This document shows positions 1 through 64,000 of a stretch of 64,000 nucleotides of DNA, piece by piece. The notes below the pieces were generated by a model that saw only the letters and a program-made list of their open reading frames with translations, was not told the origin of the DNA and did not search any database. A program made the translations under genes and the position numbers. The stretch spans positions 86,001 through 150,000 of the forward strand of contig NZ_JACXWX010000010.1 in the NCBI RefSeq assembly GCF_014764505.1, in the 5' to 3' direction. This stretch comes from Phormidium tenue FACHB-886 (GTDB taxonomy: Bacteria > Cyanobacteriota > Cyanobacteriia > Elainellales > Elainellaceae). Numbering within the stretch: the stretch's first letter is position 1; the number at the start of each line of letters is the position of its first letter.

Positions 1-52
1 CACTTGCCAAGTGCCCCTTTTTTGTTCATCTTGATTGAAGCTGCTTTTGAAG

Positions 53-994
53 CTAACCACCCCAAACTTTCTCTAGCACTTGAGCAGGCGGAATATCAGC
101 AAGCTTGCCTGTTGACGATTGAATGGCAGAAAACTTGTCACTTTTAGGCAGCAGTGTGGCGGCAGTCTTCGAGCCGAACAGGGCTAGAGTATAAACCTTC
201 AGCGCCACCGCCAGCTGCATCGGTACACCGGATGCTCCCACCACCAAATTGGCTCCAGCGATCATGGCAGCAAGCTTGCCGAGGTTGGCAGGACGCGTCA
301 CCTTTAAATCGGGATAGGCTTGGGTGAGAGGGACAATTGCCGCTGGCTCGCCCGCAGTTTGTGCTAATACGAGAGGTATATCTGGCTGGCGATCGCGGAA
401 ACTTTGAACGATCTCCTTCCAGCTCTCAATTGGATAAGTTTCGCTTTGTTCAGAATCTGCCTGCAGCAGCACATAGCCGCTGTTGCCGATGCCTAATCGC
501 TTTCGTTCGCCATCTGCCCAATCTAGATCGGCTTTGGGGACGGTGAGGCTGAGCTCTGGGCAGGACACGTTGATGTTCAGCCCTTGCAGCAAATCATGGT
601 AAGCATAGGCAGTGTACTGATCAGGCTTAAAGGGCACGACATTGGTATAGAACAGCTTGCCCGCGCTGTTGTCGTAGCAGATACGCTTAGGGACACCCGT
701 TAACCACAGCAGCATGCCCACACCCCAGCCCTGCCCTGTATAGATTGCGGCCGTGTAGTAGCGATCGCGCACCACACCTAAGAGGTTTGCCCAATCTGCC
801 GGACTGTTGCGATCGGGGTAATCAAACGCCAGCACGTCGTCGACAGATTTAGAGAGCGAGTAGGCAGCCTTGGCTCTTGGCTCCACTACCACGTCAATCT
901 CTGCGTTGGGATAGCTTTGCTTCAAGCTATCCAGCGCCGGAAAAAATAAAATCTGCTCGTTTATCCCGCCAGGGACAAAAGCTATTATCCGCAT
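53..994 (-). CDS. GT9-family (heptosyltransferase-like) glycosyltransferase
   Basis: The product is about 313 residues with a GT-B layout of glycosyltransferase family 9, which includes the ADP-heptose:LPS heptosyltransferases. It begins MRIIAFVPGGINEQ followed by LFFPALDSLK, the family's N-terminal glycine loop; the usual GD pair is NE here. LVVGASGVPMQLAVAL near the C-terminus is the nucleotide-sugar binding region. The ATG at 994 is preferred; an upstream in-frame TTG at 1027 would add 11 residues not expected in the family. Cyanobacterial members are probably involved in cell-envelope glycan synthesis, but the sugar donor cannot be read from the sequence. It is divergent from the rluD-type gene. 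Confidence 0.8.
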   Translation of the reverse strand: MRIIAFVPGGINEQILFFPALDSLKQSYPNAEIDVVVEPRAKAAYSLSKSVDDVLAFDYPDRNSPADWANLLGVVRDRYYTAAIYTGQGWGVGMLLWLTGVPKRICYDNSAGKLFYTNVVPFKPDQYTAYAYHDLLQGLNINVSCPELSLTVPKADLDWADGERKRLGIGNSGYVLLQADSEQSETYPIESWKEIVQSFRDRQPDIPLVLAQTAGEPAAIVPLTQAYPDLKVTRPANLGKLAAMIAGANLVVGASGVPMQLAVALKVYTLALFGSKTAATLLPKSDKFSAIQSSTGKLADIPPAQVLEKVWGG

Positions 995-1283
995 AGAAAT
1001 TCCGCTACGAATATGGCGATTACTCAACTCCAGGTGCGGGTTCCTAAACCAAAGCGGAGCTCATCCACTCTATTTAAACCCTCATAAGTCACCACTTTAC
1101 TAGCTTTCTTCAAGCAGGAAGTGTATTTACACATGCAGCCCTGATTAACTTACCAGTCCCTACCCAAATTCTCAATATTCTACAGCAGGGAAATAGTAAT
1201 TTCTCCCTTCCGATAGAGCAAGCCAAGCCGAATAGTGCTGCTGCCCCTCACAATAGAGATCAAGTCCCTTCCTGTTCAGCCTT

Positions 1284-2222
1284 GTGTCTACTGTCTCCCT
1301 CGATCTACAAGTGCAACAAACTGCCGATCGCCTCGATCGCTTTCTGGCAGAGCAACTGCCTGACCTCTCCCGATCGCGTATCCAAAAGCTGATCGAGCAA
1401 GGGCAGGTGTGGGTGAATGGGCAGGTTTGCACCTCAAAAAAAGCAGGCGTGGCGGTGGGCGATCGGGTTTCACTGGCAGTTCCGGAAGCAGCTCCGCTCG
1501 ATTTGCAGCCAGAAGAAATTCCACTAGATATCCTCTACGAAGACGATCAGCTGATCATTCTCAACAAGCCTGCCGGACTGGTGGTTCATCCCGCACCCGG
1601 GCATGCGGGCGGCACCTTGGTCAATGCGCTCCTCGCGCACTGTAGCGGCAGGCTGGCGGGGATTGGTGGCGTTCAGCGTCCCGGTATCGTGCATCGGTTA
1701 GACAAAGATACGAGCGGCGCGATCGCCATCGCCAAAACCGACGCCGCTCACCACAATCTGCAAGCTCAATTCAAAGCTAAAACGGCCCGCCGCGAATATC
1801 TAGCCGTCATCTACGGAGCGCCCGCCGCTCAGGAAGGCAGGATCGACGCGCCCATTGGTCGGCATCCGATCGACCGCAAAAAAATGGCGATCGTGCCCCC
1901 CGAGAAAGGCGGCAGACCCGCCGTCACCCACTGGTTTGTCGAAGAACGCTTGGGCAACTTCACGTTGATGCGCTTTCAGCTAGAAACCGGACGAACTCAC
2001 CAAATTCGGGTTCATGCAGCATCGATCGGCTATCCGGTAGTAGGCGATCCGGTCTATGGAGCAAGACGCTCAATCGGAGTGAATCTTACAGGTCAGGCGC
2101 TCCACGCCTGGAAGCTTAGACTTCTGCATCCGCTGACTGGCGAGTGGGTTGAGGCAATTGCCCCGCTGCCGCAGGAGTTTATAACGCTGCTGGAGGTGTT
2201 GAGACGCCGATCGGTTAGCTAA
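1284..2222 (+). CDS. rluD: RluA/RluD-family 23S rRNA pseudouridine synthase
   Basis: This 312-residue protein has an N-terminal S4 RNA-binding domain (about residues 15-75, with SRSRIQKLIEQGQVWVNG) and a pseudouridine synthase catalytic domain. The catalytic motif HRLDKDTSG places the nucleophilic aspartate near residue 140. LETGRTHQIRVH is the second family signature. It isomerises uridines in large-subunit rRNA; the RluD assignment within the RluA family rests on overall likeness and is not certain. The start is a GTG. A palindromic repeat element follows the stop and probably serves as terminator. Confidence 0.9.
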   Translation: MSTVSLDLQVQQTADRLDRFLAEQLPDLSRSRIQKLIEQGQVWVNGQVCTSKKAGVAVGDRVSLAVPEAAPLDLQPEEIPLDILYEDDQLIILNKPAGLVVHPAPGHAGGTLVNALLAHCSGRLAGIGGVQRPGIVHRLDKDTSGAIAIAKTDAAHHNLQAQFKAKTARREYLAVIYGAPAAQEGRIDAPIGRHPIDRKKMAIVPPEKGGRPAVTHWFVEERLGNFTLMRFQLETGRTHQIRVHAASIGYPVVGDPVYGARRSIGVNLTGQALHAWKLRLLHPLTGEWVEAIAPLPQEFITLLEVLRRRSVS

Positions 2223-2283
2223 ACGGTGACCCCGTCTACCTATCACCTTCCCCGACATGGCACTACGTGCCCAAATCGAAATT

Positions 2284-2358
2284 ATTTTTATGTAAAAGCC
2301 TTGCTAAGCAGGGCTTTTACATAAAAATAGCGTCCTAACGTAAGCGCGTAGCGCTATA
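2284..2358. repeat. Palindromic repeat element, copy A1 (hairpin plus GC-rich tail)
   Basis: A 17-bp perfect inverted repeat (2284-2300 with 2312-2328; arm ATTTTTATGTAAAAGCC) with further inner pairing is followed by the tail GTCCTAACG and GCGCGTAGCGCTATA (2332-2358). The tail recurs at about 6586, 9217 and, inverted, 55117. It lies between two convergent genes and can act as a bidirectional terminator. The tail overlaps the last codons and the stop of the downstream minus-strand gene. Confidence 0.8.
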
Positions 2359-3696
2359 CCACCGCTCGATTGTCTCCGGCGGCACTCCCAGAAAGTAAGC
2401 TGCAATCACAAGCTGGTTGGTCAGCGTCGTTTGCAGAACGCCCAGTTTGTGCCATCTTCGCCCGGAGGTAAGAACCGCTGCAGGCACGATTGCCACCTTG
2501 CCCAACGATCGCAGCCGCCGCACAAATTCAAAATCTTCCATGATCGGCAGCTCCGTAAAGCCGCCCAGCGCCCTAAAAATATTCGCTTTGAGGAACAGCG
2601 CCTGATCGCCATACGGCATTTGCAGCAAGCGCGATCGCCACTTCACCCCCCATTCCACCCAGCGCAGCCCTACCTGATCGCCCTCAATCCCTAGTTCAAA
2701 CGCACCCGCGATTGTTTTTGGCTGCGCTAGGGTTTGTTCTACCCATTCCAAAAAGTCATCTGGCAAACGGGTATCGGCGTGGAGAAACAGCAGCGTTTCT
2801 GCAGTAGCGATCGCTGCGCCTGCATTCATCTGCTTGGCTCGTCCGACGGGTGAGTTAATCACCTTTGCGCCTGCCGCCCGCGCTACAGCCCCAAGAGTCC
2901 CATCCTGGCTGCCCCCATCTACCACAATCACTTCTACGCCGTCTTGCAGAACAGAGGGCAACACTTTCTCAATCGCCGCTGCCTCATTCAGGACTGGAAT
3001 AATTACAGACAGCTTGGGTTGCTGAAGCGCAGCCTGCTGAAGCGTAGCCTGCTGAACCGTCGCCTGCTGAACCGCTGCCCAAATTGGCAAATCTTCCGGG
3101 CGATCAATATCCGTCAGTGGAGCAAGCAAGCCAACCGCCAGCTTTTGCTGTTCTGCGATTGCCAGACTCTGCTGCAAAACTCGCTCCGTACTCCAGTCAA
3201 TGCCCACAAACAGCTCGGGAACAAATCGCCGCAAGCCGATCAGGTAATAGCCGCCATCTGTAGCTTCACCCAGCACCAGGTCATGGCTTTGCAGTTGCTG
3301 CAAGGCTTCCGATAGACGATCGGCATCCAGCTGCGGACAGTCTGTGCCGATGATCACCACCCGATCTGCACCTTTGGCAAAAGCAGCTTCAAAGGCTTGC
3401 GCCATCCGGCTTCCTAGATCTCCCGTTCCTTGAGCACAGTAATCCCAGCCTGCACCGAGCCACTGCTGCATCTGCAGCCGATCGCTCTCTGTGTCGGCGC
3501 TGCTGCCTGCAAACCAAATCTCGACGGCGGTCAGGGACTGTGCCATCAGCTGCCTAACCTGCTTCAGCGTATGCTCAGTCATCTGGCGCTGAAGCGCAGC
3601 GGCCCCCTCAGGCCCCAGTGCTGGAATTAAACGGGTTTTAGTAGTTCCAGGCTGGGGATAGCGGGTGAAAAGAATCAGACGAGGTAGAGAAGCCAA
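2335..3696 (-). CDS. Fused TIGR04282/TIGR04283-type arsenosugar glycosyltransferase
   Basis: The 453-residue product joins two domains usually encoded separately in arsenosugar biosynthesis loci. Residues 1 to about 205 match the DUF2064/TIGR04282 type, with LILFTRYPQPGTTKTRLIPA, VVIIGTDCPQLD and GEATDGGYYLIGL. Residues about 229-453 are a GT2 glycosyltransferase of the TIGR04283 type, with LSVIIPVLNEAAAIEKVLP, VIVVDGGSQDGT and FLHADTRLPDDF. A Gln-rich linker (QQATVQQATLQQAALQQ) encoded by a 15-bp tandem repeat joins them. The last residues (YSATRLR) and the stop lie inside a dispersed repeat. No arsS or arsM gene is in view, so the arsenosugar role is taken from the families only. Confidence 0.85.
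   Translation of the reverse strand: MASLPRLILFTRYPQPGTTKTRLIPALGPEGAAALQRQMTEHTLKQVRQLMAQSLTAVEIWFAGSSADTESDRLQMQQWLGAGWDYCAQGTGDLGSRMAQAFEAAFAKGADRVVIIGTDCPQLDADRLSEALQQLQSHDLVLGEATDGGYYLIGLRRFVPELFVGIDWSTERVLQQSLAIAEQQKLAVGLLAPLTDIDRPEDLPIWAAVQQATVQQATLQQAALQQPKLSVIIPVLNEAAAIEKVLPSVLQDGVEVIVVDGGSQDGTLGAVARAAGAKVINSPVGRAKQMNAGAAIATAETLLFLHADTRLPDDFLEWVEQTLAQPKTIAGAFELGIEGDQVGLRWVEWGVKWRSRLLQMPYGDQALFLKANIFRALGGFTELPIMEDFEFVRRLRSLGKVAIVPAAVLTSGRRWHKLGVLQTTLTNQLVIAAYFLGVPPETIERWYSATRLR
3021..3080. repeat. Four tandem 15-bp units encoding the interdomain linker
   Basis: Units start at 3021, 3036, 3051 and 3066 (GCTGAAGCGCAGCCT and variants). Because 15 bp is five codons, each copy adds a QQA-type pentapeptide to the linker of the glycosyltransferase fusion without changing frame. 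Confidence 0.85.
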
Positions 3697-3702
3697 GGAA
3701 AA

Positions 3703-4080
3703 TTAGCGGGAGGAAGGTTGGCGGAGTTGTTGAATCAATAGCTGGATGCCAAGGGCAATTAAGCCTGCAGCGGCGATCGCAAAAATCGCTGTAGCGAGGG
3801 TACTCATGCCGACAACCAATGTCCGCACGGCGATCGCAATATTGATGGAAATCTGATTGCCTCTGGGTAGCGGCTTTCCAGCAAACGATTGGACGATCGA
3901 CTGGGTGAGGAGGTAGAGAGCTGTGCTAAAGCCGCCTGCAATCACCGCGCCGATAAAGCAGCGGAGGGGGGTTGGCGGGTTCTCGGCTGCAGCCTGCGTG
4001 GGCGGAGTGGGCGAACTGGGCGGGGTTTGTGAGGTAGAGAGGCGATCGTCAGACGAGGAGTCAGGAGTGGGAGTTGCCAT
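3703..4080 (-). CDS. DUF3082 membrane protein
   Basis: This small cyanobacterial protein has a disordered Ser/Pro/Thr-rich N-terminus (about 40 residues) and two hydrophobic segments: one around CFIGAVIAGGFSTALYLLTQ, the other around VGMSTLATAIFAIAAAGLIAL. The motif CFIGAVIAGG...ALYLLTQSI is typical of DUF3082, a family without an assigned function that occurs in cyanobacteria. The ATG at 4080 is preferred over an upstream in-frame codon at 4098. It lies just upstream of the glycosyltransferase fusion on the same strand (6 bp gap), so the two are probably co-transcribed. Confidence 0.75.
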   Translation of the reverse strand: MATPTPDSSSDDRLSTSQTPPSSPTPPTQAAAENPPTPLRCFIGAVIAGGFSTALYLLTQSIVQSFAGKPLPRGNQISINIAIAVRTLVVGMSTLATAIFAIAAAGLIALGIQLLIQQLRQPSSR

Positions 4081-4649
4081 AACCAATTGGGCGCGCACAC
4101 CATGCTTAAAGGAATACTGTTTGGATTGTATCGGGCTTTGCAGGTTTTACCAATTTCGCCTAGCTCGATCGCCTAGCTCCCGTCGCACGGCGTAATCTTG
4201 GCGATCTATCCTGATGTGCTGCTTGCAAGACTGTATCAAGCAACAGTGACGCTATCAGTTGTGCAACCTTCCTTTGCAACCCATCAGGAACTTTCGGAAT
4301 CAATCTAAATCAATGGAGGAAATACACTCTGTATTCTCTATTGGATAAATATAAATTCCCAATGCTAGAAATGACGGCTGTTGCCGTTTCCTCATTCAGT
4401 AACAACGCCTTTGATGGTATGGTGAAAAACAGCGTTTTTGGGTGAAATCTCGGCGGCGCGATGGAATTGCTGGGGTTAAGTGCCGAGTATAATTCCGCAA
4501 TATTACGCTGTTAAGGGTCACCTTTTTAGTTTAGGCTGACCCGTGCGCTATGTGCATCAGCTTGCTCTCTGATGCTTTCTAAGGGGCTGTTTTGCTACGG
4601 CAATCTACAATTGTCCGGTTGCAGGCTGTCTTTTTAGCGGGAGAGCCGC
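4081..4649. other. Intergenic region, divergent promoters
   Basis: No gene is supported here. It must contain the promoters of the flanking divergent genes. A small hairpin GGGTCA/TGACCC lies near 4516-4543, and a 7-bp stem GCATCAG/CTGATGC lies near 4554-4575 in the probable 5' leader of the DUF3370 gene. Confidence 0.5.
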
Positions 4650-6419
4650 TTGCGTGTGTCTTTTGTCAAATCTCCTCCTAAGTACTTTGTCAACGCTGGC
4701 TATCGATTCAGTTCGCTCATGCTAACGGTTCTGTCTCTATTTTCATTGGCGCAAGTTGTCATTCCTGGCACACCGAGTCCTCCAACAAATCCAGTTCCGC
4801 TTATTCAAACACCACCCCCTGTAGTAGCGCCTACAGGGCAACCTGCACTTCCTACTGCACCAGGAGTGCAACCTGCTTCTCCTCCCCAGCCGCTAGCCCC
4901 GCCACCACCCCGTCAGGTGGAATTGCTGCGTTCTCAAGAAGTCCGTCCTCTGCCTGGGCAGCTAGACGATGTGCCCATGTTCAACAGCAACAGCCCGGAA
5001 GTTATTCAAAACCCAGGCATTTTGCTCTCAACCTTCCCCACCACTGGGATGCAGGTTCCAAGTGCCCATCTTGACTATGCCTTCAATGGGCGGTTCGATA
5101 TTTTCGCACATCATATTGCTAAAGGGATCGATCCAATTGACAACCGAACGCTGTACATGGCGATCGTTGTCTACAACCATGGCGATCAGCCCGTAACGCT
5201 AAATATTTTGCAGGCGGTCAGCTATTTGAGCCAAGACGCGCCCTTTGTCAATTTGCCGTCCTATGTCTCCAATGCCACTAGCAACGTTTTCGCCGGGCCT
5301 GGAAGCCGCACCACGGGCGATCTGCTGCGGGGGCAGCGGCAATCCCAGTGGCCTGCCCAGGTCACTATCCCGCCTAAACGAATCCAACTCCTGGTGAACG
5401 TACCCATTCCGCTGCGCCGCCTCACCGTTCCCACAGATGGCACACTGCCACCCGGGTTTATTATTCCAGCTCCAGTTACGACTGCCCAAGCCGCTAACGG
5501 GGATCTGGTTGCCAATGTTTCTGGAGCAGCTCCCGCTACAGCCCCACGAAATAGACCGGCGCCGCCTGTTGATCGCGATATCTCAATCAACGGACGAACT
5601 TTGCAAATGCAGCTATCGAGCAGTGCGCCCGTGTATGTTGCCAGCTTAGCCATGTATGCGCCCCAGGTAGAAGGCGGGGCCGAGCGAGTACCAACGCTAT
5701 CAGAATGGGTAGATCTACTCACTAAAAGTGGGGTAGCAGGTCCGCGCGATCGCCCCCCCTCCCCGCCTGAAACGCGCAGTTTTGTTCGCTATTATTACAG
5801 CCGCGTGGCAGGAGTTTCTCAAGGCTCAGAGTGGCGTACCACTGTCACCGACAAGCCAGACGTTGACCACTTGACGATTCCTGAGGCGGGGCAAGGAATT
5901 TCTTACGTGCTAAGTACGGTCGATCGAAACACCTTTGGCACAGGGCAAGTGCAAAGCGCCCCCATGCTAGTCCGCTACCCTGACACCGCCTACCGCGCTC
6001 ACGGTAACTATGGCGTGCGCTACAATCTGTCTCTGCCGCTCTACAACGACTCAGACGAAACTCGCCGTGTAGCGCTGATGGTGCAAACGCCCGTGCGGAA
6101 CGAAGAGAATACTGCCCTCAAGTTTCGCAATCCGCCTGACAATTTGGTGTTCTTTCGGGGTACTGTTCGCCTGCGCTATACAAATGATTTTGGCATTCCC
6201 CAGACTCGCTATACGCATCTAGTGCAGCGGCGTGGAGAGGAAGGCCAACCGCTCCTGGAGTTAACGTTGCCCAAGGGCGATCGCCGTTTGGTGCAGGTGG
6301 AATTTCTCTATCCTCCCGATGCAACGCCACCCCAGGTGCTAACGATTGAAACGCTAGACGATCGCAGCTTTGCAGGAACAAGTAGCACAACTGAGGCTGG
6401 GCAACTAGCCACTCCCTAG
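4650..6419 (+). CDS. DUF3370 secreted protein
   Basis: The 589-residue product belongs to the cyanobacterial DUF3370 family. Diagnostic stretches are QEVRPLPGQLDDVPMFNSN, FDIFAHHIAKG and the long beta-rich C-terminal part. After a signal-like hydrophobic segment (about residues 22-37) comes a Pro-rich stretch of about 60 residues, so it is probably exported to the periplasm or cell surface. The start is a TTG at 4650 with GGGAG a few bases upstream, which also gives the signal peptide a basic N-region; an ATG at 4719 lacks a visible ribosome-binding site. Function of the family is unknown. Confidence 0.8.
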   Translation: MRVSFVKSPPKYFVNAGYRFSSLMLTVLSLFSLAQVVIPGTPSPPTNPVPLIQTPPPVVAPTGQPALPTAPGVQPASPPQPLAPPPPRQVELLRSQEVRPLPGQLDDVPMFNSNSPEVIQNPGILLSTFPTTGMQVPSAHLDYAFNGRFDIFAHHIAKGIDPIDNRTLYMAIVVYNHGDQPVTLNILQAVSYLSQDAPFVNLPSYVSNATSNVFAGPGSRTTGDLLRGQRQSQWPAQVTIPPKRIQLLVNVPIPLRRLTVPTDGTLPPGFIIPAPVTTAQAANGDLVANVSGAAPATAPRNRPAPPVDRDISINGRTLQMQLSSSAPVYVASLAMYAPQVEGGAERVPTLSEWVDLLTKSGVAGPRDRPPSPPETRSFVRYYYSRVAGVSQGSEWRTTVTDKPDVDHLTIPEAGQGISYVLSTVDRNTFGTGQVQSAPMLVRYPDTAYRAHGNYGVRYNLSLPLYNDSDETRRVALMVQTPVRNEENTALKFRNPPDNLVFFRGTVRLRYTNDFGIPQTRYTHLVQRRGEEGQPLLELTLPKGDRRLVQVEFLYPPDATPPQVLTIETLDDRSFAGTSSTTEAGQLATP

Positions 6420-6540
6420 ACGAGCCGCTACAGCCTTTTCAGAGCTTACGCAAATCCGCTATGCCTAAAGAATGCACTAGATACAGCAACTGCCTGAGCA
6501 CCATACAAATCTGGCGCTCCCCGCTTAGATTGAAGTCTTT

Positions 6541-6613
6541 ATTTGAGTACAAGCTCTGCGTAGCGGGGCTTTTACTTAAAACCTTGTCCTGACGTCTGTG
6601 CGGAGCACTATAT
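6541..6613. repeat. Palindromic repeat element, copy A2
   Basis: An imperfect hairpin (arms around TTGAGTACAAGCTCTGC and GCGGGGCTTTTACTTAA) is followed by the tail GTCCTGACG, TGCGGAGCACTATAT (6586-6613). The order is the same as in copy A1. It lies between the convergent DUF3370 and phoU genes, and its tail abuts the TGA stop of phoU. Confidence 0.7.
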
Positions 6614-7299
6614 CATCGTTGCCCCGTCACGATATACGCAACCCGCTTACCAATGTTTGTGGCATGGTCTGCCATTCGCTCTAGATAGCGGATGACCAGC
6701 ACCAGCAAAACGATTGGCTCGATCGCACCTGGTACATCAGTCTGGCAGGCAAGCAGCGTATAGAGCGCTTCATAATCTGAATCAACCGCATCATCTCTCA
6801 GCTTAATATTTAGCCCAGATTCAGCATCCAGATCAGACAAGGCAACCAGCCCCATCGCCAGCATTGCCCGGCAGCGATCGAGCATGGTCTGCACCCGATC
6901 CATACAGGGATGAATCGGGTAGGGAAAAAGCTTAACGGCAATTTCCCCCAGATCTTCTGCATAGTCGCCAATTCGCTCTAGATCGCGAATTAGCTGCATC
7001 AGGGCGCTTAACAGGCGTAGGTCCTGGGTGACGGGCGTTTGCAGCGCTATCAGATTGACGCAATCTAGCTCGATCTGGCGATAGAGTTGGTCGATCTGTT
7101 TGTCTTGCAGGGCAATTTGTTGGGCAGCTTCCAAGTCACGCTCAAATAAGGATTTACGGGCAAGCCAGCAGGAGTTTTCCACTAATGCACCCATTCGCAG
7201 CACATCCCGCTGCACCCGTCGAAGCTGGCGTTCAAACTGAATTCGAGTGGGTTTAGAACTTTCCAATGGCGAACGCTTCAACCTTGTTAATACAACCAA
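6613..7299 (-). CDS. phoU: PhoU phosphate-signalling protein
   Basis: This 228-residue protein has two PhoU helical bundles, each with the metal-binding signature: LIRDLERIGDYAEDLGEIA in the first half and VIRYLERMADHATNIGKRV in the second. Those E/D-rich motifs bind metal clusters. PhoU links the Pst phosphate transporter to the PhoR/SphS kinase and represses the regulon when phosphate is abundant. No pst genes are adjacent. The longest frame begins with a TTG at 7299; no ATG occurs before about residue 36, so the exact start is uncertain. Confidence 0.9.
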   Translation of the reverse strand: MVVLTRLKRSPLESSKPTRIQFERQLRRVQRDVLRMGALVENSCWLARKSLFERDLEAAQQIALQDKQIDQLYRQIELDCVNLIALQTPVTQDLRLLSALMQLIRDLERIGDYAEDLGEIAVKLFPYPIHPCMDRVQTMLDRCRAMLAMGLVALSDLDAESGLNIKLRDDAVDSDYEALYTLLACQTDVPGAIEPIVLLVLVIRYLERMADHATNIGKRVAYIVTGQR

Positions 7300-7701
7300 A
7301 ATCCTAAGAGCGCACTCCCATCTCTAAAGACTGCAAAACTCTATTTCCAATTATCTATTGAGCAGGGCTGCGAAGCCATCCTCCTCGCTGGCCCAGAACT
7401 TTGTTTTATTTGCAAGTCTCATTTAGCCGCCTGATCACTGTTTCAATGCGCGATTTATCAAATTAACGCGGATTCTTCTGGGTTGCAAGCATATACAGCA
7501 CGTTGCCCCAAGTTTACTTTGGTTTTCCTTCGTCTTGCTTAGGGGAACGGCATTCTCACCCTTCTGTTACATCATGTGACGAAGGGTTCCATGGTGTCCC
7601 AATTTAACCGAAATTATGAAACGTTGGCACTTCTTGCGCTTTCGTCAGGAAGCCGAGGATACCACTCATCAATGCACTATGAGATTAGGAGTTTTTCGCT
7701 T
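7300..7701. other. Intergenic region between phoU and psaM
   Basis: This 400-bp divergent region must hold the phoU and psaM promoters. An open frame from 7576 runs into psaM, but it has no family support and is best read as leader. Confidence 0.5.
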
Positions 7702-7797
7702 ATGTCAATATCAGATACTCAAGTCTATGTGGCACTCGTGGTTGCCTTAATTCCTGCTGTCATGGCTTTTCGGTTGTCCACCGAGCTTTATAAATAA
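7702..7797 (+). CDS. psaM: Photosystem I subunit XII (PsaM)
   Basis: The 31-residue product starts MSISDTQVYVALVVALIPAV and ends FRLSTELYK, matching PsaM nearly throughout. It is a single-helix thylakoid membrane subunit that helps trimerise and stabilise photosystem I. The ATG at 7702 is preceded by TAGGAG at about 7686-7691. It is monocistronic, with a strong hairpin 80 bp downstream. Confidence 0.95.
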   Translation: MSISDTQVYVALVVALIPAVMAFRLSTELYK

Positions 7798-7877
7798 ATA
7801 GTACTTAGCCAACAGCCGATTCTTAGAAAATAGCCCTCCTCGTCAAACATGAAGGGAGTGGCTAAATAGCTTCTAGT

Positions 7878-7906
7878 TAAACAGGGCAGCAAAGCTGCCC
7901 TGTTTA
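7878..7906 (+). terminator. Hairpin terminator after psaM
   Basis: A 13-bp perfect stem (TAAACAGGGCAGC with GCTGCCCTGTTTA), 3-base loop, lies downstream of psaM and also downstream of the convergent pentapeptide gene. It lacks a long T run. Confidence 0.7.
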
Positions 7907-7950
7907 GCTTTGTGCCAACCAGCAAAGCAACTGCACTACAAAGGAGCAAG

Positions 7951-9000
7951 TCATGGGCGATAGACAGTGCCACTCGGTAGAGTTGCGCCTGTCAAGCAAA
8001 CTCCCTCAAGGTTTGCCTCCCAGAGGTTAGCTTGGTGCAGATTAGCACCACTCAAGTTTGCCCCTGACAGGTTGGCGCCTGACAGGTTTGCTCTGCTGAG
8101 ATTAGCCTTGCGCAAGTCAGCCTCAATCAGATTGGCTTTACCAAGGCTAGCTTCTCGCAGATCGGCTTCCTTCAGCACTGCTCTCTCAAACTGGGCGATG
8201 TAGAGATTGGCACCGATCAGGTTGGTGCCAATCAGAATGGCGTAACTCAGGTTGGCGTGGCTTAGATCCGCCATGCAGAGATTCGCCATGCTGAGGTTGG
8301 CTCTCCATAAATTTGCTTTGTAGAGCGTAGCGCCGACTAAATTTGCCAGACAAAACACAGCCATGCTGAGATCGGCTTCGCGCAAGTTTGCTTCACGCAG
8401 GTTTGCTTGGCTAAAAATCGCTTCCCGGACATCTGCCTGACTGAGATTGGCAGCGTACAGCGTCGCTTGGCTAAAAGTTGCAGTGTAGAGTTGGGTTGCT
8501 TTTAGATCTACCTGCGTTAGGTTTGCCTTGGTAAAGTCAGTGAGACAAGCATCGGCGTGACTGAGAGCAGCAAAGCTAAGGTTGGCTTCCTGCAGATTGG
8601 CTTCTCGGAGATTGGTATCTCGTAAATTAGTCATACAAAGAGAAGCCTGCTGGAGGTTAGCCTGCTGGAGGTTGGCGCCTTGGAGGCTAGCTTCTCGCAG
8701 GTCTGCGCCACGGAGGTCTGCGCCACACAGATTTGCTTGGTCTAAATTGGTGGTATAGAACAAGGCTGCCTGCAGAGTCGCGCTGCTGAGATCGGCTTGA
8801 GTTAAATCTGCCATGCAAAAATCAGCGTAGCTCAGCACTCCCCCTTTCAGGTTGACATGGCTAAGAATCGCTTCACGGAGATCAACGGCTTGAAGAAAAG
8901 CTTGACTAAGGTTCGGTTGAATGTGCTGATGTTGATTTCGCCAATGATTCCAAGCTGATACACCCTGCTTGAGCAGCTCTAGATGCTCCTCATCTACCAT
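7951..9000 (-). CDS. Pentapeptide-repeat protein
   Basis: The 349-residue protein is almost wholly A(D/N)Lxx pentapeptide repeats from about residue 40 to the end, predicting a long right-handed quadrilateral beta-helix. The N-terminal stretch MVDEEHLELLKQGVSAWNHW is the conserved cap found on many cyanobacterial pentapeptide proteins. No signal peptide or second domain is visible. The function of such proteins is generally unknown; a few bind DNA gyrase or act as scaffolds. The start ATG lies at 9000. Confidence 0.85.
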   Translation of the reverse strand: MVDEEHLELLKQGVSAWNHWRNQHQHIQPNLSQAFLQAVDLREAILSHVNLKGGVLSYADFCMADLTQADLSSATLQAALFYTTNLDQANLCGADLRGADLREASLQGANLQQANLQQASLCMTNLRDTNLREANLQEANLSFAALSHADACLTDFTKANLTQVDLKATQLYTATFSQATLYAANLSQADVREAIFSQANLREANLREADLSMAVFCLANLVGATLYKANLWRANLSMANLCMADLSHANLSYAILIGTNLIGANLYIAQFERAVLKEADLREASLGKANLIEADLRKANLSRANLSGANLSGANLSGANLHQANLWEANLEGVCLTGATLPSGTVYRP

Positions 9001-9332
9001 TGGCTCTACCCCTACACCCTTGCTTTTGCAGCACCCTGCGCTCGACTATTTTTGGAGCCGCCTGAAGTGCGGCTTTAGCTCGTAACCCGTGCAATTGAGA
9101 ATTGCTAGAAGTTTATATTACGCTTAGTATTCCCTGACTCGGCGTAAAGTTTTTAGGGTGATCTCAGGGGTAAATAGAATCACCTGTTTACTTTCAAGTC
9201 CTATAAAGAAGCACTCTAGGCGCGTAGCGCTGTATAAATCTCTTTAAAAAAGTTTTGCTGTAAGTGGCAGGCAAAATCTGCCACTTACAGCAAAATGTAT
9301 GAGTCTTAGTTTAGTTAAAGTACTCCTGGAAA
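9001..9332. other. Intergenic region downstream of petA with repeat tail A4
   Basis: This stretch holds the repeat tail TAGGCGCGTAGCGCTGTATA (9217-9236) and the large hairpin at 9253-9295, plus the promoter of the pentapeptide gene. No gene is supported. Confidence 0.6.
9253..9295 (-). terminator. Terminator of the petC-petA operon
   Basis: An 18-bp perfect stem (TTTTGCTGTAAGTGGCAG with its complement at 9278-9295) has a 7-base loop. On the minus strand it is followed by a run of T (CTTTTTT), so it is a canonical intrinsic terminator for petA. Confidence 0.85.
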
Positions 9333-10319
9333 TTAGAAGCTCATGCCCGCTGCTTGAACGCGCTCTACTTGCTTCTTCTTCAGCACCAGCATGATTTGAG
9401 ACAGCGTTACGGCTGCCAAAAAGGCTAGCAAACCTTTAACTCTTCCGGAGCTTTGCAGAACCACTTCTACGTCTTTTTGTCCAAAGCCGCCAACGTTGGG
9501 ATTGTTTGTCAACGGTGCGCCTGAAGCAACTTCTTCACCTTCAGAAACAATCAGTTCAGGACCTGCAGGAATAGTTTCAGTGATAGTGCTGCCATCTTCC
9601 TTAGTCAGCGTCACATCGTAGCTACCGTCATCCTTCTTGGCGATCGCTGAAATCGTTCCGGCTGCCGAAGCGGTATATATCGTGTTGTTGCTCTTTTCAC
9701 CTGTGGGATATACCTGCCCACGACCCCGGTTGGCGCCCACGTGAACCTGATACTTACCAAAGTGAACGGATTTGTCGGTGCTGGGATCGGGCGAAAGAAC
9801 TGGGAAGACGATCTCTTGATATTGCTCACCGGGCAGCGGACCTACCAGCACGATGTTGGGCTGGGTGTCGCTGTAAGGCTGGAACAGATAGTTGGGTCCC
9901 ACTTCTTCCTTCATTTCTTCGGGAATCCGGTCTTCAGGGGCGATCTTAAAGCCTTCGGGCAGCATCAGCACTGCACCTACGTTCAGCCCTCCCTTCTCGC
10001 CATTGCCCAGGACTTGCTGCACATTTGTGTCATAGGGGATTTTTATCACCGCTTTAAAGACGGTATCAGGCAGAACGGCTTGCGGCACTTCTACCTCGGT
10101 GGGCTTTGCTGCCAAGTGGCAGTTGGCGCAAACGATCCGTCCGGTTGCTTCGCGGGGGCTAGCGTAGTTTTGCTGCGCCCAGAACGGATAAGCAGCTGCG
10201 GCTTGCGGCATTGCCAAATCGCTGCCCAGGAAAAGAGTGGTGATAGTTAAAACAGTCAGGGCACTGCCAAAGAGTATTTTTTTGCCCTGGAGCAATAAGG
10301 TTGACAAAGTTGATTTCAT
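9333..10319 (-). CDS. petA: Cytochrome f (apocytochrome, PetA)
   Basis: The 328-residue precursor carries a cleavable signal ending in AAA before YPFWAQQNY, so the mature N-terminal tyrosine (about residue 44) can be the axial haem ligand. CANCH (about 64-68) is the covalent c-type haem site. [14 protein letters not shown] and [19 protein letters not shown] are conserved, and one C-terminal helix anchors it in the thylakoid. It carries electrons from the Rieske protein to plastocyanin or cytochrome c6. The ATG at 10319 is chosen over an upstream TTG at 10340. It is downstream of petC in the standard cyanobacterial petCA operon. Confidence 0.97.
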
Positions 10320-10415
10320 GAGTTGGAGGTTCTTCAACAAAGGATGCAGGCAGGATTTCTCAACCTAGCTGCTGCACAGCACACAGCAGCCAAATAAATT
10401 ACGTCCGCTGGGGTC

Positions 10416-10958
10416 TTATGTCCACCATGGTTCTTCCTGAGTCCGGAAGTCGGTCTCTGTCCATTGTGTAAAGGCAATCTTACCGTCTTCGGTGGGCGTC
10501 GCGTGGGCAAGCGCCAGAGACAGGGGTGCGGGTCCGCGCACTACTTTGCCTTCGCTGTTGTATTGAGAGCCATGGCAGGGGCACATGAACTTGTTCTCGT
10601 TAGCGTTCCAGGGGACGACACAGCCGAGGTGGGTGCAGACGGCATTCAGCCCGTAGTTGGCGATCGCTTCTTCGCCTTCAACCGTTAAATAGGTGGGGTC
10701 GCCTTTCAAGCCCTGTGCCAAAACACGCTCTCCAGCCTTGTGTTCTGCCAGAAATTGGCTGAGGAAGATTTCGTTACCCAATGCATCTTTAGCGGTTGTG
10801 CCGCCACCGCCGCCGCCAGCCGAAGGGGGAATGAAATACTTGACGACTGGATACAGCATCCCCAGCACTGTACCCCCGCCTGCCCCAACCAACAGCAGGT
10901 TCATAAATTGGCGACGCTTTAAATCGGGGACATCAGACGATCCAGAAAGTTGAGCCAT
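10416..10958 (-). CDS. petC: Cytochrome b6f Rieske iron-sulfur protein (PetC)
   Basis: The 180-residue protein has a Tat-type N-terminus with [15 protein letters not shown], serving as uncleaved membrane anchor, a Gly-rich hinge (about 47-54), and the Rieske domain. The 2Fe-2S ligands are in CTHLGC (about 108-113) and CPCHGS (about 126-131). It passes electrons from plastoquinol to cytochrome f. About 96 bp separate it from petA, with which it should form an operon. Confidence 0.97.
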
Positions 10959-11395
10959 GATTTGACCAGAACGATTGCGAAGGGTGAGTTTTCTAGTTTG
11001 GAACAGGCTTGAGGCTGCTGCTCAGTCCTGTCAGCTTGTTCAGTCTGCTTCTCGAATTCAGAACACAGGGCTAAAACACTGGGCTAGAACTATGGGGCAG
11101 TTTAATAAACCGCCAGAGAGCAGAGCTAGCGTGCAGCCCAATAGCCAAAGCTACTCAACAGCCAAAGCTATTACGTTGCAAGATGTTTACAGTTTTCTAA
11201 TTAAGTATTATTGCACGGGATGGATACCGCGCTTCTAGAGTTTGAAAGAACGCTAGCGGCTAAAGGCGGAGATTCGCCCATTTGCGGCAGCGTGGTTTTC
11301 ATCTCCGGGTAGACATTACCCGATCGTCCGATAGCCGATCGCAAATCCTCGTAGTATCATGGCTTTGCTTGCAGTCTTCTAGGCTTTTTCCTGTC
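10959..11395. other. Intergenic region between petC and the Cys-repeat gene
   Basis: This is the divergent promoter region for petCA (minus) and the 11396 gene (plus). A short AT-rich stretch lies at about 11180-11215. No gene or strong hairpin is supported. Confidence 0.5.
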
Positions 11396-12130
11396 ATGCA
11401 ATACTTTGAACTGCGATCGCTCCGTTCTTCCCTAAAGGCAGTCCGCCTGCTGCGCCTGTCGATTGCCCAGTCCATCACGGCAGGGCTCGTTGTGACAGCA
11501 CTGCCAGCAACGGCGCTGACTTATGATGGCACCTCCGACAGCACCTTCCGCAGCACCCGTCGCGATTACCAGACCTGCATTGCAGATATCGCTGGTACAG
11601 GCGTTGAAGCGGCAGCAGCGGCAACTGCTTGTGGAGCAGCCCTCTATCCTAGAGATTTATCGCGCTGTGTCGTGAGAATTGATTCCAACACTGCCCTCAC
11701 CTCAAGCGATGCTCTGTCTAACTGTCGGGAGGTGCGTCGTCCGGTGGAGTTATCAACTTGCGTGGTAGATATTAGTTCGATCGACAACCCCACCGAATCT
11801 GAGCCGCTGCTTAATGTGGTGGATCACTGCCGTCGGAGCTTGTTGCCAGTGCGCTTCTCTGCCTGCGTTGTTGGCTTGCGGAGCCAGGCCGAGCTGTCAA
11901 CCGAGGAGATTCTCACAGACTGTATTGCTGCCACAAATCGCCCACGCGACGTACTGCCGAGCTTCCTGCCGGGTAATACAGTCCCGACTTTGCCGCCACA
12001 GGTGGAGCCACTGCAGCCCCAATCCGCCCCTGTGGCGCCGTCGTTACAGCAGCCAGCGCCAGAGCAAATCCAACAGCCAGCACCAGAGCAGCTACAGCAG
12101 CCAGCGCCAGAGCAAATCCAACAGCCATAG
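11396..12130 (+). CDS. Secreted cysteine-repeat protein of unknown function
   Basis: The product is about 244 residues. An N-terminal hydrophobic segment ending near LPATALTYDG looks like a signal peptide. The body has four consecutive repeats of roughly 40-45 residues, each with two cysteines; examples are LSRCVVRI...SNCREVRRP and LSTCVVDI...DHCRRSLLP. The paired spacing suggests disulfides in the periplasm. The tail is Pro/Gln-rich with three exact-length octapeptides of QQPAPEQ(I/L) type. The ATG at 11396 is chosen because it directly precedes the signal-like segment. I do not recognise a named family. Confidence 0.7.
   Translation: MQYFELRSLRSSLKAVRLLRLSIAQSITAGLVVTALPATALTYDGTSDSTFRSTRRDYQTCIADIAGTGVEAAAAATACGAALYPRDLSRCVVRIDSNTALTSSDALSNCREVRRPVELSTCVVDISSIDNPTESEPLLNVVDHCRRSLLPVRFSACVVGLRSQAELSTEEILTDCIAATNRPRDVLPSFLPGNTVPTLPPQVEPLQPQSAPVAPSLQQPAPEQIQQPAPEQLQQPAPEQIQQP
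12047..12130. repeat. Three 24-bp tandem units at the gene's 3' end
   Basis: Units begin at 12047, 12071 and 12095, each encoding QQPAPEQ plus I or L; a partial fourth unit ends in the stop codon. First and third units are identical, suggesting recent slippage. Confidence 0.85.
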
Positions 12131-12150
12131 GTGCAAACGAGTAACTGCAG

Positions 12151-12194
12151 AAAGCAAAAAGGAAGCGGGGCAAACCTCGCTTCCTTTTTGCTTT
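12151..12194. terminator. Bidirectional intrinsic terminator
   Basis: A 17-bp perfect stem (AAAGCAAAAAGGAAGCG with its complement at 12178-12194) has A-rich and T-rich flanks. It is shared by the converging Cys-repeat gene and psbO. Confidence 0.9.
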
Positions 12195-12213
12195 TTACTA
12201 TTAGCTCACGCCT

Positions 12214-13050
12214 CTACACATCAGCCTGTTCGACCCGGGCATAGAATGAGCCGCGAATGCGGACATCGACTGGGGGTTTGCCACCCATGTCCGTGTCCGA
12301 GGGCTGGATACTTTGGAACGTTCCAGCGATCTCCCCGGTGGTATTGTTCACTTTGGAAACCTGCAGCGAAATCTCGCCTTTGCCGGTCACAAAGCTCTTC
12401 ATGTTTTCCTTAATCAATTCTTCATCGTCCGCACGAGAGGGCAGCGCCACCGCGTTGTCGTAGCCGGAGGTCAAGCCACGTCCTTTCGGATCGAGGAAGT
12501 TAGAAGTGCGGTAGGAAGGCACTTCAAACTCGCCAACGAAGTCTGTGGAGGTGTTGATGCTGCCGGAGCTACCTTCAGCACTAGCAACGAGCTGCTTGAT
12601 GGTGAACAGGAAGGGCACGAGTTCGCCGTTGGGTAACTTGACGGTGATGGCTTGGAAATCAAACCCATCTTCTTCAATGAAGGTTAGATCGCCGTTGGGA
12701 TTAGCCTTAAGCTTGCCGCTGACCTGATCGATCGTAGACGTAGCCCGTGTTGTGACTTTGCCTGAGATGTACTGAGCTTCCCGACGCTTGGTAGTTTCTT
12801 CTTTGACCTCAACGGTCACAGGCTGTAGGCAGAGTCCCGTAATGGTGTAAGACTGATCTGGGGCGATCGGGATAGAACCCCGGCTGGTCACTTCCTCTAG
12901 CTGTGGACAATTGTTTGCCAGTCCAGTGTTTCTGATGTCTTCGTAGGTAAGAGCTGCTGTAGACGTGGGGGAGCCATTACTACAGGCAGTCAACAAACCC
13001 AAGCATATTGCCACAAATGCAGCGATTAAAGCGCGATACCTCATGGTCAA
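12214..13050 (-). CDS. psbO: Photosystem II manganese-stabilising protein (PsbO)
   Basis: The 278-residue precursor has an N-terminal export signal with LLTACSNG, followed by LTYEDIRNTGLANNCPQL, the hallmark of PsbO. Further conserved blocks are GLCLQPVTVEVKEE, FTIKQLVAS and FLDPKGRGLTSGYDNAVALP. The two cysteines of the conserved disulfide are at NNCPQL and GLCLQP. The protein is a lumenal beta-barrel that stabilises the Mn4CaO5 oxygen-evolving cluster. The ATG lies at 13050. Confidence 0.96.
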   Translation of the reverse strand: MTMRYRALIAAFVAICLGLLTACSNGSPTSTAALTYEDIRNTGLANNCPQLEEVTSRGSIPIAPDQSYTITGLCLQPVTVEVKEETTKRREAQYISGKVTTRATSTIDQVSGKLKANPNGDLTFIEEDGFDFQAITVKLPNGELVPFLFTIKQLVASAEGSSGSINTSTDFVGEFEVPSYRTSNFLDPKGRGLTSGYDNAVALPSRADDEELIKENMKSFVTGKGEISLQVSKVNNTTGEIAGTFQSIQPSDTDMGGKPPVDVRIRGSFYARVEQADV

Positions 13051-13581
13051 CCTCTAGTATCTAATGTGGAAACCACCAATGTGATCTTAAAAATAAGGGC
13101 GGTCGCTTGTACCCAAGCGCCAATCAGTCCAGGGGGCAACGCTGGGTTTGCTAGGCTGAGTTCGGTAGAGATGAGTCAAGACTCACCTGTATTTCAAGCC
13201 CCAAACGGCTTGCCTTGAAGACTTCAATACTGAATTTTACAAGACCTTGTAGCATTTGTTTTGTCCTGTAAAGCAAATTCAGTTTTCTTGCAGCTGATCG
13301 AGGCGGCAAAATTAGCTGAGTTACCGATCGGCAGAAGATTTGTTCTATTTTGGGATCTGAGTTGGTTTGTCAAGTTCTGTGAATTAAAAATGAAGCCAAA
13401 GTCAAATTCGTGGTGGCTGAGTCTGAATTTATAGAAGTTTTTGAGTAGATTTACAAAGATGTGGAGTGTGGCAGATTGTTTGGAGACCTATAGCGCCTAT
13501 GGACAGCTGATGATCGGCATTCAAAACGACACATCTAACGCCCCTCATCCTATGCTTGATTCGTAAATTAGGAGTTTGGTG
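13051..13581. other. Intergenic region upstream of psbO
   Basis: Contains the psbO promoter and the leader of the 13582 gene. No coding frame with family support and no long hairpin was seen. Confidence 0.5.
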
Positions 13582-14001
13582 ATGAACGAAGCGGATGAAA
13601 TTAACGTTAAGCGAGCGATCGCCGCTGCCACCGCTACGGATACAAGCCTTAGCGGCAACATTGTGAACATAGATATTCCTAGCCCAAACCTGATTAGCCC
13701 TGACCCTGCACAAAAGCAGGAGTTAGAGGCGATCGCTATGCTGATTCGCACCACTGCGCAAACCTGTAAAGGTCAAAATTTGAAGCTGCTGGCGCTGCTG
13801 CGGCTAATCGAGTCGCTGCACCAGGAAATTCGGGATGGGCTATTCCAGGAGTCACTGCCAGAGAACCGGCAAGCCCTGTATGCGCTGTTGCGCGATATTG
13901 AAGCAGATGGCGGTTGGCCCTACATTCACCGGATGAAGCTGCAAGCATTTTTGGCAAACCTGCTAGAGGAGCCTGAAGAAGAAACGCCGCCTCAGTCCTA
14001 A
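13582..14001 (+). CDS. Conserved-looking hypothetical protein
   Basis: The product is 139 residues, soluble and mostly helical: LEAIAMLIRTTAQTCKGQNLKLL, then LRLIESLHQEIRDGLF, and an acidic C-terminus (EEPEEETPPQS). GGAG sits seven bases before the ATG at 13582; an adjacent GTG at 13579 is an alternative. No membrane segment, signal or recognised motif is present. It is isolated between psbO and clpP. Confidence 0.65.
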   Translation: MNEADEINVKRAIAAATATDTSLSGNIVNIDIPSPNLISPDPAQKQELEAIAMLIRTTAQTCKGQNLKLLALLRLIESLHQEIRDGLFQESLPENRQALYALLRDIEADGGWPYIHRMKLQAFLANLLEEPEEETPPQS

Positions 14002-14040
14002 TGCGGTTAATCCTAATGCGATTAATCCTAATGCGGTTAG
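13996..14040. repeat. Three 15-bp tandem units across a stop codon
   Basis: Units TCCTAATGCGGTTAA, TCCTAATGCGATTAA and TCCTAATGCGGTTAG begin at 13996, 14011 and 14026. The first contains the TAA stop of the preceding gene. Confidence 0.85.
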
Positions 14041-14172
14041 TAAAGCTACCTTTCCGGCTTTATGCAGCTTCAACGCGATAAATAGCGGTATTAGTGTGGA
14101 TCTCCGTATCCTAGCTCTATCTGGGGGCGGGCGATCGCTAGAATGATAGGAAAGCTACATTCAGAGAATTCC

Positions 14173-14787
14173 ATGATTCCTACCGTTATTGAACAGTCTG
14201 GTCGCGGCGAACGAGCCTTTGATATCTATTCTCGGCTGCTGCGTGAGCGAATCATTTTCTTGGGACAGCCGATCGACTCGGATGTCGCCAACCTGATCGT
14301 GGCGCAGATGCTTTTCCTAGAAGCCGAAGACCCCGACAAAGACATTTTCCTCTACATCAACTCCCCAGGCGGCTCGGTAATGGCAGGGCTGGGGATTTTT
14401 GACACGATGAACCACATCCGCCCAGATGTTTCCACGATCTGTGTTGGGCTAGCCGCTAGCATGGGGGCATTTCTGCTTAGCGCTGGCACCAAAGGCAAAC
14501 GGCTAAGCCTGCCTAACTCGCGCATCATGATCCACCAGCCGCTAGGGGGCGCGCAGGGGCAAGCGGCAGATATTGAGATCCAGGCAAAAGAGATTTTGTA
14601 TCACAAGCGCCGTCTCAATGAGTGGTTGGCAGCTCATACAGGTCAGCCAATCGATCGCATTGAGCAAGACACCGAACGTGACTTCTTTATGTCGGCAAAC
14701 GAAGCCAGAGACTATGGCTTAATTGACCAAGTGATCGACAAGCGCGCGATCGGCAATCCAGCCGCTGCTGCCGCTGCTGCCAGCTAG
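14173..14787 (+). CDS. clpP: ATP-dependent Clp protease proteolytic subunit
   Basis: The 204-residue peptidase starts [20 protein letters not shown], the usual ClpP N-terminus. The catalytic triad is visible as Ser in GLAASMGAF (about 96), His in MIHQPLGG (about 121) and Asp in ERDFFMSA (about 170). It forms the tetradecameric barrel that degrades substrates unfolded by ClpC or ClpX. Upstream in-frame codons from 14143 exist, but the ATG at 14173 fits the family. Cyanobacteria carry several clpP paralogues; which one this is cannot be decided here. The tail ends in an Ala run. Confidence 0.95.
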
Positions 14788-14829
14788 GGCTCCTTAAATC
14801 AATCACTACTATCCTGTATCCTGTCTAAA

Positions 14830-14859
14830 AAAGACCGACGCCCATAGGAGTCGGTCTTT
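14830..14859. terminator. Intrinsic terminator between convergent genes
   Basis: A 10-bp perfect stem (AAAGACCGAC/GTCGGTCTTT) with a 10-base loop and A/T flanks lies between clpP and the minus-strand gene at 14866. Confidence 0.85.
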
Positions 14860-14865
14860 CTGTAT

Positions 14866-15831
14866 CTAAAACAGCGACTGTGCTGAAGAGGGCTGCGCCT
14901 CTAGATAGCTGAGAAAGTCTAGCAGCTCGCTGTCGTCTAGCTCTTGGCGCGATCGCTTCCCATAGGTATCTTTCAGATAGCGCCGTCCTTGTTCAGTCGT
15001 CCAGCCAAGCCGTTTCATCTCAACGCTGATTTTGGCAATTTCGTTAGAGCGATCGCCGGGTTCTTTGCTAGGCTCTGCCGCCGGTGGAGCGGCTGAGGGT
15101 TCTGGAGGTGGCTCTTTGCGTTTGCTAGCTCTGCTTGATTTAGTGGGTGGAGGCGGCGGCAACGGCTCTGCGGCGCTCGTAAGCGGTAGCTCAAAATCAA
15201 CAATTTCGGGTGTGATCGGGGTTGGCTCCACTGCTGATGCTGCTTGCTCTGTGACTGGTTCGGCTGAGTAATCGGCCGAGTAATCGGCTGAGTAATCAGC
15301 TGAGTAATCGATTGAAGGAAACGAAAGCAGGGGTTCAGGCTCTAAGTTAGAGGTAGCGTTGGGCTGAGCGACAGCCGCATAGTCAGAGCCTAAATCTAAA
15401 CCCAATCCTGAAGAAGTCGGAGAAGCCAGGGTGGCTAAGTCAGGCTGAGGGGGTGGAGAAACTTCAGGATAGGCAGATGCGATCGGCGAGGCGCTGCTTG
15501 GCTCCTGCAGAGAGTAGTCATTTGGCGTTAGGGACTGATTGTTTAACGAAGGCAGGTCTAAAGACGGCAAGGGGGTGGGATCCGGCACATTTAACGGCGT
15601 ATGCAAACCCAAGGCTTCTAGCGCTCTGATTTTTGCTCGATCTTCAGCAGCTTCGATCGTCGGAGCAGATGCCATGCCGCTCGCCAATGTAGCACCGCTG
15701 CTTTGAGCCAAAGCACGCACTACATAGCTGTCTTGGTGAATTGTCAAAAGCTCAGCGACGATCGCACCCATTGGATAGCGGGCTTTAAAGTCGGTTAGGA
15801 GGGCTGACAGGGTTGAAGGATGGAGTGACAA
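14866..15831 (-). CDS. Low-complexity protein with annealase-like N-terminus
   Basis: The 321-residue product has three parts. Residues 1 to about 80 (YVVRALAQSSGATLASGMAS then EAAEDRAKIRALEALGL) resemble the pattern seen in Rad52-like and related single-strand annealing proteins. Residues about 85-260 are Pro/Ser/Ala-rich and probably disordered, with four SADY units. The last 60 residues (ISVEMKRLGWTTEQGRRYLK, then YGKRSRQELDDSELLDFLSY) form a compact helical module that recurs at the C-terminus of cyanobacterial proteins. A DNA-related role is only a suggestion. It is convergent with clpP. Confidence 0.65.
   Translation of the reverse strand: MSLHPSTLSALLTDFKARYPMGAIVAELLTIHQDSYVVRALAQSSGATLASGMASAPTIEAAEDRAKIRALEALGLHTPLNVPDPTPLPSLDLPSLNNQSLTPNDYSLQEPSSASPIASAYPEVSPPPQPDLATLASPTSSGLGLDLGSDYAAVAQPNATSNLEPEPLLSFPSIDYSADYSADYSADYSAEPVTEQAASAVEPTPITPEIVDFELPLTSAAEPLPPPPPTKSSRASKRKEPPPEPSAAPPAAEPSKEPGDRSNEIAKISVEMKRLGWTTEQGRRYLKDTYGKRSRQELDDSELLDFLSYLEAQPSSAQSLF
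15261..15308. repeat. Four 12-bp tandem units encoding SADY
   Basis: Units CGGCTGAGTAAT, CGGCCGAGTAAT, CGGCTGAGTAAT and CAGCTGAGTAAT lie in frame in the disordered middle of the 14866-15831 gene. Confidence 0.85.
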
Positions 15832-16078
15832 GGCTAAGGGCTGTTACAGTTTGAAGGGGTCGCTGAAATAGTAGCCCAAAAATGCTATTCTGTCCGTTCG
15901 ATTGCGGCGGCAAACTCTAGATTCTGTTCGGGGGTCTATAATGCTTCAGAGCCGAAGACGTTAAGCTGAGAGAGGAGCTGTGCCTGCAAATGCTCCAAGC
16001 TGAAATCGATCGAACAGGCAGCCTTCAACAGAAGTGCAGTTTTAAGAAGTCCAGAGAAGTCCAGGTTTTTCCCAATTG

Positions 16079-16873
16079 ATGTTAGACCAACTCCTAAGCT
16101 ATTCCTCCAATATTGGCGTCGATACGCTGCTCTTGTTGCCCGTCTTGGTGTCGCTAGAGGTTGTCCTGTCGGCAGACAATGCGATCGCCCTTGCCGCCAT
16201 TGCCCAAGGGCTAGACGGGCAGCAGATGCAGAGCCGTGCCCTCAACGTGGGTCTAATTTTTGCTTTCTGCCTGCGGGTTGTTCTAATTTTGACGGCGACC
16301 TGGGTGATTCAATTTTGGCAGTTTGAGCTGTTAGGTGCTGCCTATCTGCTGTGGCTTGTGTTTCAGTATTTTACCTCCTCTAGAGAGGATGCCGAAACGT
16401 CGCAAAATCATCCGCATCACGGACCCAGGTTTGCTTCGCTCTGGCAAGCCATTCCCATGATCGCCATCACTGACTTAGCGTTTTCGCTCGATAGCGTTAC
16501 AACCGCGATCGCTGTTTCCAAAGAAACCTGGCTGGTTTTAACAGGCGGCTTTATCGGTGTGGTTACGCTGCGTTTCATGGCAGGGCTGTTTATTCGCTGG
16601 CTCACAGAGTTTGAGCATTTGGAAGATGCAGGTTTTGTCACGGTGGCACTGGTCGGCATCCGGCTACTGCTGCGGGTGTTTGACTCAGACTTTATCCCGC
16701 CAGAGTGGTTGATGGTGACGCTGATCGGCTTGCTGTTTACCTGGGGCTTTTCCAAGCGCACGGAACAGCCAGAAGCCAAACTAACAGAAACGCCCCCCAC
16801 AGCAGTTGAGCCACAGGAGACGGTAGACGACGACACCACTGAGCCAAAAGAACCTCAGCTGACGGTGGAGTAA
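16079..16873 (+). CDS. TerC-family integral membrane protein
   Basis: The 264-residue protein has about seven hydrophobic segments. The metal-site motif SLEVVLSADNAIALAAIA in the first helix and ITDLAFSLDSVTTAIAVS in a central helix carry the paired acidic residues typical of TerC. Family members export or handle manganese and other metals. The C-terminal 40 residues are Pro/Thr/Glu-rich and cytosolic. The ATG at 16079 follows an in-frame TTG at 16076. I looked for a yybP-ykoY manganese riboswitch upstream and did not find its conserved loops. Confidence 0.85.
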   Translation: MLDQLLSYSSNIGVDTLLLLPVLVSLEVVLSADNAIALAAIAQGLDGQQMQSRALNVGLIFAFCLRVVLILTATWVIQFWQFELLGAAYLLWLVFQYFTSSREDAETSQNHPHHGPRFASLWQAIPMIAITDLAFSLDSVTTAIAVSKETWLVLTGGFIGVVTLRFMAGLFIRWLTEFEHLEDAGFVTVALVGIRLLLRVFDSDFIPPEWLMVTLIGLLFTWGFSKRTEQPEAKLTETPPTAVEPQETVDDDTTEPKEPQLTVE

Positions 16874-16895
16874 GCTCACGCCTTAGCTAGTAAGC

Positions 16896-18002
16896 TCAGG
16901 TCTTAGCTTTAGAGGCCCGCAGCTGACCGCAGGCGGCATCTGCTTCCAGCCCGCGCGACCAGCGAACGCTGACGGCAATGTGGCGATCGCGCAATGCCTT
17001 CATAAAGGCTTGCACCCGACGTGGATCGGGACGCTTGTAGTCAGCTTCCTGGATGGGATTGTAGGGGATCAGGTTTACGTGGCTCTGGAAACCCTGCAGG
17101 TGCTCGGCGAGTTCGGCAGCATGTTCTGGGCGATCGTTCAGCTCTGCCAGCAAAATATACTCAAACGTGACCCGCCGTCCTGTCGTTTTCACGTAATCGC
17201 GGCACTCGTTTAGCAGCGCCTCTAGCGAGTAGTGGTGAGCACTAGGAATGAGCTGTTTACGCAGTTCCTGATTAGAAGCATGAAGACTAATTGCCAGCGT
17301 CACCTGTAGCTGTTGCTCTGCCAAACGGTGAATACGCCCGGGGATGCCAACCGTCGAAATTGTGATCGATCGCTGCCCAATTCCCACATCCTGATTGATC
17401 GATCGAACTGCGCCCAGCGTATTGTCCAGGTTCATCAGTGGCTCACCCATGCCCATGAAGACAATATTGCTGACTCGGTGCTGAAAATCTTCCTGTACGG
17501 TCAACACCTGATCGACAATTTCGTGGATTGCCAAGTTACGCTGAAACCCGCCTTTGCCGGTTGCACAAAAATCACACGCCATCGGACAGCCGACCTGCGA
17601 AGATACACAAACGGTGAGGCGATCGATCGCCCCGTTTGGCTTGAAGGTAGGAATGCCTACCGCCTCAACGATCTGCCCGTCTGCCAACTGCAGTAAAAAC
17701 TTGACTGTGCCATCTGGTGCTGCCGAGCGGTAGTGTAGCGTTGAGCGTCCGATTGCTACATCTGCGTGGTCGGCTCGCCACTGTTTAGGAAAAACCGAAA
17801 TTTCGCTGAGCGAGCGTGCCCCTTGCTGATAGAGCCACTGGTGAAGCTGTTTGCCGCGATAGGCGGGCTGTCCCTGCTGCTGTACCCACTCGGTTAGCTG
17901 ACTCAGCGATCGCCCTAGCAGAGGCGAATCAGACGGCAGTGCAGCAGATTGGGTTGCAGCAGGTTGAGCGGCAGTAGACAATTGAAGTGGGGAAGAAGAC
18001 AT
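16896..18002 (-). CDS. rlmN: Dual-specificity RNA methyltransferase RlmN
   Basis: The product of 368 residues is a radical SAM enzyme that methylates C2 of A2503 in 23S rRNA and A37 of some tRNAs. The CX3CX2C cluster motif is [28 protein letters not shown], the ISLHAS segment and the [15 protein letters not shown] block are typical. The second catalytic cysteine lies in [12 protein letters not shown] near the C-terminus. The ATG at 18002 is preferred to a TTG at 18017. Confidence 0.95.
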
Positions 18003-18331
18003 ATCGAAACCAGGCAAACAACAAACGCCAGTGGTGGGATTAAGCTCAAGATGTGAAAGGCAACTTTACCGGGTCTTTCAGGCATCTTGAAACCTGAAAG
18101 ACTACTCAAACGCCTACTCTCATCGTAAAGGATAGCGCCCAGAGCGTGGGCTTCACCACGCCGAGCAGCTCACCTGAAAATTGTCTTCACGCTTTACAGA
18201 TCTACTTGCAATATGGTGAATAGACCCTAGAATCAATACTATTTAGCCAGGTCGAATTTAGCCAGGTCGAAAGTTCACCGAGTTTGGAGTTCACCTAGCC
18301 CAGCATTCACTGAGTCTGGAGTTCAACCATC
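18003..18331. other. Leader and promoter region of the NB-ARC gene, with direct repeats
   Basis: Just before the NB-ARC gene are two exact copies of ATTTAGCCAGGTCGA (18241-18255 and 18256-18270). They are followed by looser repeats of GAGTTCACC/GAGTTCAACC type up to the start codon. A hairpin with GTCTTTCAGG/CCTGAAAGAC arms lies near 18073-18101. Confidence 0.6.
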
Positions 18332-21300
18332 ATGACGGCTGACGAAGCACTGGCGCTCCTAGACATTCTCTTGCAGCAGGAGCACCTCAACGATATTCAA
18401 GAGCAAATCTTCCGTCACTGCTGGGAGGGCGAAACCTATGCGGATATGGCAGAGCGTATGGGCTACGATGCAGGCTACATCAAAGACACTGGCGCAAAGC
18501 TTTGGCAATTTCTTTCAGAGGCGCTAGGAGAGCGAATCACCAAAAGCAATGTACAGTCGGTCTTGAAGCGGCAAACCCGCATAACTTCTTCCGCTCCCGC
18601 TCCCCCCGTTCCTCCCCCACCGCTTCCCTCCCTTCTCTCGCAGCCGCTCCTCGATTGGGGCGAGGCGATCGACGTCTCCACCTTCTACGGACGTACCGAC
18701 GAACTCGATCTGCTCCAGCGATGGATTCTTCAAGACAACTGCCGCTCTATTTCAATTTTGGGCATGGGTGGCATCGGCAAAACGTCTCTCTCGGTGCGGC
18801 TGGTTGAGGAAGTGGGTGGAGTTCGGAGCCAAGAGCTAGGAGCGCCGCAGGGCGATACTCAAAAATCACCGTTTCAATTTTTGCTGTGGCGAACGCTGCG
18901 GAACGCGCCACCCGTCGAGAATCTATTGGCAGACTTGATTGGAGTTCTGTCGCAAGATCGAACTATAGAGCTGCCTGCTGATGTGCCAAGCCGAGTGTCA
19001 CGGCTGATGGAGCATTTGCGATCGCACCGCTGCCTGCTTGTGTTGGATAACGTGGAAACGATTTTGCGGAGTGGCGAGCATTCCGGCTACTTTCGTCCAG
19101 AACATGAAGGCTACAGCGAACTCTTCAAGCGAATTGCTCAAACATCCCACCCAAGCTGTCTAGTGCTGACGAGCCGCGAAAACCCCAGAGATTTGACTGC
19201 CCTCGAAGGGGAGACGTTGCCTGTGCGCTCGCTTCGCCTCAGCGGACTAACTGGTAATGATTCCAGAGCCATTCTCCGAGCCAAAGGCGCTTTTGCAGGA
19301 GCCGAAACAGACTGGCAAGCTTTAAGCGATCGCTATGCCGGGAATCCACTGGCTCTCAAAATCGTTGCTACCACCATTCAAGAGCTGTTTGATGGCAGCA
19401 TTCCTGAATTTCTTGCCCAAGGTACAACGGTTTTCGATGACATCCGTAACCTGCTTCAGCAGCAGTTTGATCGCCTCTCTGCCCTCGAGAAAGACATGAT
19501 GTACTGGCTGGCAATCGCTCGTGAGCCAATCAGCTTTGCCGAACTCCAGGATGATCTGACCAGCACCGCACCTAAAGCCAAATTGCTAGATGCAATCGGC
19601 TCGCTGCGGCGGCGATCGCTCATTGAGAAGAACGCCGATTTCTACACGCAGCAGCCCGTTGTGATGGAGTACGTCACCGATCGGCTAGTCGAGCAGATGG
19701 GGGCGGAGCTGGGGGCTGAAGCCACCATGGCAGATGCTCTACCCACCTCCTTACTCCTTAACTCTCATGCCCTCCTCAAAGCCACTGCCAAAGATTACAT
19801 TCGCAACCAGCAGACTCGCATGATTGTGGAGCCGCTGCTAGAGAAGCTGATGACAGCGTTGCGATCGCAAGCTGCAGTACAGCAACAGCTTCAAAAGGTT
19901 TTGGTCGGCATTCAGGAAGCAATGGTGAATGCCCCCGGATATGCAGGTGGCAATCTGCTGAATTTATTTCGGCATTTAGGAGTGGACTTGAGCGGATATG
20001 ACTTTTCCGGGTTAACGCTCTGGCATGCCTATCTGCAAGATGTCAAGCTACAGGGCGTCAATTTCGCTGAGGCAGATCTGGCAAAATCGGTGTTTGCCCA
20101 AACTTTAGGCAGCATCCTAGCCGTAGCGTTCAGCCCGGATGGCAAGCTACTTGCAACCAGTGATGGCGATGGGGAAATTCGCCTCTGGCAGGCGCGAGAC
20201 GGCAGGCAGATGTTTACCTGCCGCGATCATGCTTCTTGGGTCAAGTCGATCGCCTTTAGCCCTGATAGCCAAATCCTTGCCAGCAGTGGCGAAGATCAGA
20301 TAATTCGCCTGTGGGATGTTGCCACGGGGCAGTGCTATCAAGATTTTCGAGGACACACAAATTGGGTTTGGGCAGTGGCTTTTAGCCCGGATGGTGAGCT
20401 GCTAGCCAGCGTTAGCGAAGATCGAACGGTGCGGCTGTGGGATACTGTCACGGGGGATTGCCTGCAAATCCTCGAAGGGCACACAGGTGGCGTTTGTGCG
20501 CTCGCTTTTAGTCCGGATGGTCGCATTGCCACAGGCGGCGAAGACCAAACCGTCCGCCTCTGGGATATTGACAGCAATAATTGCTTAAAAATGCTGGAAG
20601 GACACAGCAAGCGGATTCGGACGATTGCCTTTAGTCCGGATGGACAATGGCTTGCCAGCGGTGGCGACGATGCGGTCGTTCGAGTTTGGAACGGGCAGAC
20701 TGGAGATTGCTTGCGGTCTTTCAACTGTGAGCGGCGACTCTGGTCGCTGGCGTTTAGCCCTGACCCAGCAGAACCGATGTTAGCAACAGCAGGTGACGAT
20801 CAGCTCGTTAAGCTATGGGATCTGCAAACGGGCGAATGTTTAAAAACCTTTCAGGGGCATACCAGCAAAGTTTGGTCGATCGCCTTTAGCCCCAACGGCC
20901 GAACGATCGCCTCTGGCAGCGACGATCAAACGATCAAGCTTTGGGAAGTGGAAACAGTGCGCTGTATTCGCACATTTCAGGGCTATAAAAACCTCGTTTG
21001 GTCTGCTGCATTTAGCCCGGATGGAGCGCAGCTTGCCAGCGCTAGCGAAGATGGTAACGTCCGCTTATGGGATGCCCAAACTGGGCAGTGCAGCCAAACT
21101 TTGGAAGGGCACACGGGGCGAGTTTGGTCAGTTGCCTTCAGCCCTCAGGGGCAGCTAATTGCCTCCGGCGGTGATGACCAAACTGTTCGCTTTTGGCAAG
21201 TTTCAACGGGGCGTTGCGTTAAAGTATTGCGGGAACGATCGGGGCAGATTCGTCGCATTGAGTTCAGTCCAAATGGTCGACTGTTAGCCACCAACAATGG

Positions 21301-22021
21301 CGACAACACGGTTAAACTTTGGGAGGTCAGCCAGCTCTACCCCAACCCGCTTGATCCGCGCGATCGCCGTACCACAGCACCGCCTTCTGTGTCGCGGCTG
21401 CGAACGCTGCAAGGACATGGCAGCAAAGTTTGGTCGATCGCCTTTAGCCCCGACAGCCAACGTATAATCACGGGTAGCGAAGACCAAACCATTCGCCTCT
21501 GGACGCTTCAGGGAGACTGCCTCAAGGTTTTAGAAGGACACGATCGCTTCGTCCTCTCTGTTGCCTACAGTCCGTTTGACGGTTGGATTGCTAGCGGCAG
21601 TGACGATCAAACTATTCGCTTATGGGATGCTGCAACGGGCGATTGTCTAAAAGTGTTGGAAGGGCACACAGGTTGGGTGCAGGCAATTGCCTTTAGCCCG
21701 AATGGGGCTTTATTGGCTAGCAGCAGTACCGATCTCACTGCAAAGCTGTGGGATGTGGCAACTGGAACCTGCATCAAGACGCTAGAAGGACACAGCAAGT
21801 GGCTGCAATCTGTCTGCTTTAGCCCTGATGGAACGCACCTCGCTACGGGTAGCGAAGATGAAACAATCAAAGTTTGGGATGTGCAAACCGGGGAGTGCCT
21901 GCAGACCCTAAGAGCCGATCGCCCTTACGAAAACCTGAATATTACCGGGGTCAAAGGGTTAACCGAGGCGCAGAAAGCAGCGCTGAAAGCTTTAGGCGCC
22001 CTTGAAGAGGACTGGTATTAA
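18332..22021 (+). CDS. NB-ARC (STAND) ATPase with 14 WD40 repeats
   Basis: The 1229-residue protein starts with an 80-residue helical module ([20 protein letters not shown], then [18 protein letters not shown]) that resembles a sigma70-type helix-turn-helix. A Pro-rich linker follows, then an NB-ARC ATPase: P-loop GMGGIGKTS with K at about 150, Walker B region [10 protein letters not shown], and [10 protein letters not shown]. After a winged-helix and helical region and a short pentapeptide-like bridge ([14 protein letters not shown]) come 14 WD40 repeats (about residues 590-1190), enough for two seven-bladed propellers. The C-terminal tail [20 protein letters not shown] is shared by cyanobacterial relatives. 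STAND proteins are ligand-triggered oligomerising switches in signalling and biological conflict. The ligand and effector are unknown. Confidence 0.9.
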
Positions 22022-22505
22022 TACTGAGTATTCTTCTGATTTCTTTTTTCTATCTTCTAGGATTTTCCCCGAATATTCTAAGAAATGCTGCGGCTGTTCA
22101 TAAACTCTTTTTAATTGGCAGAACTAAACATCGCATCTTTATAGATTCTCGTCACAGCTTTCTAACAATTGCTCACTAAGTTCCGTGATTATACTAGGCT
22201 AACGTATCACTAATATTTCCTGCTCGATCTACTCCTTCTGCTTCCAAGGCTTAAAAAACTTGCTCAGTGGGGGTTGTTACCCCCTGGTATATAAATCTTT
22301 AAGCGGAATATCTTCGACTTAGGATACTGTGCTTTTCTAAGTAGTGCATTGGCAAGTTCCAAGTCATTTACATTAAAAAGCCACCCCTTAAGGCGGAAAG
22401 AAATCGCCTATCGAACGAAACATCTCTTGGTTCTTTTGAAATCCAAAAGGTTTCGTAAAGCAGTTTTGCGGTGAAGCTCCTAAAAAGTTTGAACGAGGTT
22501 GATCG
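22022..22505. other. Intergenic region between the two STAND genes
   Basis: It holds a small hairpin GGGGG/CCCCC at 22269-22284 and AT-rich stretches that may carry the promoter of the caspase-STAND gene. No gene is supported. Confidence 0.5.
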
Positions 22506-25500
22506 ATGTCACGGGACGCTTTGGTTGTTGGAATCAACACCTACAAATTCTTGCCCAGCTTGAAAGCCCCAGCGCAGGATGCAGAAGCGATTGCTCAGCA
22601 GCTCCAGCGATATGGGGAGTTTCGAGTACATCGTTTGCCCGAAGTCATCCAAGACGGCAAACCGCAGATCGGTCAAAAAACCGCGATCGCTTTGCGCGAG
22701 CTAGAAACAGCTCTGATCAACCTGTTCAAACCCAAAGGAAATAGCATTCCACAAACGGCTGTATTCTATTTCTCAGGGCACGGAATCCAGCGCGATGCGG
22801 GTATCCAAGAAGGCTATCTAGCGCTGAGCGATTCTAACCCAGAAAAAGGAATTTTTGGCTTGTCGCTGTTTTGGCTACGGCGGCTGCTGCAGGAAAGCCC
22901 GGTGCGGCAGCGTATCGTCATTCTAGATTGCTGCAACAGCGGCGAACTGCTAAATTTTCTGGAAGCCGATCCTGGTGCGCGTCCTGGAACCGATCGCCTG
23001 TTCATGGCAGCCGCCCGCGAATATGAAACCGCCTACGAATCGCTAAACAGTCCCTACAGTATCTTCACGCAAGCCATTCTCACCGGGCTCGATCCCCATC
23101 GCAACGAGTCTGGCATTGTCACTAATCATTCGCTCACAGATTGGGTTAGCCATAATCTCAAAGGCGAAATTCAACAGCCTCTTTTTGAGAGCTCTGGCAG
23201 CGAAATTATCCTGACGCGCTGCGGCACCGAGCAACCGCCCGCTCCACTGCCCCAGCCTGGCGGCATCTGTCCTTATCGCGGTATGGAGTGCTTCAACGAA
23301 GACCATGCCGAATACTTTTTTGGACGCGAGGCACTCACAGGAGAACTATTGGAAAAGGTGCAGCACGATCGCTTTGTGGCAGTGGTCGGCGCATCTGGGA
23401 TTGGCAAATCGTCTCTTGTCCGAGCAGGGCTGATGGCACAGCTAAAGCAGAGCAGCACCTGGCAAATCAAGCTATTCACCCCAACCGATCGTCCCCTACG
23501 AAGTTTGGCGAGTGCCTTCATCGACCTAAATGCCAGCCAGTTAGACCGGGCAGATCAGCTACGGCGGGCAGAAAGCTTTCTGCAGGACGGTGGCAGAGGC
23601 TTGGCGCAGCTTGTGCAAGCTAGCCTGCCCAACAGCCCAACCGAGCCACACGCTCGGATGCTACTGGTAATTGACCAATTTGAAGAGGTTTTTACGCTGT
23701 CGCAAGGGCTGTCTGCTGAGCAAGAGCGGCAGCAGTTCTTTAACTGTTTGCTTCAAGCGCTAGAGATCGCCAATGGCAGGCTGAGCATTGTCATTGTCTT
23801 GCGAGAAGACTTTCAGGCAAAATGTGCTCTGTATGAAGGTTTTGCCCAGCAGCTCGATCGCCATTGCCTTCTGGTCACTCCCCTCAAATACGAACAAATC
23901 AAAGCCACCATCCTCAAGCCTGCTCGCAAGGTGGGTTTAGTTTGCGAACCCAGCCTGGTGTACAACTTGCTGCTAGATGCGATCGGTGCACCGGGCGAAC
24001 TGGCATTACTGCAATGCACACTCCTGGAGCTTTGGCAGCGCTGCAGCACAGAGGGCAAAGCAGCCCGGCTTACCCTGGAAGCTTATCAAGAGCTAGGTGG
24101 CATTTCGGGAACGTTGCAGAAGCGTGCCACAGAGGTTTTCGAGCAGCTCACTGAGGTGGAACAATCCGTTGCCAAGCGGGTCTTTCTGGCACTAACACAG
24201 CTAGGCGAGGGCACAGAAGATACCCGCCGCCACGCGATGAAGTTGGAACTAGTCAGCCCAGCTTTTCCGGCAGCGCTAATTGAGCAAGTGCTAGAAAAGC
24301 TGGTGTCCGCCAAGCTGGTAGTCACTAGCCAGGAAGGACACCACACCCAGCCGCAGAGACAGCAACCGCTGCCCAATTCTGCTACAGAAATGATAGACAT
24401 TGCCCATGAAACCTTAATTCGCCATTGGTCGCTGCTGCGCAGCTGGCTAGATAGCGATCGGGAGATGCTGCGTCGGTTGCGCCGCATTGAGCAGGCAGCC
24501 CGGGAGTGGAACAGTGTTGGACAACCGCCTGCAGAGGAGTACCTGCTACATGGCTTGCGCCTGCGGGACGCTGAGGATTTTCAAAGAACCTACCCTGGAC
24601 AACTTTCTGCAGTGGCACACCAATATGTCACCTTGAGCCACGAGGAAATCCGCCGAGCGCGGCGTGAATCGCGGCAGCTTCAAATTGCAGTGCCTGCAGT
24701 GCTCTTAGTAACGCTGATGGCAATCTTTACCCAATATCGTGGTGCAGTGCATTCGCAGGCAGAAAAAGATCGTCAACTCCAGATCGTCACAGCACGTGAA
24801 CGAGCGGCAATTGCCCAAAATATTCTGCAGGAAAAGAGCCACGACCCTATGGCGGCTCTGCTGGTTAGCCGGGTGGCAGCAGAATCCAGTAAAGCGACTT
24901 CAGAAACACAAACTAGTCTTAGAGCTGTCCTGCAAGCGCTGCGGCTGCAGCTAGAGCTGCCTGGGCACACAGGAGCGGTACGTCAGCTCGCTTTTAGCCC
25001 AGATCGACATCGTCTTGCTACGGCAGGCGCAGATGGAACCATTCGCCTTTGGGCAGTCAGCGCTCAAACGATTTACAGTGCCCCACCGCAGCCGCCCCAG
25101 ATTCTTGCCTGGTCGAACTCAAGCAGCGAGAAAGCGGATGTTCTTGCGCTAGCGTTCAGCCCGGATGGACAGCAGCTAGCGGCGGTAGCAAAAGACTCGC
25201 CGATCGTCAAAATTTGGTCGGTGGCAACTGGAACCCTGCGGCTGCAGTTGATTAGCCCAACAGCGGTGACTCAAGCTATGTTCAGTCCGGATGGTAATTG
25301 GATCGCCACCGTGCAGGACGATCGCACCCTTTCCATATGGAAATCAGATACCGGACAGCTTCAAGTCCGCTTGCCGCTGGTAGACAAGCTTACTAGCTTG
25401 CAATTTAGCCCTAATGGGCAGATGCTGCTGGCTACCAGCGCTAAAACTACTCAGCTCTGGCGTTTAGAGGTGAATACGTCTCAACGACTGGCACTGCAGC

Positions 25501-27407
25501 CGCTCGCCTCACTCAAACACACTCAGCCTGTAATCGACGCTCGTTTCAGCCCCAACGGGCACTGGATTGCGACTGCCTGCCAGGATGGCAAAATTCGCCT
25601 CTGGTTGCCCAGCGGACAGCTCCGACAAACCATCGCGCCTGTCTCCCAGATTGCTCAAGCTTTTGCCTCGGTTCAATTTAGCCCTGATAGCAGGCTGATT
25701 GCCGCAATCAATCGCAGTCATCACGTTTGGCTGTGGGATACTCAGTCTGGGAAATTGCAGGCGGAACTAGGACATTCTTCAGAGCATGCACCAGGGATAA
25801 CAGCATGGCTGCAGTTTAGTCCAGATGGCCGGTTTGTGTTAACCAGTACTGATAATCGCCACAATGCTGTGCGGCTGTGGAACTCTCACACAGGCAGGGA
25901 GATCAATGTTTTAGGCGAGCCAGGAGGAGTGATCACGGCGGCGCAGTTCAGCAGCGATAGTACTTACGTTGCAACTGCTAGCCTGAGTGGATTAGTGCAG
26001 CTCTGGGCAACCGAATCGAATAGCGAACTTCCGACCATCCATACCGCAGGCGCGATCGACTGGATGGCGTTTTTGCCGGCCGTGCCCAGTGCCAACCCAG
26101 ACGCTACTTCGACAAGCGTCAACCAGCTAAAGACTTTGACTGCGGATGGCAGGGTGCAGAACTGGCGCATTGTTTCAGATGCTGTGCCATCTGTTCCAGC
26201 TCGTGCCAATGGTACTTCTCAGCCAGCCTCACCGCTACAAACTGCAGCAATCAAACCGCTGAATTTCTGGCAGCGGCTCTTGGGGTTTTCCGAGCATCCC
26301 TCTGCTGTGACTTCGTCGGAAGCAAGCGGGTTGCAGCCGGCTCCCAAGCCAATCCCCGTTTCAGCAGAACTCGGGCAATCTACCCTGTCTGAAACGCTAA
26401 TCTCTGCCGATCTGGATGCTGCCCCAACCTCAACCCAGTGGGCTGCAGCCGCCATCAGCCCTGATAGTAGCTGGATCGCCACTGCCACCAGTAATGGAGT
26501 TCTGGAGCTGCGCCAGATTCAAGCCGATCGCTCGGTAACAGTGGTGCACCGTATTCAGAATTGGCGCAGCATCATGGGCAAAGAGACTCCGCTAAGTGAG
26601 ATCTTGCCAGTCACAGCAACCAGTTTGCAGTTCAGAGGTGAGCACGTTAGTCTCAGCCGGCTCAGCTTCAGCCCGGATAGCTCGAAAGTAATGGGCATTG
26701 GCGATGATCTGATTGTGCGGCTGTGGGATGTGCGATCGGGTCAACTGCTGCAAACCCTCAGGGGACATGAAGCGATGGTGCAGCAGGCGCGGTTCAGTCC
26801 AGATGGACAGTTTGTAATTACGGCAAGTCGGGATAAAATTGCTCGGATTTGGCAAGTTAGCTCTGGGCAAACCGTGAGAATTCTGCCGCACAGCCATACC
26901 TTAGCTAGCGCCAGCTTTAGCCCTGATGGGCAACAGGTTGTGACAACAAGCTGGAATGGAAAAGCCTATATCTGGGACGTTGCAAGCGGTAAGCAGGAGC
27001 AGCAGTTGGAACAGCAAGCAGCGGTTTTAGATGCACAATTCAGCCCGGATGGGCAACTGCTGGTGACTGCTAGTGCAGATGGCACCGCTATGGTTTGGGA
27101 CGCCAGCACAGGAGCACAACAAGCGCATCTGTCGCCACTTTCCGCCCAAAAAGATACGCCAGAGCCGATCGTGCAAGTTAGCTTTAGCCCAGACGGACAA
27201 TTTATTGCAACCCGCACTCAAACAAGCAAGGTCTATCTCTGGGCAGCAACACCAGAGATGCTGTTGGAGCTCGCTCGCCAGCGGAGCCTCCGACAGCTTA
27301 CTACAGTTGAATGCAGCAAATATCTTAGCGTTGCGTCTGATGCTTGTCCAAATTTGGTGCTAGGTGACGAGATGCAGCCTTCTCCAGGCAGTCTTTCGTT
27401 GAACTGA
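22506..27407 (+). CDS. Caspase-like (C14) - nSTAND1 ATPase - WD40 protein
   Basis: This 1633-residue protein has an N-terminal caspase-like domain (about 1-240) with the His-Cys dyad intact: YFSGHG (His about 92) and LDCCNSG (catalytic Cys about 143). The nSTAND1 ATPase follows: entry motif CPYRGMECFNEDHAEYFFGR, P-loop GASGIGKSS with K at about 301, and Walker B LLVIDQFEEVF. One hydrophobic helix near residues 724-745 predicts a membrane anchor between ATPase and sensor. About 15 WD40-type repeats (about 820-1590), split by a Pro/Ser-rich linker near 1240-1310, form the sensor. The tail LRQLTTVECSKYL is common in this class. The architecture suits a membrane-tethered sensor that activates a protease on oligomerisation. 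Confidence 0.9.
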   Translation: MSRDALVVGINTYKFLPSLKAPAQDAEAIAQQLQRYGEFRVHRLPEVIQDGKPQIGQKTAIALRELETALINLFKPKGNSIPQTAVFYFSGHGIQRDAGIQEGYLALSDSNPEKGIFGLSLFWLRRLLQESPVRQRIVILDCCNSGELLNFLEADPGARPGTDRLFMAAAREYETAYESLNSPYSIFTQAILTGLDPHRNESGIVTNHSLTDWVSHNLKGEIQQPLFESSGSEIILTRCGTEQPPAPLPQPGGICPYRGMECFNEDHAEYFFGREALTGELLEKVQHDRFVAVVGASGIGKSSLVRAGLMAQLKQSSTWQIKLFTPTDRPLRSLASAFIDLNASQLDRADQLRRAESFLQDGGRGLAQLVQASLPNSPTEPHARMLLVIDQFEEVFTLSQGLSAEQERQQFFNCLLQALEIANGRLSIVIVLREDFQAKCALYEGFAQQLDRHCLLVTPLKYEQIKATILKPARKVGLVCEPSLVYNLLLDAIGAPGELALLQCTLLELWQRCSTEGKAARLTLEAYQELGGISGTLQKRATEVFEQLTEVEQSVAKRVFLALTQLGEGTEDTRRHAMKLELVSPAFPAALIEQVLEKLVSAKLVVTSQEGHHTQPQRQQPLPNSATEMIDIAHETLIRHWSLLRSWLDSDREMLRRLRRIEQAAREWNSVGQPPAEEYLLHGLRLRDAEDFQRTYPGQLSAVAHQYVTLSHEEIRRARRESRQLQIAVPAVLLVTLMAIFTQYRGAVHSQAEKDRQLQIVTARERAAIAQNILQEKSHDPMAALLVSRVAAESSKATSETQTSLRAVLQALRLQLELPGHTGAVRQLAFSPDRHRLATAGADGTIRLWAVSAQTIYSAPPQPPQILAWSNSSSEKADVLALAFSPDGQQLAAVAKDSPIVKIWSVATGTLRLQLISPTAVTQAMFSPDGNWIATVQDDRTLSIWKSDTGQLQVRLPLVDKLTSLQFSPNGQMLLATSAKTTQLWRLEVNTSQRLALQPLASLKHTQPVIDARFSPNGHWIATACQDGKIRLWLPSGQLRQTIAPVSQIAQAFASVQFSPDSRLIAAINRSHHVWLWDTQSGKLQAELGHSSEHAPGITAWLQFSPDGRFVLTSTDNRHNAVRLWNSHTGREINVLGEPGGVITAAQFSSDSTYVATASLSGLVQLWATESNSELPTIHTAGAIDWMAFLPAVPSANPDATSTSVNQLKTLTADGRVQNWRIVSDAVPSVPARANGTSQPASPLQTAAIKPLNFWQRLLGFSEHPSAVTSSEASGLQPAPKPIPVSAELGQSTLSETLISADLDAAPTSTQWAAAAISPDSSWIATATSNGVLELRQIQADRSVTVVHRIQNWRSIMGKETPLSEILPVTATSLQFRGEHVSLSRLSFSPDSSKVMGIGDDLIVRLWDVRSGQLLQTLRGHEAMVQQARFSPDGQFVITASRDKIARIWQVSSGQTVRILPHSHTLASASFSPDGQQVVTTSWNGKAYIWDVASGKQEQQLEQQAAVLDAQFSPDGQLLVTASADGTAMVWDASTGAQQAHLSPLSAQKDTPEPIVQVSFSPDGQFIATRTQTSKVYLWAATPEMLLELARQRSLRQLTTVECSKYLSVASDACPNLVLGDEMQPSPGSLSLN

Positions 27408-27417
27408 GAAGACTCTG

Positions 27418-28557
27418 TCAGAGCGCTAAGCTCTTGTAGAACGGACGCTTAACGACCTTAGCAGCATAAAGCTTGCCCCGAATTTCTACTTCCAGCAGCT
27501 GGTCTACCTTAGAGAACGGAGTGGAAACATAGGCAAGCGCGATCGGATAGCCCAAGGTCGGGGAGAGCGTTCCACTTGTGACCGTGCCTACTGCCTGACC
27601 ATTGCAGAAGATTGGATAGCCGTGCCGCGCAATATTGCGTCCTACCATCTGCAAGCCCACCAGCCGCCGCTCAACCCCCTCCTGTTTCTGCTGCTCTAGG
27701 CGCGATCGCCCGATAAACTCCCCTTTGCGATCGAGATGCACCAGCCAGCCCAATCCAGCTTCCAGAGGAGTGGTGTGGTCACTGATGTCTTGTCCATACA
27801 GCGCCATTGCCGCCTCTAGCCGTAATGTATCGCGGCAGCCCAAGCCACAGGGAACCACACCCACCGCAAGGAGCGATCGCCAGAGCTGCTTGCCGGTGTG
27901 TGAATCAACCATAACTTCGTAGCCGTCTTCACCTGTGTAGCCTGTCCGTGCCAAAAATCCGGGCTGTCCCAGCACTGTTCCTTGCAAATGTCCAAACCGC
28001 TTGACGGCGACTAAATCTTCTGCCACAAACGCCTGAAGTGATTGAATGCCAGTGATTCCCTGCACGGCGATCAGCACCTGTTGGCGCGAGAGGTCTAAAA
28101 ATTCAATTGGGGTGGAGCCGAGCTGGGAGAGGAGCCAGGTTTTGTCTTTTTCGGTGGTTGCAGCATTGACGATCGTGGTAATTTGCTGTTCGCCAGATGC
28201 CGTTTCGCCCTGGTAATAGATGATTAAATCGTCCACAATTCCGGCTTCTGGGTTGAGCAACACAGTGTACTGGGCTTCTCCGGGCTGCAAGCGGCTCAGA
28301 TCAGACGGCACGAGCATTTGAAGGCGATCGATCAACCCCTGACCGCGCAAAACAAATTTGCCCATGTGGGAGATATCAAACATGCCTGCTGCCTGCCGGA
28401 CGGCTTGATGCTCTTTATTGATGCCGCCAGTTGCACCACCATACTGCACGGGCATCTCCCAGCCCGAAAAGGGAACCATGCGGGCGTTTTGCTCTAGATG
28501 CAATTCATAGAGCGGGGTACGGGAAAGCGTTGCTTGGGCAGGGTTGAGGTCAGCCAT
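27418..28557 (-). CDS. gcvT: Glycine cleavage system aminomethyltransferase (T protein)
   Basis: The 379-residue enzyme transfers the methylene group from the lipoyl H-protein to tetrahydrofolate during glycine breakdown, a photorespiratory step. Diagnostic stretches are MVPFSGWEMPVQYGG near the N-terminus, FDISHMGKF, and GYTGEDGYEVMV; LGCRDTLRLEAAMALYGQD is in the folate-binding half. It is convergent with the caspase-STAND gene, only 10 bp away. No gcvH, gcvP or glycine riboswitch is adjacent. Confidence 0.95.
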   Translation of the reverse strand: MADLNPAQATLSRTPLYELHLEQNARMVPFSGWEMPVQYGGATGGINKEHQAVRQAAGMFDISHMGKFVLRGQGLIDRLQMLVPSDLSRLQPGEAQYTVLLNPEAGIVDDLIIYYQGETASGEQQITTIVNAATTEKDKTWLLSQLGSTPIEFLDLSRQQVLIAVQGITGIQSLQAFVAEDLVAVKRFGHLQGTVLGQPGFLARTGYTGEDGYEVMVDSHTGKQLWRSLLAVGVVPCGLGCRDTLRLEAAMALYGQDISDHTTPLEAGLGWLVHLDRKGEFIGRSRLEQQKQEGVERRLVGLQMVGRNIARHGYPIFCNGQAVGTVTSGTLSPTLGYPIALAYVSTPFSKVDQLLEVEIRGKLYAAKVVKRPFYKSLAL

Positions 28558-28624
28558 TGCAGGAACGATCGAACTCTATGGAACAAAACTGCTACCTTTC
28601 AACAATACCGCTTTAGCACCGAGA

Positions 28625-29221
28625 CTACTGGCTGATGTAGTTTGGCAGTTGCCGCACTCGCTCTAACCAAGCCAGTACGCTTGGAAAATGCGATAAGCTA
28701 ATTCGGCCCTCCTCCGCCAGATTGATGTAGGGAAAGCAGGCAATATCGGCAATCGTCGGTCGGCCGCATTCTAGCCACTGCCGCTGCTGCAAATGGTCTT
28801 CCAGAACTTGCAGGAGGCGATCGGCAATTCCTTGAGCTTTAGCTTGATCAACTGGCGCATTCAGCACAAAATGCCGTCTCAGTGCGGTGAAGCTGTGCTC
28901 AATTTCGTTAGCGGCGATCGATAGCCACTGCATTACTTTTGCCAGTCCGGCTGCATCTGTGGGCAGCCAATTGCTATCGTACTGCCGCGCCAAGTAAACC
29001 AGGATAGCCTGTGAATCGCGCAAAATTAGCTCACCCTCCTGCAAGACCGGAATTTGCCCCAGCGGGTTGAGCTTCAGAAAAGCAAGCGATTGATGCGCTT
29101 TGGCAGCGAAATCTATTGCTACAAACTCGTAGGGCAAGTTTAGCAAGGACAGCATGAGACGCACTTTGTAAACATTGCCCGATCGCACTGTGCCGTAAAG
29201 AATTCGAGAAGTCATAGTCAT
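28625..29221 (-). CDS. Glutathione S-transferase family protein
   Basis: The product of about 198 residues has a thioredoxin-fold N-domain (ILYGTVRSGNVYKVRLMLSL, LNPLGQIPVLQEGE, LRDSQAILVYLA) and a helical C-domain with PTIADIACFPYINLA, the GST N-capping motif. The catalytic residue and substrate cannot be fixed. The start is the ATG at 29221 or 29215; earlier in-frame codons would overlap the end of the upstream metallophosphatase gene, with which it is probably co-transcribed. Confidence 0.85.
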   Translation of the reverse strand: MTMTSRILYGTVRSGNVYKVRLMLSLLNLPYEFVAIDFAAKAHQSLAFLKLNPLGQIPVLQEGELILRDSQAILVYLARQYDSNWLPTDAAGLAKVMQWLSIAANEIEHSFTALRRHFVLNAPVDQAKAQGIADRLLQVLEDHLQQRQWLECGRPTIADIACFPYINLAEEGRISLSHFPSVLAWLERVRQLPNYISQ

Positions 29222-29231
29222 CGCTTTCAAT

Positions 29232-31055
29232 CTAACGTCCATCCACCTGGAACTCATCAAACCGCACTACAGACGAGTTTGGCTGACGCGTATCAAAGGC
29301 ATAGCTGCTGATGGTTCCAGTCGCTGTATCCAAGATGCTAAAGGCAGTAATGTCATTGCTTGCCAGATAAGGTTGGGCATTGCCTGCTTCATCTGCCAGC
29401 GGCGCAAGAGTAGGCAACACGGCTGCTAACCCGTTGGGATTGCCCATCGCCACATAGTCTAGATTGTCGTTGGGGGTCTGCCGCTGTTTGCTCGTTGAAC
29501 TGCCCGCCAAATAAGCGCCGTAGGTATTGCCCACGTTAGAGCTTTCCAAAAAATTCATGCCACTGGGGCTAACAAAGCGATTCCAGAGGTGCGAATGCCC
29601 ATAAAAAACAAACTGCACCCCCGCAGCTTCCAGCAGCGGCATCACATCTCGAATCAGATAGTCCGACTGGAGCGGATAGTCGTAGCGCACGGCTGTTGCT
29701 TGCCCTGCTGGAGTGCGATCGATCGTCTGCACAGGGTCAGTATATGCCGGAACAATGTTGTCGCCTAGCGAATGAGCCGGGTGATGAAACATGACAATTT
29801 TGTATTTTGCCTGCCGAAACTCTGGGCGATCGAGTTCTGCTTTAAGCCAGTTGTACTGGTCGCTGCCCGCCGAAATGGGCTCAAAGACGTGCTGTCCATA
29901 GCCCCAGCGGCTTGAGTCGCTGAGGTCTTCGTCTCGTTCGCGGTATCTGCCTCGGGTATCCGGCGTTAGGTTGGGCGATCGCCAAATGGCAGTGGCATAG
30001 AGGCTAATCAGCCGGACATCGCCAAAGCTAATGACATAGTACTTTTTGCCGCCCGGACTGCTGGTAGGCAGCGCAAAGAGTTCTTCATAGGTGTCGGTGT
30101 TGAAGGTGTTGTTCTTCAACCATGCCTGCTGCACCGTCGGATCGCCAGCAGGATTAATTTGTGCGGCAATTGTCGTATAGAGCTGCTCGGCTGCCGATCG
30201 CGGGTAGGGATCATTAAACTGATTGCCTAACGTGGCATCAGAAAGACGCCCCATCACCTCATGGTTGCCGATCGTCGGAAATAGCGGTGCGGATTGGATA
30301 ATCGCCCCACCGCGATAGATTGTCTTCGTGTCGTTCTTCTCTAGCGAATAGCGAGCGCGCCCTTGCAGGCTCGGAAAAAAGGCGTTACCGAGATTGCTAT
30401 CGAACCACTCCGAGGCACGATCGGCAACATCAACCAGATCACCGGCAAAAAAGACTGCATCCACCTGTCCCACTGTTTCAATCACCTTTTGCAGATTGGC
30501 AGGGGTCATCGGCTTGAGCTGGTGATCGGAGGTCAACAAAATCTTTAAAGGAGTGCCAGCAGGCGGCGCGGGGGCGAGGGTAAAGCGATCGCTGGTCAGG
30601 GTTTTGCCATCTTCGCGCAGGCTAACCACGCGATACGGCACGCGCCCCGTGATGCCTTTGACTTCTGCCTCATGCCGCCAGATATCTCTGGGAGTCGGGG
30701 CTTGGTAAATTTGCCCTTCTTCTGTCTGCGCTCCCACTTTAGATTGCTGGTCTTCTCGAACACGGCTCAGCTTTGTTGTAAATGCGGCGACCTGCTGCGA
30801 CAAGGGTTGGTCTGGTGCTGCTCCATATTCCACCCGGTGCTCTGATCCAGCAAACTCTGTGAACCATACGACCCGCACTGAATTGGGCGTCGGCAACTGC
30901 AAAAATGGATCGGTGAGAAGGGCAGGCGATCTAAACCCAGTTTGCAGCCCCAACTGCACCGCCAACAGGATGAACGCTAAACCAAACAGTGTGGCAATCG
31001 CCAGCAGCAGGAGGCGACCATTAGAAATGTGGGTGAAAGCGGTACGCAGACTCAA
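29232..31055 (-). CDS. Membrane-anchored metallophosphatase with purple-acid-phosphatase-like layout
   Basis: The 607-residue product has an N-terminal membrane helix (LLLLAIATLFGLAFILLAV), a fibronectin-like domain (about 45-160, with RVVWFTEFAGSEHRVEYG) and a calcineurin-type phosphoesterase domain. Metal ligands appear in AVFFAGDLVD, IGNHEVMG, VMFHHPAHS and FVFYGHSHLW. The domain order is that of purple acid phosphatases. It probably acts outside the cytoplasmic membrane on phosphoesters; its substrate is unknown. The start is a TTG at 31055, the only codon that keeps the anchor. Confidence 0.8.
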   Translation of the reverse strand: MSLRTAFTHISNGRLLLLAIATLFGLAFILLAVQLGLQTGFRSPALLTDPFLQLPTPNSVRVVWFTEFAGSEHRVEYGAAPDQPLSQQVAAFTTKLSRVREDQQSKVGAQTEEGQIYQAPTPRDIWRHEAEVKGITGRVPYRVVSLREDGKTLTSDRFTLAPAPPAGTPLKILLTSDHQLKPMTPANLQKVIETVGQVDAVFFAGDLVDVADRASEWFDSNLGNAFFPSLQGRARYSLEKNDTKTIYRGGAIIQSAPLFPTIGNHEVMGRLSDATLGNQFNDPYPRSAAEQLYTTIAAQINPAGDPTVQQAWLKNNTFNTDTYEELFALPTSSPGGKKYYVISFGDVRLISLYATAIWRSPNLTPDTRGRYRERDEDLSDSSRWGYGQHVFEPISAGSDQYNWLKAELDRPEFRQAKYKIVMFHHPAHSLGDNIVPAYTDPVQTIDRTPAGQATAVRYDYPLQSDYLIRDVMPLLEAAGVQFVFYGHSHLWNRFVSPSGMNFLESSNVGNTYGAYLAGSSTSKQRQTPNDNLDYVAMGNPNGLAAVLPTLAPLADEAGNAQPYLASNDITAFSILDTATGTISSYAFDTRQPNSSVVRFDEFQVDGR

Positions 31056-31130
31056 TTAAAACCGTGGAATACATTTACGTCAGTTCCAGTTCAACACAGC
31101 CAGGTAATGATCGGGTTAAGACGGGCAGAT

Positions 31131-31640
31131 TTAGCGGCAGCCCAAGGATTCACGCGTTTCTACACCTGTTTTGGAGTTGGCACCGATCGCCTTCTGGCAA
31201 AGCTCCTTAACCTGTGCGCCATCTAGAATGGCATCGCTAAAATCTGCGCCTGTGATGTCTACATTGTCAAAGGTTGACAGCAGCAAAATCGATTCGGCAA
31301 ACACAGCATCGGTCAAATCAGCTCCGGCAAAGTTGACCTGATCTGCCATCGCGTTCGTTAGGTCAGCCCCGTGCAGGTTCGCCTGCGTCATCACCGAAGC
31401 ACTAAACACCGTGCCGCGCACATCTGCATGAGAAAAATTAGTTAGTTCCAGGTTGGCGTTGGAAAACTCTGAGCCTTGCAGCTCTTGCCCCGAAAAATCT
31501 CGCCCTCTCAGGTCAGCGTTGCTGTAAGACATCGGCATTGTCCAATCTGCCCAGGCTGCCTCGCCCGGCAAAACGAACAGGGCGATCGCCATCATCCAAG
31601 CCAGCAGCCATTGCCTAATCTTAAGCACTTGCCTATCCAT
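31131..31640 (-). CDS. Lumenal or periplasmic pentapeptide-repeat protein
   Basis: The product of about 169 residues has a signal peptide (hydrophobic core [12 protein letters not shown], cleavage near AWA-DW), then about 17 pentapeptide repeats and a Cys-containing tail ([10 protein letters not shown], then [11 protein letters not shown]). That tail with two cysteines is shared with chloroplast thylakoid-lumen pentapeptide proteins such as TL15 and TL17, so a thylakoid-lumen location is likely. The ATG at 31640 begins the signal peptide; a TTG at 31655 is upstream. Confidence 0.8.
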
Positions 31641-31712
31641 AAACACCGGGAACAATTTTTTCTATTGTCGCATTTTGCTCTTTTGTCGGAACCGCCCAAG
31701 GTTATACCGTTT

Positions 31713-32306
31713 TTAAGCCTCAGCCCGCAGATACCCCAGCGCCACGCAGTCTTCTAAGACCTGCTTGACAAAACCCCATAGTGCTGGAGTGCCGACTGCA
31801 ACCGGCTGGACTCGCTGCATGACCCGATCGAGTGGGATATTATGCAGCCGCCAAGTGCCGCCTTGAGTCTGCTGATTGAGCAACAGGGGTTGAATTCGAT
31901 CGAGCGCTGCAGCAAATTTTGCAGTTGGCGTTTCACAAGCTTCAAATTCATCCCAAATCGATCGCAGATCTTGAGCCATATCAGCAGGCAAGAGCCCGAA
32001 GATTCTGACAGCCGCCAGTTCTTCCCGTTCAGCTTTGTTGAGATTGCCCTGCAGGTCGTAGCAAAAAGTGTCACCTGCATCGATCTCCACCAGATCGTGA
32101 AGCAGCAGCATCTTGAGAGAACGCAGTTCATCGACCCCTGGCAAAGCGTACTCTGCCAGCACAATCGCCATCATCGCCAAATGCCAAGAATGCTCTGCGC
32201 TATTTTCCCGCCGCGAAGCATCGGTGATTAATGATTGCCGCAATATTTGCTTGAGGCGATCGATCTCCAGAATGAACTGGATCTGCTGGCTGAGGCGATC
32301 GGACAT
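31713..32306 (-). CDS. HD-domain hydrolase (YfbR/HDDC2 type)
   Basis: The 197-residue protein has the HD-domain ligands in AEHSWHLAMMAIVLAEYA and LLLHDLVEIDAGDTF. HDDC2/YfbR-type enzymes are metal-dependent 5'-deoxynucleotidases, which is the likeliest activity. The protein lacks signals or membrane segments. It is on the same strand as the pentapeptide gene and the broken gene upstream. Confidence 0.85.
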   Translation of the reverse strand: MSDRLSQQIQFILEIDRLKQILRQSLITDASRRENSAEHSWHLAMMAIVLAEYALPGVDELRSLKMLLLHDLVEIDAGDTFCYDLQGNLNKAEREELAAVRIFGLLPADMAQDLRSIWDEFEACETPTAKFAAALDRIQPLLLNQQTQGGTWRLHNIPLDRVMQRVQPVAVGTPALWGFVKQVLEDCVALGYLRAEA

Positions 32307-32370
32307 AGCTTAACAGGTCTGCGCAACTCAAAGATTATAAGGCTTCAGTCAGACGACCAGATGTAGGCGA

Positions 32371-33013
32371 TCACTCTATTTGAATGGCGATCGGCGGCTG
32401 CAAGCAAGGGAACTGCATGACATCCGCAGGTGTTTGCGCGGAAGCATTAATTTCCTGATCCAAAACGCCTGCAAGCTGCAGAGCAACCGTGACTAGCTCT
32501 GAGCAAAACAAAGCGGAATAGTCGGCAAGGTGCTTCAAAGTTGTGTGTGTAAAGGCAGCCACTCCAACCTCGATCGCCTGCGTAAAATCATAGGGAATCT
32601 GCTGCGCTTCCATATGCCGTAGCCAGGTTTGCATCGCTGTGATCGCTTCTGCGCTTAGAGGCGTTTTGAGTGGCGACCACCACAGCTTACCGTCGTAAGT
32701 TGCGAGGCGCTGCGACAGCCATTGCATCTGCACACCTAACATACATTTTCCAGTCCCAACGCTAGGCAGGCTGACATCGACATGAGATTCAATAATCAGA
32801 ATCGAGTCACCGTAGGAATTTTGAGAAGCATTTTGTGGATCGTTGAAAAAGACGATCCACAAAATGCACATAGCAAGAGCGAGTTGCCAGCCTCACCAAA
32901 TCTGAAGGGAGGTCTGCTCCGCCAAATGCCAGCACATCACCGATCTTCAGCTGGCTCTCAAGCGCAGCATAGGGGAGGGATACAGAATGGGGTTTGACAA
33001 GGGGCTGGGTCAC
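32371..33013 (-). pseudogene. Frameshifted gene, probable NlpC/P60- or YiiX-like hydrolase family
   Basis: Two frames on the minus strand read as one protein. The first part (33013-32807) has LKIGDVLAFGGADLPSDLVR and ATRSCYVHF; the second (32871-32371) has IIESHVDVSLPSVGTG, LGVQMQWLSQRL and a C-terminal half with FCSELVTVALQLAGVL. The order (an early Cys/His region and a late CSELV) fits the YiiX/NlpC-P60 papain-like class. Joining them needs a one-base skip near a TTTT run at 32831-32834. A perfect 16-bp inverted repeat sits exactly at the break. This may be a true mutation, a sequencing error or a programmed shift. Confidence 0.7.
32828..32867. repeat. Perfect 16-bp inverted repeat at the frameshift
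   Basis: Arms GCATTTTGTGGATCGT (32828-32843) and its complement (32852-32867) are separated by 8 bases. It lies within the coding region of the broken gene. Confidence 0.9.
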
Positions 33014-33111
33014 GGTGAGCTTGATAGCAGCGGGACGATCGTAGCTTTTTTCTCTGCTACAGCATTATAGAGGAGGCAAATCTAATTAAAGCAAAGGTCT
33101 AGTTAAAGCAA

Positions 33112-33138
33112 AGTGTGCCGTGCAATGCACGGCACACT
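33112..33138. terminator. Near-perfect palindrome, probable terminator
   Basis: Arms AGTGTGCCGTGCA and TGCACGGCACACT flank one base, downstream of the minus-strand gene at 33194. Confidence 0.6.
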
Positions 33139-33193
33139 CTATCAAGCACACTAATCTAAGCAATCGCCATCTAAGCGCCAGTCCGTATCTGAA

Positions 33194-34117
33194 TTAACGC
33201 CGTCTGCCGCCAGTCCGAATGCGGCTCCCGCCGCTGCCAAAGCCGCGGTTCGATCTGGTCGTTTGTGGACGAGATGGGCTGGGAGACCGTCGCAACGTAG
33301 AGGAACCGTAGCCAGACCCAGATGGACGGTTAGTTTGGGTGCGGCGAGCCGTGGAGGGCGTGCGGGAAGGAGCTCGTAGCTGCCCTGTGGTGCGGAGACG
33401 CTGGTTGCGAACGGCTGTCGGAGGGGCATTATAGCGAGAGCTATAGTTTTCTGCCGCTTGGTTATAAGTGCGACCGTAACCGCCGTAACCCGTCAGCGCT
33501 ACACCAGGCTGATACACAGGTGGGAAGTAGTATTGCGGTCTAAACAGCAGGCTCCCCAGCGCTTGCCCTGCTAATGCACCCGCAAAAGGCGTCCAGAAGC
33601 TTGGCTCCTGCCGAACGACTACTACCTGCTGTTCACCGGTTTGGGGATCGGTTTGAGTTTCGGTAACGTTATGGACGTACTCAATGCGGAAATCTTCTGT
33701 AAGGTGCAGGGAAGGCTGACCACCCTCGAATTTGAGGTAGCTGCTTTGTCCAGCTTTCACTTCTTCTTCGGTTAGCCGTGCCATCGGTAAATTGGCACTA
33801 CGGTAGGTAGAAGGCTGACCGGCAGGGGTATTGAGCAGCATAACGGTGTATTCACCGTCAATGTCATTATAAGTGGCTTGCTGCACGGGATAGGTGCCGT
33901 CGGTGAGGCGGGGGTTGCTAGCTTCTGCAGTGGTCTGGGTAGGACGTGCAGCAGGGCTAGTACTAACCGGATCACCATATGACTGAGTGCTGCCGCAGGC
34001 AACAGAAGTGACCATCAGCATCAGCGCCATGGAAAACACGAGAAATCTACGAAACATGCCTTTAGGATGAGAATTAGAGTGTTTTGCGATGAGTAGCGAT
34101 CGAAAGACTGAATTCAT
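33194..34117 (-). CDS. Secreted Gly/Arg/Ser-rich protein of unknown function
   Basis: The 307-residue product has a hydrophobic N-terminal signal (MFRRFLVFSMALMLMVTSVA) ending in a Cys that may be lipidated, though the residue at -3 (Ser) is not ideal. The middle (about 60-190) is globular, with YNDIDGEYTVMLLNTPAG and DFRIEYVHNVTETQ. The last 80 residues are rich in Gly, Ser, Arg and Pro (GSGYGSSTLRRSPSPSR). Its start at 34117 lies three bases after the stop of the DUF1517 gene, suggesting coupled translation; an ATG at 34057 directly before the signal peptide is an alternative. Confidence 0.65.
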   Translation of the reverse strand: MNSVFRSLLIAKHSNSHPKGMFRRFLVFSMALMLMVTSVACGSTQSYGDPVSTSPAARPTQTTAEASNPRLTDGTYPVQQATYNDIDGEYTVMLLNTPAGQPSTYRSANLPMARLTEEEVKAGQSSYLKFEGGQPSLHLTEDFRIEYVHNVTETQTDPQTGEQQVVVVRQEPSFWTPFAGALAGQALGSLLFRPQYYFPPVYQPGVALTGYGGYGRTYNQAAENYSSRYNAPPTAVRNQRLRTTGQLRAPSRTPSTARRTQTNRPSGSGYGSSTLRRSPSPSRPQTTRSNRGFGSGGSRIRTGGRRR

Positions 34118-34120
34118 AGT

Positions 34121-34729
34121 TTAAAGCGGAATGAGTTCTGGGTAATGTAAGACCAACTCGTCGTCGGTCAGCTCATCGCCAAACTGGGCAGGAGAATAGT
34201 GAACTTGGATGGCGCGGAGCTTGCGGTCGTAATGCAAATTGATGATGGCTTTGAGACCGGCGCGGAGTGCACCCAGGCTGGCAAGGTCAGTTTCGAGGGC
34301 GCGAACTTCACCTTCATAGGCAACGGTTATCATCACGACTACGTTCTGCGTAATCGGGATCGTTAAAGGTTCTTCGGCAGCTTCATTTCCAAGACTGCTG
34401 CCATAGCGCTGGGCAGAGTCTGTAAATAGCTCAGTGACGTAGGCCTCGGCTTCCCCTTCTTCATAAAACACATCGCCTTCATTGGCAGCAGCTTGCCAGT
34501 AGGTGTCGAGCTGTAGCAAACTTTGACAGATATCTACCAATCCTTCGCCCAAAATATCAAGATTGCTGCCTTCAATCTCATCTTCAGAGTCGATCGCCTG
34601 TCGAGCTGCGCTGTTAAGCACGCCCAGCAGGGGAGCAACTTCAGAACCTGCTAGATGCACAAAAATGCGACAGACTGTAATGCGAGTTTTGCCGCTAATT
34701 CGATTGAAGCGATCCCGCCAAGCATCCAT
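34121..34729 (-). CDS. DUF1517-family protein
   Basis: The 202-residue product shows the conserved DUF1517 end: VVVMITVAYEGEVRALETDL, LHYDRKLRAIQVHYSPAQ and a C-terminal PELIPL. The N-terminal half (about 1-100) is acidic and mostly helical. No signal or membrane segment is seen, in contrast with many DUF1517 proteins that have a Gly-rich membrane region; the adjacent Gly-rich secreted protein may be a partner. Function is unknown. Confidence 0.75.
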   Translation of the reverse strand: MDAWRDRFNRISGKTRITVCRIFVHLAGSEVAPLLGVLNSAARQAIDSEDEIEGSNLDILGEGLVDICQSLLQLDTYWQAAANEGDVFYEEGEAEAYVTELFTDSAQRYGSSLGNEAAEEPLTIPITQNVVVMITVAYEGEVRALETDLASLGALRAGLKAIINLHYDRKLRAIQVHYSPAQFGDELTDDELVLHYPELIPL

Positions 34730-35555
34730 TCCTGGCTCTCCTCCGATGATGGCTGCGGTTGTTTGCCCCAGCCGTTTACACTTTCAGCAATTCTATTCTT
34801 ACCCTAGAGGATCGGCAGTGAGAAAGCCGTCTACCTATAGATCTAAACAAAAAACCAGCTGATCTGAAGCAACTCCAAGATACGGATTCCTGGTGGGGCT
34901 AAAGTTCGGTTGGACTGAACCGGTTGATAAACAGAATTGGAGCCATCGTAAGCACAATTCAGCTTCTCAACCGCGCCAATGTTTTGGAAAGAGAAGGTCA
35001 TTGCATGGCTCTTAGAGCGGCAAATAGATATTGCTCTATCAGTATTTGACGAATGATTCAATGTATATCGCTCAACATACCAAAATAGAGATAAATCTAT
35101 GTTCTTTAAACATGAATGAAACCTCTAGAGCAGCACTCGACTCTCCTCAAAATAACTTTAGCTTCTCGTTCCTTACAGCAAAGTTATTTTGAGGCAGCAT
35201 AAAAAATTTGAACTTTGCAATTTAATTTAATTCGTGAAGCTCTGGTGAAGATTGCAAGAGCTTAATATCCGTGAATTTACGCTGTATTGTTGGAAAACTT
35301 GCCATTTATTGCCCGAAAACTCCAGTTTATTCTCTGTAGCCGATCGGATATTAAGAGTGTATTGCTCTGCTACAGTCGGGGCAACTGAAACAACACAAAT
35401 TGCTTAACGAGTTCATATTGAAACTCGGCTGCGGAAGCTGCATCCAGAGTGGCTTCCAGAAATGCTTGCGCCTTGATTGACGCACAGCAGTGCAGTCATC
35501 GCATGAAATTTTGACTGGCTTAGGTGCTGTAATTCATCAGGAGTCTCTGGTACCG
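34730..35555. other. Gene-free region with a 14-bp inverted repeat
   Basis: Over 800 bp are without a supported gene. A perfect 14-bp inverted repeat (CTCAAAATAACTTT at 35146-35159 with its complement at 35180-35193, 20-base spacer) lies in the middle. The promoter of the GT39 gene is expected in the last 150 bp. Confidence 0.55.
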
Positions 35556-37226
35556 ATGGCAAATCCCTCAGCAATCGATCGCCCCCTAGTTCATCTCCAG
35601 TCCCTCAGGCGGACGATTCCTCCACGATGGCGGCTTCTGTTAATTGCCTGCATCATGATTGGGATTACCCTGCGGTTTGCCAATCTAGATGGCAAAGTGT
35701 ATCAGTACGATGAAACCTTTAGCTCTCTGAGGGTTTCTGGCTATACCGAAGCGCAAGCCGTTCAGCAACTTGCCAGTGCTGGTGTCATCAGCCCTCAAGA
35801 CTTGCAAGTATACCAAGAGCCACAGTCCGAAACTAGCATTGCCGATACCGTGAAAGGATTGGCGATAGAAGAGGCACAGCTAACGCCGCTCTACTTTGTC
35901 TTTGCCCGCTTTTGGGCAGAAGGATTTGGCAGTTCGGCTGGGGCAATCCGTAGCCTCTCTGCAATCGCCAGCGTGCTAGCTTTTCCGGCAATGTTTTGGC
36001 TGTGTTGGGAATTATTTGAGTCAAGGCTAGCGGGGTGGCTAGGCATGACTATTTTGGCAGTCTCGCCATTTCAGTTGCTCTATGCCCAAGAAGCTCGCCC
36101 CAACAGCCTCTGGGCAACTACTATTTTGCTCTCTAGTGCTGCTTTACTGCGATCGCTGCGCCTCCAAACAGTTACCAGCTGGGGAACCTATGCAGTTGTT
36201 ATGGCGCTCAATTTCTATGCCTATCTGTTCTCGGTGCTAGTAGCCATTGCCCATGTCTGCTATGTACTGGTTGTAGAGCGCTTGCGGTGGAATGCTCGGC
36301 TCAAAGGCTTTGGGGTCGCGCTAAGCATTGCGCTATTAGCATTCCTGCCATGGATGCTAGTAATTTTCTCTACGCTGCAGCAGATCGAAAGCGCCACAAC
36401 TTGGACAGCACAAGCGCACTGGCTAACTTTGAGAGAGCATGCGAAGCAATGGCTGTTTTATCTCAGCGCTAGCTTTGTCGATCCGGGTGATAAACCTTTG
36501 GGGGGATTGCGTTACTTCTTTTCGGCTGCACTTTGGCTGGTGCGGCTGCTGGTGCTGTATGGATTTTATCTTCTTTGTCGGCGGACACCCCTGCGCGTCT
36601 GGCTGTTTGTATTGAGCCTAACTTGGATTCCAGCGCTCGCTCTGCTGCTGCCGGATCTGCTGCTGGGCGGAACGCGATCGGCAGTGCCGCGCTACATGGT
36701 GCCGTTCTATTTAGGCTGCCAGCTCGTTATTACATACCTGCTGTCTCAGAAACTGCGCAGCACGCTAAGCGCAACGCCTTGGCGGCAATGGTTTTGGCGG
36801 GGTGCAACGGCAGTCATCCTGACGGCGAGTTTACTCTCTTGTGGGCTAATCATCCAATCCAATACCTGGTGGAACAAGATGATCAGCAATAATAATCCTG
36901 CGATTGCCCAGCTCATTAACCAGCATGATCGTCCGCTAGTCATCAGCGACGCGGGATTGGGCGATCTCCTCTCGCTCAGCCACTATCTTGATCCAAAGGT
37001 GAATTTGCTAGTCCGCCCTCACTGCTACACCGATTGCCAAGTCGATCGTGCCTACCGGGAGCTGGAAACTGTCCCCTTCTTACCGCCGATTCCCGACGGT
37101 TACAGCGATGTCTTCCTATTCCGTCCGCGTCCCAAACCTATCTGGGTGGAGCAGTTGCAACAGGCAAATTATTCCCTAGAGGTGTTAGCGAACCGGGATG
37201 ACGAATGGCTGTGGCGAGTGAAGTAG
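35556..37226 (+). CDS. GT39/PMT-like membrane glycosyltransferase
   Basis: The product of about 556 residues has roughly 10-12 hydrophobic helices. The first lumenal loop carries the acidic motif of polyprenyl-phosphate-dependent transferases, FANLDGKVYQYDETFSSLR. FQLLYAQEARPNSLWA is the second typical stretch of the family. It probably moves sugars from a lipid-linked donor to an envelope acceptor; the C-terminal 100 residues are soluble. The ATG at 35556 (GGAG about 12 bases upstream) is preferred to a GTG at 35490. Confidence 0.8.
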   Translation: MANPSAIDRPLVHLQSLRRTIPPRWRLLLIACIMIGITLRFANLDGKVYQYDETFSSLRVSGYTEAQAVQQLASAGVISPQDLQVYQEPQSETSIADTVKGLAIEEAQLTPLYFVFARFWAEGFGSSAGAIRSLSAIASVLAFPAMFWLCWELFESRLAGWLGMTILAVSPFQLLYAQEARPNSLWATTILLSSAALLRSLRLQTVTSWGTYAVVMALNFYAYLFSVLVAIAHVCYVLVVERLRWNARLKGFGVALSIALLAFLPWMLVIFSTLQQIESATTWTAQAHWLTLREHAKQWLFYLSASFVDPGDKPLGGLRYFFSAALWLVRLLVLYGFYLLCRRTPLRVWLFVLSLTWIPALALLLPDLLLGGTRSAVPRYMVPFYLGCQLVITYLLSQKLRSTLSATPWRQWFWRGATAVILTASLLSCGLIIQSNTWWNKMISNNNPAIAQLINQHDRPLVISDAGLGDLLSLSHYLDPKVNLLVRPHCYTDCQVDRAYRELETVPFLPPIPDGYSDVFLFRPRPKPIWVEQLQQANYSLEVLANRDDEWLWRVK

Positions 37227-37238
37227 CCAACTAGTTCA

Positions 37239-37263
37239 TCAGTCTGAGGGCTACTCAGACTGA
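37239..37263. terminator. Bidirectional hairpin between convergent genes
   Basis: A 9-bp stem TCAGTCTGA/TCAGACTGA with a 7-base loop lies between the GT39 gene and the oxidoreductase. The right arm includes the oxidoreductase stop codon. Confidence 0.6.
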
Positions 37264-38226
37264 TATCACCTGTCCTGTTTCTGCCGATCGGCGGGCAGCA
37301 TCCGCAACGCGCAGGGCATGAAGGCTAGACTCGATCGCCACATAAAGGGGTGCACCTGTGGTGAGGTGATCCAGCACGATTGCAGTGTCTTTGGCGAATA
37401 GTCCCCGCCGGCTGCCCATGTCAAGATCGCGAGTTTCGGTAGGCAGCACTAGCTTGCCTGTTTCGCCATCGATCAGAATTGCACCTTGGGCAGCATGAAT
37501 TTGTAGAGTGCGATCGCTCTGCCAAATGGCGTCGCCTTTCCCGTATACCACGTCTGCAGCCAAGCCACTGGCAAACTTGAGCTGGGCAGTGCAGAGGCAG
37601 GCAGTGTAAAAATCTGCTGGACTGCCTCCCCAAAACCGCGCCTGACTGCTGACACTAGCCACTCGCCCAAACAAATTTGTGAGTCGATGAATCCGCGATA
37701 CTGCCCCCATCAGCGGAAAGCCAAACAGCTGTGGGTGATAAGTCCACTTTTGGGGGGCGGGTCGCTGCGGCACAAGGTTCGTATAGCGGACGTAAAACGG
37801 CTCACCCACCTCTGCTAGCACCCCCTGAATTGCCAGGTGAATACCGCTCAGCAGCTCAATATGCTCGACATGCAGCAATGTTTCTTGAGCCGCTGCTAAC
37901 TTGATCAACGCCTCTGCCTCCCCCAGATCCAGCGAAAGGGGATATTCCACGACAACATGCTTGCCGTGTTGCAGAGCGGCCTGCACGATCGTCCCATGCT
38001 CAGCATTAACATTGGAAATCACAACCAGATCGATGTCCGATCGCCCCACTAGCTCCTGCCAGCTTGAAACAGCTTCCGCTTCATAGGTCTGGCTAAAAGC
38101 TTGCGTTTTATCAGCGGCATTACCTGCCACACCAACCAATTGCGATCGCGGATCTGCCTGGAATGCCTCCGCCCTAATTTTGGCAGCGTAGCCCGTCCCT
38201 ACTAACCCAACGCGAATAGACTTCAT
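37255..38226 (-). CDS. Gfo/Idh/MocA-family oxidoreductase
   Basis: The 323-residue protein has an N-terminal Rossmann fold (IRVGLVGTGYAAKIRAEAFQ), the VVISNVNAEHGTIVQAALQ stretch and HVVVEYPLSLDLGEAEALI, with the family's usual EKP replaced by EYP. The C-terminal alpha/beta domain completes the fold. Replacement of the lysine suggests altered catalysis. Similarity of this kind is also seen in biliverdin reductases, so bvdR is a possible identity; this is not settled from sequence reading. The ATG at 38226 is preferred to an upstream codon at 38235. Confidence 0.75.
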   Translation of the reverse strand: MKSIRVGLVGTGYAAKIRAEAFQADPRSQLVGVAGNAADKTQAFSQTYEAEAVSSWQELVGRSDIDLVVISNVNAEHGTIVQAALQHGKHVVVEYPLSLDLGEAEALIKLAAAQETLLHVEHIELLSGIHLAIQGVLAEVGEPFYVRYTNLVPQRPAPQKWTYHPQLFGFPLMGAVSRIHRLTNLFGRVASVSSQARFWGGSPADFYTACLCTAQLKFASGLAADVVYGKGDAIWQSDRTLQIHAAQGAILIDGETGKLVLPTETRDLDMGSRRGLFAKDTAIVLDHLTTGAPLYVAIESSLHALRVADAARRSAETGQVISV

Positions 38227-38415
38227 GAGGAGCAATCAAAAACCCTTCGATAAGTAGGCTAACCTAAATTGTCTACCCAATATGTTGAAGAGAGACAGGT
38301 ATGTTAGAGAGAGACAGGAGACAAGAGAGCCTTTGCTTCTCCCTCTGCCTCCTCAGGGCAGGCAGTCACAGATAGCGGTTACTTATACAAGCGGATTAAT
38401 TGCAAGCAGATCAAT

Positions 38416-38487
38416 TTAGTCAACGTAGCGCACGAACAAAGCGTAAGCTAAAGCATAAGTTGTAAACAGTAAAAGTACGGCTGGCAT
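38416..38487 (-). CDS. 23-residue single-helix membrane peptide
   Basis: An ATG at 38487 is preceded by a perfect Shine-Dalgarno AGGAGG eight bases upstream. The frame encodes MPAVLLLFTTYALAYALF followed by a short VRYVD tail and a TAA stop. It is one hydrophobic helix with a charged C-terminal end, the layout of small photosynthetic or respiratory complex subunits. I do not recognise it as PetL, PetN, PsaI, PsbT or another named subunit. Confidence 0.6.
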   Translation of the reverse strand: MPAVLLLFTTYALAYALFVRYVD

Positions 38488-38863
38488 ACTATTTCCCTCC
38501 TGGGATGTTGGATTTGAAGCGTAAGAATGAAAGTGGGGAATTTAACTGTATCCGGGTGCTTACTGTAGAGAACACCTATCTATTCCTACCGTAGTGCAGA
38601 GATCAGGGGATCACTTCGGTCAACCGGCTTACCCAATCGGGTGATTTTTAAGCCGACCGTCGATCCTGACTCCAGATTTTCTGCTGCTAGAGCTAAATGA
38701 TTCGAAGAAGACCCAGTAGAGGTTGCAAATCTCCTTAAGCTAAAGTATTTCAAAGGCTGGCATAAGTTCCCGACCAAAAACTGGTCTAACCTATTGTCTC
38801 CTGTCGCTGTCCATCGCCTATTCTCAAAGCAGCGCTACTCAAGCATCCAAACATCAGAGAACC
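38488..38863. other. Divergent promoter region
   Basis: It lies between the 23-residue peptide gene and the kinase gene and should contain both promoters. An open frame at 38586-38777 on the minus strand has no family support and no ribosome-binding site. Confidence 0.5.
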
Positions 38864-40357
38864 ATGAATTCGCTAGTCGGGAAAGCATTGCAGGGAGGGA
38901 AGTATACCCTGGAGGAGCCGATCGGGCAGGGCGGCTTCGGTGTGACCTTTCGGGCAACTCATCACTTCCTAAAACAAACGGTAGTGATCAAAACGCTAAA
39001 CCCAACCACCCAAAGCAACCCGCAATACGTAGAATTCGAGCGGCAGTTCCGTGATGAGGCCCGCCGATTAGCAATGTGCGTCCACCCCAATATTGTGCGG
39101 GTCAACGACTTCTTCATCGAAGAAGACGTCCCGTATCTGGTGATGGACTACATTCCAGGGCTCACATTAGAGCAAGTTGTTTTTCCAGATCAGCCGCTCA
39201 CCGAATCGATCGCTATCCATTACATCCGGCAGATTGGCGCAGCGCTAGAAGTTGTTCATCGAAACGGCTTGCTGCATCGAGACGTGAAGCCACAGAACAT
39301 CATCCTGCGGCAGGGTACTCAAGAAGTTGTGCTGATCGATTTTGGTATCGCTCGTGAATTTACACCGGGTGCAACCCAAACCCACACCAGTTTAATCTCA
39401 GCGGGCTATGCGCCGATTGAGCAATACATCGCCCATGAAAAGCGTACCCCTGCTACCGATGTTTATGGGCTTGCTGCTACCCTCTACGCCCTGCTGACTG
39501 CACAAGTACCGATTGCATCCATCCTGCGCGATCGCCAACCGATGCCTGCTCCCCGCGATCTGCAACCCCAGCTCAGTCCGGCAGTGAATCAAGCTGTGAC
39601 GCGGGGGATGGCTATAGATGTACGCTATCGCCCTGAAACCGTCTCGGCCTGGCTCGATCTGTTGCCTAACCGTCCGATTACCGAACCGGGCACAGGCCAT
39701 ACTCAGCCTCCCATTCCCCCATTTGCGGTGGCGGCACCATTAAAGCCAGCGATCCCCAATCCTTCCACGATGGCGACATTAGCGGTTAGCCCGCGTCCAC
39801 CGCGCCCGCCGGTTGCCCTATCTACGGCAGAAACGGTAGCTCCCGCCAAAGCCATTACTGCGCCTTCACCTGCCCGTCCCCGACGAGGTTGGATTTTGGC
39901 GCTAATGGGAATAGCGGCGATCGTTGGGATCGCTGTGTCAGCCATTATCATGGTGCTGTCACAGTCGCAGCAGCAATCGCCCCTACTAGAGCCTGAGGCG
40001 CCCTCGCTAGACGCACCCGCAGCACAGCCTTCAGAGACAGTATCACCTTCAGACGTAGAAAGCCCAGAAGTGCTTGAGCCATCTCCTTTGGAAAGCCCGG
40101 AAGAAACGCCCTCGCCCATAGACACCCTACCGCCTGAGTCTTCTTCTGATGAATCGCCGCTGACCCTACCAGAAGACTTTGAGCCAGATGCCCCAGTGGA
40201 TCTTGACGCACCGCTGATCGACTCACCGCCGCCGCGGTCTAACAGGAACTCCAACAGAGACAGAGACAAAGATGATAAAGAGGAAGAGCCACGCCGGACG
40301 TTGCCCAATTCTTTGCGACGAGAACAAGAAGCAGAGAACCGCCGAAAAGAAGATTAG
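38864..40357 (+). CDS. Serine/threonine protein kinase with transmembrane helix
   Basis: The 497-residue protein has a Hanks-type kinase domain (about 14-270): glycine loop GQGGFG (21-26), catalytic Lys in VVIKTLNP (about 43), [10 protein letters not shown] (about 140) and [10 protein letters not shown] Pro-rich juxtamembrane segment precedes one hydrophobic helix ([19 protein letters not shown], about 345-366). The outer part is Pro/Ser/Glu-rich and ends in an Arg/Glu/Lys-rich tail. The acidic, disordered extracytoplasmic region has no recognised sensor domain. Targets are unknown. Confidence 0.9.
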
Positions 40358-40641
40358 CGCACTCAAATGCGAGTAAACACAGTCTGTAAACAACTAAGCA
40401 CAGAACGCTGAGAGTCCGAGGCGTGATCTGGTGATTGTGCTTACAGTGAGGTTCGTCTCCACAGCGTTTTTGTTCGGCTGTTAAGGTAGGACAGATAACG
40501 GCTATTGCTTCTAGCAGGCATCTATCGCATTTTACTGGAACATCCAGACTGAGAATCTAGACGATTTACCGTAGCAGCGAACGGCAGTTCGCCCCCATTT
40601 AGCAAAAAGAGCGACATCGATTCCCCTACTCGTTGATCACA

Positions 40642-41919
40642 ATGCAAGGCTTTACACTGCGACGGCTATCAGTTCTAAGCGCGATGATCGCCCTCCTCAT
40701 TGGCTGCACTCAAGGCAGTCCACAAATTATCGTTTCTCCAACGGCTCAGCCGCCGGCCCCCCAGCAGCTACCGGGAGAAAATGTTGCCTATGGGCAACCC
40801 CCCGGTGCGGTTGCCACGGCTGCCAATCTCAATTTGACAGAGCAAGACCTGCTTCAGCAAAGCTGGCAAGCTTACCGCCAGCGATTTATTCAGGCGGATG
40901 GGCGGGTAATCGATCGCGAAGCAGGCGATCGCTCTACGTCTGAGGGGCAAGCCTACGCCATGCTAAGAGCCGTGTTTATGGATGACCGCGATACCTTTGA
41001 ACGGGTCTTAAACTGGGGTGAGAATAATTTGCAGCGCCGCAATCCCGACAACAGCCCGCGGGATCGGCTGTGGGCCTGGAAATGGGGCAGAACTGACCAA
41101 GGTGATTGGCGAACAATCGATGCCAATTTTGCTAGCGATGGTGACTTAGACGTAGTAACAGCCCTGATTTTGGCATCGCGGCGCTGGGGGCGATCGGACT
41201 ATGCAGAGCTGGCGCGGCTGAAGCTGGAGGATCTGTGGAATTTGGCGACGGTGGAAGGCGCATCCGGGCGACGCTATTTTCTGCCGGGACCCAAAGAAGT
41301 CTTCCAGACCCAGCCCAACCGCACGTACCTGAACCCGTCCTATCTAGCGCCTTATGCCTACCGGCTATTTGCCCAAGTCGATTCTCGGCACAACTGGCGC
41401 AGCCTGATCGACAGTAGCTATGACGTGCTTGAAACCGCTGCACAGCTCTCTAAAGTGGGGCTACCCAGCGATTGGGTGGTATGGGATGCCACCACAGGTA
41501 ACTTTCAAGCGGCAACAGACCAACGACTCAAAAGCATCTACAGCTACGATGCCTATCGTGTTTGGTGGCGAGTGGCGCTGGATGCGGCTTGGTTTAACGA
41601 GCCAAGAGCCAAAAACTTCTTGGAGAAGTCCATGCAACCCTTACGCGATCTCTGGCAAAAACAGCAGTCCATTCCTGCCCAGATCGATTTGCAGGGGGTG
41701 GCGCTCGTCAACTACGAATCTACGGCACAGTACGCCATGATGTACGCTGCCCTACGCCAAATTGACCCCACGACGGCAGAGCAAATCCGTCAGCAAAAGC
41801 TGTTAACCACCTACCGTGATGGCTTTTGGGACGGGGATTCTGCCTATTACAGCCAGAATCTTGCTTGGTTTGGGCTGTTTCCGCCTACGCAGATTGCCGA
41901 TCGCTGGGTGAAACAATAA
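40642..41919 (+). CDS. Glycoside hydrolase family 8 lipoprotein (endoglucanase-like)
   Basis: The 425-residue protein has a lipoprotein signal with ALLIGCTQG, so it is probably anchored to a membrane. The GH8 core has YAMLRAVFMDDRDTFERVL, WAWKWGR, and ASDGDLDVVTALILASRRWG, in which the conserved Asp of GH8 sits. YAPYAYRLFA and YDAYRVWWRVALDAAWF are also typical. GH8 enzymes of the BcsZ/CelY type cut beta-1,4-glucans and occur with cellulose synthases, but no bcsA is in view. The ATG at 40642 is preferred to a TTG at 40633. Confidence 0.85.
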   Translation: MQGFTLRRLSVLSAMIALLIGCTQGSPQIIVSPTAQPPAPQQLPGENVAYGQPPGAVATAANLNLTEQDLLQQSWQAYRQRFIQADGRVIDREAGDRSTSEGQAYAMLRAVFMDDRDTFERVLNWGENNLQRRNPDNSPRDRLWAWKWGRTDQGDWRTIDANFASDGDLDVVTALILASRRWGRSDYAELARLKLEDLWNLATVEGASGRRYFLPGPKEVFQTQPNRTYLNPSYLAPYAYRLFAQVDSRHNWRSLIDSSYDVLETAAQLSKVGLPSDWVVWDATTGNFQAATDQRLKSIYSYDAYRVWWRVALDAAWFNEPRAKNFLEKSMQPLRDLWQKQQSIPAQIDLQGVALVNYESTAQYAMMYAALRQIDPTTAEQIRQQKLLTTYRDGFWDGDSAYYSQNLAWFGLFPPTQIADRWVKQ

Positions 41920-41926
41920 ATCTGTT

Positions 41927-41969
41927 GCCTAAATAGTGGCATAGCTTCGCCACGCCACTATTCAGGCAG
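41927..41969. terminator. Bidirectional terminator hairpin
   Basis: Arms TGCCTAAATAGTGGC and GCCACTATTCAGGCA pair with one mismatch between the convergent GH8 and DUF1636 genes. Confidence 0.75.
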
Positions 41970-41987
41970 CACCCACCATCCAGCGTG

Positions 41988-42437
41988 CTACAGCAAAGGT
42001 GGAATTCTTGCTACCACGCTAGTTTTGAACAGCTCAGGACGATCGCGGTAGACCAGTGCCCCATCCGGTTTAGCGTGATATTGACTGGCACACTCCAGCA
42101 CTGCTGCCGTAGTTGTTTCTAGCCGCGTCTCATCGGTGGGTAGGTCGCCAAAGAGATAGGTGAACTTGCCGGCACACATTAGCGCGATCGCACACTCGCG
42201 AGAGCAGACCCCCATACATTTAGCAGGCTGAAGCCGAAACTGATCGTGGAGATGCCACTCTGAATGGAGCTGGTTGAGCCGGTTGAGCAGGCGCTGCCCT
42301 CCAGTTGGGGGTGGGTCGGCATTGGACGAGCGACTGCCGAGACTGGCGCAAGTGGTGCAAACAATCAGCGTGTGTTGCCGCGATGATTCTGACGATCGAT
42401 CGGCAAGATCCGATCGATCTAAACTAATTTCTGACAC
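41988..42437 (-). CDS. DUF1636 metal- or 2Fe-2S-binding protein, B12-linked
   Basis: The 149-residue protein is a thioredoxin-like ferredoxin-fold member of DUF1636. Cysteines in LIVCTTCASLG and in CMGVCSRECAIAL could bind a 2Fe-2S cluster or metal. A cobalamin riboswitch directly precedes it, and the family is found near cobalamin and cobalt genes, so it probably takes part in cobalt or B12 handling. The start is a GTG at 42437 with GAGG eight bases upstream. Confidence 0.8.
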   Translation of the reverse strand: MSEISLDRSDLADRSSESSRQHTLIVCTTCASLGSRSSNADPPPTGGQRLLNRLNQLHSEWHLHDQFRLQPAKCMGVCSRECAIALMCAGKFTYLFGDLPTDETRLETTTAAVLECASQYHAKPDGALVYRDRPELFKTSVVARIPPLL

Positions 42438-42474
42438 AGCCTGTACCTCGCAGAAACTTGTGTAATGGTTGCGA

Positions 42475-42610
42475 TCGGCGGGCGTTCTGACTTAGAAAGA
42501 CAAGCCCTGTAGCCCAAGACCTGCATCTCAACACAGCTGCGGGACAGCGCCGGATTCACACCGGACTTTCCCCCTTACTTCCAACGGCTGCTCCCCGTTG
42601 AAACCGAACG
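42475..42610 (-). promoter_or_regulatory. Cobalamin (adenosylcobalamin-class) riboswitch
   Basis: On the minus strand the leader contains GGGGGAAAGTCCGGTGTGAA, then TCCGGCGCTGTCCCGCAGCT, then GTG, and about 60 bases later AGTCAGAACGCCCGCC. These are the conserved core blocks of the cobalamin riboswitch in the right order. It should shut off the DUF1636 gene when cobalamin is abundant. Confidence 0.93.
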
Positions 42611-42661
42611 GCTTTCCTAATATAGCGGTTCCTCACCGTGTAATGTACAGTTTTTTGTGGT

Positions 42662-42724
42662 GTATTGCGCTCCGCGTGCCCCCCGCAAAAAACACCCTTC
42701 ATTTGAGCGCGAAGCGCTATATAC
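42662..42724. repeat. Palindromic repeat element, copy A5
   Basis: Left end TATTGCGCTCCGCG and right end GCGCGAAGCGCTATATA are imperfect inverted copies around a C-rich centre. The right end matches the tail of the other A copies. Confidence 0.6.
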
Positions 42725-42781
42725 TAGCTCCACTGGGAAACAAACCTGGGATAATTTTGAGGCAGCTACCCTGCAGCCTAG

Positions 42782-44083
<1,302 letters not shown>

Positions 44084-44240
44084 AAGAAGCAGCTTCCAAT
44101 TGTTTTGTGAACAGAAGAAAACTGGCAGCGGGGAATGAACGTGTATCTGGCATGGTACTCACTACCACCTGAACTGAGGCACTTCTAAAGGGTGCGTACT
44201 GCAAGTAGTTTTACTGAGAAACTAGCCGAAAGACCAGCCA

Positions 44241-44762
44241 ATGACAGCTCGCTGCAAATGCTTGCGCGTTCGCTGTGTGGCTGGTTGCGCTAGGAACCAT
44301 GGCGGCTTTCAGTCCTCAGTTGAGCAAGGCTTCGCCCGAACCCGCACGCTACTGGGTCGCTTTTACTACGAGCCTGGATAACTCGCTCAAGCCAGAGCGC
44401 TCTACCAAGAAGCGCTGTATATTTCAGCCTGCTGATCCTCAAGCCCTGCTGAATCTAGCACAGCTCAAAAATTTGCCAAGGGCAATACCAGAACGTAGAG
44501 GCTTATTACACCTCGCTGCTCGATCGATCGCAGGATAGCCCTACTCTCTACAATGGGCTAATTCTCAAAGACAAAGTGCATATCGAGTTCATATAAGGAA
44601 GTTGGCTTGCTAGAGCAGGAATTGCAAGATGCTTTAAAAGCGCTGGTGTTGATGCAGGCAGAGGTAAAGCGACAACGGGACGCCGAAACACTAGATACCT
44701 ATGTATGGGATACCTATGTATGGGCATTGCTACAAGCAAAACAGCCCCAAGCCGGGAAATAG
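44241..44762 (+). pseudogene. Decayed TPR-repeat protein gene
   Basis: Fragments in different frames, in order, read RTLLGRFYYEPG, LAQARALYQEALYISAC, ADPQALLNLAQLKNL, then QGQYQNVEAYYTSLLDRSQD with SPTLYNGLILK, and LLEQELQDALKALVLMQAEV. These are consecutive pieces of a tetratricopeptide protein broken by frameshifts and stops. No full frame can be restored by a single change, so it is a remnant. Confidence 0.7.
44694..44723. repeat. Two 15-bp tandem units in the TPR remnant
   Basis: GATACCTATGTATGG occurs twice in a row (44694-44708, 44709-44723). Confidence 0.9.
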
Positions 44763-45360
44763 CAAAACTGTCGTGAGTGCTTGTCTGGTTGGCACTCGTG
44801 TCGCACTAAAACATTCCCGCTCACATTCGTCCAATTCTCATTTTGCCTATCCTCAGCGCAGTCAGAATTATGTTGATTGAATTGGAATTTCAACTCGTGC
44901 AGTTTTGCAAATGTTGAGATAGTTTCTGGTCTTTGCGTAGTTAGTAAAGATAACCAACCGTATTAGAGCGATCGATTATGGTTAAATCTTGAAGTTTGAG
45001 CGTAGCCATGTCTGAAATATTGCTGCTATCGGTTTCGCTAATTGCTGCTGATGCGTCATTTGCTCAAACGATTACTGACGTTCTAGTCGATGATGGGTTA
45101 CTCTGCTACAGGGTCAAGATGAATGGAAGGTGTTGGATCTCAATGGCATTTGTGGCAGAAACGTCAATCCTCAAAATCGAGCCGCTGCAGCGCGAATTCA
45201 TGAGCGTCCTCCGGGCAATCTAGAAGGGTTAGAAATCTTTAGGAGAGGAAATGCTTCTCCGCCTTGTTTTGGGCTGGACGATCAAGGATGGCGCTCTCCT
45301 TTGTCGCAGTAGTTGCCTCTCTGTATTGCTATGACTTTTTAAATTCTGGACAATGATGAC
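44763..45360. other. Gene-free region before the PilB-type gene
   Basis: No supported gene. An open frame at 44996-45223 starts with a possible hydrophobic stretch but has no recognisable motif, and may be another gene remnant. The promoter of the ATPase gene is expected near its end. Confidence 0.4.
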
Positions 45361-47019
45361 ATGCAGGTAACTTCTCTTCCTCCCTCAGTTTGGCAGCAGC
45401 TAAAGCAGCAGAGAATTAGCTGTGAGCAAGCCCTCGAACTGCTAGTTGATCCAGAGGGTAACGTTGAACTCGATCGTCTCGATCGAGAAGTCAGCAGTCG
45501 CTTTTGGCGCAACTTCAACGATCGCGATCTACTGCCGCCCGTGATGCCGCTCCTGCTGTGGCGCAATTGCTATTATTTGGGCAGTCCGGTCGTGCTAACG
45601 GCTCAGGTGGTGCAGCATTTGAGCGATCGGCTTGGTACCGATATTCAAATTATTTCAATTGCCGAAAAAAGCTATCGCTATTGGCATCGCCTGCGCTCAC
45701 TAGACACAAACCGAATCAATGCGGTCACTAACATCAATCCGCTGACCGGAGAGCTAGAACACGAAAATATCACCGAAATTGCTGAGCTGCACCTGTCGCA
45801 GGCAGACAACCAAATCGAGCGGATCAAAACTTTGGTCTCTAGTGCGCTTCGCAACCGCGCCAGCGATATTCACCTAGCGCCCTCGCCAGAAGGTTTGCAG
45901 GTGCGTTTCCGAATCGATGGCATCTTGCGACATGTCACTACGCTGCCGCCGATGATCAGCCGTAAGGTAATTGTCTCACTCAAGGTAATGTGCGATATGG
46001 ACATCGCTGAAAGCCGCCGCCCCCAGGATGGCAGAATCGGCGAGCGCTACATTGCCGACCAGGAAGAACAGGGTTTGGATATCCGAGTTAGCACTCTCCC
46101 CTGCATTAGCGGCATCAAAGGGGAACCAGGCGAAAAAGCAGTACTGCGGCTCCTACGTCAGCAAAACTCTTTTGCTCAAATTGCCGATCTAGGCTTTTCA
46201 GCAAGCACCCTACAAATTTATGAAAGCTGGCTGCAAGAGCCTCAAGGCATGATCATCTTCACAGGCCCAACCGGGTCTGGCAAAACTAGCACCCTCTACA
46301 CCAGCCTGCAGGCGATCGCCACTGAATCGGTAAATATCGTCACTGTTGAAGATCCGGTGGAATATGTCTTGCCCAAAATCACCCAAACGCAGGTTCATGA
46401 GCTGGCGGGCATGACCTTTGCAGCAGGGCTGAGGGCAATCTTACGGCAAGACCCAGATATCATCATGGTTGGAGAAATCCGCGACCATGAAACTGCAGAA
46501 ACCGCCGTACGGGCTGCCCTCACCGGACATCTGGTGCTAACAACGCTCCACACCAACGATGCGATCGGCGCAATTCCTCGTCTGAAGGATATTGGTCCTG
46601 ATCCAGGGCTAATCAGCGATGCGCTGCTTGGCATTGTGGCACAGCGACTGGTAAGAAAAGTCTGTCCGCACTGCGCAGCACCCTACTCGCCTACGCCCGT
46701 CGACCTGGAGTTTTTGGGCTTGAAGCCAGAAGATGCCAACCCGGAGGGGTGGCGCAAGGGTAAAGGCTGCTCCCACTGCTTTAACTCTGGCTATTTGGGG
46801 CGAGAAGCCATAATTGAACTCCTGAACGTGGATGACATGGTGCGCCAGATTATCTACGAAGGCACGGTTACCCAACTCCGCCGCTATTTGAATTCGATCG
46901 CCTACGATTCGTTCCAGAAAGGGGCGATCGGCAAAATAATCAACGGCAGCACCACACTTGAGGAAGTTCGCCGAGTTTTGCCACACAGCGCTTTGTATAC
47001 TAAGCGCCGCACAGACTAA
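45361..47019 (+). CDS. PilB/GspE-family secretion ATPase
   Basis: The 552-residue protein carries an N-terminal MshEN/N1-like region (about 1-130) and the ATPase core: SDIHLAPSPEGLQVRFRIDG, Walker A GPTGSGKTSTLY, the Asp box VTVEDPVEYVL, Walker B DPDIIMVGEIRD and the His box TGHLVLTTLHTNDA. A tetracysteine zinc site is present (CPHC...CSHC). It drives type IV pilus or secretion pseudopilus assembly. No pilT, pilC or pilin gene is adjacent, so it is an orphan paralogue and its partner machine is unknown. Confidence 0.88.
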   Translation: MQVTSLPPSVWQQLKQQRISCEQALELLVDPEGNVELDRLDREVSSRFWRNFNDRDLLPPVMPLLLWRNCYYLGSPVVLTAQVVQHLSDRLGTDIQIISIAEKSYRYWHRLRSLDTNRINAVTNINPLTGELEHENITEIAELHLSQADNQIERIKTLVSSALRNRASDIHLAPSPEGLQVRFRIDGILRHVTTLPPMISRKVIVSLKVMCDMDIAESRRPQDGRIGERYIADQEEQGLDIRVSTLPCISGIKGEPGEKAVLRLLRQQNSFAQIADLGFSASTLQIYESWLQEPQGMIIFTGPTGSGKTSTLYTSLQAIATESVNIVTVEDPVEYVLPKITQTQVHELAGMTFAAGLRAILRQDPDIIMVGEIRDHETAETAVRAALTGHLVLTTLHTNDAIGAIPRLKDIGPDPGLISDALLGIVAQRLVRKVCPHCAAPYSPTPVDLEFLGLKPEDANPEGWRKGKGCSHCFNSGYLGREAIIELLNVDDMVRQIIYEGTVTQLRRYLNSIAYDSFQKGAIGKIINGSTTLEEVRRVLPHSALYTKRRTD

Positions 47020-47120
47020 AACAGGTTCATCTGACGCTTGCGTTAAATTAAACAATCGCTCCTCCGCAAAAGGTCAGTCTGGGGGGTATCCTGGTCGTAC
47101 ATATCGATCGTTTTGGGAAG

Positions 47121-48260
47121 TTGGAAAGCGCTGTGACTGTAAGTATTTCATCTAGCAATGTTTCGACGGATCAAGCTGCGGTAGGCAATGCAAGCAGCCG
47201 AGCGCAAGGCTGGCGTGGCTTAATTGAAGAATATCGGCAGTATTTGCCTGTCACTGAAGCTACGCCCGTTGTGACGCTGCTAGAAGGCAACACGCCTCTG
47301 ATTCCTGCCCCTGCGATTGCCGCTCGGTTGGGCAAGCAAGTCCAGGTTTGGCTGAAATATGACGGGCTGAACCCCACGGGCAGCTTTAAAGACCGGGGCA
47401 TGACAATGGCAGTCTCGAAAGCTAAAGAGGCAGGTGCAGAGGTTGTGATTTGCGCCAGCACGGGCAACACTTCTGCTGCTGCTGCTGCCTATGCCCGCCG
47501 TGCAGGCATGAAGGCTTACGTCCTGATTCCCGATGGCTATGTAGCATTGGGCAAGCTGGCGCAGGCGTTACTCTATGGGGCGGAAGTGTTGGCAATTCAA
47601 GGCAATTTCGATCGCGCCCTCCACATCGTTCGGGAAATGGCAGACCACTACCCGATCACGCTGGTCAACTCAGTCAATCCCTACCGCTTAGAAGGGCAGA
47701 AGACGAGCGCATTTGAAATTGTTGACGTGTTGGGCACGGCTCCCGACTGGCTGTGCATTCCCGTTGGTAATGCTGGAAACATCACCGCCTACTGGATGGG
47801 TTTTTGTCAGTATCACCAAGATGGCAAGAGCGATCGCCTCCCCCGGATGATGGGCTTCCAGGCTGCTGGTGCAGCGCCCTTGGTAACAGGCATCCCCAAC
47901 GAGTATCCCGAAACTCTAGCAACGGCCATTCGGATTGGCAATCCGGCAAGCTGGGAAAAGGCGATCGCCGTGCGAGATGCTAGCCAAGGAGAGTTTAATG
48001 CCGTCTCTGATGAGGAAATTCTCGATGCCTATCGGCTGCTTGCCGCCGAGGAGGGGGTTTTCTGCGAACCTGCCAGCGCTGCTTCTGTGGCAGGACTACT
48101 GAAGGTAAAAGACCAAGTCCCCGCTGGCGCAAAGATTGTTTGTGTCCTAACAGGAAACGGCTTGAAAGATCCAGATACTGCAATTAAGCATTGCCAGAAT
48201 CAGTTTAAGACAGGTATAGTCGCAGAGCGATCGGCTGTGGCGCAGGTGATGGGCTTTTGA
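47121..48260 (+). CDS. thrC: Threonine synthase
   Basis: The 379-residue PLP enzyme converts O-phosphohomoserine to threonine. The PLP lysine is in [14 protein letters not shown], the substrate loop in [18 protein letters not shown], and the phosphate cup in [15 protein letters not shown]. The start is a TTG at 47121 or a GTG at 47133 in the same frame; neither has a strong ribosome-binding site. A hairpin terminator follows. Confidence 0.93.
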
Positions 48261-48324
48261 TCCAGTGAAGGCAAAGCACTAACTTTTTAAGGTTTCATGC
48301 AAAGCACAGTACCTGCAAAAGCTG

Positions 48325-48351
48325 AAGGGACTTGGCAGAACCAAGTCCCTT
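48325..48351 (+). terminator. Hairpin after thrC
   Basis: An 11-bp perfect stem AAGGGACTTGG/CCAAGTCCCTT with a 5-base loop lies downstream of thrC and of the convergent rlpA gene. Confidence 0.75.
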
Positions 48352-48404
48352 TGAGTAACCAGGAAAAGTAAACGAGAGCTGTGCAAATGTACCAGCAGTT
48401 TTGT

Positions 48405-49643
48405 CTAGCGGGCAGTGCTGCCTAACACCTCTAGCTTGACGGGTGCAACACCAGACTGCACCAAGCCAATCACGGCTGCCGCACCTCGTGACAGGTCGAT
48501 AATGCGATCGCCAGCATATGGACCGCGATCGTTAATTCGCACCACCACTGACTCGCCGTTATCCATGTTGGTGACACGAACCTGAGTCCCAAAGGGCAGA
48601 TCAGGATGGGCAGCCGTCAAAGCATTTTGGTTGAATACTTCGCCGCTGGCGCTATAGTTGCCATCAAAACCAGGACCATACCAGGATGCCCAACCTGATA
48701 TAGACAGCCGTACCGAACCCAGCGAAATTTCAGCCGCCGCTTGGGGTTCGCCCACAACGCTTTCGATCGGTGGGGCATTGCCCACCTGACGACGGATTAA
48801 ATTAGTCGCATGCAGCGCATCCTCAGAAGGATCTTGGGTCGTGTTGGGCAGGATCGTGTCTGCGGTCATGTGGACAAGGAGCTGATCACCCGCCTTAATC
48901 AGATAAGACTTCTGCTGTTCATCCCAAACTGCGGTGATAGTATTCGCATCTAGGCTGTCGTGGTAGAACTGGTTGAGCCGAGCAGCGATTTCAGTAGCGC
49001 GCCAGAGGGGATCGGCTGGATCAGTTGGCTGCGCCTGAGCCGGGGCTGCAGCCGTTGAGCCTGCTGGTAGCGTTTGGTCTTGGCTGCCAACTTTGGTGTC
49101 TGGGGAAGCGCTGCTAACTGGTGCATTACCGTCTACAGAGCTAGCCGTTTTGGACGCGGCTGCGTTCGCTGGGTCGGTGCTAGCTGGGCTGGCATCAGCT
49201 TCCGCACCAAGGAACGTTAAGACTGGAATATTGCGAACATACAGGGTGGCAGCACGTCGTCCAGCTAGCTCGTGAGTTTGAACGGTAGTAATCGTTTCAT
49301 CTGGATCTGCTTGCTCTTGAGATTGGTACTCCCCAACTTTGACGGCTTCTTGCGAGCTGGCTGGGCTGGCAGAAGGGCGGCTCTCTAAGGGAGGCGCTGC
49401 GTCAATCACCTGGGCTGGCTGAGGGCGAGTTGCCTCTGGGGCAGCTTCTGGGCTGCTAGCCTCTAGACCAGATACCTGACCGGATACTTGATCCAAGGCA
49501 GCTGCAGGGGCGGAAACCTCTACTGCTGAACCGTCGTCTGAGACTCCGGTGGAAATCCTAATCTGGTCAGCATAGCTGGGAAGGACACCTAGAGTCGCCG
49601 AGAGCAGGGTTGCGGTAAAGCCGCTTAGAAATTTTTGATTCAT
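48405..49643 (-). CDS. rlpA: RlpA-like septal ring lytic transglycosylase
   Basis: The 412-residue precursor has a signal peptide (LLSATLGVLPSYA). A long Ala/Ser/Pro-rich region (about 30-300) follows, then a double-psi beta-barrel at the C-terminus with GWASWYGPGFDGNYSASGEV, LPFGTQVRVTN and VRINDRGPYAGDRIIDLS. That domain cleaves naked peptidoglycan glycan strands at division sites. A long structured leader, probably a c-di-AMP riboswitch, precedes it. The ATG is at 49643. Confidence 0.88.
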   Translation of the reverse strand: MNQKFLSGFTATLLSATLGVLPSYADQIRISTGVSDDGSAVEVSAPAAALDQVSGQVSGLEASSPEAAPEATRPQPAQVIDAAPPLESRPSASPASSQEAVKVGEYQSQEQADPDETITTVQTHELAGRRAATLYVRNIPVLTFLGAEADASPASTDPANAAASKTASSVDGNAPVSSASPDTKVGSQDQTLPAGSTAAAPAQAQPTDPADPLWRATEIAARLNQFYHDSLDANTITAVWDEQQKSYLIKAGDQLLVHMTADTILPNTTQDPSEDALHATNLIRRQVGNAPPIESVVGEPQAAAEISLGSVRLSISGWASWYGPGFDGNYSASGEVFNQNALTAAHPDLPFGTQVRVTNMDNGESVVVRINDRGPYAGDRIIDLSRGAAAVIGLVQSGVAPVKLEVLGSTAR

Positions 49644-49689
49644 ACGTCCATCGTGAAAAGTACATGGAGTATCGAGCGGAATGCCGACC

Positions 49690-49860
49690 AGCTAAACAGC
49701 AAGCGATACAACGGCAGCTGAGAGCTGAGATCGCTTTGGCGAGATCGCCAAAAGCTAACCGGCTGGGCAGTCAAGCAGAGCCAAAATTGGCAGACTGCAT
49801 CCCTGATTAACTCGTACTCGTTACGGGTTCACTCCTGGTTACTGAACTGCAACAGAGTAA
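49690..49860 (-). promoter_or_regulatory. Probable c-di-AMP (ydaO/yuaA) riboswitch
   Basis: The minus-strand leader contains AGTAACCAGGAGTGAACCCG, then AGTTAATCAGGGATGCAG with a hairpin (GCCAATTTTGGC), then CCCAGCCGGTTAGCT. The pattern AACC...GG(A/G)GTGAA followed by CCG.(C/T)AGCT is that of the ydaO riboswitch, which is known upstream of cell-wall hydrolases including rlpA in cyanobacteria. It is divergent from the consensus, so the call is tentative. Confidence 0.5.
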
Positions 49861-50121
49861 CATGAAGTTTTTGTGATCCGGATCAGGGACAGCTGAAAAA
49901 CCGGCACAACTTCATCAAAGCTTTATACTGAGTTTTGACTGAAAACCTCATTTGGATTGGCTTTCAACTATATTTGCCCAAAAACAGCATCATTGAAACT
50001 TCATAGAAACTTCACACAGATTTGGGGTCAATAGGTTAAGCGGTCGCTTAACTAAACGTAGTAATTTGGGGATCAATCAACTAGCAGCTGATCCCGCGCT
50101 CGTTTTTTGAATTGCCGCCCT
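49861..50121. other. Upstream part of the rlpA leader region and the sbcD 3' end
   Basis: An AT-rich stretch carries the presumed rlpA promoter. No gene is supported. Confidence 0.5.
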
Positions 50122-51411
50122 CTACAGCAGCCGCAGTTGCGACATTTCAGAATCGATCGATAGTTCTGAAGTCCGCCTTTGGGGAGAGGCGACTGCTTCC
50201 TCTGATTGCGCCAATAGCATTTGGGCAGCTGCCACCATGTCTGCCTCAATGTCAGCAAGGTGAGGCTGATGGGTCAGATAGGTTTGTAGTGCCGCCAATG
50301 GGTCAATGCTGTTGCCTGTTCCCAGCTCAGGCGATCGCGAGCGGACCGCAGGATTAATCATCTCTGCCTGAATCGTGTATGTATGAGTAACCTGAAGAGC
50401 TTGGTGTAAAACAGCACTTTCAATCATAGGGAGCTGGTCTGCTCGCAGCTGGTAGATTAGGCGGACTACAGCATCAGCAATTTCGGCTTTCTGTATGGTT
50501 TTGAGCAACTTAGCCTGAGGATCGTCAGCTTTGCAGAGGTCTATATTAATGGTGTGGAATCTACGGACCGGTAAGGGACAAAACTCGATCTGCGTCTTAC
50601 CACGCTCGATATCCACCAGCACAAAGCCTTTCTCCTCGGCTTCTTCGCTAAAATCAACCCGTTCAATACTGCCCGGATAAACCACATAAGGCTGCTCCGA
50701 CAGGATTTGATGCCGATGCACATGTCCCAGCGCCACGTAGTCAAAACAAGGACGCGCCAGCATCGACATCGGCACATGAAACCCTTTACCTACAGCTAAA
50801 AACCGCTCTGCTCCAAACCGAGCGGTGTCGGTCATCAGGTGCGCCAGCAGCACAGTCGGCAAAGCCGGGTCGAGGCGACGAATTTCACCTTCTAGCGCCA
50901 GTCGCAGACGATCGATCAGCATTTGATTGATTTCGGTCAGCGACAAACCTTCGGTGTCAGGGCGGGTGAGCAGAGTAGCGCGAGTCAGCCAAGGCAAGGT
51001 AATGATCTGAATTTCACCGCTGCGGGTGTGGAGCCGATGCGTGTGCAGGCGATCGCCCACTACAAAACCTGGAACGCCTAAGGTGCGATAGATGCATAAA
51101 CTTGCGCCGCCTAGCCCCTGCGAATGCTGATCGTGATTTCCGACTAGCAGCACGGTTGGAATTTGGGCATCAACCAATCGACGGAACTGAGCAGCGAATG
51201 CTTCCTGTACAAATGGTGGGGGCGTCGCATCTGGAAAGGCATCTCCCCCAAACAACACCAAATCTACTGATTCTGCAATTGCTCGATCGATGCAGCAGCT
51301 TAGCGTTTTCACAAAATCTTCGAGGCGGGTGTTCAGACCTGTTTCAGGGTTGAGCCGTCCATGCGAGAAGCCGCTGCCAAGGTGGATATCAGAAAGATGG
51401 AGGAGTTTCAT
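50122..51411 (-). CDS. sbcD: SbcD-like DNA repair exonuclease (metallophosphoesterase)
   Basis: The 429-residue protein begins with the Mre11/SbcD phosphoesterase motifs: LLHLSDIHLGSGF, LVLFGGDAFPD, LLVGNHDQHSQG, VLLAHLM and DYVALGHVHRHQIL, giving the metal-binding Asp/His/Asn set. A capping domain (about 290-380) follows. SbcD with SbcC processes hairpins and broken ends. sbcC is not in the window. The last 60 residues are less conserved. Confidence 0.88.
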   Translation of the reverse strand: MKLLHLSDIHLGSGFSHGRLNPETGLNTRLEDFVKTLSCCIDRAIAESVDLVLFGGDAFPDATPPPFVQEAFAAQFRRLVDAQIPTVLLVGNHDQHSQGLGGASLCIYRTLGVPGFVVGDRLHTHRLHTRSGEIQIITLPWLTRATLLTRPDTEGLSLTEINQMLIDRLRLALEGEIRRLDPALPTVLLAHLMTDTARFGAERFLAVGKGFHVPMSMLARPCFDYVALGHVHRHQILSEQPYVVYPGSIERVDFSEEAEEKGFVLVDIERGKTQIEFCPLPVRRFHTINIDLCKADDPQAKLLKTIQKAEIADAVVRLIYQLRADQLPMIESAVLHQALQVTHTYTIQAEMINPAVRSRSPELGTGNSIDPLAALQTYLTHQPHLADIEADMVAAAQMLLAQSEEAVASPQRRTSELSIDSEMSQLRLL

Positions 51412-51999
51412 GCTGGAGTGAGAAGCAAAGATTTAGCTAAGACAACGATTTAGTAATTAAGCAATTTGGAATGAGGGAATGCACCAATTTCAAAGATCAT
51501 TTTCAAAAACCGGTTGATTTAAAACGTTTCACGGTATGAAGTTTAGTGAACATCGGTAAGCTAAAGAACCAAATCTCTATTTGTAGTGAAATAGAATGGG
51601 AAAGCTAGAAGGTAAGCAGTCTAGAGGGCTGAGAATTTAGACGTTTAGCACTCAATTCGTTCTGAACTTAAATACTTCAGAACATAAATTCAGAACCTAG
51701 AAGGTTCACTACATTGATGATTTCACAATATTGTTCAATATTGTTTTAGGACAGTATTGCACATATTGTTTCAGCAAAGGAGTTTCTTGATGCAGTTTTC
51801 TCAGCGCTGCTACATGCTGAGAAAACTGTCTGAGGCTGCGGTAGCCTGTGCTGAGATTGCTGAAATTAACGTTAAGTTGATTCAGGATTGCCATTTACGC
51901 AAATCATAATTTGAGATCAGAAAGGACAAACCTAATCGCTACCGCTTGGAATGGATATGGGATGCAGAGTCATCACCATTGCATAGGAGAGCAACCAAT
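51412..51999. other. Gene-free region upstream of the TCA-bypass genes
   Basis: An AT-rich stretch containing the AATATTG repeat cluster at 51725-51770 and the promoter of the dehydrogenase gene. A 61-codon open frame on the minus strand (51709-51894) has no family support. Confidence 0.5.
51725..51770. promoter_or_regulatory. Operator-like cluster of ACAATATTGT-type repeats
   Basis: Four degenerate copies begin at 51725 (ACAATATTGT, a perfect palindrome), 51735 (TCAATATTGT), 51751 (ACAGTATTGC) and 51761 (ACATATTGTT). Spacing is about one helical turn in each pair. It could be a repressor site controlling the genes at 52000; function is unproven. Confidence 0.35.
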
Positions 52000-53367
52000 A
52001 TGGGGATTACCACGATTAACCCGGCAACGGGCGAAACGCTGCAAACGTTTGAGGCACTCACGGATGCAGCGATCGCCCAAAAACTCGATCTTGCCCAAAC
52101 TACTTTTGAACATTATCGCCGCACAACATTCGCCCAGCGCGCCGCCTGGCTTAACGCTGCCGCAGACATTTTAGAAGCCGAAAAAGCAGCGTTTGGCAGG
52201 CTGATGGCACTGGAGATGGGAAAGCCAATCAAAGCAGGCATTGGTGAAGCCGAAAAATGTGCGCTAGTCTGTCGCTACTATGCCGAACATGCTGCTGAGT
52301 TCCTGCAAGACCGCAAAATTCCTACAGATGCCAGCCACAGCTTCGTTCGCTATCAGCCGCTTGGCATTATTTTGGCGGTGATGCCGTGGAATTTTCCGTT
52401 CTGGCAGGTCTTTCGCTTTGCGGCTCCTGCGCTCATGGCAGGCAACGTCGGCATCCTCAAACACGCCTCCAATGTGCCGCAGTGCGCGCTGGCGATCGAA
52501 GATATTCTCAATCGTGCTGGATTTCCAGCGGGCGCATTCCAAACGCTGCTGGTCGGTGCTGACAAAATCGCTCAAATTATTACAGACGATCGCGTTAAAG
52601 CCGCGACGCTAACGGGCAGTGAAGCCGCCGGAGCTAGCCTTGCCAGTCATGCAGGTAAGCAGCTCAAGAAAACCGTGTTGGAGCTAGGCGGCAGCGATCC
52701 GTTTATTGTGCTGGAAAGTGCAGATTTGGAGGCGGCAGTTGCTACGGCAACGACAGCCCGCATGATTAACAGCGGGCAATCTTGCATTGCTGCCAAGCGC
52801 TTCATTGTGCAAGAGTCGATCGCTGCTGCCTTCATCGAAAAACTGACCTTAAAGTATGGGGCACTGAAGGTGGGCGATCCGCTAAACCCTGAAACAGACA
52901 TTGGACCACTGGCAACTGGCGCCATTTTAGAAGAGCTAGATGCCCAAGTGAAAGCCTGTATTTCTCAAGGGGGAACACTTTTAATAGGCGGTGCGCCGTT
53001 GCCTGATACGCCAGGCAATTTTTACCTTCCCACCATCCTGACAGATATTCCCGCTGCTGCTGCCGCTAACCAAGAGGAGTTTTTTGGTCCTGTGGCGCTG
53101 CTCTACCGGGTTGCTGATCTAGATGCTGCCCTTCAACTTGCCAATAACACTCCGTTTGGGCTGGGCGCAAGCGGCTGGACGCAAAATGACGAGGAGCGCG
53201 ATCGCCTGATTGATGAATTAGAAGCCGGATGCGTCTTTATCAACGGCATGGTGAAATCTGACCCGCGCCTGCCGTTTGGCGGCATTAAGCGATCGGGCTA
53301 TGGACGCGAACTCAGCGCAGAAGGCATTCGGGAGTTTGTGAATCTCAAAACGATTTGGGTGAAATAG
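52000..53367 (+). CDS. gabD: Succinic semialdehyde dehydrogenase
   Basis: The 455-residue aldehyde dehydrogenase has the NAD(P)-binding and catalytic motifs: MPWNFPFWQVFRFAAPALMA, LTGSEAAGASLASHAGKQLK, catalytic Glu in VLELGGSDPFIVLES and catalytic Cys in NSGQSCIAAKRFIVQ. EEFFGPVALLYRV is also present. It oxidises succinic semialdehyde to succinate. With the next gene it replaces the missing 2-oxoglutarate dehydrogenase complex. The ATG at 52000 with AGGAGA upstream is chosen over a frame from 51946. Confidence 0.93.
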   Translation: MGITTINPATGETLQTFEALTDAAIAQKLDLAQTTFEHYRRTTFAQRAAWLNAAADILEAEKAAFGRLMALEMGKPIKAGIGEAEKCALVCRYYAEHAAEFLQDRKIPTDASHSFVRYQPLGIILAVMPWNFPFWQVFRFAAPALMAGNVGILKHASNVPQCALAIEDILNRAGFPAGAFQTLLVGADKIAQIITDDRVKAATLTGSEAAGASLASHAGKQLKKTVLELGGSDPFIVLESADLEAAVATATTARMINSGQSCIAAKRFIVQESIAAAFIEKLTLKYGALKVGDPLNPETDIGPLATGAILEELDAQVKACISQGGTLLIGGAPLPDTPGNFYLPTILTDIPAAAAANQEEFFGPVALLYRVADLDAALQLANNTPFGLGASGWTQNDEERDRLIDELEAGCVFINGMVKSDPRLPFGGIKRSGYGRELSAEGIREFVNLKTIWVK

Positions 53368-53421
53368 CCTCTGCAATGACTGTTTGATTGATTTAGTTTA
53401 GACCAAAGGTGAGGAAATTAT

Positions 53422-55065
53422 ATGACCGTGAATACTGCCCAGTTACTCGTTCAATGCTTAGAAAATGAAGGCGTTGAGTATGTGTTTGGCTTGCCTGGAG
53501 AAGAGAACTTACATGTCCTAGAGGCTTTAAGAGACTCTTCCATTCAATTCATCACGACGCGCCACGAGCAAGGTGCTGCCTTTATGGCAGATGTGTATGG
53601 ACGGCTGACGGGCAAAGCGGGCATTTGTCTTTCCACGCTAGGACCGGGCGCAACCAATTTAATGACAGGTGTGGCAGATGCCAACCTCGATCGCGCTCCC
53701 TTGATTGCCATCACCGGGCAAGTTGGTACCGATCGCATGCACATCGAATCGCACCAGTACTTAGATCTGGTGGCGATGTTTGCGCCTGTGACCAAGTGGA
53801 ACGCGCAGATTGTTCGTCCTAGCATTACGCCAGAGATCGTCCGCAAGGCGTTCAAGATCGCTCAAACAGAAAAGCCAGGGGCAGTTCATATTGATTTGCC
53901 AGAAAATATTGCTGCTATGCCTGCACCCGGTGCGCCTCTGAGGCTAGACGAACGGGAAAAAGTTTATGCGTCGTTTCATAGCATCGAGCGAGCAGCTGCC
54001 GCCATTTCTAAAGCTGAGAATCCAATTATCTTAGTGGGCAACGGCGCAATCCGTAGCCATGCCAGCGAAGCATTGACTACCTTTGCAACTGAGCTAAACA
54101 TTCCTGTTGCCAATACCTTCATGGGTAAAGGCGTAATTCCCTACAAACATCCACTAGCACTGTGGTCGGTGGGTTTGCAGCAACGCGATCACATCAGCTG
54201 TGGCTTTGATCGCACCGATCTGGTGATCGCAGTCGGCTATGACCTGATTGAATATTCACCGAAACGCTGGAACCCAGATGGGCGAACCCCTGTAATTCAC
54301 ATCAGTCAAACCCCTGCCGAAGTAGACAGCAGCTATATCCCCCTGGCTGAAGTCGTAGGCGATATTTCTGATGCGCTCCAGGAAATCTTAGGACGGGTCG
54401 ATCGTCGAGATAAATCAGACCCAGGTGCAATTCACTTGCGCCAAGATATTTGGGCGGATTACGAAGAACACGCAAATGACGATGGCTTTCCTATCAAGCC
54501 GCAGAAGCTCATTTATGATCTGCGGCAGGTGATGGGACCCGAAGACATTGTGATTTCTGATGTGGGCGCTCACAAAATGTGGATGGCACGTCACTATCAC
54601 TGCGATCGCCCCAACACCTGCATTATCTCCAACGGCTTCGCGGCAATGGGCATTGCCATACCAGGAGCCATTGCGGCAAAGCTAGTTGCCCCCGATCGCA
54701 AAATCGTGGCAGTTACAGGCGATGGCGGCTTCATGATGAATTCTCAGGAGCTGGAAACGGCACTGCGATGCAATACGCCATTTGTGACGATCATCTTTAA
54801 CGATGGTGGTTATGGCTTGATCGAGTGGAAGCAGCTCAATCACTTTGGGCGATCAAACTTCATTAAATTCAGCAATCCCGATTTTGTGAAGCTGGCAGAA
54901 AGTATGGGCTTGAAGGGCTATCGCGTCACCGCCAGCACAGACTTTATTCCAATGCTGAAGGATGCGCTGAATCAGTCTGTGCCTACTGTAATTGACTGTC
55001 CCGTAGACTATTCCGAGAATCTGCGATTCACAAAGCGAGCAGGCGATTTAAGCTGTGCAATCTAA
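53422..55065 (+). CDS. ThDP-dependent 2-oxoglutarate decarboxylase (acetolactate synthase-like)
   Basis: The 547-residue protein has the ThDP-enzyme layout: the catalytic Glu in TTRHEQGAAFMADVYGR, a central domain with NPIILVGNGAIRSHA, and the ThDP/Mg site GDGGFMMNSQELETALR to NDGGYGLIEWKQ. By fold it looks like acetolactate synthase. It sits 54 bp downstream of the succinic semialdehyde dehydrogenase gene, as in the Synechococcus PCC 7002 pair, where the ALS-like enzyme was shown to be a 2-oxoglutarate decarboxylase. I therefore assign that role and not branched-chain amino acid synthesis. Confidence 0.85.
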   Translation: MTVNTAQLLVQCLENEGVEYVFGLPGEENLHVLEALRDSSIQFITTRHEQGAAFMADVYGRLTGKAGICLSTLGPGATNLMTGVADANLDRAPLIAITGQVGTDRMHIESHQYLDLVAMFAPVTKWNAQIVRPSITPEIVRKAFKIAQTEKPGAVHIDLPENIAAMPAPGAPLRLDEREKVYASFHSIERAAAAISKAENPIILVGNGAIRSHASEALTTFATELNIPVANTFMGKGVIPYKHPLALWSVGLQQRDHISCGFDRTDLVIAVGYDLIEYSPKRWNPDGRTPVIHISQTPAEVDSSYIPLAEVVGDISDALQEILGRVDRRDKSDPGAIHLRQDIWADYEEHANDDGFPIKPQKLIYDLRQVMGPEDIVISDVGAHKMWMARHYHCDRPNTCIISNGFAAMGIAIPGAIAAKLVAPDRKIVAVTGDGGFMMNSQELETALRCNTPFVTIIFNDGGYGLIEWKQLNHFGRSNFIKFSNPDFVKLAESMGLKGYRVTASTDFIPMLKDALNQSVPTVIDCPVDYSENLRFTKRAGDLSCAI

Positions 55066-55116
55066 CTATTTTTGAATCGATCAGGTGGTTTAGGCATCAA
55101 GAGCGCTCTTGATTTT

Positions 55117-55220
55117 TATAACGCTACGCGCATTCGTTAGGACAGACCTTTTTGTGCAAAAGCCCCGCATAGCGGGGTTTTTGCACAAAAAGGATTTTAG
55201 TCCAGGCGCGTAGAGCCATA
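55117..55220. repeat. Palindromic repeat element, copy A3 (complete)
   Basis: Left end TATAACGCTACGCGCATTCG then TTAGGAC (55117-55143) is the inverse of the tail of copy A1. The right end is GTCCAGGCGCGTAGAGCCAT (55200-55219). Between them lies a 22-bp near-perfect hairpin (55147-55168 with 55172-55193) around an ATA loop. It is downstream of the decarboxylase gene and could terminate it. Confidence 0.8.
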
Positions 55221-55422
55221 CTGGGCTGCAGACCATCTGTGGCTGTCACCATCATGCTTAGGACAGGATTATGCATAGGGCATTTTTGACAAACAAGTGA
55301 CAAGCTGTAATATTTGTAGTATAACTGTAGCATGACATCATCTCCTCAGCTGTAGAGGAGGTGAAAGAATTAAGTAGGATATACAGCAATGCCAAACAGC
55401 GTGTCACCAAGGAGGATGAGCA

Positions 55423-55482
55423 ATGACTGAATCAGTAAATACCCAACGCGAAAACCCTGTAGACACCTTTGTCTGCCTATAG
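55423..55482 (+). CDS. Possible 19-residue leader peptide
   Basis: ATG at 55423 is preceded by AAGGAGG at a good distance. It encodes MTESVNTQRENPVDTFVCL and stops with TAG inside the left arm of an 11-bp hairpin. It may be a short leader that regulates rsgA, or a remnant of a longer gene; no homologue is recognised. Confidence 0.4.
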   Translation: MTESVNTQRENPVDTFVCL

Positions 55483-55523
55483 AGGAACTGATTCAGCGAT
55501 CGCCGCTCCTGAAGTTCCTCTAT
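55479..55523 (+). promoter_or_regulatory. Hairpin overlapping the leader stop codon
   Basis: Perfect 11-bp arms ATAGAGGAACT and AGTTCCTCTAT enclose 23 bases, 30 bp before rsgA. It could act as attenuator or translation control. Confidence 0.5.
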
Positions 55524-55553
55524 GGACAGCAACTCCATTGAGGAACCTAGACA

Positions 55554-56642
55554 ATGAAGCTTGAAGATTTAGGCTGGAACCATTTTTTTGCTCAAAGTTT
55601 TGCCCAATTACAAAGTTCTGCGTCGCTAAGCGATCGAGCTAATTTTTCGATCGGGCGTGTTGCGGTGCAGCATAAAGACACGTACCTTTTGTATACCGAA
55701 GCAGGTGAACTGAATGCAGCAGTGACCGGGAAGTTTCGGCATCAAGCCGCTAGCGCTCAAGATTTTCCGGCAGTGGGCGATTGGGTGATTATCCAGATTC
55801 ACGCTGACACGCATAGTGAGAATCACGCAACTATTCACAAAATCTTGCCGCGCAAAAGCCAGTTCTCCCGAAAAACCGTGGGCGGTAAAACCATAGAGCA
55901 GATGATCGCTGCCAATGTTGATACTGTGTTTCTCGTCTCTGGCTTGGATCAGAACTTCAATCTACGACGGATTGAACGCTATCTGGTGCTGGTCTGGGAA
56001 AGCGGTGCAGCTCCAGTGATCATATTGAACAAAGCAGATTTATGTGAGGACGTGGTGGGGCACATTGCCGAAGTCGCCGCGATCGCTCCTGATGTGCCAA
56101 TTCTGCCGATCAGCGCTGTGCAGCAGCAAGGATTGCTAAAGCTACAGCCCTACCTGCAATCTGGACAGACGATCGCCCTACTTGGTTCGTCCGGTGTGGG
56201 CAAATCGACCCTAACCAATCAGCTCATTGGCAAAGCAGTGCAGTCTGTGCAATCTGTTCGCCAAAGCGATGACCAGGGCAGGCACACCACTACCCAGCGT
56301 GAACTGCTGCTGTTGCCAGAAGGTGGTTTAATCATCGACACGCCCGGAATGCGCGAACTGCAGCTTTGGGCGGGGGAAGACAGCTTACAAACTACTTTTG
56401 CCGATATTGATGAACTCTCAAACCAATGTCGGTTTCGCAACTGTCTGCATCAACAAGAGCCAGGCTGTGCCGTGCAGGCAGCGATCGCCATTGACAGACT
56501 CGATCCCTTCCGCTTGTTCAGCTACCAAAAGCTGCACAAAGAGGTGGAGTATCTCGATCGCAAGCAAAACCAACGCCTGCAGCTCGAAGAAAAAGCCAAA
56601 TGGAAGAAAATCCACAAGGCAATGCGACAGCGCTATAAGTAG
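55554..56642 (+). CDS. rsgA: Ribosome small-subunit-dependent GTPase RsgA
   Basis: The 362-residue protein is a circularly permuted GTPase. After an OB fold (about 30-95) comes NKADL (G4) before the P-loop [12 protein letters not shown] (G1) and DTPGM (G3). A zinc-binding C-terminal module has C in NQCRFRNC and the H/C in LHQQEPGC. RsgA checks 30S maturation. The ATG at 55554 lacks a strong ribosome-binding site. It is preceded by a leader with a possible 19-residue ORF and a hairpin. Confidence 0.93.
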
Positions 56643-56691
56643 CGCCTTGTCAAAAAACATTAGTGCTTTGCACTTGAATCTGCTGATTACC

Positions 56692-56723
56692 TGCTGAAAG
56701 TTATTTCAAAACGGCTTTCAGCA
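56692..56723 (+). terminator. Hairpin downstream of rsgA
   Basis: A 9-bp stem TGCTGAAAG/CTTTCAGCA with a 14-base loop is 50 bp after rsgA. Confidence 0.5.
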
Positions 56724-56727
56724 AGTT

Positions 56728-56805
56728 TAGCTATCGCTGTTGCAGTTAGGACATTTTTGTGGGCGCGCTCTGTGCCCACAAAAATGTCCTTATCCTGACC
56801 GCAAT
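56728..56805. repeat. Palindromic repeat element, copy B1
   Basis: The centre is a 17-bp perfect inverted repeat (AGGACATTTTTGTGGGC at 56748-56764 with its complement at 56774-56790). The ends CTATCGCTGTTGCAGTTAGG and CCTGACCGCAATAT resemble copy B2. It lies between convergent rsgA and the deacetylase gene. Confidence 0.7.
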
Positions 56806-56837
56806 ATGGCAGTGGGCTTGATGGCAGGTCGAAAAGG

Positions 56838-58307
56838 CTACACCCCCGCTCCCACCTTCACTCCTGCAGGGAAGGGTGCGATCGGTAGCTGCGAGACGGG
56901 ATTTTGCTGCCAATCACCCAAAGTCTGCGTTTGCTGTGGTACAAAAGGCAGCTCAATTCTGCGTGGAGGCTGAGGCGGACTGTCAGCTGTAATCTCAGGT
57001 GCTGTTTCGGGCTGTGCCTGTTCGGGTGCTGTTTCAGGTGCTGCTTCAGATTGCTGAGTTTGCAGTGCCATAAGCTGAGGAACCGTTACAAACCGGTAGC
57101 CCTGCTGCTTCAACGCCGAGATAATCTGCGGTAACGCCTGCACAGTGGCCGTCCGATCGCCACCGCCGTCATGCAACAATACAATCCGACCGGGCTGCAC
57201 GTTTCTCAGCACATTGTCGATCAAAATCGGTGCAGAGACATAGTAATCTTCCGAGTCCACCGACCACAGCACTGTGCCATACTTCTGTTCGCGGGCATAG
57301 GTGACAAGTTCCCCCTGTTCCCCCTCAACCTGCTCGTTGGAAGGGCGAAACAATGAGGTTTGGACGCCTGTGGTTTCATAAATTAGCTTCTGCGTACTAT
57401 CTATCTGCTGAGCGGCGGCGGCAAGGCTAACATCATGCAGGGGATGATCCCAAGTGTGATTGCCGATCGCATGCCCTTCTGCAGCAACTCGTTTAGCGAG
57501 ATCTGGGTATTGCTGCAGATACATCCCTACCATAAAAAAAGTGGCTTTAATCTGATATTGCTTCAGAATATCCAGCACTTGGTCGGTGACTCCGCCCCAG
57601 GGCCCATCATCAAACGTGAGCGCCACCACCTTTTCGCCATTAGCTGGAGCAAGCTGCATGATCACCTCACCCTGAAACTGTCGCGGCATCTCCATCGTCC
57701 GGTCCTCTGAGCGGGACGAAACTGACTGCGCCTGAACAGACGGCTGATAGCTGGGCAGCACTGCTAGTGCTGGCATGGGCTGTGGAGCGGTTTTGCCGCT
57801 AAATAAACGGCTCAGCTCCACATAAAACAGTCGATAGCCCAGATAAAACCCTGCCAGCGTAACGCTGCTGAGCAACAGCGATCGAACAAACTGAAAACCA
57901 AAGCTAGATTCTTGCTGCCGGAGCCGTTGCGCCTGTAGCTTGCGAACGCGCTCGGCGTTGGCAGGCGTGTTGATGCGAACAGATTGCTGCCATAGCACTT
58001 TGGCTTCGCCAGGAATTCGAGCGACAATTTGCACACCCAGAATTGCCTCTGAGTTGAGCGTCCATAGCCGGTAGCAAATGAACCGCACCAAGCGCTCGCG
58101 CAGCTGCAAACAAGTCTCGCGGCGGTGCGGCGGCTGAAAGTTCACCAGAATCTTTAAAGCTTGACCTGATGCCGTCGGGGTCACGCGAACTTGAATGCCT
58201 TGGGGCGCGAGCAGGCTATTCATCCAGTAAGCTACTGCGCGGCTGTTGCCTGCCTGAGCCAGTTCAATTACTGAAGGTTGGTAGAGCGTATTAGAGTTTG
58301 TTGTCAT
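56838..58307 (-). CDS. Polysaccharide deacetylase (NodB-type) with membrane anchor
   Basis: The 489-residue protein has a cytosolic N-terminal domain (about 1-150), one hydrophobic helix (about 160-185) and a NodB domain (about 225-410): VVALTFDDGPW with the metal Asp, GNHTWDHPLHD with the His pair, FRPSNEQ and IVLLHDGGGDRTATV. It removes N-acetyl groups from peptidoglycan or a related glycan outside the membrane. The C-terminus is Gln/Pro/Glu-rich. The ATG is at 58307. Confidence 0.88.
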   Translation of the reverse strand: MTTNSNTLYQPSVIELAQAGNSRAVAYWMNSLLAPQGIQVRVTPTASGQALKILVNFQPPHRRETCLQLRERLVRFICYRLWTLNSEAILGVQIVARIPGEAKVLWQQSVRINTPANAERVRKLQAQRLRQQESSFGFQFVRSLLLSSVTLAGFYLGYRLFYVELSRLFSGKTAPQPMPALAVLPSYQPSVQAQSVSSRSEDRTMEMPRQFQGEVIMQLAPANGEKVVALTFDDGPWGGVTDQVLDILKQYQIKATFFMVGMYLQQYPDLAKRVAAEGHAIGNHTWDHPLHDVSLAAAAQQIDSTQKLIYETTGVQTSLFRPSNEQVEGEQGELVTYAREQKYGTVLWSVDSEDYYVSAPILIDNVLRNVQPGRIVLLHDGGGDRTATVQALPQIISALKQQGYRFVTVPQLMALQTQQSEAAPETAPEQAQPETAPEITADSPPQPPRRIELPFVPQQTQTLGDWQQNPVSQLPIAPFPAGVKVGAGV

Positions 58308-59079
58308 GCCTAGTCCTCAACACAAGCCACATCCAGTTCTTCAAGCACTTCGAACGCTTAAATTACCGTTTGAAGCAAAATACATGCCCGAAAACGCTAC
58401 ATATAGAAGCACTGCCGCAGTTTGTTCGATCTTTCTCTACAAATAGCGGTTTTCTAACATAGCGCTAGCTGATCCCAGAGGATAGCGCATCAATTGAAAA
58501 TTGAACCGTCGATCTTCAATTTTTTGATTAGAGCCTACTCAAACCCTCTGGCTACGGCGCAGCCTAAAGGAAAGGTAATAGGACTATACACTGATTGCTA
58601 TAGCAACTGTGGCAGTTAAGGCAGAAGCAAATTTTTTGGGTGAGCCCCGAAGATCTCAAAAGATGCTAACTGCAATAGCAACAGCTATAAATTCTGCTGG
58701 TTTACGGAATTCCCTGGGCAGACGCTGTAGTTATAACGAAGTAGCTAATTTTGTTTGATTAAAGGTGAATCTAGCTAGAGCTATATTTCCTCGGAAATAT
58801 ACGAGGTTCGCCTTAAACGAAGTCGAGGTACAGCAAATAGACTGGCACAGGTGTTTGTGTATAGAACAAAATTCTGAGGCATAACGAAGTGGAGCGTTCC
58901 CTGCTTCTTGTCGCGATTTTGAATTGAATCTTGCCCTTGTTAGAGGTGGATTTTTTGTTTATGAACGCGATCGTTTGTTCAAAGCACTTAGGTGGAAGTG
59001 TTTTTTGATTTCTCCCGTAGGTTGCTTCACCTAGCTAAAAACAAGCGTAGAAACAGTGTGGTTGAAGGAGTGAGGTGTT
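58308..59079. other. Long intergenic region with repeat element B2
   Basis: This 770-bp divergent region has the palindromic element at 58599-58689 and, at about 58784-58803, a hairpin ATATTTCC/GGAAATAT. It should hold the promoter and a long 5' leader of the SLH gene. No coding gene is supported. Confidence 0.5.
58599..58689. repeat. Palindromic repeat element, copy B2
   Basis: The left end TATAGCAACTGTGGCAGTTA and the right end, read in inverse as TATAGCTGTTGCTATTGCAG, are imperfect inverted repeats at the borders of a 91-bp unit. Confidence 0.65.
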
Positions 59080-59814
59080 ATGGAGCGGTTTTTGGGTGCC
59101 CTATCAATAACCCTGTTACTATCGGGCTTGGCTGCTGTAACGCAGCTTCAAGCGCCATCTGACCCACTTGAGCAAATCGTGCAAGCTGGTTTAATGACTC
59201 CTCAGCCCGATAGCTCATCCAATATTATGCTCAGTCGAGCAGAGCTGGCCAGCATCTTAGTCAAGGTGTTTCATCTCGATCGTCAATCTTCAGGGTTGCC
59301 GAAGACTTTGGTGCAGCTTGGAGATGTGCCTACCTCCCACTGGGCCTATCAAGATGTCCAGCTTGTGCTAAAAAATGGCATCATGAATGGCTACCGGGAA
59401 GGCAGGTTTTATCCCGACCAACGAATTACCAGAGCTGAAGCCTTTGCCATTTTTGCTCAAGCCTTTGGGGTTTTTCAATTTCCAGAGCCTACTGTGACTC
59501 AGGTGCTGGCGCAATATCCCGACGCGGCACAAATTCCTCACTGGGCCCGCAAGCCGATGGCAACTGCCCTACAGGAAGGTTTTGTCAATACAAAGGGCGA
59601 TCGCATTGATCCCCTTAGCCCTATGACCCGTAGCGATATCGCGTATGCGCTGACCGTTTATCTACAGCGACAGGATGCACGAGTTCAGGACAAGTCTGTC
59701 CTCGCTCAGCTTGTCACCACTGTAGCATCTGCAACGGCAGAGCCTACGATGGCACAATCTGCACAATGTCAGCAAATCTTGCCATTATCGTTACCTGGGA
59801 GACATAAAAGTTGA
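59080..59814 (+). CDS. SLH-domain surface protein
   Basis: The 244-residue protein has a hydrophobic N-terminal signal (FLGALSITLLLSGLAAVTQL) followed by S-layer-homology segments with SRAELASILVKVFHLD, SHWAYQDVQLVLKNGIMNGY and FYPDQRITRAEAFAIFAQAF. A further less-conserved copy has MTRSDIAYALTVYLQRQ. SLH domains attach proteins to peptidoglycan-linked polymers. There is no visible porin or enzyme domain, so it may be a stand-alone surface protein. AGTGAGG lies upstream of the ATG at 59080. Confidence 0.85.
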   Translation: MERFLGALSITLLLSGLAAVTQLQAPSDPLEQIVQAGLMTPQPDSSSNIMLSRAELASILVKVFHLDRQSSGLPKTLVQLGDVPTSHWAYQDVQLVLKNGIMNGYREGRFYPDQRITRAEAFAIFAQAFGVFQFPEPTVTQVLAQYPDAAQIPHWARKPMATALQEGFVNTKGDRIDPLSPMTRSDIAYALTVYLQRQDARVQDKSVLAQLVTTVASATAEPTMAQSAQCQQILPLSLPGRHKS

Positions 59815-60069
59815 GCAAGAAGCTGATAATTTATCAGAGCTTCGATAAATGCTTTAAAAATTCTCAGCCAAATTCTTGGTTGCTTTAAACAACCCAACCG
59901 GGTGCTATTTATGCTAGAGATAGGAAGGCGATCTACTCTAGCTTCCCTACAGATTCCAGTATTAACCCTACAAGATCGTCCATAACCAGTTTAACCAGCC
60001 TCTAAAAGGCACGTCCTTAGAAGAAGGCAAGCCTCCAGAAGGCAAGTTTAGCCCAAAGGCAGTTTTGTT

Positions 60070-60465
60070 ATGACTCCTACATCTACGCTACTAAGTAGCG
60101 ACTCCCTACAAATAGACACCCAGCAAATCTATCTAAGTTCATCTAGCTCCCTGCAATCGAACTTTTCACAGCCCAGCCTACAAAATCGTCCAGGCAGCTC
60201 CTCACAGCGCGTTCTGCTCCAGCCTATCCGCAACTGGTTAGACCGTCTTCAGGTTCGCGATTCCAAAACCGCTCACCGCATTGCTAAACTGATCCCTTCG
60301 CAGTGCCCTTTCGAGCGAGATATCAAGCTGTTTGGTCGTACCGTGGCGCATATTCCACCCCTCTGCAAGCTCAATCCGTTTTACGATCAGTTTGTCGGAC
60401 TGCGCTTCCGCGCTCTGTGTTATCTGGTAGACGAATGCGGTGAAGATATCCAATCTTACTGCTAA
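60070..60465 (+). CDS. Mo-dependent nitrogenase C-terminal-like protein
   Basis: The 131-residue protein carries the cyanobacterial domain annotated as Mo-dependent nitrogenase C-terminal (PF06967). Motifs are IRNWLDRLQVRDSKTAHRIA, LIPSQCPFERDIKLFGRTVA, IPPLCKLNPFYDQFVGLRFR and YLVDECGEDIQ. The N-terminal 45 residues are Ser/Gln-rich. The name comes from a fusion elsewhere and does not imply nitrogen fixation; no nif genes are present here. Confidence 0.8.
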   Translation: MTPTSTLLSSDSLQIDTQQIYLSSSSSLQSNFSQPSLQNRPGSSSQRVLLQPIRNWLDRLQVRDSKTAHRIAKLIPSQCPFERDIKLFGRTVAHIPPLCKLNPFYDQFVGLRFRALCYLVDECGEDIQSYC

Positions 60466-60554
60466 GGTTTTGGACCTGTCTCACAAACGCAGCAAAGCTT
60501 AATATTGGCTCTCCTGTATCAGGTTGCCAATTGCCGAGTAGCACTGCTATCGGA

Positions 60555-60595
60555 GAGGTTCGTTAGATGTAAGTGCTGACGTTTTAACGAACCTC
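60555..60595. terminator. Inverted repeat between convergent genes
   Basis: Perfect 11-bp arms GAGGTTCGTTA and TAACGAACCTC flank 19 bases downstream of the 60070 gene. Confidence 0.5.
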
Positions 60596-60600
60596 CCACC

Positions 60601-60644
60601 TCTGCCTCTAAATCTAAGAAATTCTGCCCCTAAATCCAAGAAAT
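60601..60644. repeat. Two 22-bp tandem units
   Basis: Units beginning TCTGCCTCTAAATCTAAG and TCTGCCCCTAAATCCAAG differ at two positions. Confidence 0.8.
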
Positions 60645-60676
60645 GTGGACAGATTTATCGTAATTTAGCGTGGGGA

Positions 60677-61252
60677 TCAGCTCTCCTGAGCTGCCAGCGT
60701 CCCTTCTTGTCCCAGTGGGGTCGCTAACCCATCAATGCTGATGACGTTTTTCTGCTGATGGTACGTCTTTAACCCTGCCTCTCCCTTTTTTCTTGCCCAT
60801 TCAATCATCTCCTGCCGCTGTTCTTGATAATTAAAGAGCGGTACGCCTGTGCCACAGGAAGTTTGAACGCGATCGATCTCCGCCACAAAAATCTGTCGGG
60901 TTCCAGGAATGGGTGGAAATAGTGTATAAAGATCTTTCCAATCAGGCGAGCTTGGCAGCACAGTTCGCCCTTGCCCAAACAGTCGTAAAATCACTGGCGC
61001 ACCCTGAAAGGCACAGAACATGAAGGTAATGCGTCCATTCTCTAATAGGTGAGCAGAGGTTTCGTTGCCGCTGCCGCTTAAATCTAGGTAGGCAACTCGA
61101 TTGGGTGAGAGGGTGCGAAAGCTGTCTAATCCTTTGGGCGATAGGTTGACATGACCCGCAGGGCTGAGAGGTGCTGTTGCTACAAAGAATATGTGTTGAG
61201 CAGCGATAAACTGCTGGAGATTTTCGGTGATGCGATCGAAAACTTTAGCCAT
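60677..61252 (-). CDS. Pyridoxamine 5'-phosphate oxidase-family protein
   Basis: The 191-residue protein has the split-barrel flavin-binding fold: FFVATAPLSPAGHVNLSPKG, RVAYLDLSGSGNETSAHLLE, GRITFMFCAFQGAPVILRLF and GTRQIFVAEIDRVQTSCG. The family is diverse (FMN- or F420-binding), and this subgroup has no confirmed substrate. The ATG is at 61252. Confidence 0.85.
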   Translation of the reverse strand: MAKVFDRITENLQQFIAAQHIFFVATAPLSPAGHVNLSPKGLDSFRTLSPNRVAYLDLSGSGNETSAHLLENGRITFMFCAFQGAPVILRLFGQGRTVLPSSPDWKDLYTLFPPIPGTRQIFVAEIDRVQTSCGTGVPLFNYQEQRQEMIEWARKKGEAGLKTYHQQKNVISIDGLATPLGQEGTLAAQES

Positions 61253-61363
61253 AGCAGAGAAATAGTGGAGCTTCTGCCTAGTCTAGCGCTTTGTCGATCG
61301 TCCATAAAAGAAATATGAGTTTTGCACTTTGGCGGAACTCAGGGCTTTTGTCAGCAGCAAAAA

Positions 61364-61390
61364 GAACGGTGTACTAAGAATACACCGTTC
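61364..61390 (-). terminator. Intrinsic terminator for the ferritin-like gene
   Basis: A 10-bp perfect stem GAACGGTGTA/TACACCGTTC is followed on the minus strand by CTTTTTG. Confidence 0.85.
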
Positions 61391-61408
61391 ATACACTAAG
61401 CCGTATAC

Positions 61409-61735
61409 TTAAACTTTGAGCACCCATTGGCTGCGGGTGTCACTGCTGACAAAAGAAGCAGGAACAACCGGCACATCAACCCCTAAAGTCACAAAGGCAG
61501 CTCGAATCGCAGTCGCATGAGAAGCTTCAGTAGAGCCAATGCTCGCACCAGCGGTAATTAAGGCAGGCGTTTTGAGTTTGGCAATCTCGCCTGCGTAGGC
61601 GATCGCTGCATCAGTTTCTAACGCCAGTGCCAGCTTAGCAATGTTGACGTCGGAATCAATGTTGCCCTCTCCTTTCTGAATGTAAGAAGACAGTTCGTAG
61701 CTGGTTTCCGCCATAGTAGAGTTATTCATACTCAC
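61409..61735 (-). CDS. Small ferritin-like domain protein
   Basis: The 108-residue protein fits the C-terminal half of the ferritin-like domain (PF13668 type): KLALALETDAAIAYAGEIAK, ALITAGASIGSTEASHATAI and VDVPVVPASFVS. The E/H residues of the EASH motif could be metal ligands, but a full four-helix bundle is not encoded, so it may dimerise or be truncated. The start GTG at 61735 has TAGGAG eight bases upstream; a downstream ATG at 61729 is possible. Confidence 0.6.
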   Translation of the reverse strand: MSMNNSTMAETSYELSSYIQKGEGNIDSDVNIAKLALALETDAAIAYAGEIAKLKTPALITAGASIGSTEASHATAIRAAFVTLGVDVPVVPASFVSSDTRSQWVLKV

Positions 61736-62288
61736 GTTAGTATCTCCTACTCACTTTATTTGCAGAATGACCTTACAAAAATCTCTTCTCTGAAACTGAA
61801 GGGATTTTTGTGGTTACAGATTGAGAATAAAACAAGCACTTAGCTTGAAACATTCTAGATATGAATACAGAGGAAAGAAAGAATTGGATTAATATCGGTT
61901 TAAAGGCTTTAGTTCGATTGCTAATCAGCTAAAAACATGAAAGAAGAATACACTCCCAGCGTGTTCATCGCAGAGACTTGATGTTGCATATAGATTTTGC
62001 AGGCGGTCATCCTGTTTAGTGATGCGACAAAATTGATAGAACCCCTTAAAGGCGAAAGACTGCCTACAAAAACTGCCTATACGTTTTTCAAGCTGAGATA
62101 TGCTCGTTAGAGTCGCGAACAGCCGTTTGCTCCCACAGGCATATTGCACCTGATAGAAAACAGTCTTCTAAAACCTATGGGCTTCTGCGAAGAAATACGC
62201 AAAGCTCGACCGATTGGATTGCGTTTGACTTATCAGAATCTTGTGTTTGAATGATGCAGATTTCTGCGGAGGCTGCTGAGCCGCCAAA
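61736..62288. other. Intergenic region before the ferritin-like gene
   Basis: It should hold the promoter of the minus-strand ferritin-like gene. A hairpin-like ATCTCTTCTC stretch is weak. An open frame at 61925-62149 has no support. Confidence 0.4.
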
Positions 62289-63455
62289 TTATCTGTTTGC
62301 TGTCTTGGTTTGCCGCAGCGATCGCACCGTTTCCACCACGGCTGCCCCGACCCGATCGATCTCTTCTAAGGTGTTGAACCGTCCAATGCCAAACCGAAGT
62401 GAAGCATACGCCAAATCAACCGACCGCCCCAATGCCTGCAGCACATGCGACGGTGCAACTTTAGCAGTGGTGCAGGCAGAGCCAGAAGAAACGGCAGCGA
62501 TCGGCTGGATGCCCAAAAGTAGTGCCTGCCCATCTACATTCTCAAAGCTGACATTGAGATTGCCAGGAAGCCGCTCGGTGAGGGAGCCGTTCAGGTGTAT
62601 GCCAGGAATGGGGTGCAGAATTGTCCAGAGGCGATCGCGTAGTTCTTTAACCCGCTGCGATTCGGATACCAGGTCTGTTAGGCTTAGCTGCACCGCTTCC
62701 GCAAAACCCACAATTTGGGGTGGGTAGAGTGTGCCCGATCGCAGCCCCCGCTCTTGTCCGCCCCCGTGAAGCTGAGGGGCAAGCTGCACTCTTGGATTGC
62801 GCCGCCGCACATATAGTGCGCCAATGCCTTTAGGACCGTAAACCTTGTGTGCCGTCAGCGAGAGCAGATCGATTTGCATTGCCTGCACATTTAGAGAAAT
62901 TTTGCCGATTGCCTGGGCTGCATCGGTGTGGAAAAGCACCTGATGCTGATGGCATATGGCGCCAATTTCTGCGAGGGGCTGCAAAACACCAATTTCATTG
63001 TTGGCTGCCATCACCGATACCAGCACTGTATCAGGGCGAATCGCTTTCTCCAGACAATTGAGATCGAGTAGTCCGTCGGGCTGTACCGGCAGGAAAGTGA
63101 CTTCAAACCCCAATGACTGCAAATAGCGATAAGGATCGAGAACAGCGCTATGCTCCGTTTCTAGGGTAATTAGGTGCCGCCCTTTGCCAAAATATGCCTC
63201 TGCTATACCCTTGATGGCTAGATTGTTGGCTTCTGTAGCTCCGCTGGTAAAGATGATTTCTTCTGGGAGGGCGTGGATAGCCTCTGCAAGAATCTGACGC
63301 GATCGTTTTACGGCTGCTTCTGCCTCCCAGCCATACTGATGAGCGCTGGCAGAATTACCAAAATGCTCTGTGAAGTAGGGCAACATCGCCGCTAGCACCC
63401 GCGAATCGATTGGGGTTGTGGCGTGGCAGTCCAGGTAAATAGGACGTTGGGTCAT
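62289..63455 (-). CDS. Cysteine desulfurase (IscS/NifS family)
   Basis: The 388-residue PLP enzyme frees sulfur from cysteine for Fe-S cluster and tRNA thiolation. The PLP lysine is in SLTAHKVYGPKGIGALYVRR and the sulfur-accepting Cys in SSGSACTTAKVAPSHVLQA. YLDCHATTPIDSRVLAAMLP and FTSGATEANNLAIKGIA are the start of the fold. It is group I (IscS/NifS-like). The ATG is at 63455. No isc or suf scaffold gene is adjacent. Confidence 0.93.
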   Translation of the reverse strand: MTQRPIYLDCHATTPIDSRVLAAMLPYFTEHFGNSASAHQYGWEAEAAVKRSRQILAEAIHALPEEIIFTSGATEANNLAIKGIAEAYFGKGRHLITLETEHSAVLDPYRYLQSLGFEVTFLPVQPDGLLDLNCLEKAIRPDTVLVSVMAANNEIGVLQPLAEIGAICHQHQVLFHTDAAQAIGKISLNVQAMQIDLLSLTAHKVYGPKGIGALYVRRRNPRVQLAPQLHGGGQERGLRSGTLYPPQIVGFAEAVQLSLTDLVSESQRVKELRDRLWTILHPIPGIHLNGSLTERLPGNLNVSFENVDGQALLLGIQPIAAVSSGSACTTAKVAPSHVLQALGRSVDLAYASLRFGIGRFNTLEEIDRVGAAVVETVRSLRQTKTANR

Positions 63456-63637
63456 AGGTGTCGATCCGGGTGCAATTCCAGAAGTGCTAGTTTCATGGTA
63501 AGCATTGAGGCAAGCAGTTTGAATTTGGCTGTGTAATTAAACAACTATCAATCTACCGTCTCTATCAAGATTGCCCCGTCGGGATATTATAGAGAACGGC
63601 TAGTGCAAGGCATGACTCGGTGCAAACAGGCGTAAAC

Positions 63638-64000
63638 ATGGCAAACTCCGATCGCAAACCCATCCTCCTTGATTTTGAAAAACCCCTTGCCGAGCTTGAC
63701 GTTCGGATCGCTCAGGTACGCGAACTTGCCGAAGAAAACGACGTCGATGTATCTGACCAGATCTCGCAACTGGAGGCTCGCGCCGTGCAGCTTCGCCAAG
63801 AAATTTTTGGAAGTTTGACTCCTGCCCAGCGGCTACAGGTTGCCCGTCATCCTCGCCGTCCTAGCACTTTGGATTATATTCAGGCAATTAGCGATGAATG
63901 GCTGGAGCTACACGGCGATCGCAGTACAGGCATAGATGATCTGGCGCTGGTTGGCGGTGTGGGTCGGCTGGAGGGGCGGCCAGTGGTGATGCTGGGCAAC
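63638..64000 (+). CDS. accA: Acetyl-CoA carboxylase carboxyltransferase subunit alpha (partial)
   Basis: The first 121 codons are present; the window edge cuts the gene. The sequence includes [40 protein letters not shown] and [20 protein letters not shown], matching AccA. With AccD it forms the carboxyltransferase of fatty-acid synthesis. The ATG at 63638 is chosen from the family N-terminus. Confidence 0.95.

Follow-up and report, generated by a model that had tools for sequence, protein, structure and literature searches.

A conserved 23-codon gene for a putative single-helix membrane microprotein in filamentous cyanobacteria, with an indirect pointer to photosystem II assembly

The question raised by this locus is whether a very short open reading frame (ORF) of Phormidium tenue FACHB-886 is a gene and, if so, what kind of protein it would supply. 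In the window, by which we mean the whole 64-kb stretch of DNA analysed, the minus strand from 38487 to 38416 carries 23 codons for MPAVLLLFTTYALAYALFVRYVD, opening with ATG (38487–38485) and closed by a TAA stop. The hexamer AGGAGG at 38496–38501 on the same strand, read directly from the sequence, is a Shine-Dalgarno (SD) element with a spacer of 8 nt to the ATG. The best 17 residues of the peptide have a mean Kyte-Doolittle value of 2.13, and the C-terminus is mostly acidic in family members. The initial annotation had placed a micro-gene with an SD, a start, a stop and a one-helix core at 38416–38487; these coordinates proved exact, the strand being minus, and the reading of the sequence together with the relatives described below bore out the rest.

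Such ORFs are rare by chance. Requiring an ATG, 18–35 codons, a strong SD and a hydrophobic core leaves 3 ORFs in the 64-kb window, whereas 20 first-order shuffles of its sequence averaged 0.1. The three are the MPAVLLLFTTYALAYALFVRYVD ORF, one at 7702 on the plus strand and one at 34725 on the minus strand. The SD-preceded ORF at 7702–7797 (+) encodes the 31 residues MSISDTQVYVALVVALIPAVMAFRLSTELYK, which we take to be PsaM, and it therefore serves as a positive control for this filter. In its own genome (8.9 Mb, 255 contigs), the DNA of the micro-gene is single-copy at E up to 0.001.

Relatives and selection on the reading frame

The initial annotation had proposed a search for the peptide in other cyanobacteria and had counted a lack of conservation there against the gene; the search found relatives. 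The 23 residues alone gave 5 weak matches (E 0.06–0.77), besides their own genome, in 36 genomes of the same family. Each of the five has its own ATG (one with a second ATG one codon upstream) and 27–33 codons, and the SD is AGGAG in four and GAGG in one. Profile searches found a member in 12 of 36 genomes of the window's own family, in 10 of 42 of a second family (to which Tildeniella and Stenomitos belong), and in 36 of 217 of a third, Nostoc-like family (which holds Nostoc, Calothrix, and Fischerella), the relatives across these three filamentous families being 23–33 residues long. For the Nostoc-like family, 31 of the 36 genomes were read out (G403, G406, G428, G543, and G544 were left out), giving 33 places in 12 genera, and all 33 have an ATG start and a length of exactly 23 residues. 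Of the 55 loci tabulated, 48 have an AGGAG in the 20 nt that precede the ATG (30/33 Nostoc-like, 18/22 others); L194 and L076 have no recognisable SD. A phylum-wide sample of 386 genomes yielded 2 clear members, a count that excludes six marginal matches; both were already known and lie within the three families.

Concerning the search thresholds, in one profile search the ATG was in register in every match at E up to 3.5e-6, the one following being at 0.0045, and a later profile retrieved true members down to E 0.006–0.013; with profiles this short, divergent members may therefore be missed. Five g175 members in the latter range were kept because the ATG, the SD, and the 23 codons were present. 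A match in G092 (E 0.003–0.006) was rejected as a member, having no in-frame ATG, as were other matches above E of about 0.003 in two of the earlier profile searches, which were partial and, where read out, without the ATG/SD layout.

A scan of 84,980 named genomes with a DNA codon pattern (an SD, an ATG, and codons spelling F-x-[GSTA]-Y-[AG]-x4-hydrophobic-F-[VIM]) returned 35 stretches, for which we estimated a chance expectation of about 11 by hand arithmetic. The peptide was encoded in all 22 of the stretches labelled cyanobacterial and in none of the 13 others. Ten of the 22 are re-finds of members known when the pattern was composed; the 12 new ones carry 23-residue versions and belong, by their genus names, to the Nostocales. 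Strains of Fischerella, Calothrix, Tolypothrix, and Nostoc are among the carriers, including Fischerella muscicola PCC 7414 and F. thermalis PCC 7521.

Two genomes carry additional copies. G206 has a tandem pair on one strand, MFEVAAFLMGYALICALFVSQVKPLT and MLEVIIFLTGYALICALFVSLIDYPNQKPVR (G206:C1:3177466-3177666; L046, L075), and G481 has three dispersed copies (L198, L199, L200) with common upstream blocks and different flanking genes.

Selection was measured in the relatives. In 25 of the 33 Nostoc-like loci, forming five sets of close relatives whose pairs are not independent, pN/pS was 0.24 in frame versus 1.24 and 2.03 when the frame was shifted by one or two bases. Same-genus pairs outside this family point in the same direction (L063/L065, pS 0.40 and pN 0.10; L072/L073, pS 0.22 and pN 0.12). 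Based on the pattern scan and pN/pS, a chance ORF was rejected. A leader peptide would be suggested in the window by the same-strand GFO/IDH/MocA oxidoreductase gene (37255–38226, minus), which starts about 180–190 nt past the ORF; however, the frame is conserved across genera and none of the 18 other loci compared has an oxidoreductase homologue close to the ORF, so that this reading was rejected as well. We regard a chance ORF or an oxidoreductase leader peptide as having hardly any probability left.

In alignments of 31 and 38 members that were anchored on neither residue, Y11 never varies and F18 hardly does. In a further alignment of 51 distinct blocks, only F18 is informative since the rows were anchored on Y, and it is present in 49. 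The conserved residues are F/L7, F8, G/S10, Y11, S/C15, and F18; the helical periodicity of conservation was not significant (permutation fraction 0.28). From these comparisons of sequence, we consider that the ORF is almost certainly a functional, translated gene belonging to an undescribed family of putative single-pass membrane microproteins in filamentous cyanobacteria.

The copies in G206 and G481 raise the possibility that the hydrophobic peptide belongs to a duplicating cassette, for instance one akin to a type I toxin-antitoxin system, and that an overlapping RNA silences it. A short hydrophobic peptide, a stand-alone cassette, patchy presence, the tandem copies in G206, and the three dispersed G481 copies with their common upstream blocks would suit such a cassette, but the purifying selection on the frame and the length of 23 in 33 of 33 places across 12 genera argue against it. 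The mostly acidic C-terminus of this peptide also contrasts with type I toxins, which are typically basic. One Nostoc-like query gave no plasmid or phage match, a weak test for a query this short (23 residues), a comparison with plasmids at the DNA level led no further, and the DNA pattern found no member in viral contigs, where its two matches encode unrelated proteins. On these tests, weak as they are, with no members in plasmids, phages, or viral contigs, a phage or plasmid origin was rejected, and we rate the cassette reading as distinctly improbable.

Known families and the nearest described proteins

The impression given by the initial annotation, that the peptide matches none of the small photosystem or b6f subunits, holds in Pfam, NCBIfam, and the PDB. 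For 38 members, NCBIfam returned no family, and Pfam returned no photosystem or b6f family and only scattered weak matches, the best being DUF7512 (E 0.0015, in 2/38). No PDB sequence matched at E up to 10, and the PHROGs matches were ten unnamed families, each with a single member, at a best E of 0.003. PsaM, PsbX, PetN, PetL, and similar subunits have one hydrophobic helix of about 25–35 residues, often with a gene of its own, and are in this respect alike; the peptide differs from them in having no family match, no solved chain, and a patchy presence. Its patchy occurrence speaks against a core role in a photosystem or in b6f and favours an accessory one.

Psb34 (Ssl1498/Tsl0063) resembles the peptide as a small protein with one hydrophobic stretch, and in Nostoc-like genomes its genes precede a PsrR1-type element of the kind seen after 12 of the 33 Nostoc-like copies of the micro-gene. 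It is longer, at 56 residues, has a polar N-terminal part that is conserved, and shares no profile homology with the peptide: homology was rejected at an hhalign probability of 1.1% over 7 columns.

The nearest described kind is a cyanobacterial light-induced microprotein such as SliP4/HliR1. The accessible parts of the two reports describe SliP4 (HliR1) as a light-induced Synechocystis peptide of 37 residues with a likely transmembrane region (PMC5126843, PMC12850537). Both peptides are small, likely transmembrane, and recently recognised, and SliP4 is linked to light acclimation. In contrast, SliP4 is longer, is RpaB-controlled, lies upstream of sodB, and has no homologues beyond Synechocystis reported in those parts of the literature. 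No HLR1 box above chance was found before the micro-gene.

Among the papers listed, open-licence PMC titles and the beginnings of abstracts yielded no literature on the peptide. In their accessible parts, one paper states that some predicted sRNAs of heterocystous cyanobacteria may encode small proteins (PMC4734099), and another reports 26 novel genes in Nostoc 7120 (PMC8557916). The peptide may already be listed among those small-protein sRNAs or novel genes.

Neighbouring genes and upstream elements

Across 19 loci of the first two families and a further 36 (33 of them Nostoc-like), the micro-gene stands alone, and its neighbours mostly differ between genera. The divergent Ser/Thr protein kinase of the window (38864–40357, plus), which lies outside the micro-gene, has a counterpart at 51–53% identity in G003 and G016, where it is likewise divergent from the ORF. 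A scan of named genomes by way of the kinase led to no confirmed locus. Three genomes from two genera (G445, G542, and G545) have an ORF of 156–160 residues upstream, and G445 and G545 also have a second common ORF downstream. Within the window, a cobalamin riboswitch (Rfam RF00174, 54.4 bits) was observed at about 42460–42623 on the minus strand (L081 10081–10244).

As a lone gene with mostly changing neighbours, the micro-gene is probably expressed from its own upstream region. The presumed promoter region in the window is the intergenic region at 38488–38863, common to the micro-gene and the kinase gene, where a consensus scan found no sigma-70-type promoter. In the Nostoc-like family, the block AATAGTCTTTTTAGCAGATG lies 85–98 nt before the ATG in 29 of 33 loci, with 15–20 of its 20 letters; 0.5% of shuffles score 15 or higher. 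The remaining loci (L198, L201, L202, and L208) score 12, which is background, and the block is visible there in the alignment with a one-base gap. No wider regulon emerged from 20 Nostoc-like genomes at up to 3 mismatches, with 197 matches versus 271 for the reversed pattern. Among the matches listed, whose positions span 15 of the 20 genomes (one in part), every one with 0 or 1 mismatch sits upstream of the ORF.

A different block, TACCCCTnnTGGGTGATGC, recurs upstream in the other two families, 11 of 21 loci scoring at a level that at most 2% of shuffles reach; its consensus was drawn from the loci scored, and one of the 11 (L068) has it at a different place. The window matches 11 of the 17 consensus letters, which 10% of shuffles reach, and the other strand scores equally, so that the block is not significant there. 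A possible, weak counterpart is a short inverted repeat, ACCC-N4-GGGT, at 38629–38644, about 150 nt upstream of the ATG, which also scored as a terminator-like site on the plus strand. A scan of 55 upstream regions with the HLR1 (RpaB) motif found no exact box, and relaxed matches were much as in shuffled sequence; control through HLR1 was rejected on this basis. In addition, a near-palindrome around TAGTAGACATGTTCTA recurs upstream of the ORF in L074, L077, L080, and L091 (genus g70), and TAGACAT is repeated in Nostoc-like upstream regions; either could be a regulator site.

The PsrR1-type 3' element and a possible role

In Nostoc-like loci, a match to Rfam PsrR1 (RF02701) was found directly downstream of the ORF. 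The accessible part of PMC12850537 presents PsrR1 as an established light-acclimation sRNA of Synechocystis. We built a model of the element from 25 copies located away from the ORF and applied it, at E up to 1, to 669,291 bases made up of 54 ORF loci and the window. All 15 hits were on the ORF's strand and downstream of it, 12 of them from -3 to 214 nt after the stop codon; these 12 loci represent 12 of 33 Nostoc-like loci and 7 genera. The other three hits lie 0.8, 2.5, and 5.1 kb from the ORF, in one genus. At close range, no such element turned up in the window, in any of the 21 loci from the other families, or in 21 Nostoc-like loci out of 33. Two further genomes, G543 and G544, have close copies in the Rfam search.

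Under strict filters and with E up to 1, PsrR1 matched in 41 of the 58 ORF-bearing genomes, 30 of which have a match above the Rfam cut-off; Nostoc-like genomes have up to 12 matches each. The other two families showed weak matches or none, and the window's genome gave none. Control genomes showed weak matches in 4 of 14, none above the cut-off. The within-genome similarity of the RNA copies gave no clear signal (0.745 versus 0.727, permutation fraction 0.07), and miRNA matches obtained in L043 at a relaxed Rfam threshold were read as chance.

The copies away from the ORF indicate what else carries this tail. Taking the best copy per genome among the matches listed, 16 of 27 such copies begin where a psb34-like gene ends, the stop codon starting 0–9 nt before the element. 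These genes encode a protein of 56 residues; the two proteins scanned both pass the NCBIfam Psb34 cut-off, and the single PDB relative is Tsl0063 (E 0.003). In G404 and G405, the micro-gene is followed, 2.5 and 5.1 kb further on, by a psb34-like gene with its element. An in-frame stop interrupts the psb34-like frame before the PsrR1-type copy of L234 (G445:C1:3038714-3038792), and this gene therefore looks broken. As the elements are multi-copy (L212–L241) and 16 of 27 sit at psb34-like stops, some PsrR1 annotations in Nostoc-like genomes may be mRNA 3' ends. The accessible part of PMC8136909 describes apcZ-resembling sequences that adjoin a gene of the CAB/ELIP/HLIP superfamily, which is possibly a related phenomenon.

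Psb34 is named as a photosystem II factor (NCBIfam; PMC9458560, accessible part). Through the tail common to its gene and the micro-gene, the peptide is thus tied, if indirectly, to photosystem II assembly and to light acclimation. This tail is the only functional pointer, and an indirect one; terminators can be re-used, and the pointer does not extend to the locus in the window, which has no such element. We tentatively favour, at somewhat less than an even chance, an accessory, non-core thylakoid-helix factor in light acclimation or in photosystem II assembly or repair. The helix would insert into a membrane, probably the thylakoid, and pack through F/L7, F8, G/S10, Y11, S/C15, and F18 against a larger membrane protein. 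Its expression would probably be set by the micro-gene's own conserved upstream region, perhaps under light control, and in Nostoc relatives the message would run into the PsrR1-type 3' element, as after psb34, a photosystem II assembly factor gene. The suggestion of the initial annotation that the peptide is a subunit or regulator of a thylakoid complex thus survives in part: the element found in 12 of 33 Nostoc-like loci, as after psb34-like genes, lends it indirect support, and the patchy presence speaks against a standard subunit.

The absence of the tail from most loci would also fit a peptide that serves as accessory helix in some non-photosynthetic membrane complex, the RNA tail being a re-used terminator. 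CydX of cytochrome bd oxidase and KdpF of the Kdp potassium pump are likewise tiny single helices beside large membrane complexes, and the size, single helix, and patchy presence of the peptide would suit an optional respiratory or transport complex. However, neither KdpF, CydX, nor any other membrane-subunit family was matched in Pfam or NCBIfam, and no kdp, cyd, or comparable operon was recognised among the listed flanking genes, few of which were named by profile. We consider this alternative unlikely, though worth keeping in mind.

The tight same-strand linkage of ORF and element in 7 genera, and the established standing of PsrR1 in Synechocystis, could instead mean that the transcript is mainly a PsrR1-type small RNA, the peptide being secondary or the ORF gating the RNA. 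The element after 12 of 33 Nostoc-like ORFs matches RF02701 or the model from other copies; PsrR1 is described as a non-coding sRNA, whereas here the copy directly follows a coding ORF. Since the peptide is conserved where no such element is at hand, the window included, and selection acts on the reading frame, we give this dual-function or RNA-first reading a low probability.

A bolder form of the favoured accessory-factor role, which we hold to be rather doubtful, would make the micro-gene bifunctional. One transcript would supply both the 23-residue thylakoid helix for photosystem II assembly or repair and a PsrR1-type RNA that represses light-harvesting mRNAs, and psb34 would behave likewise, so that one promoter would deliver the protein arm and the RNA arm of the response.

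If the present reading is true, a membrane protein family under selection has gone unannotated in many filamentous cyanobacteria. The RNA tail common with psb34 would then be a concrete link to photosystem II assembly and PsrR1-type regulation, and would suggest that some PsrR1-type copies are the 3' ends of small membrane-protein genes and not stand-alone sRNAs.
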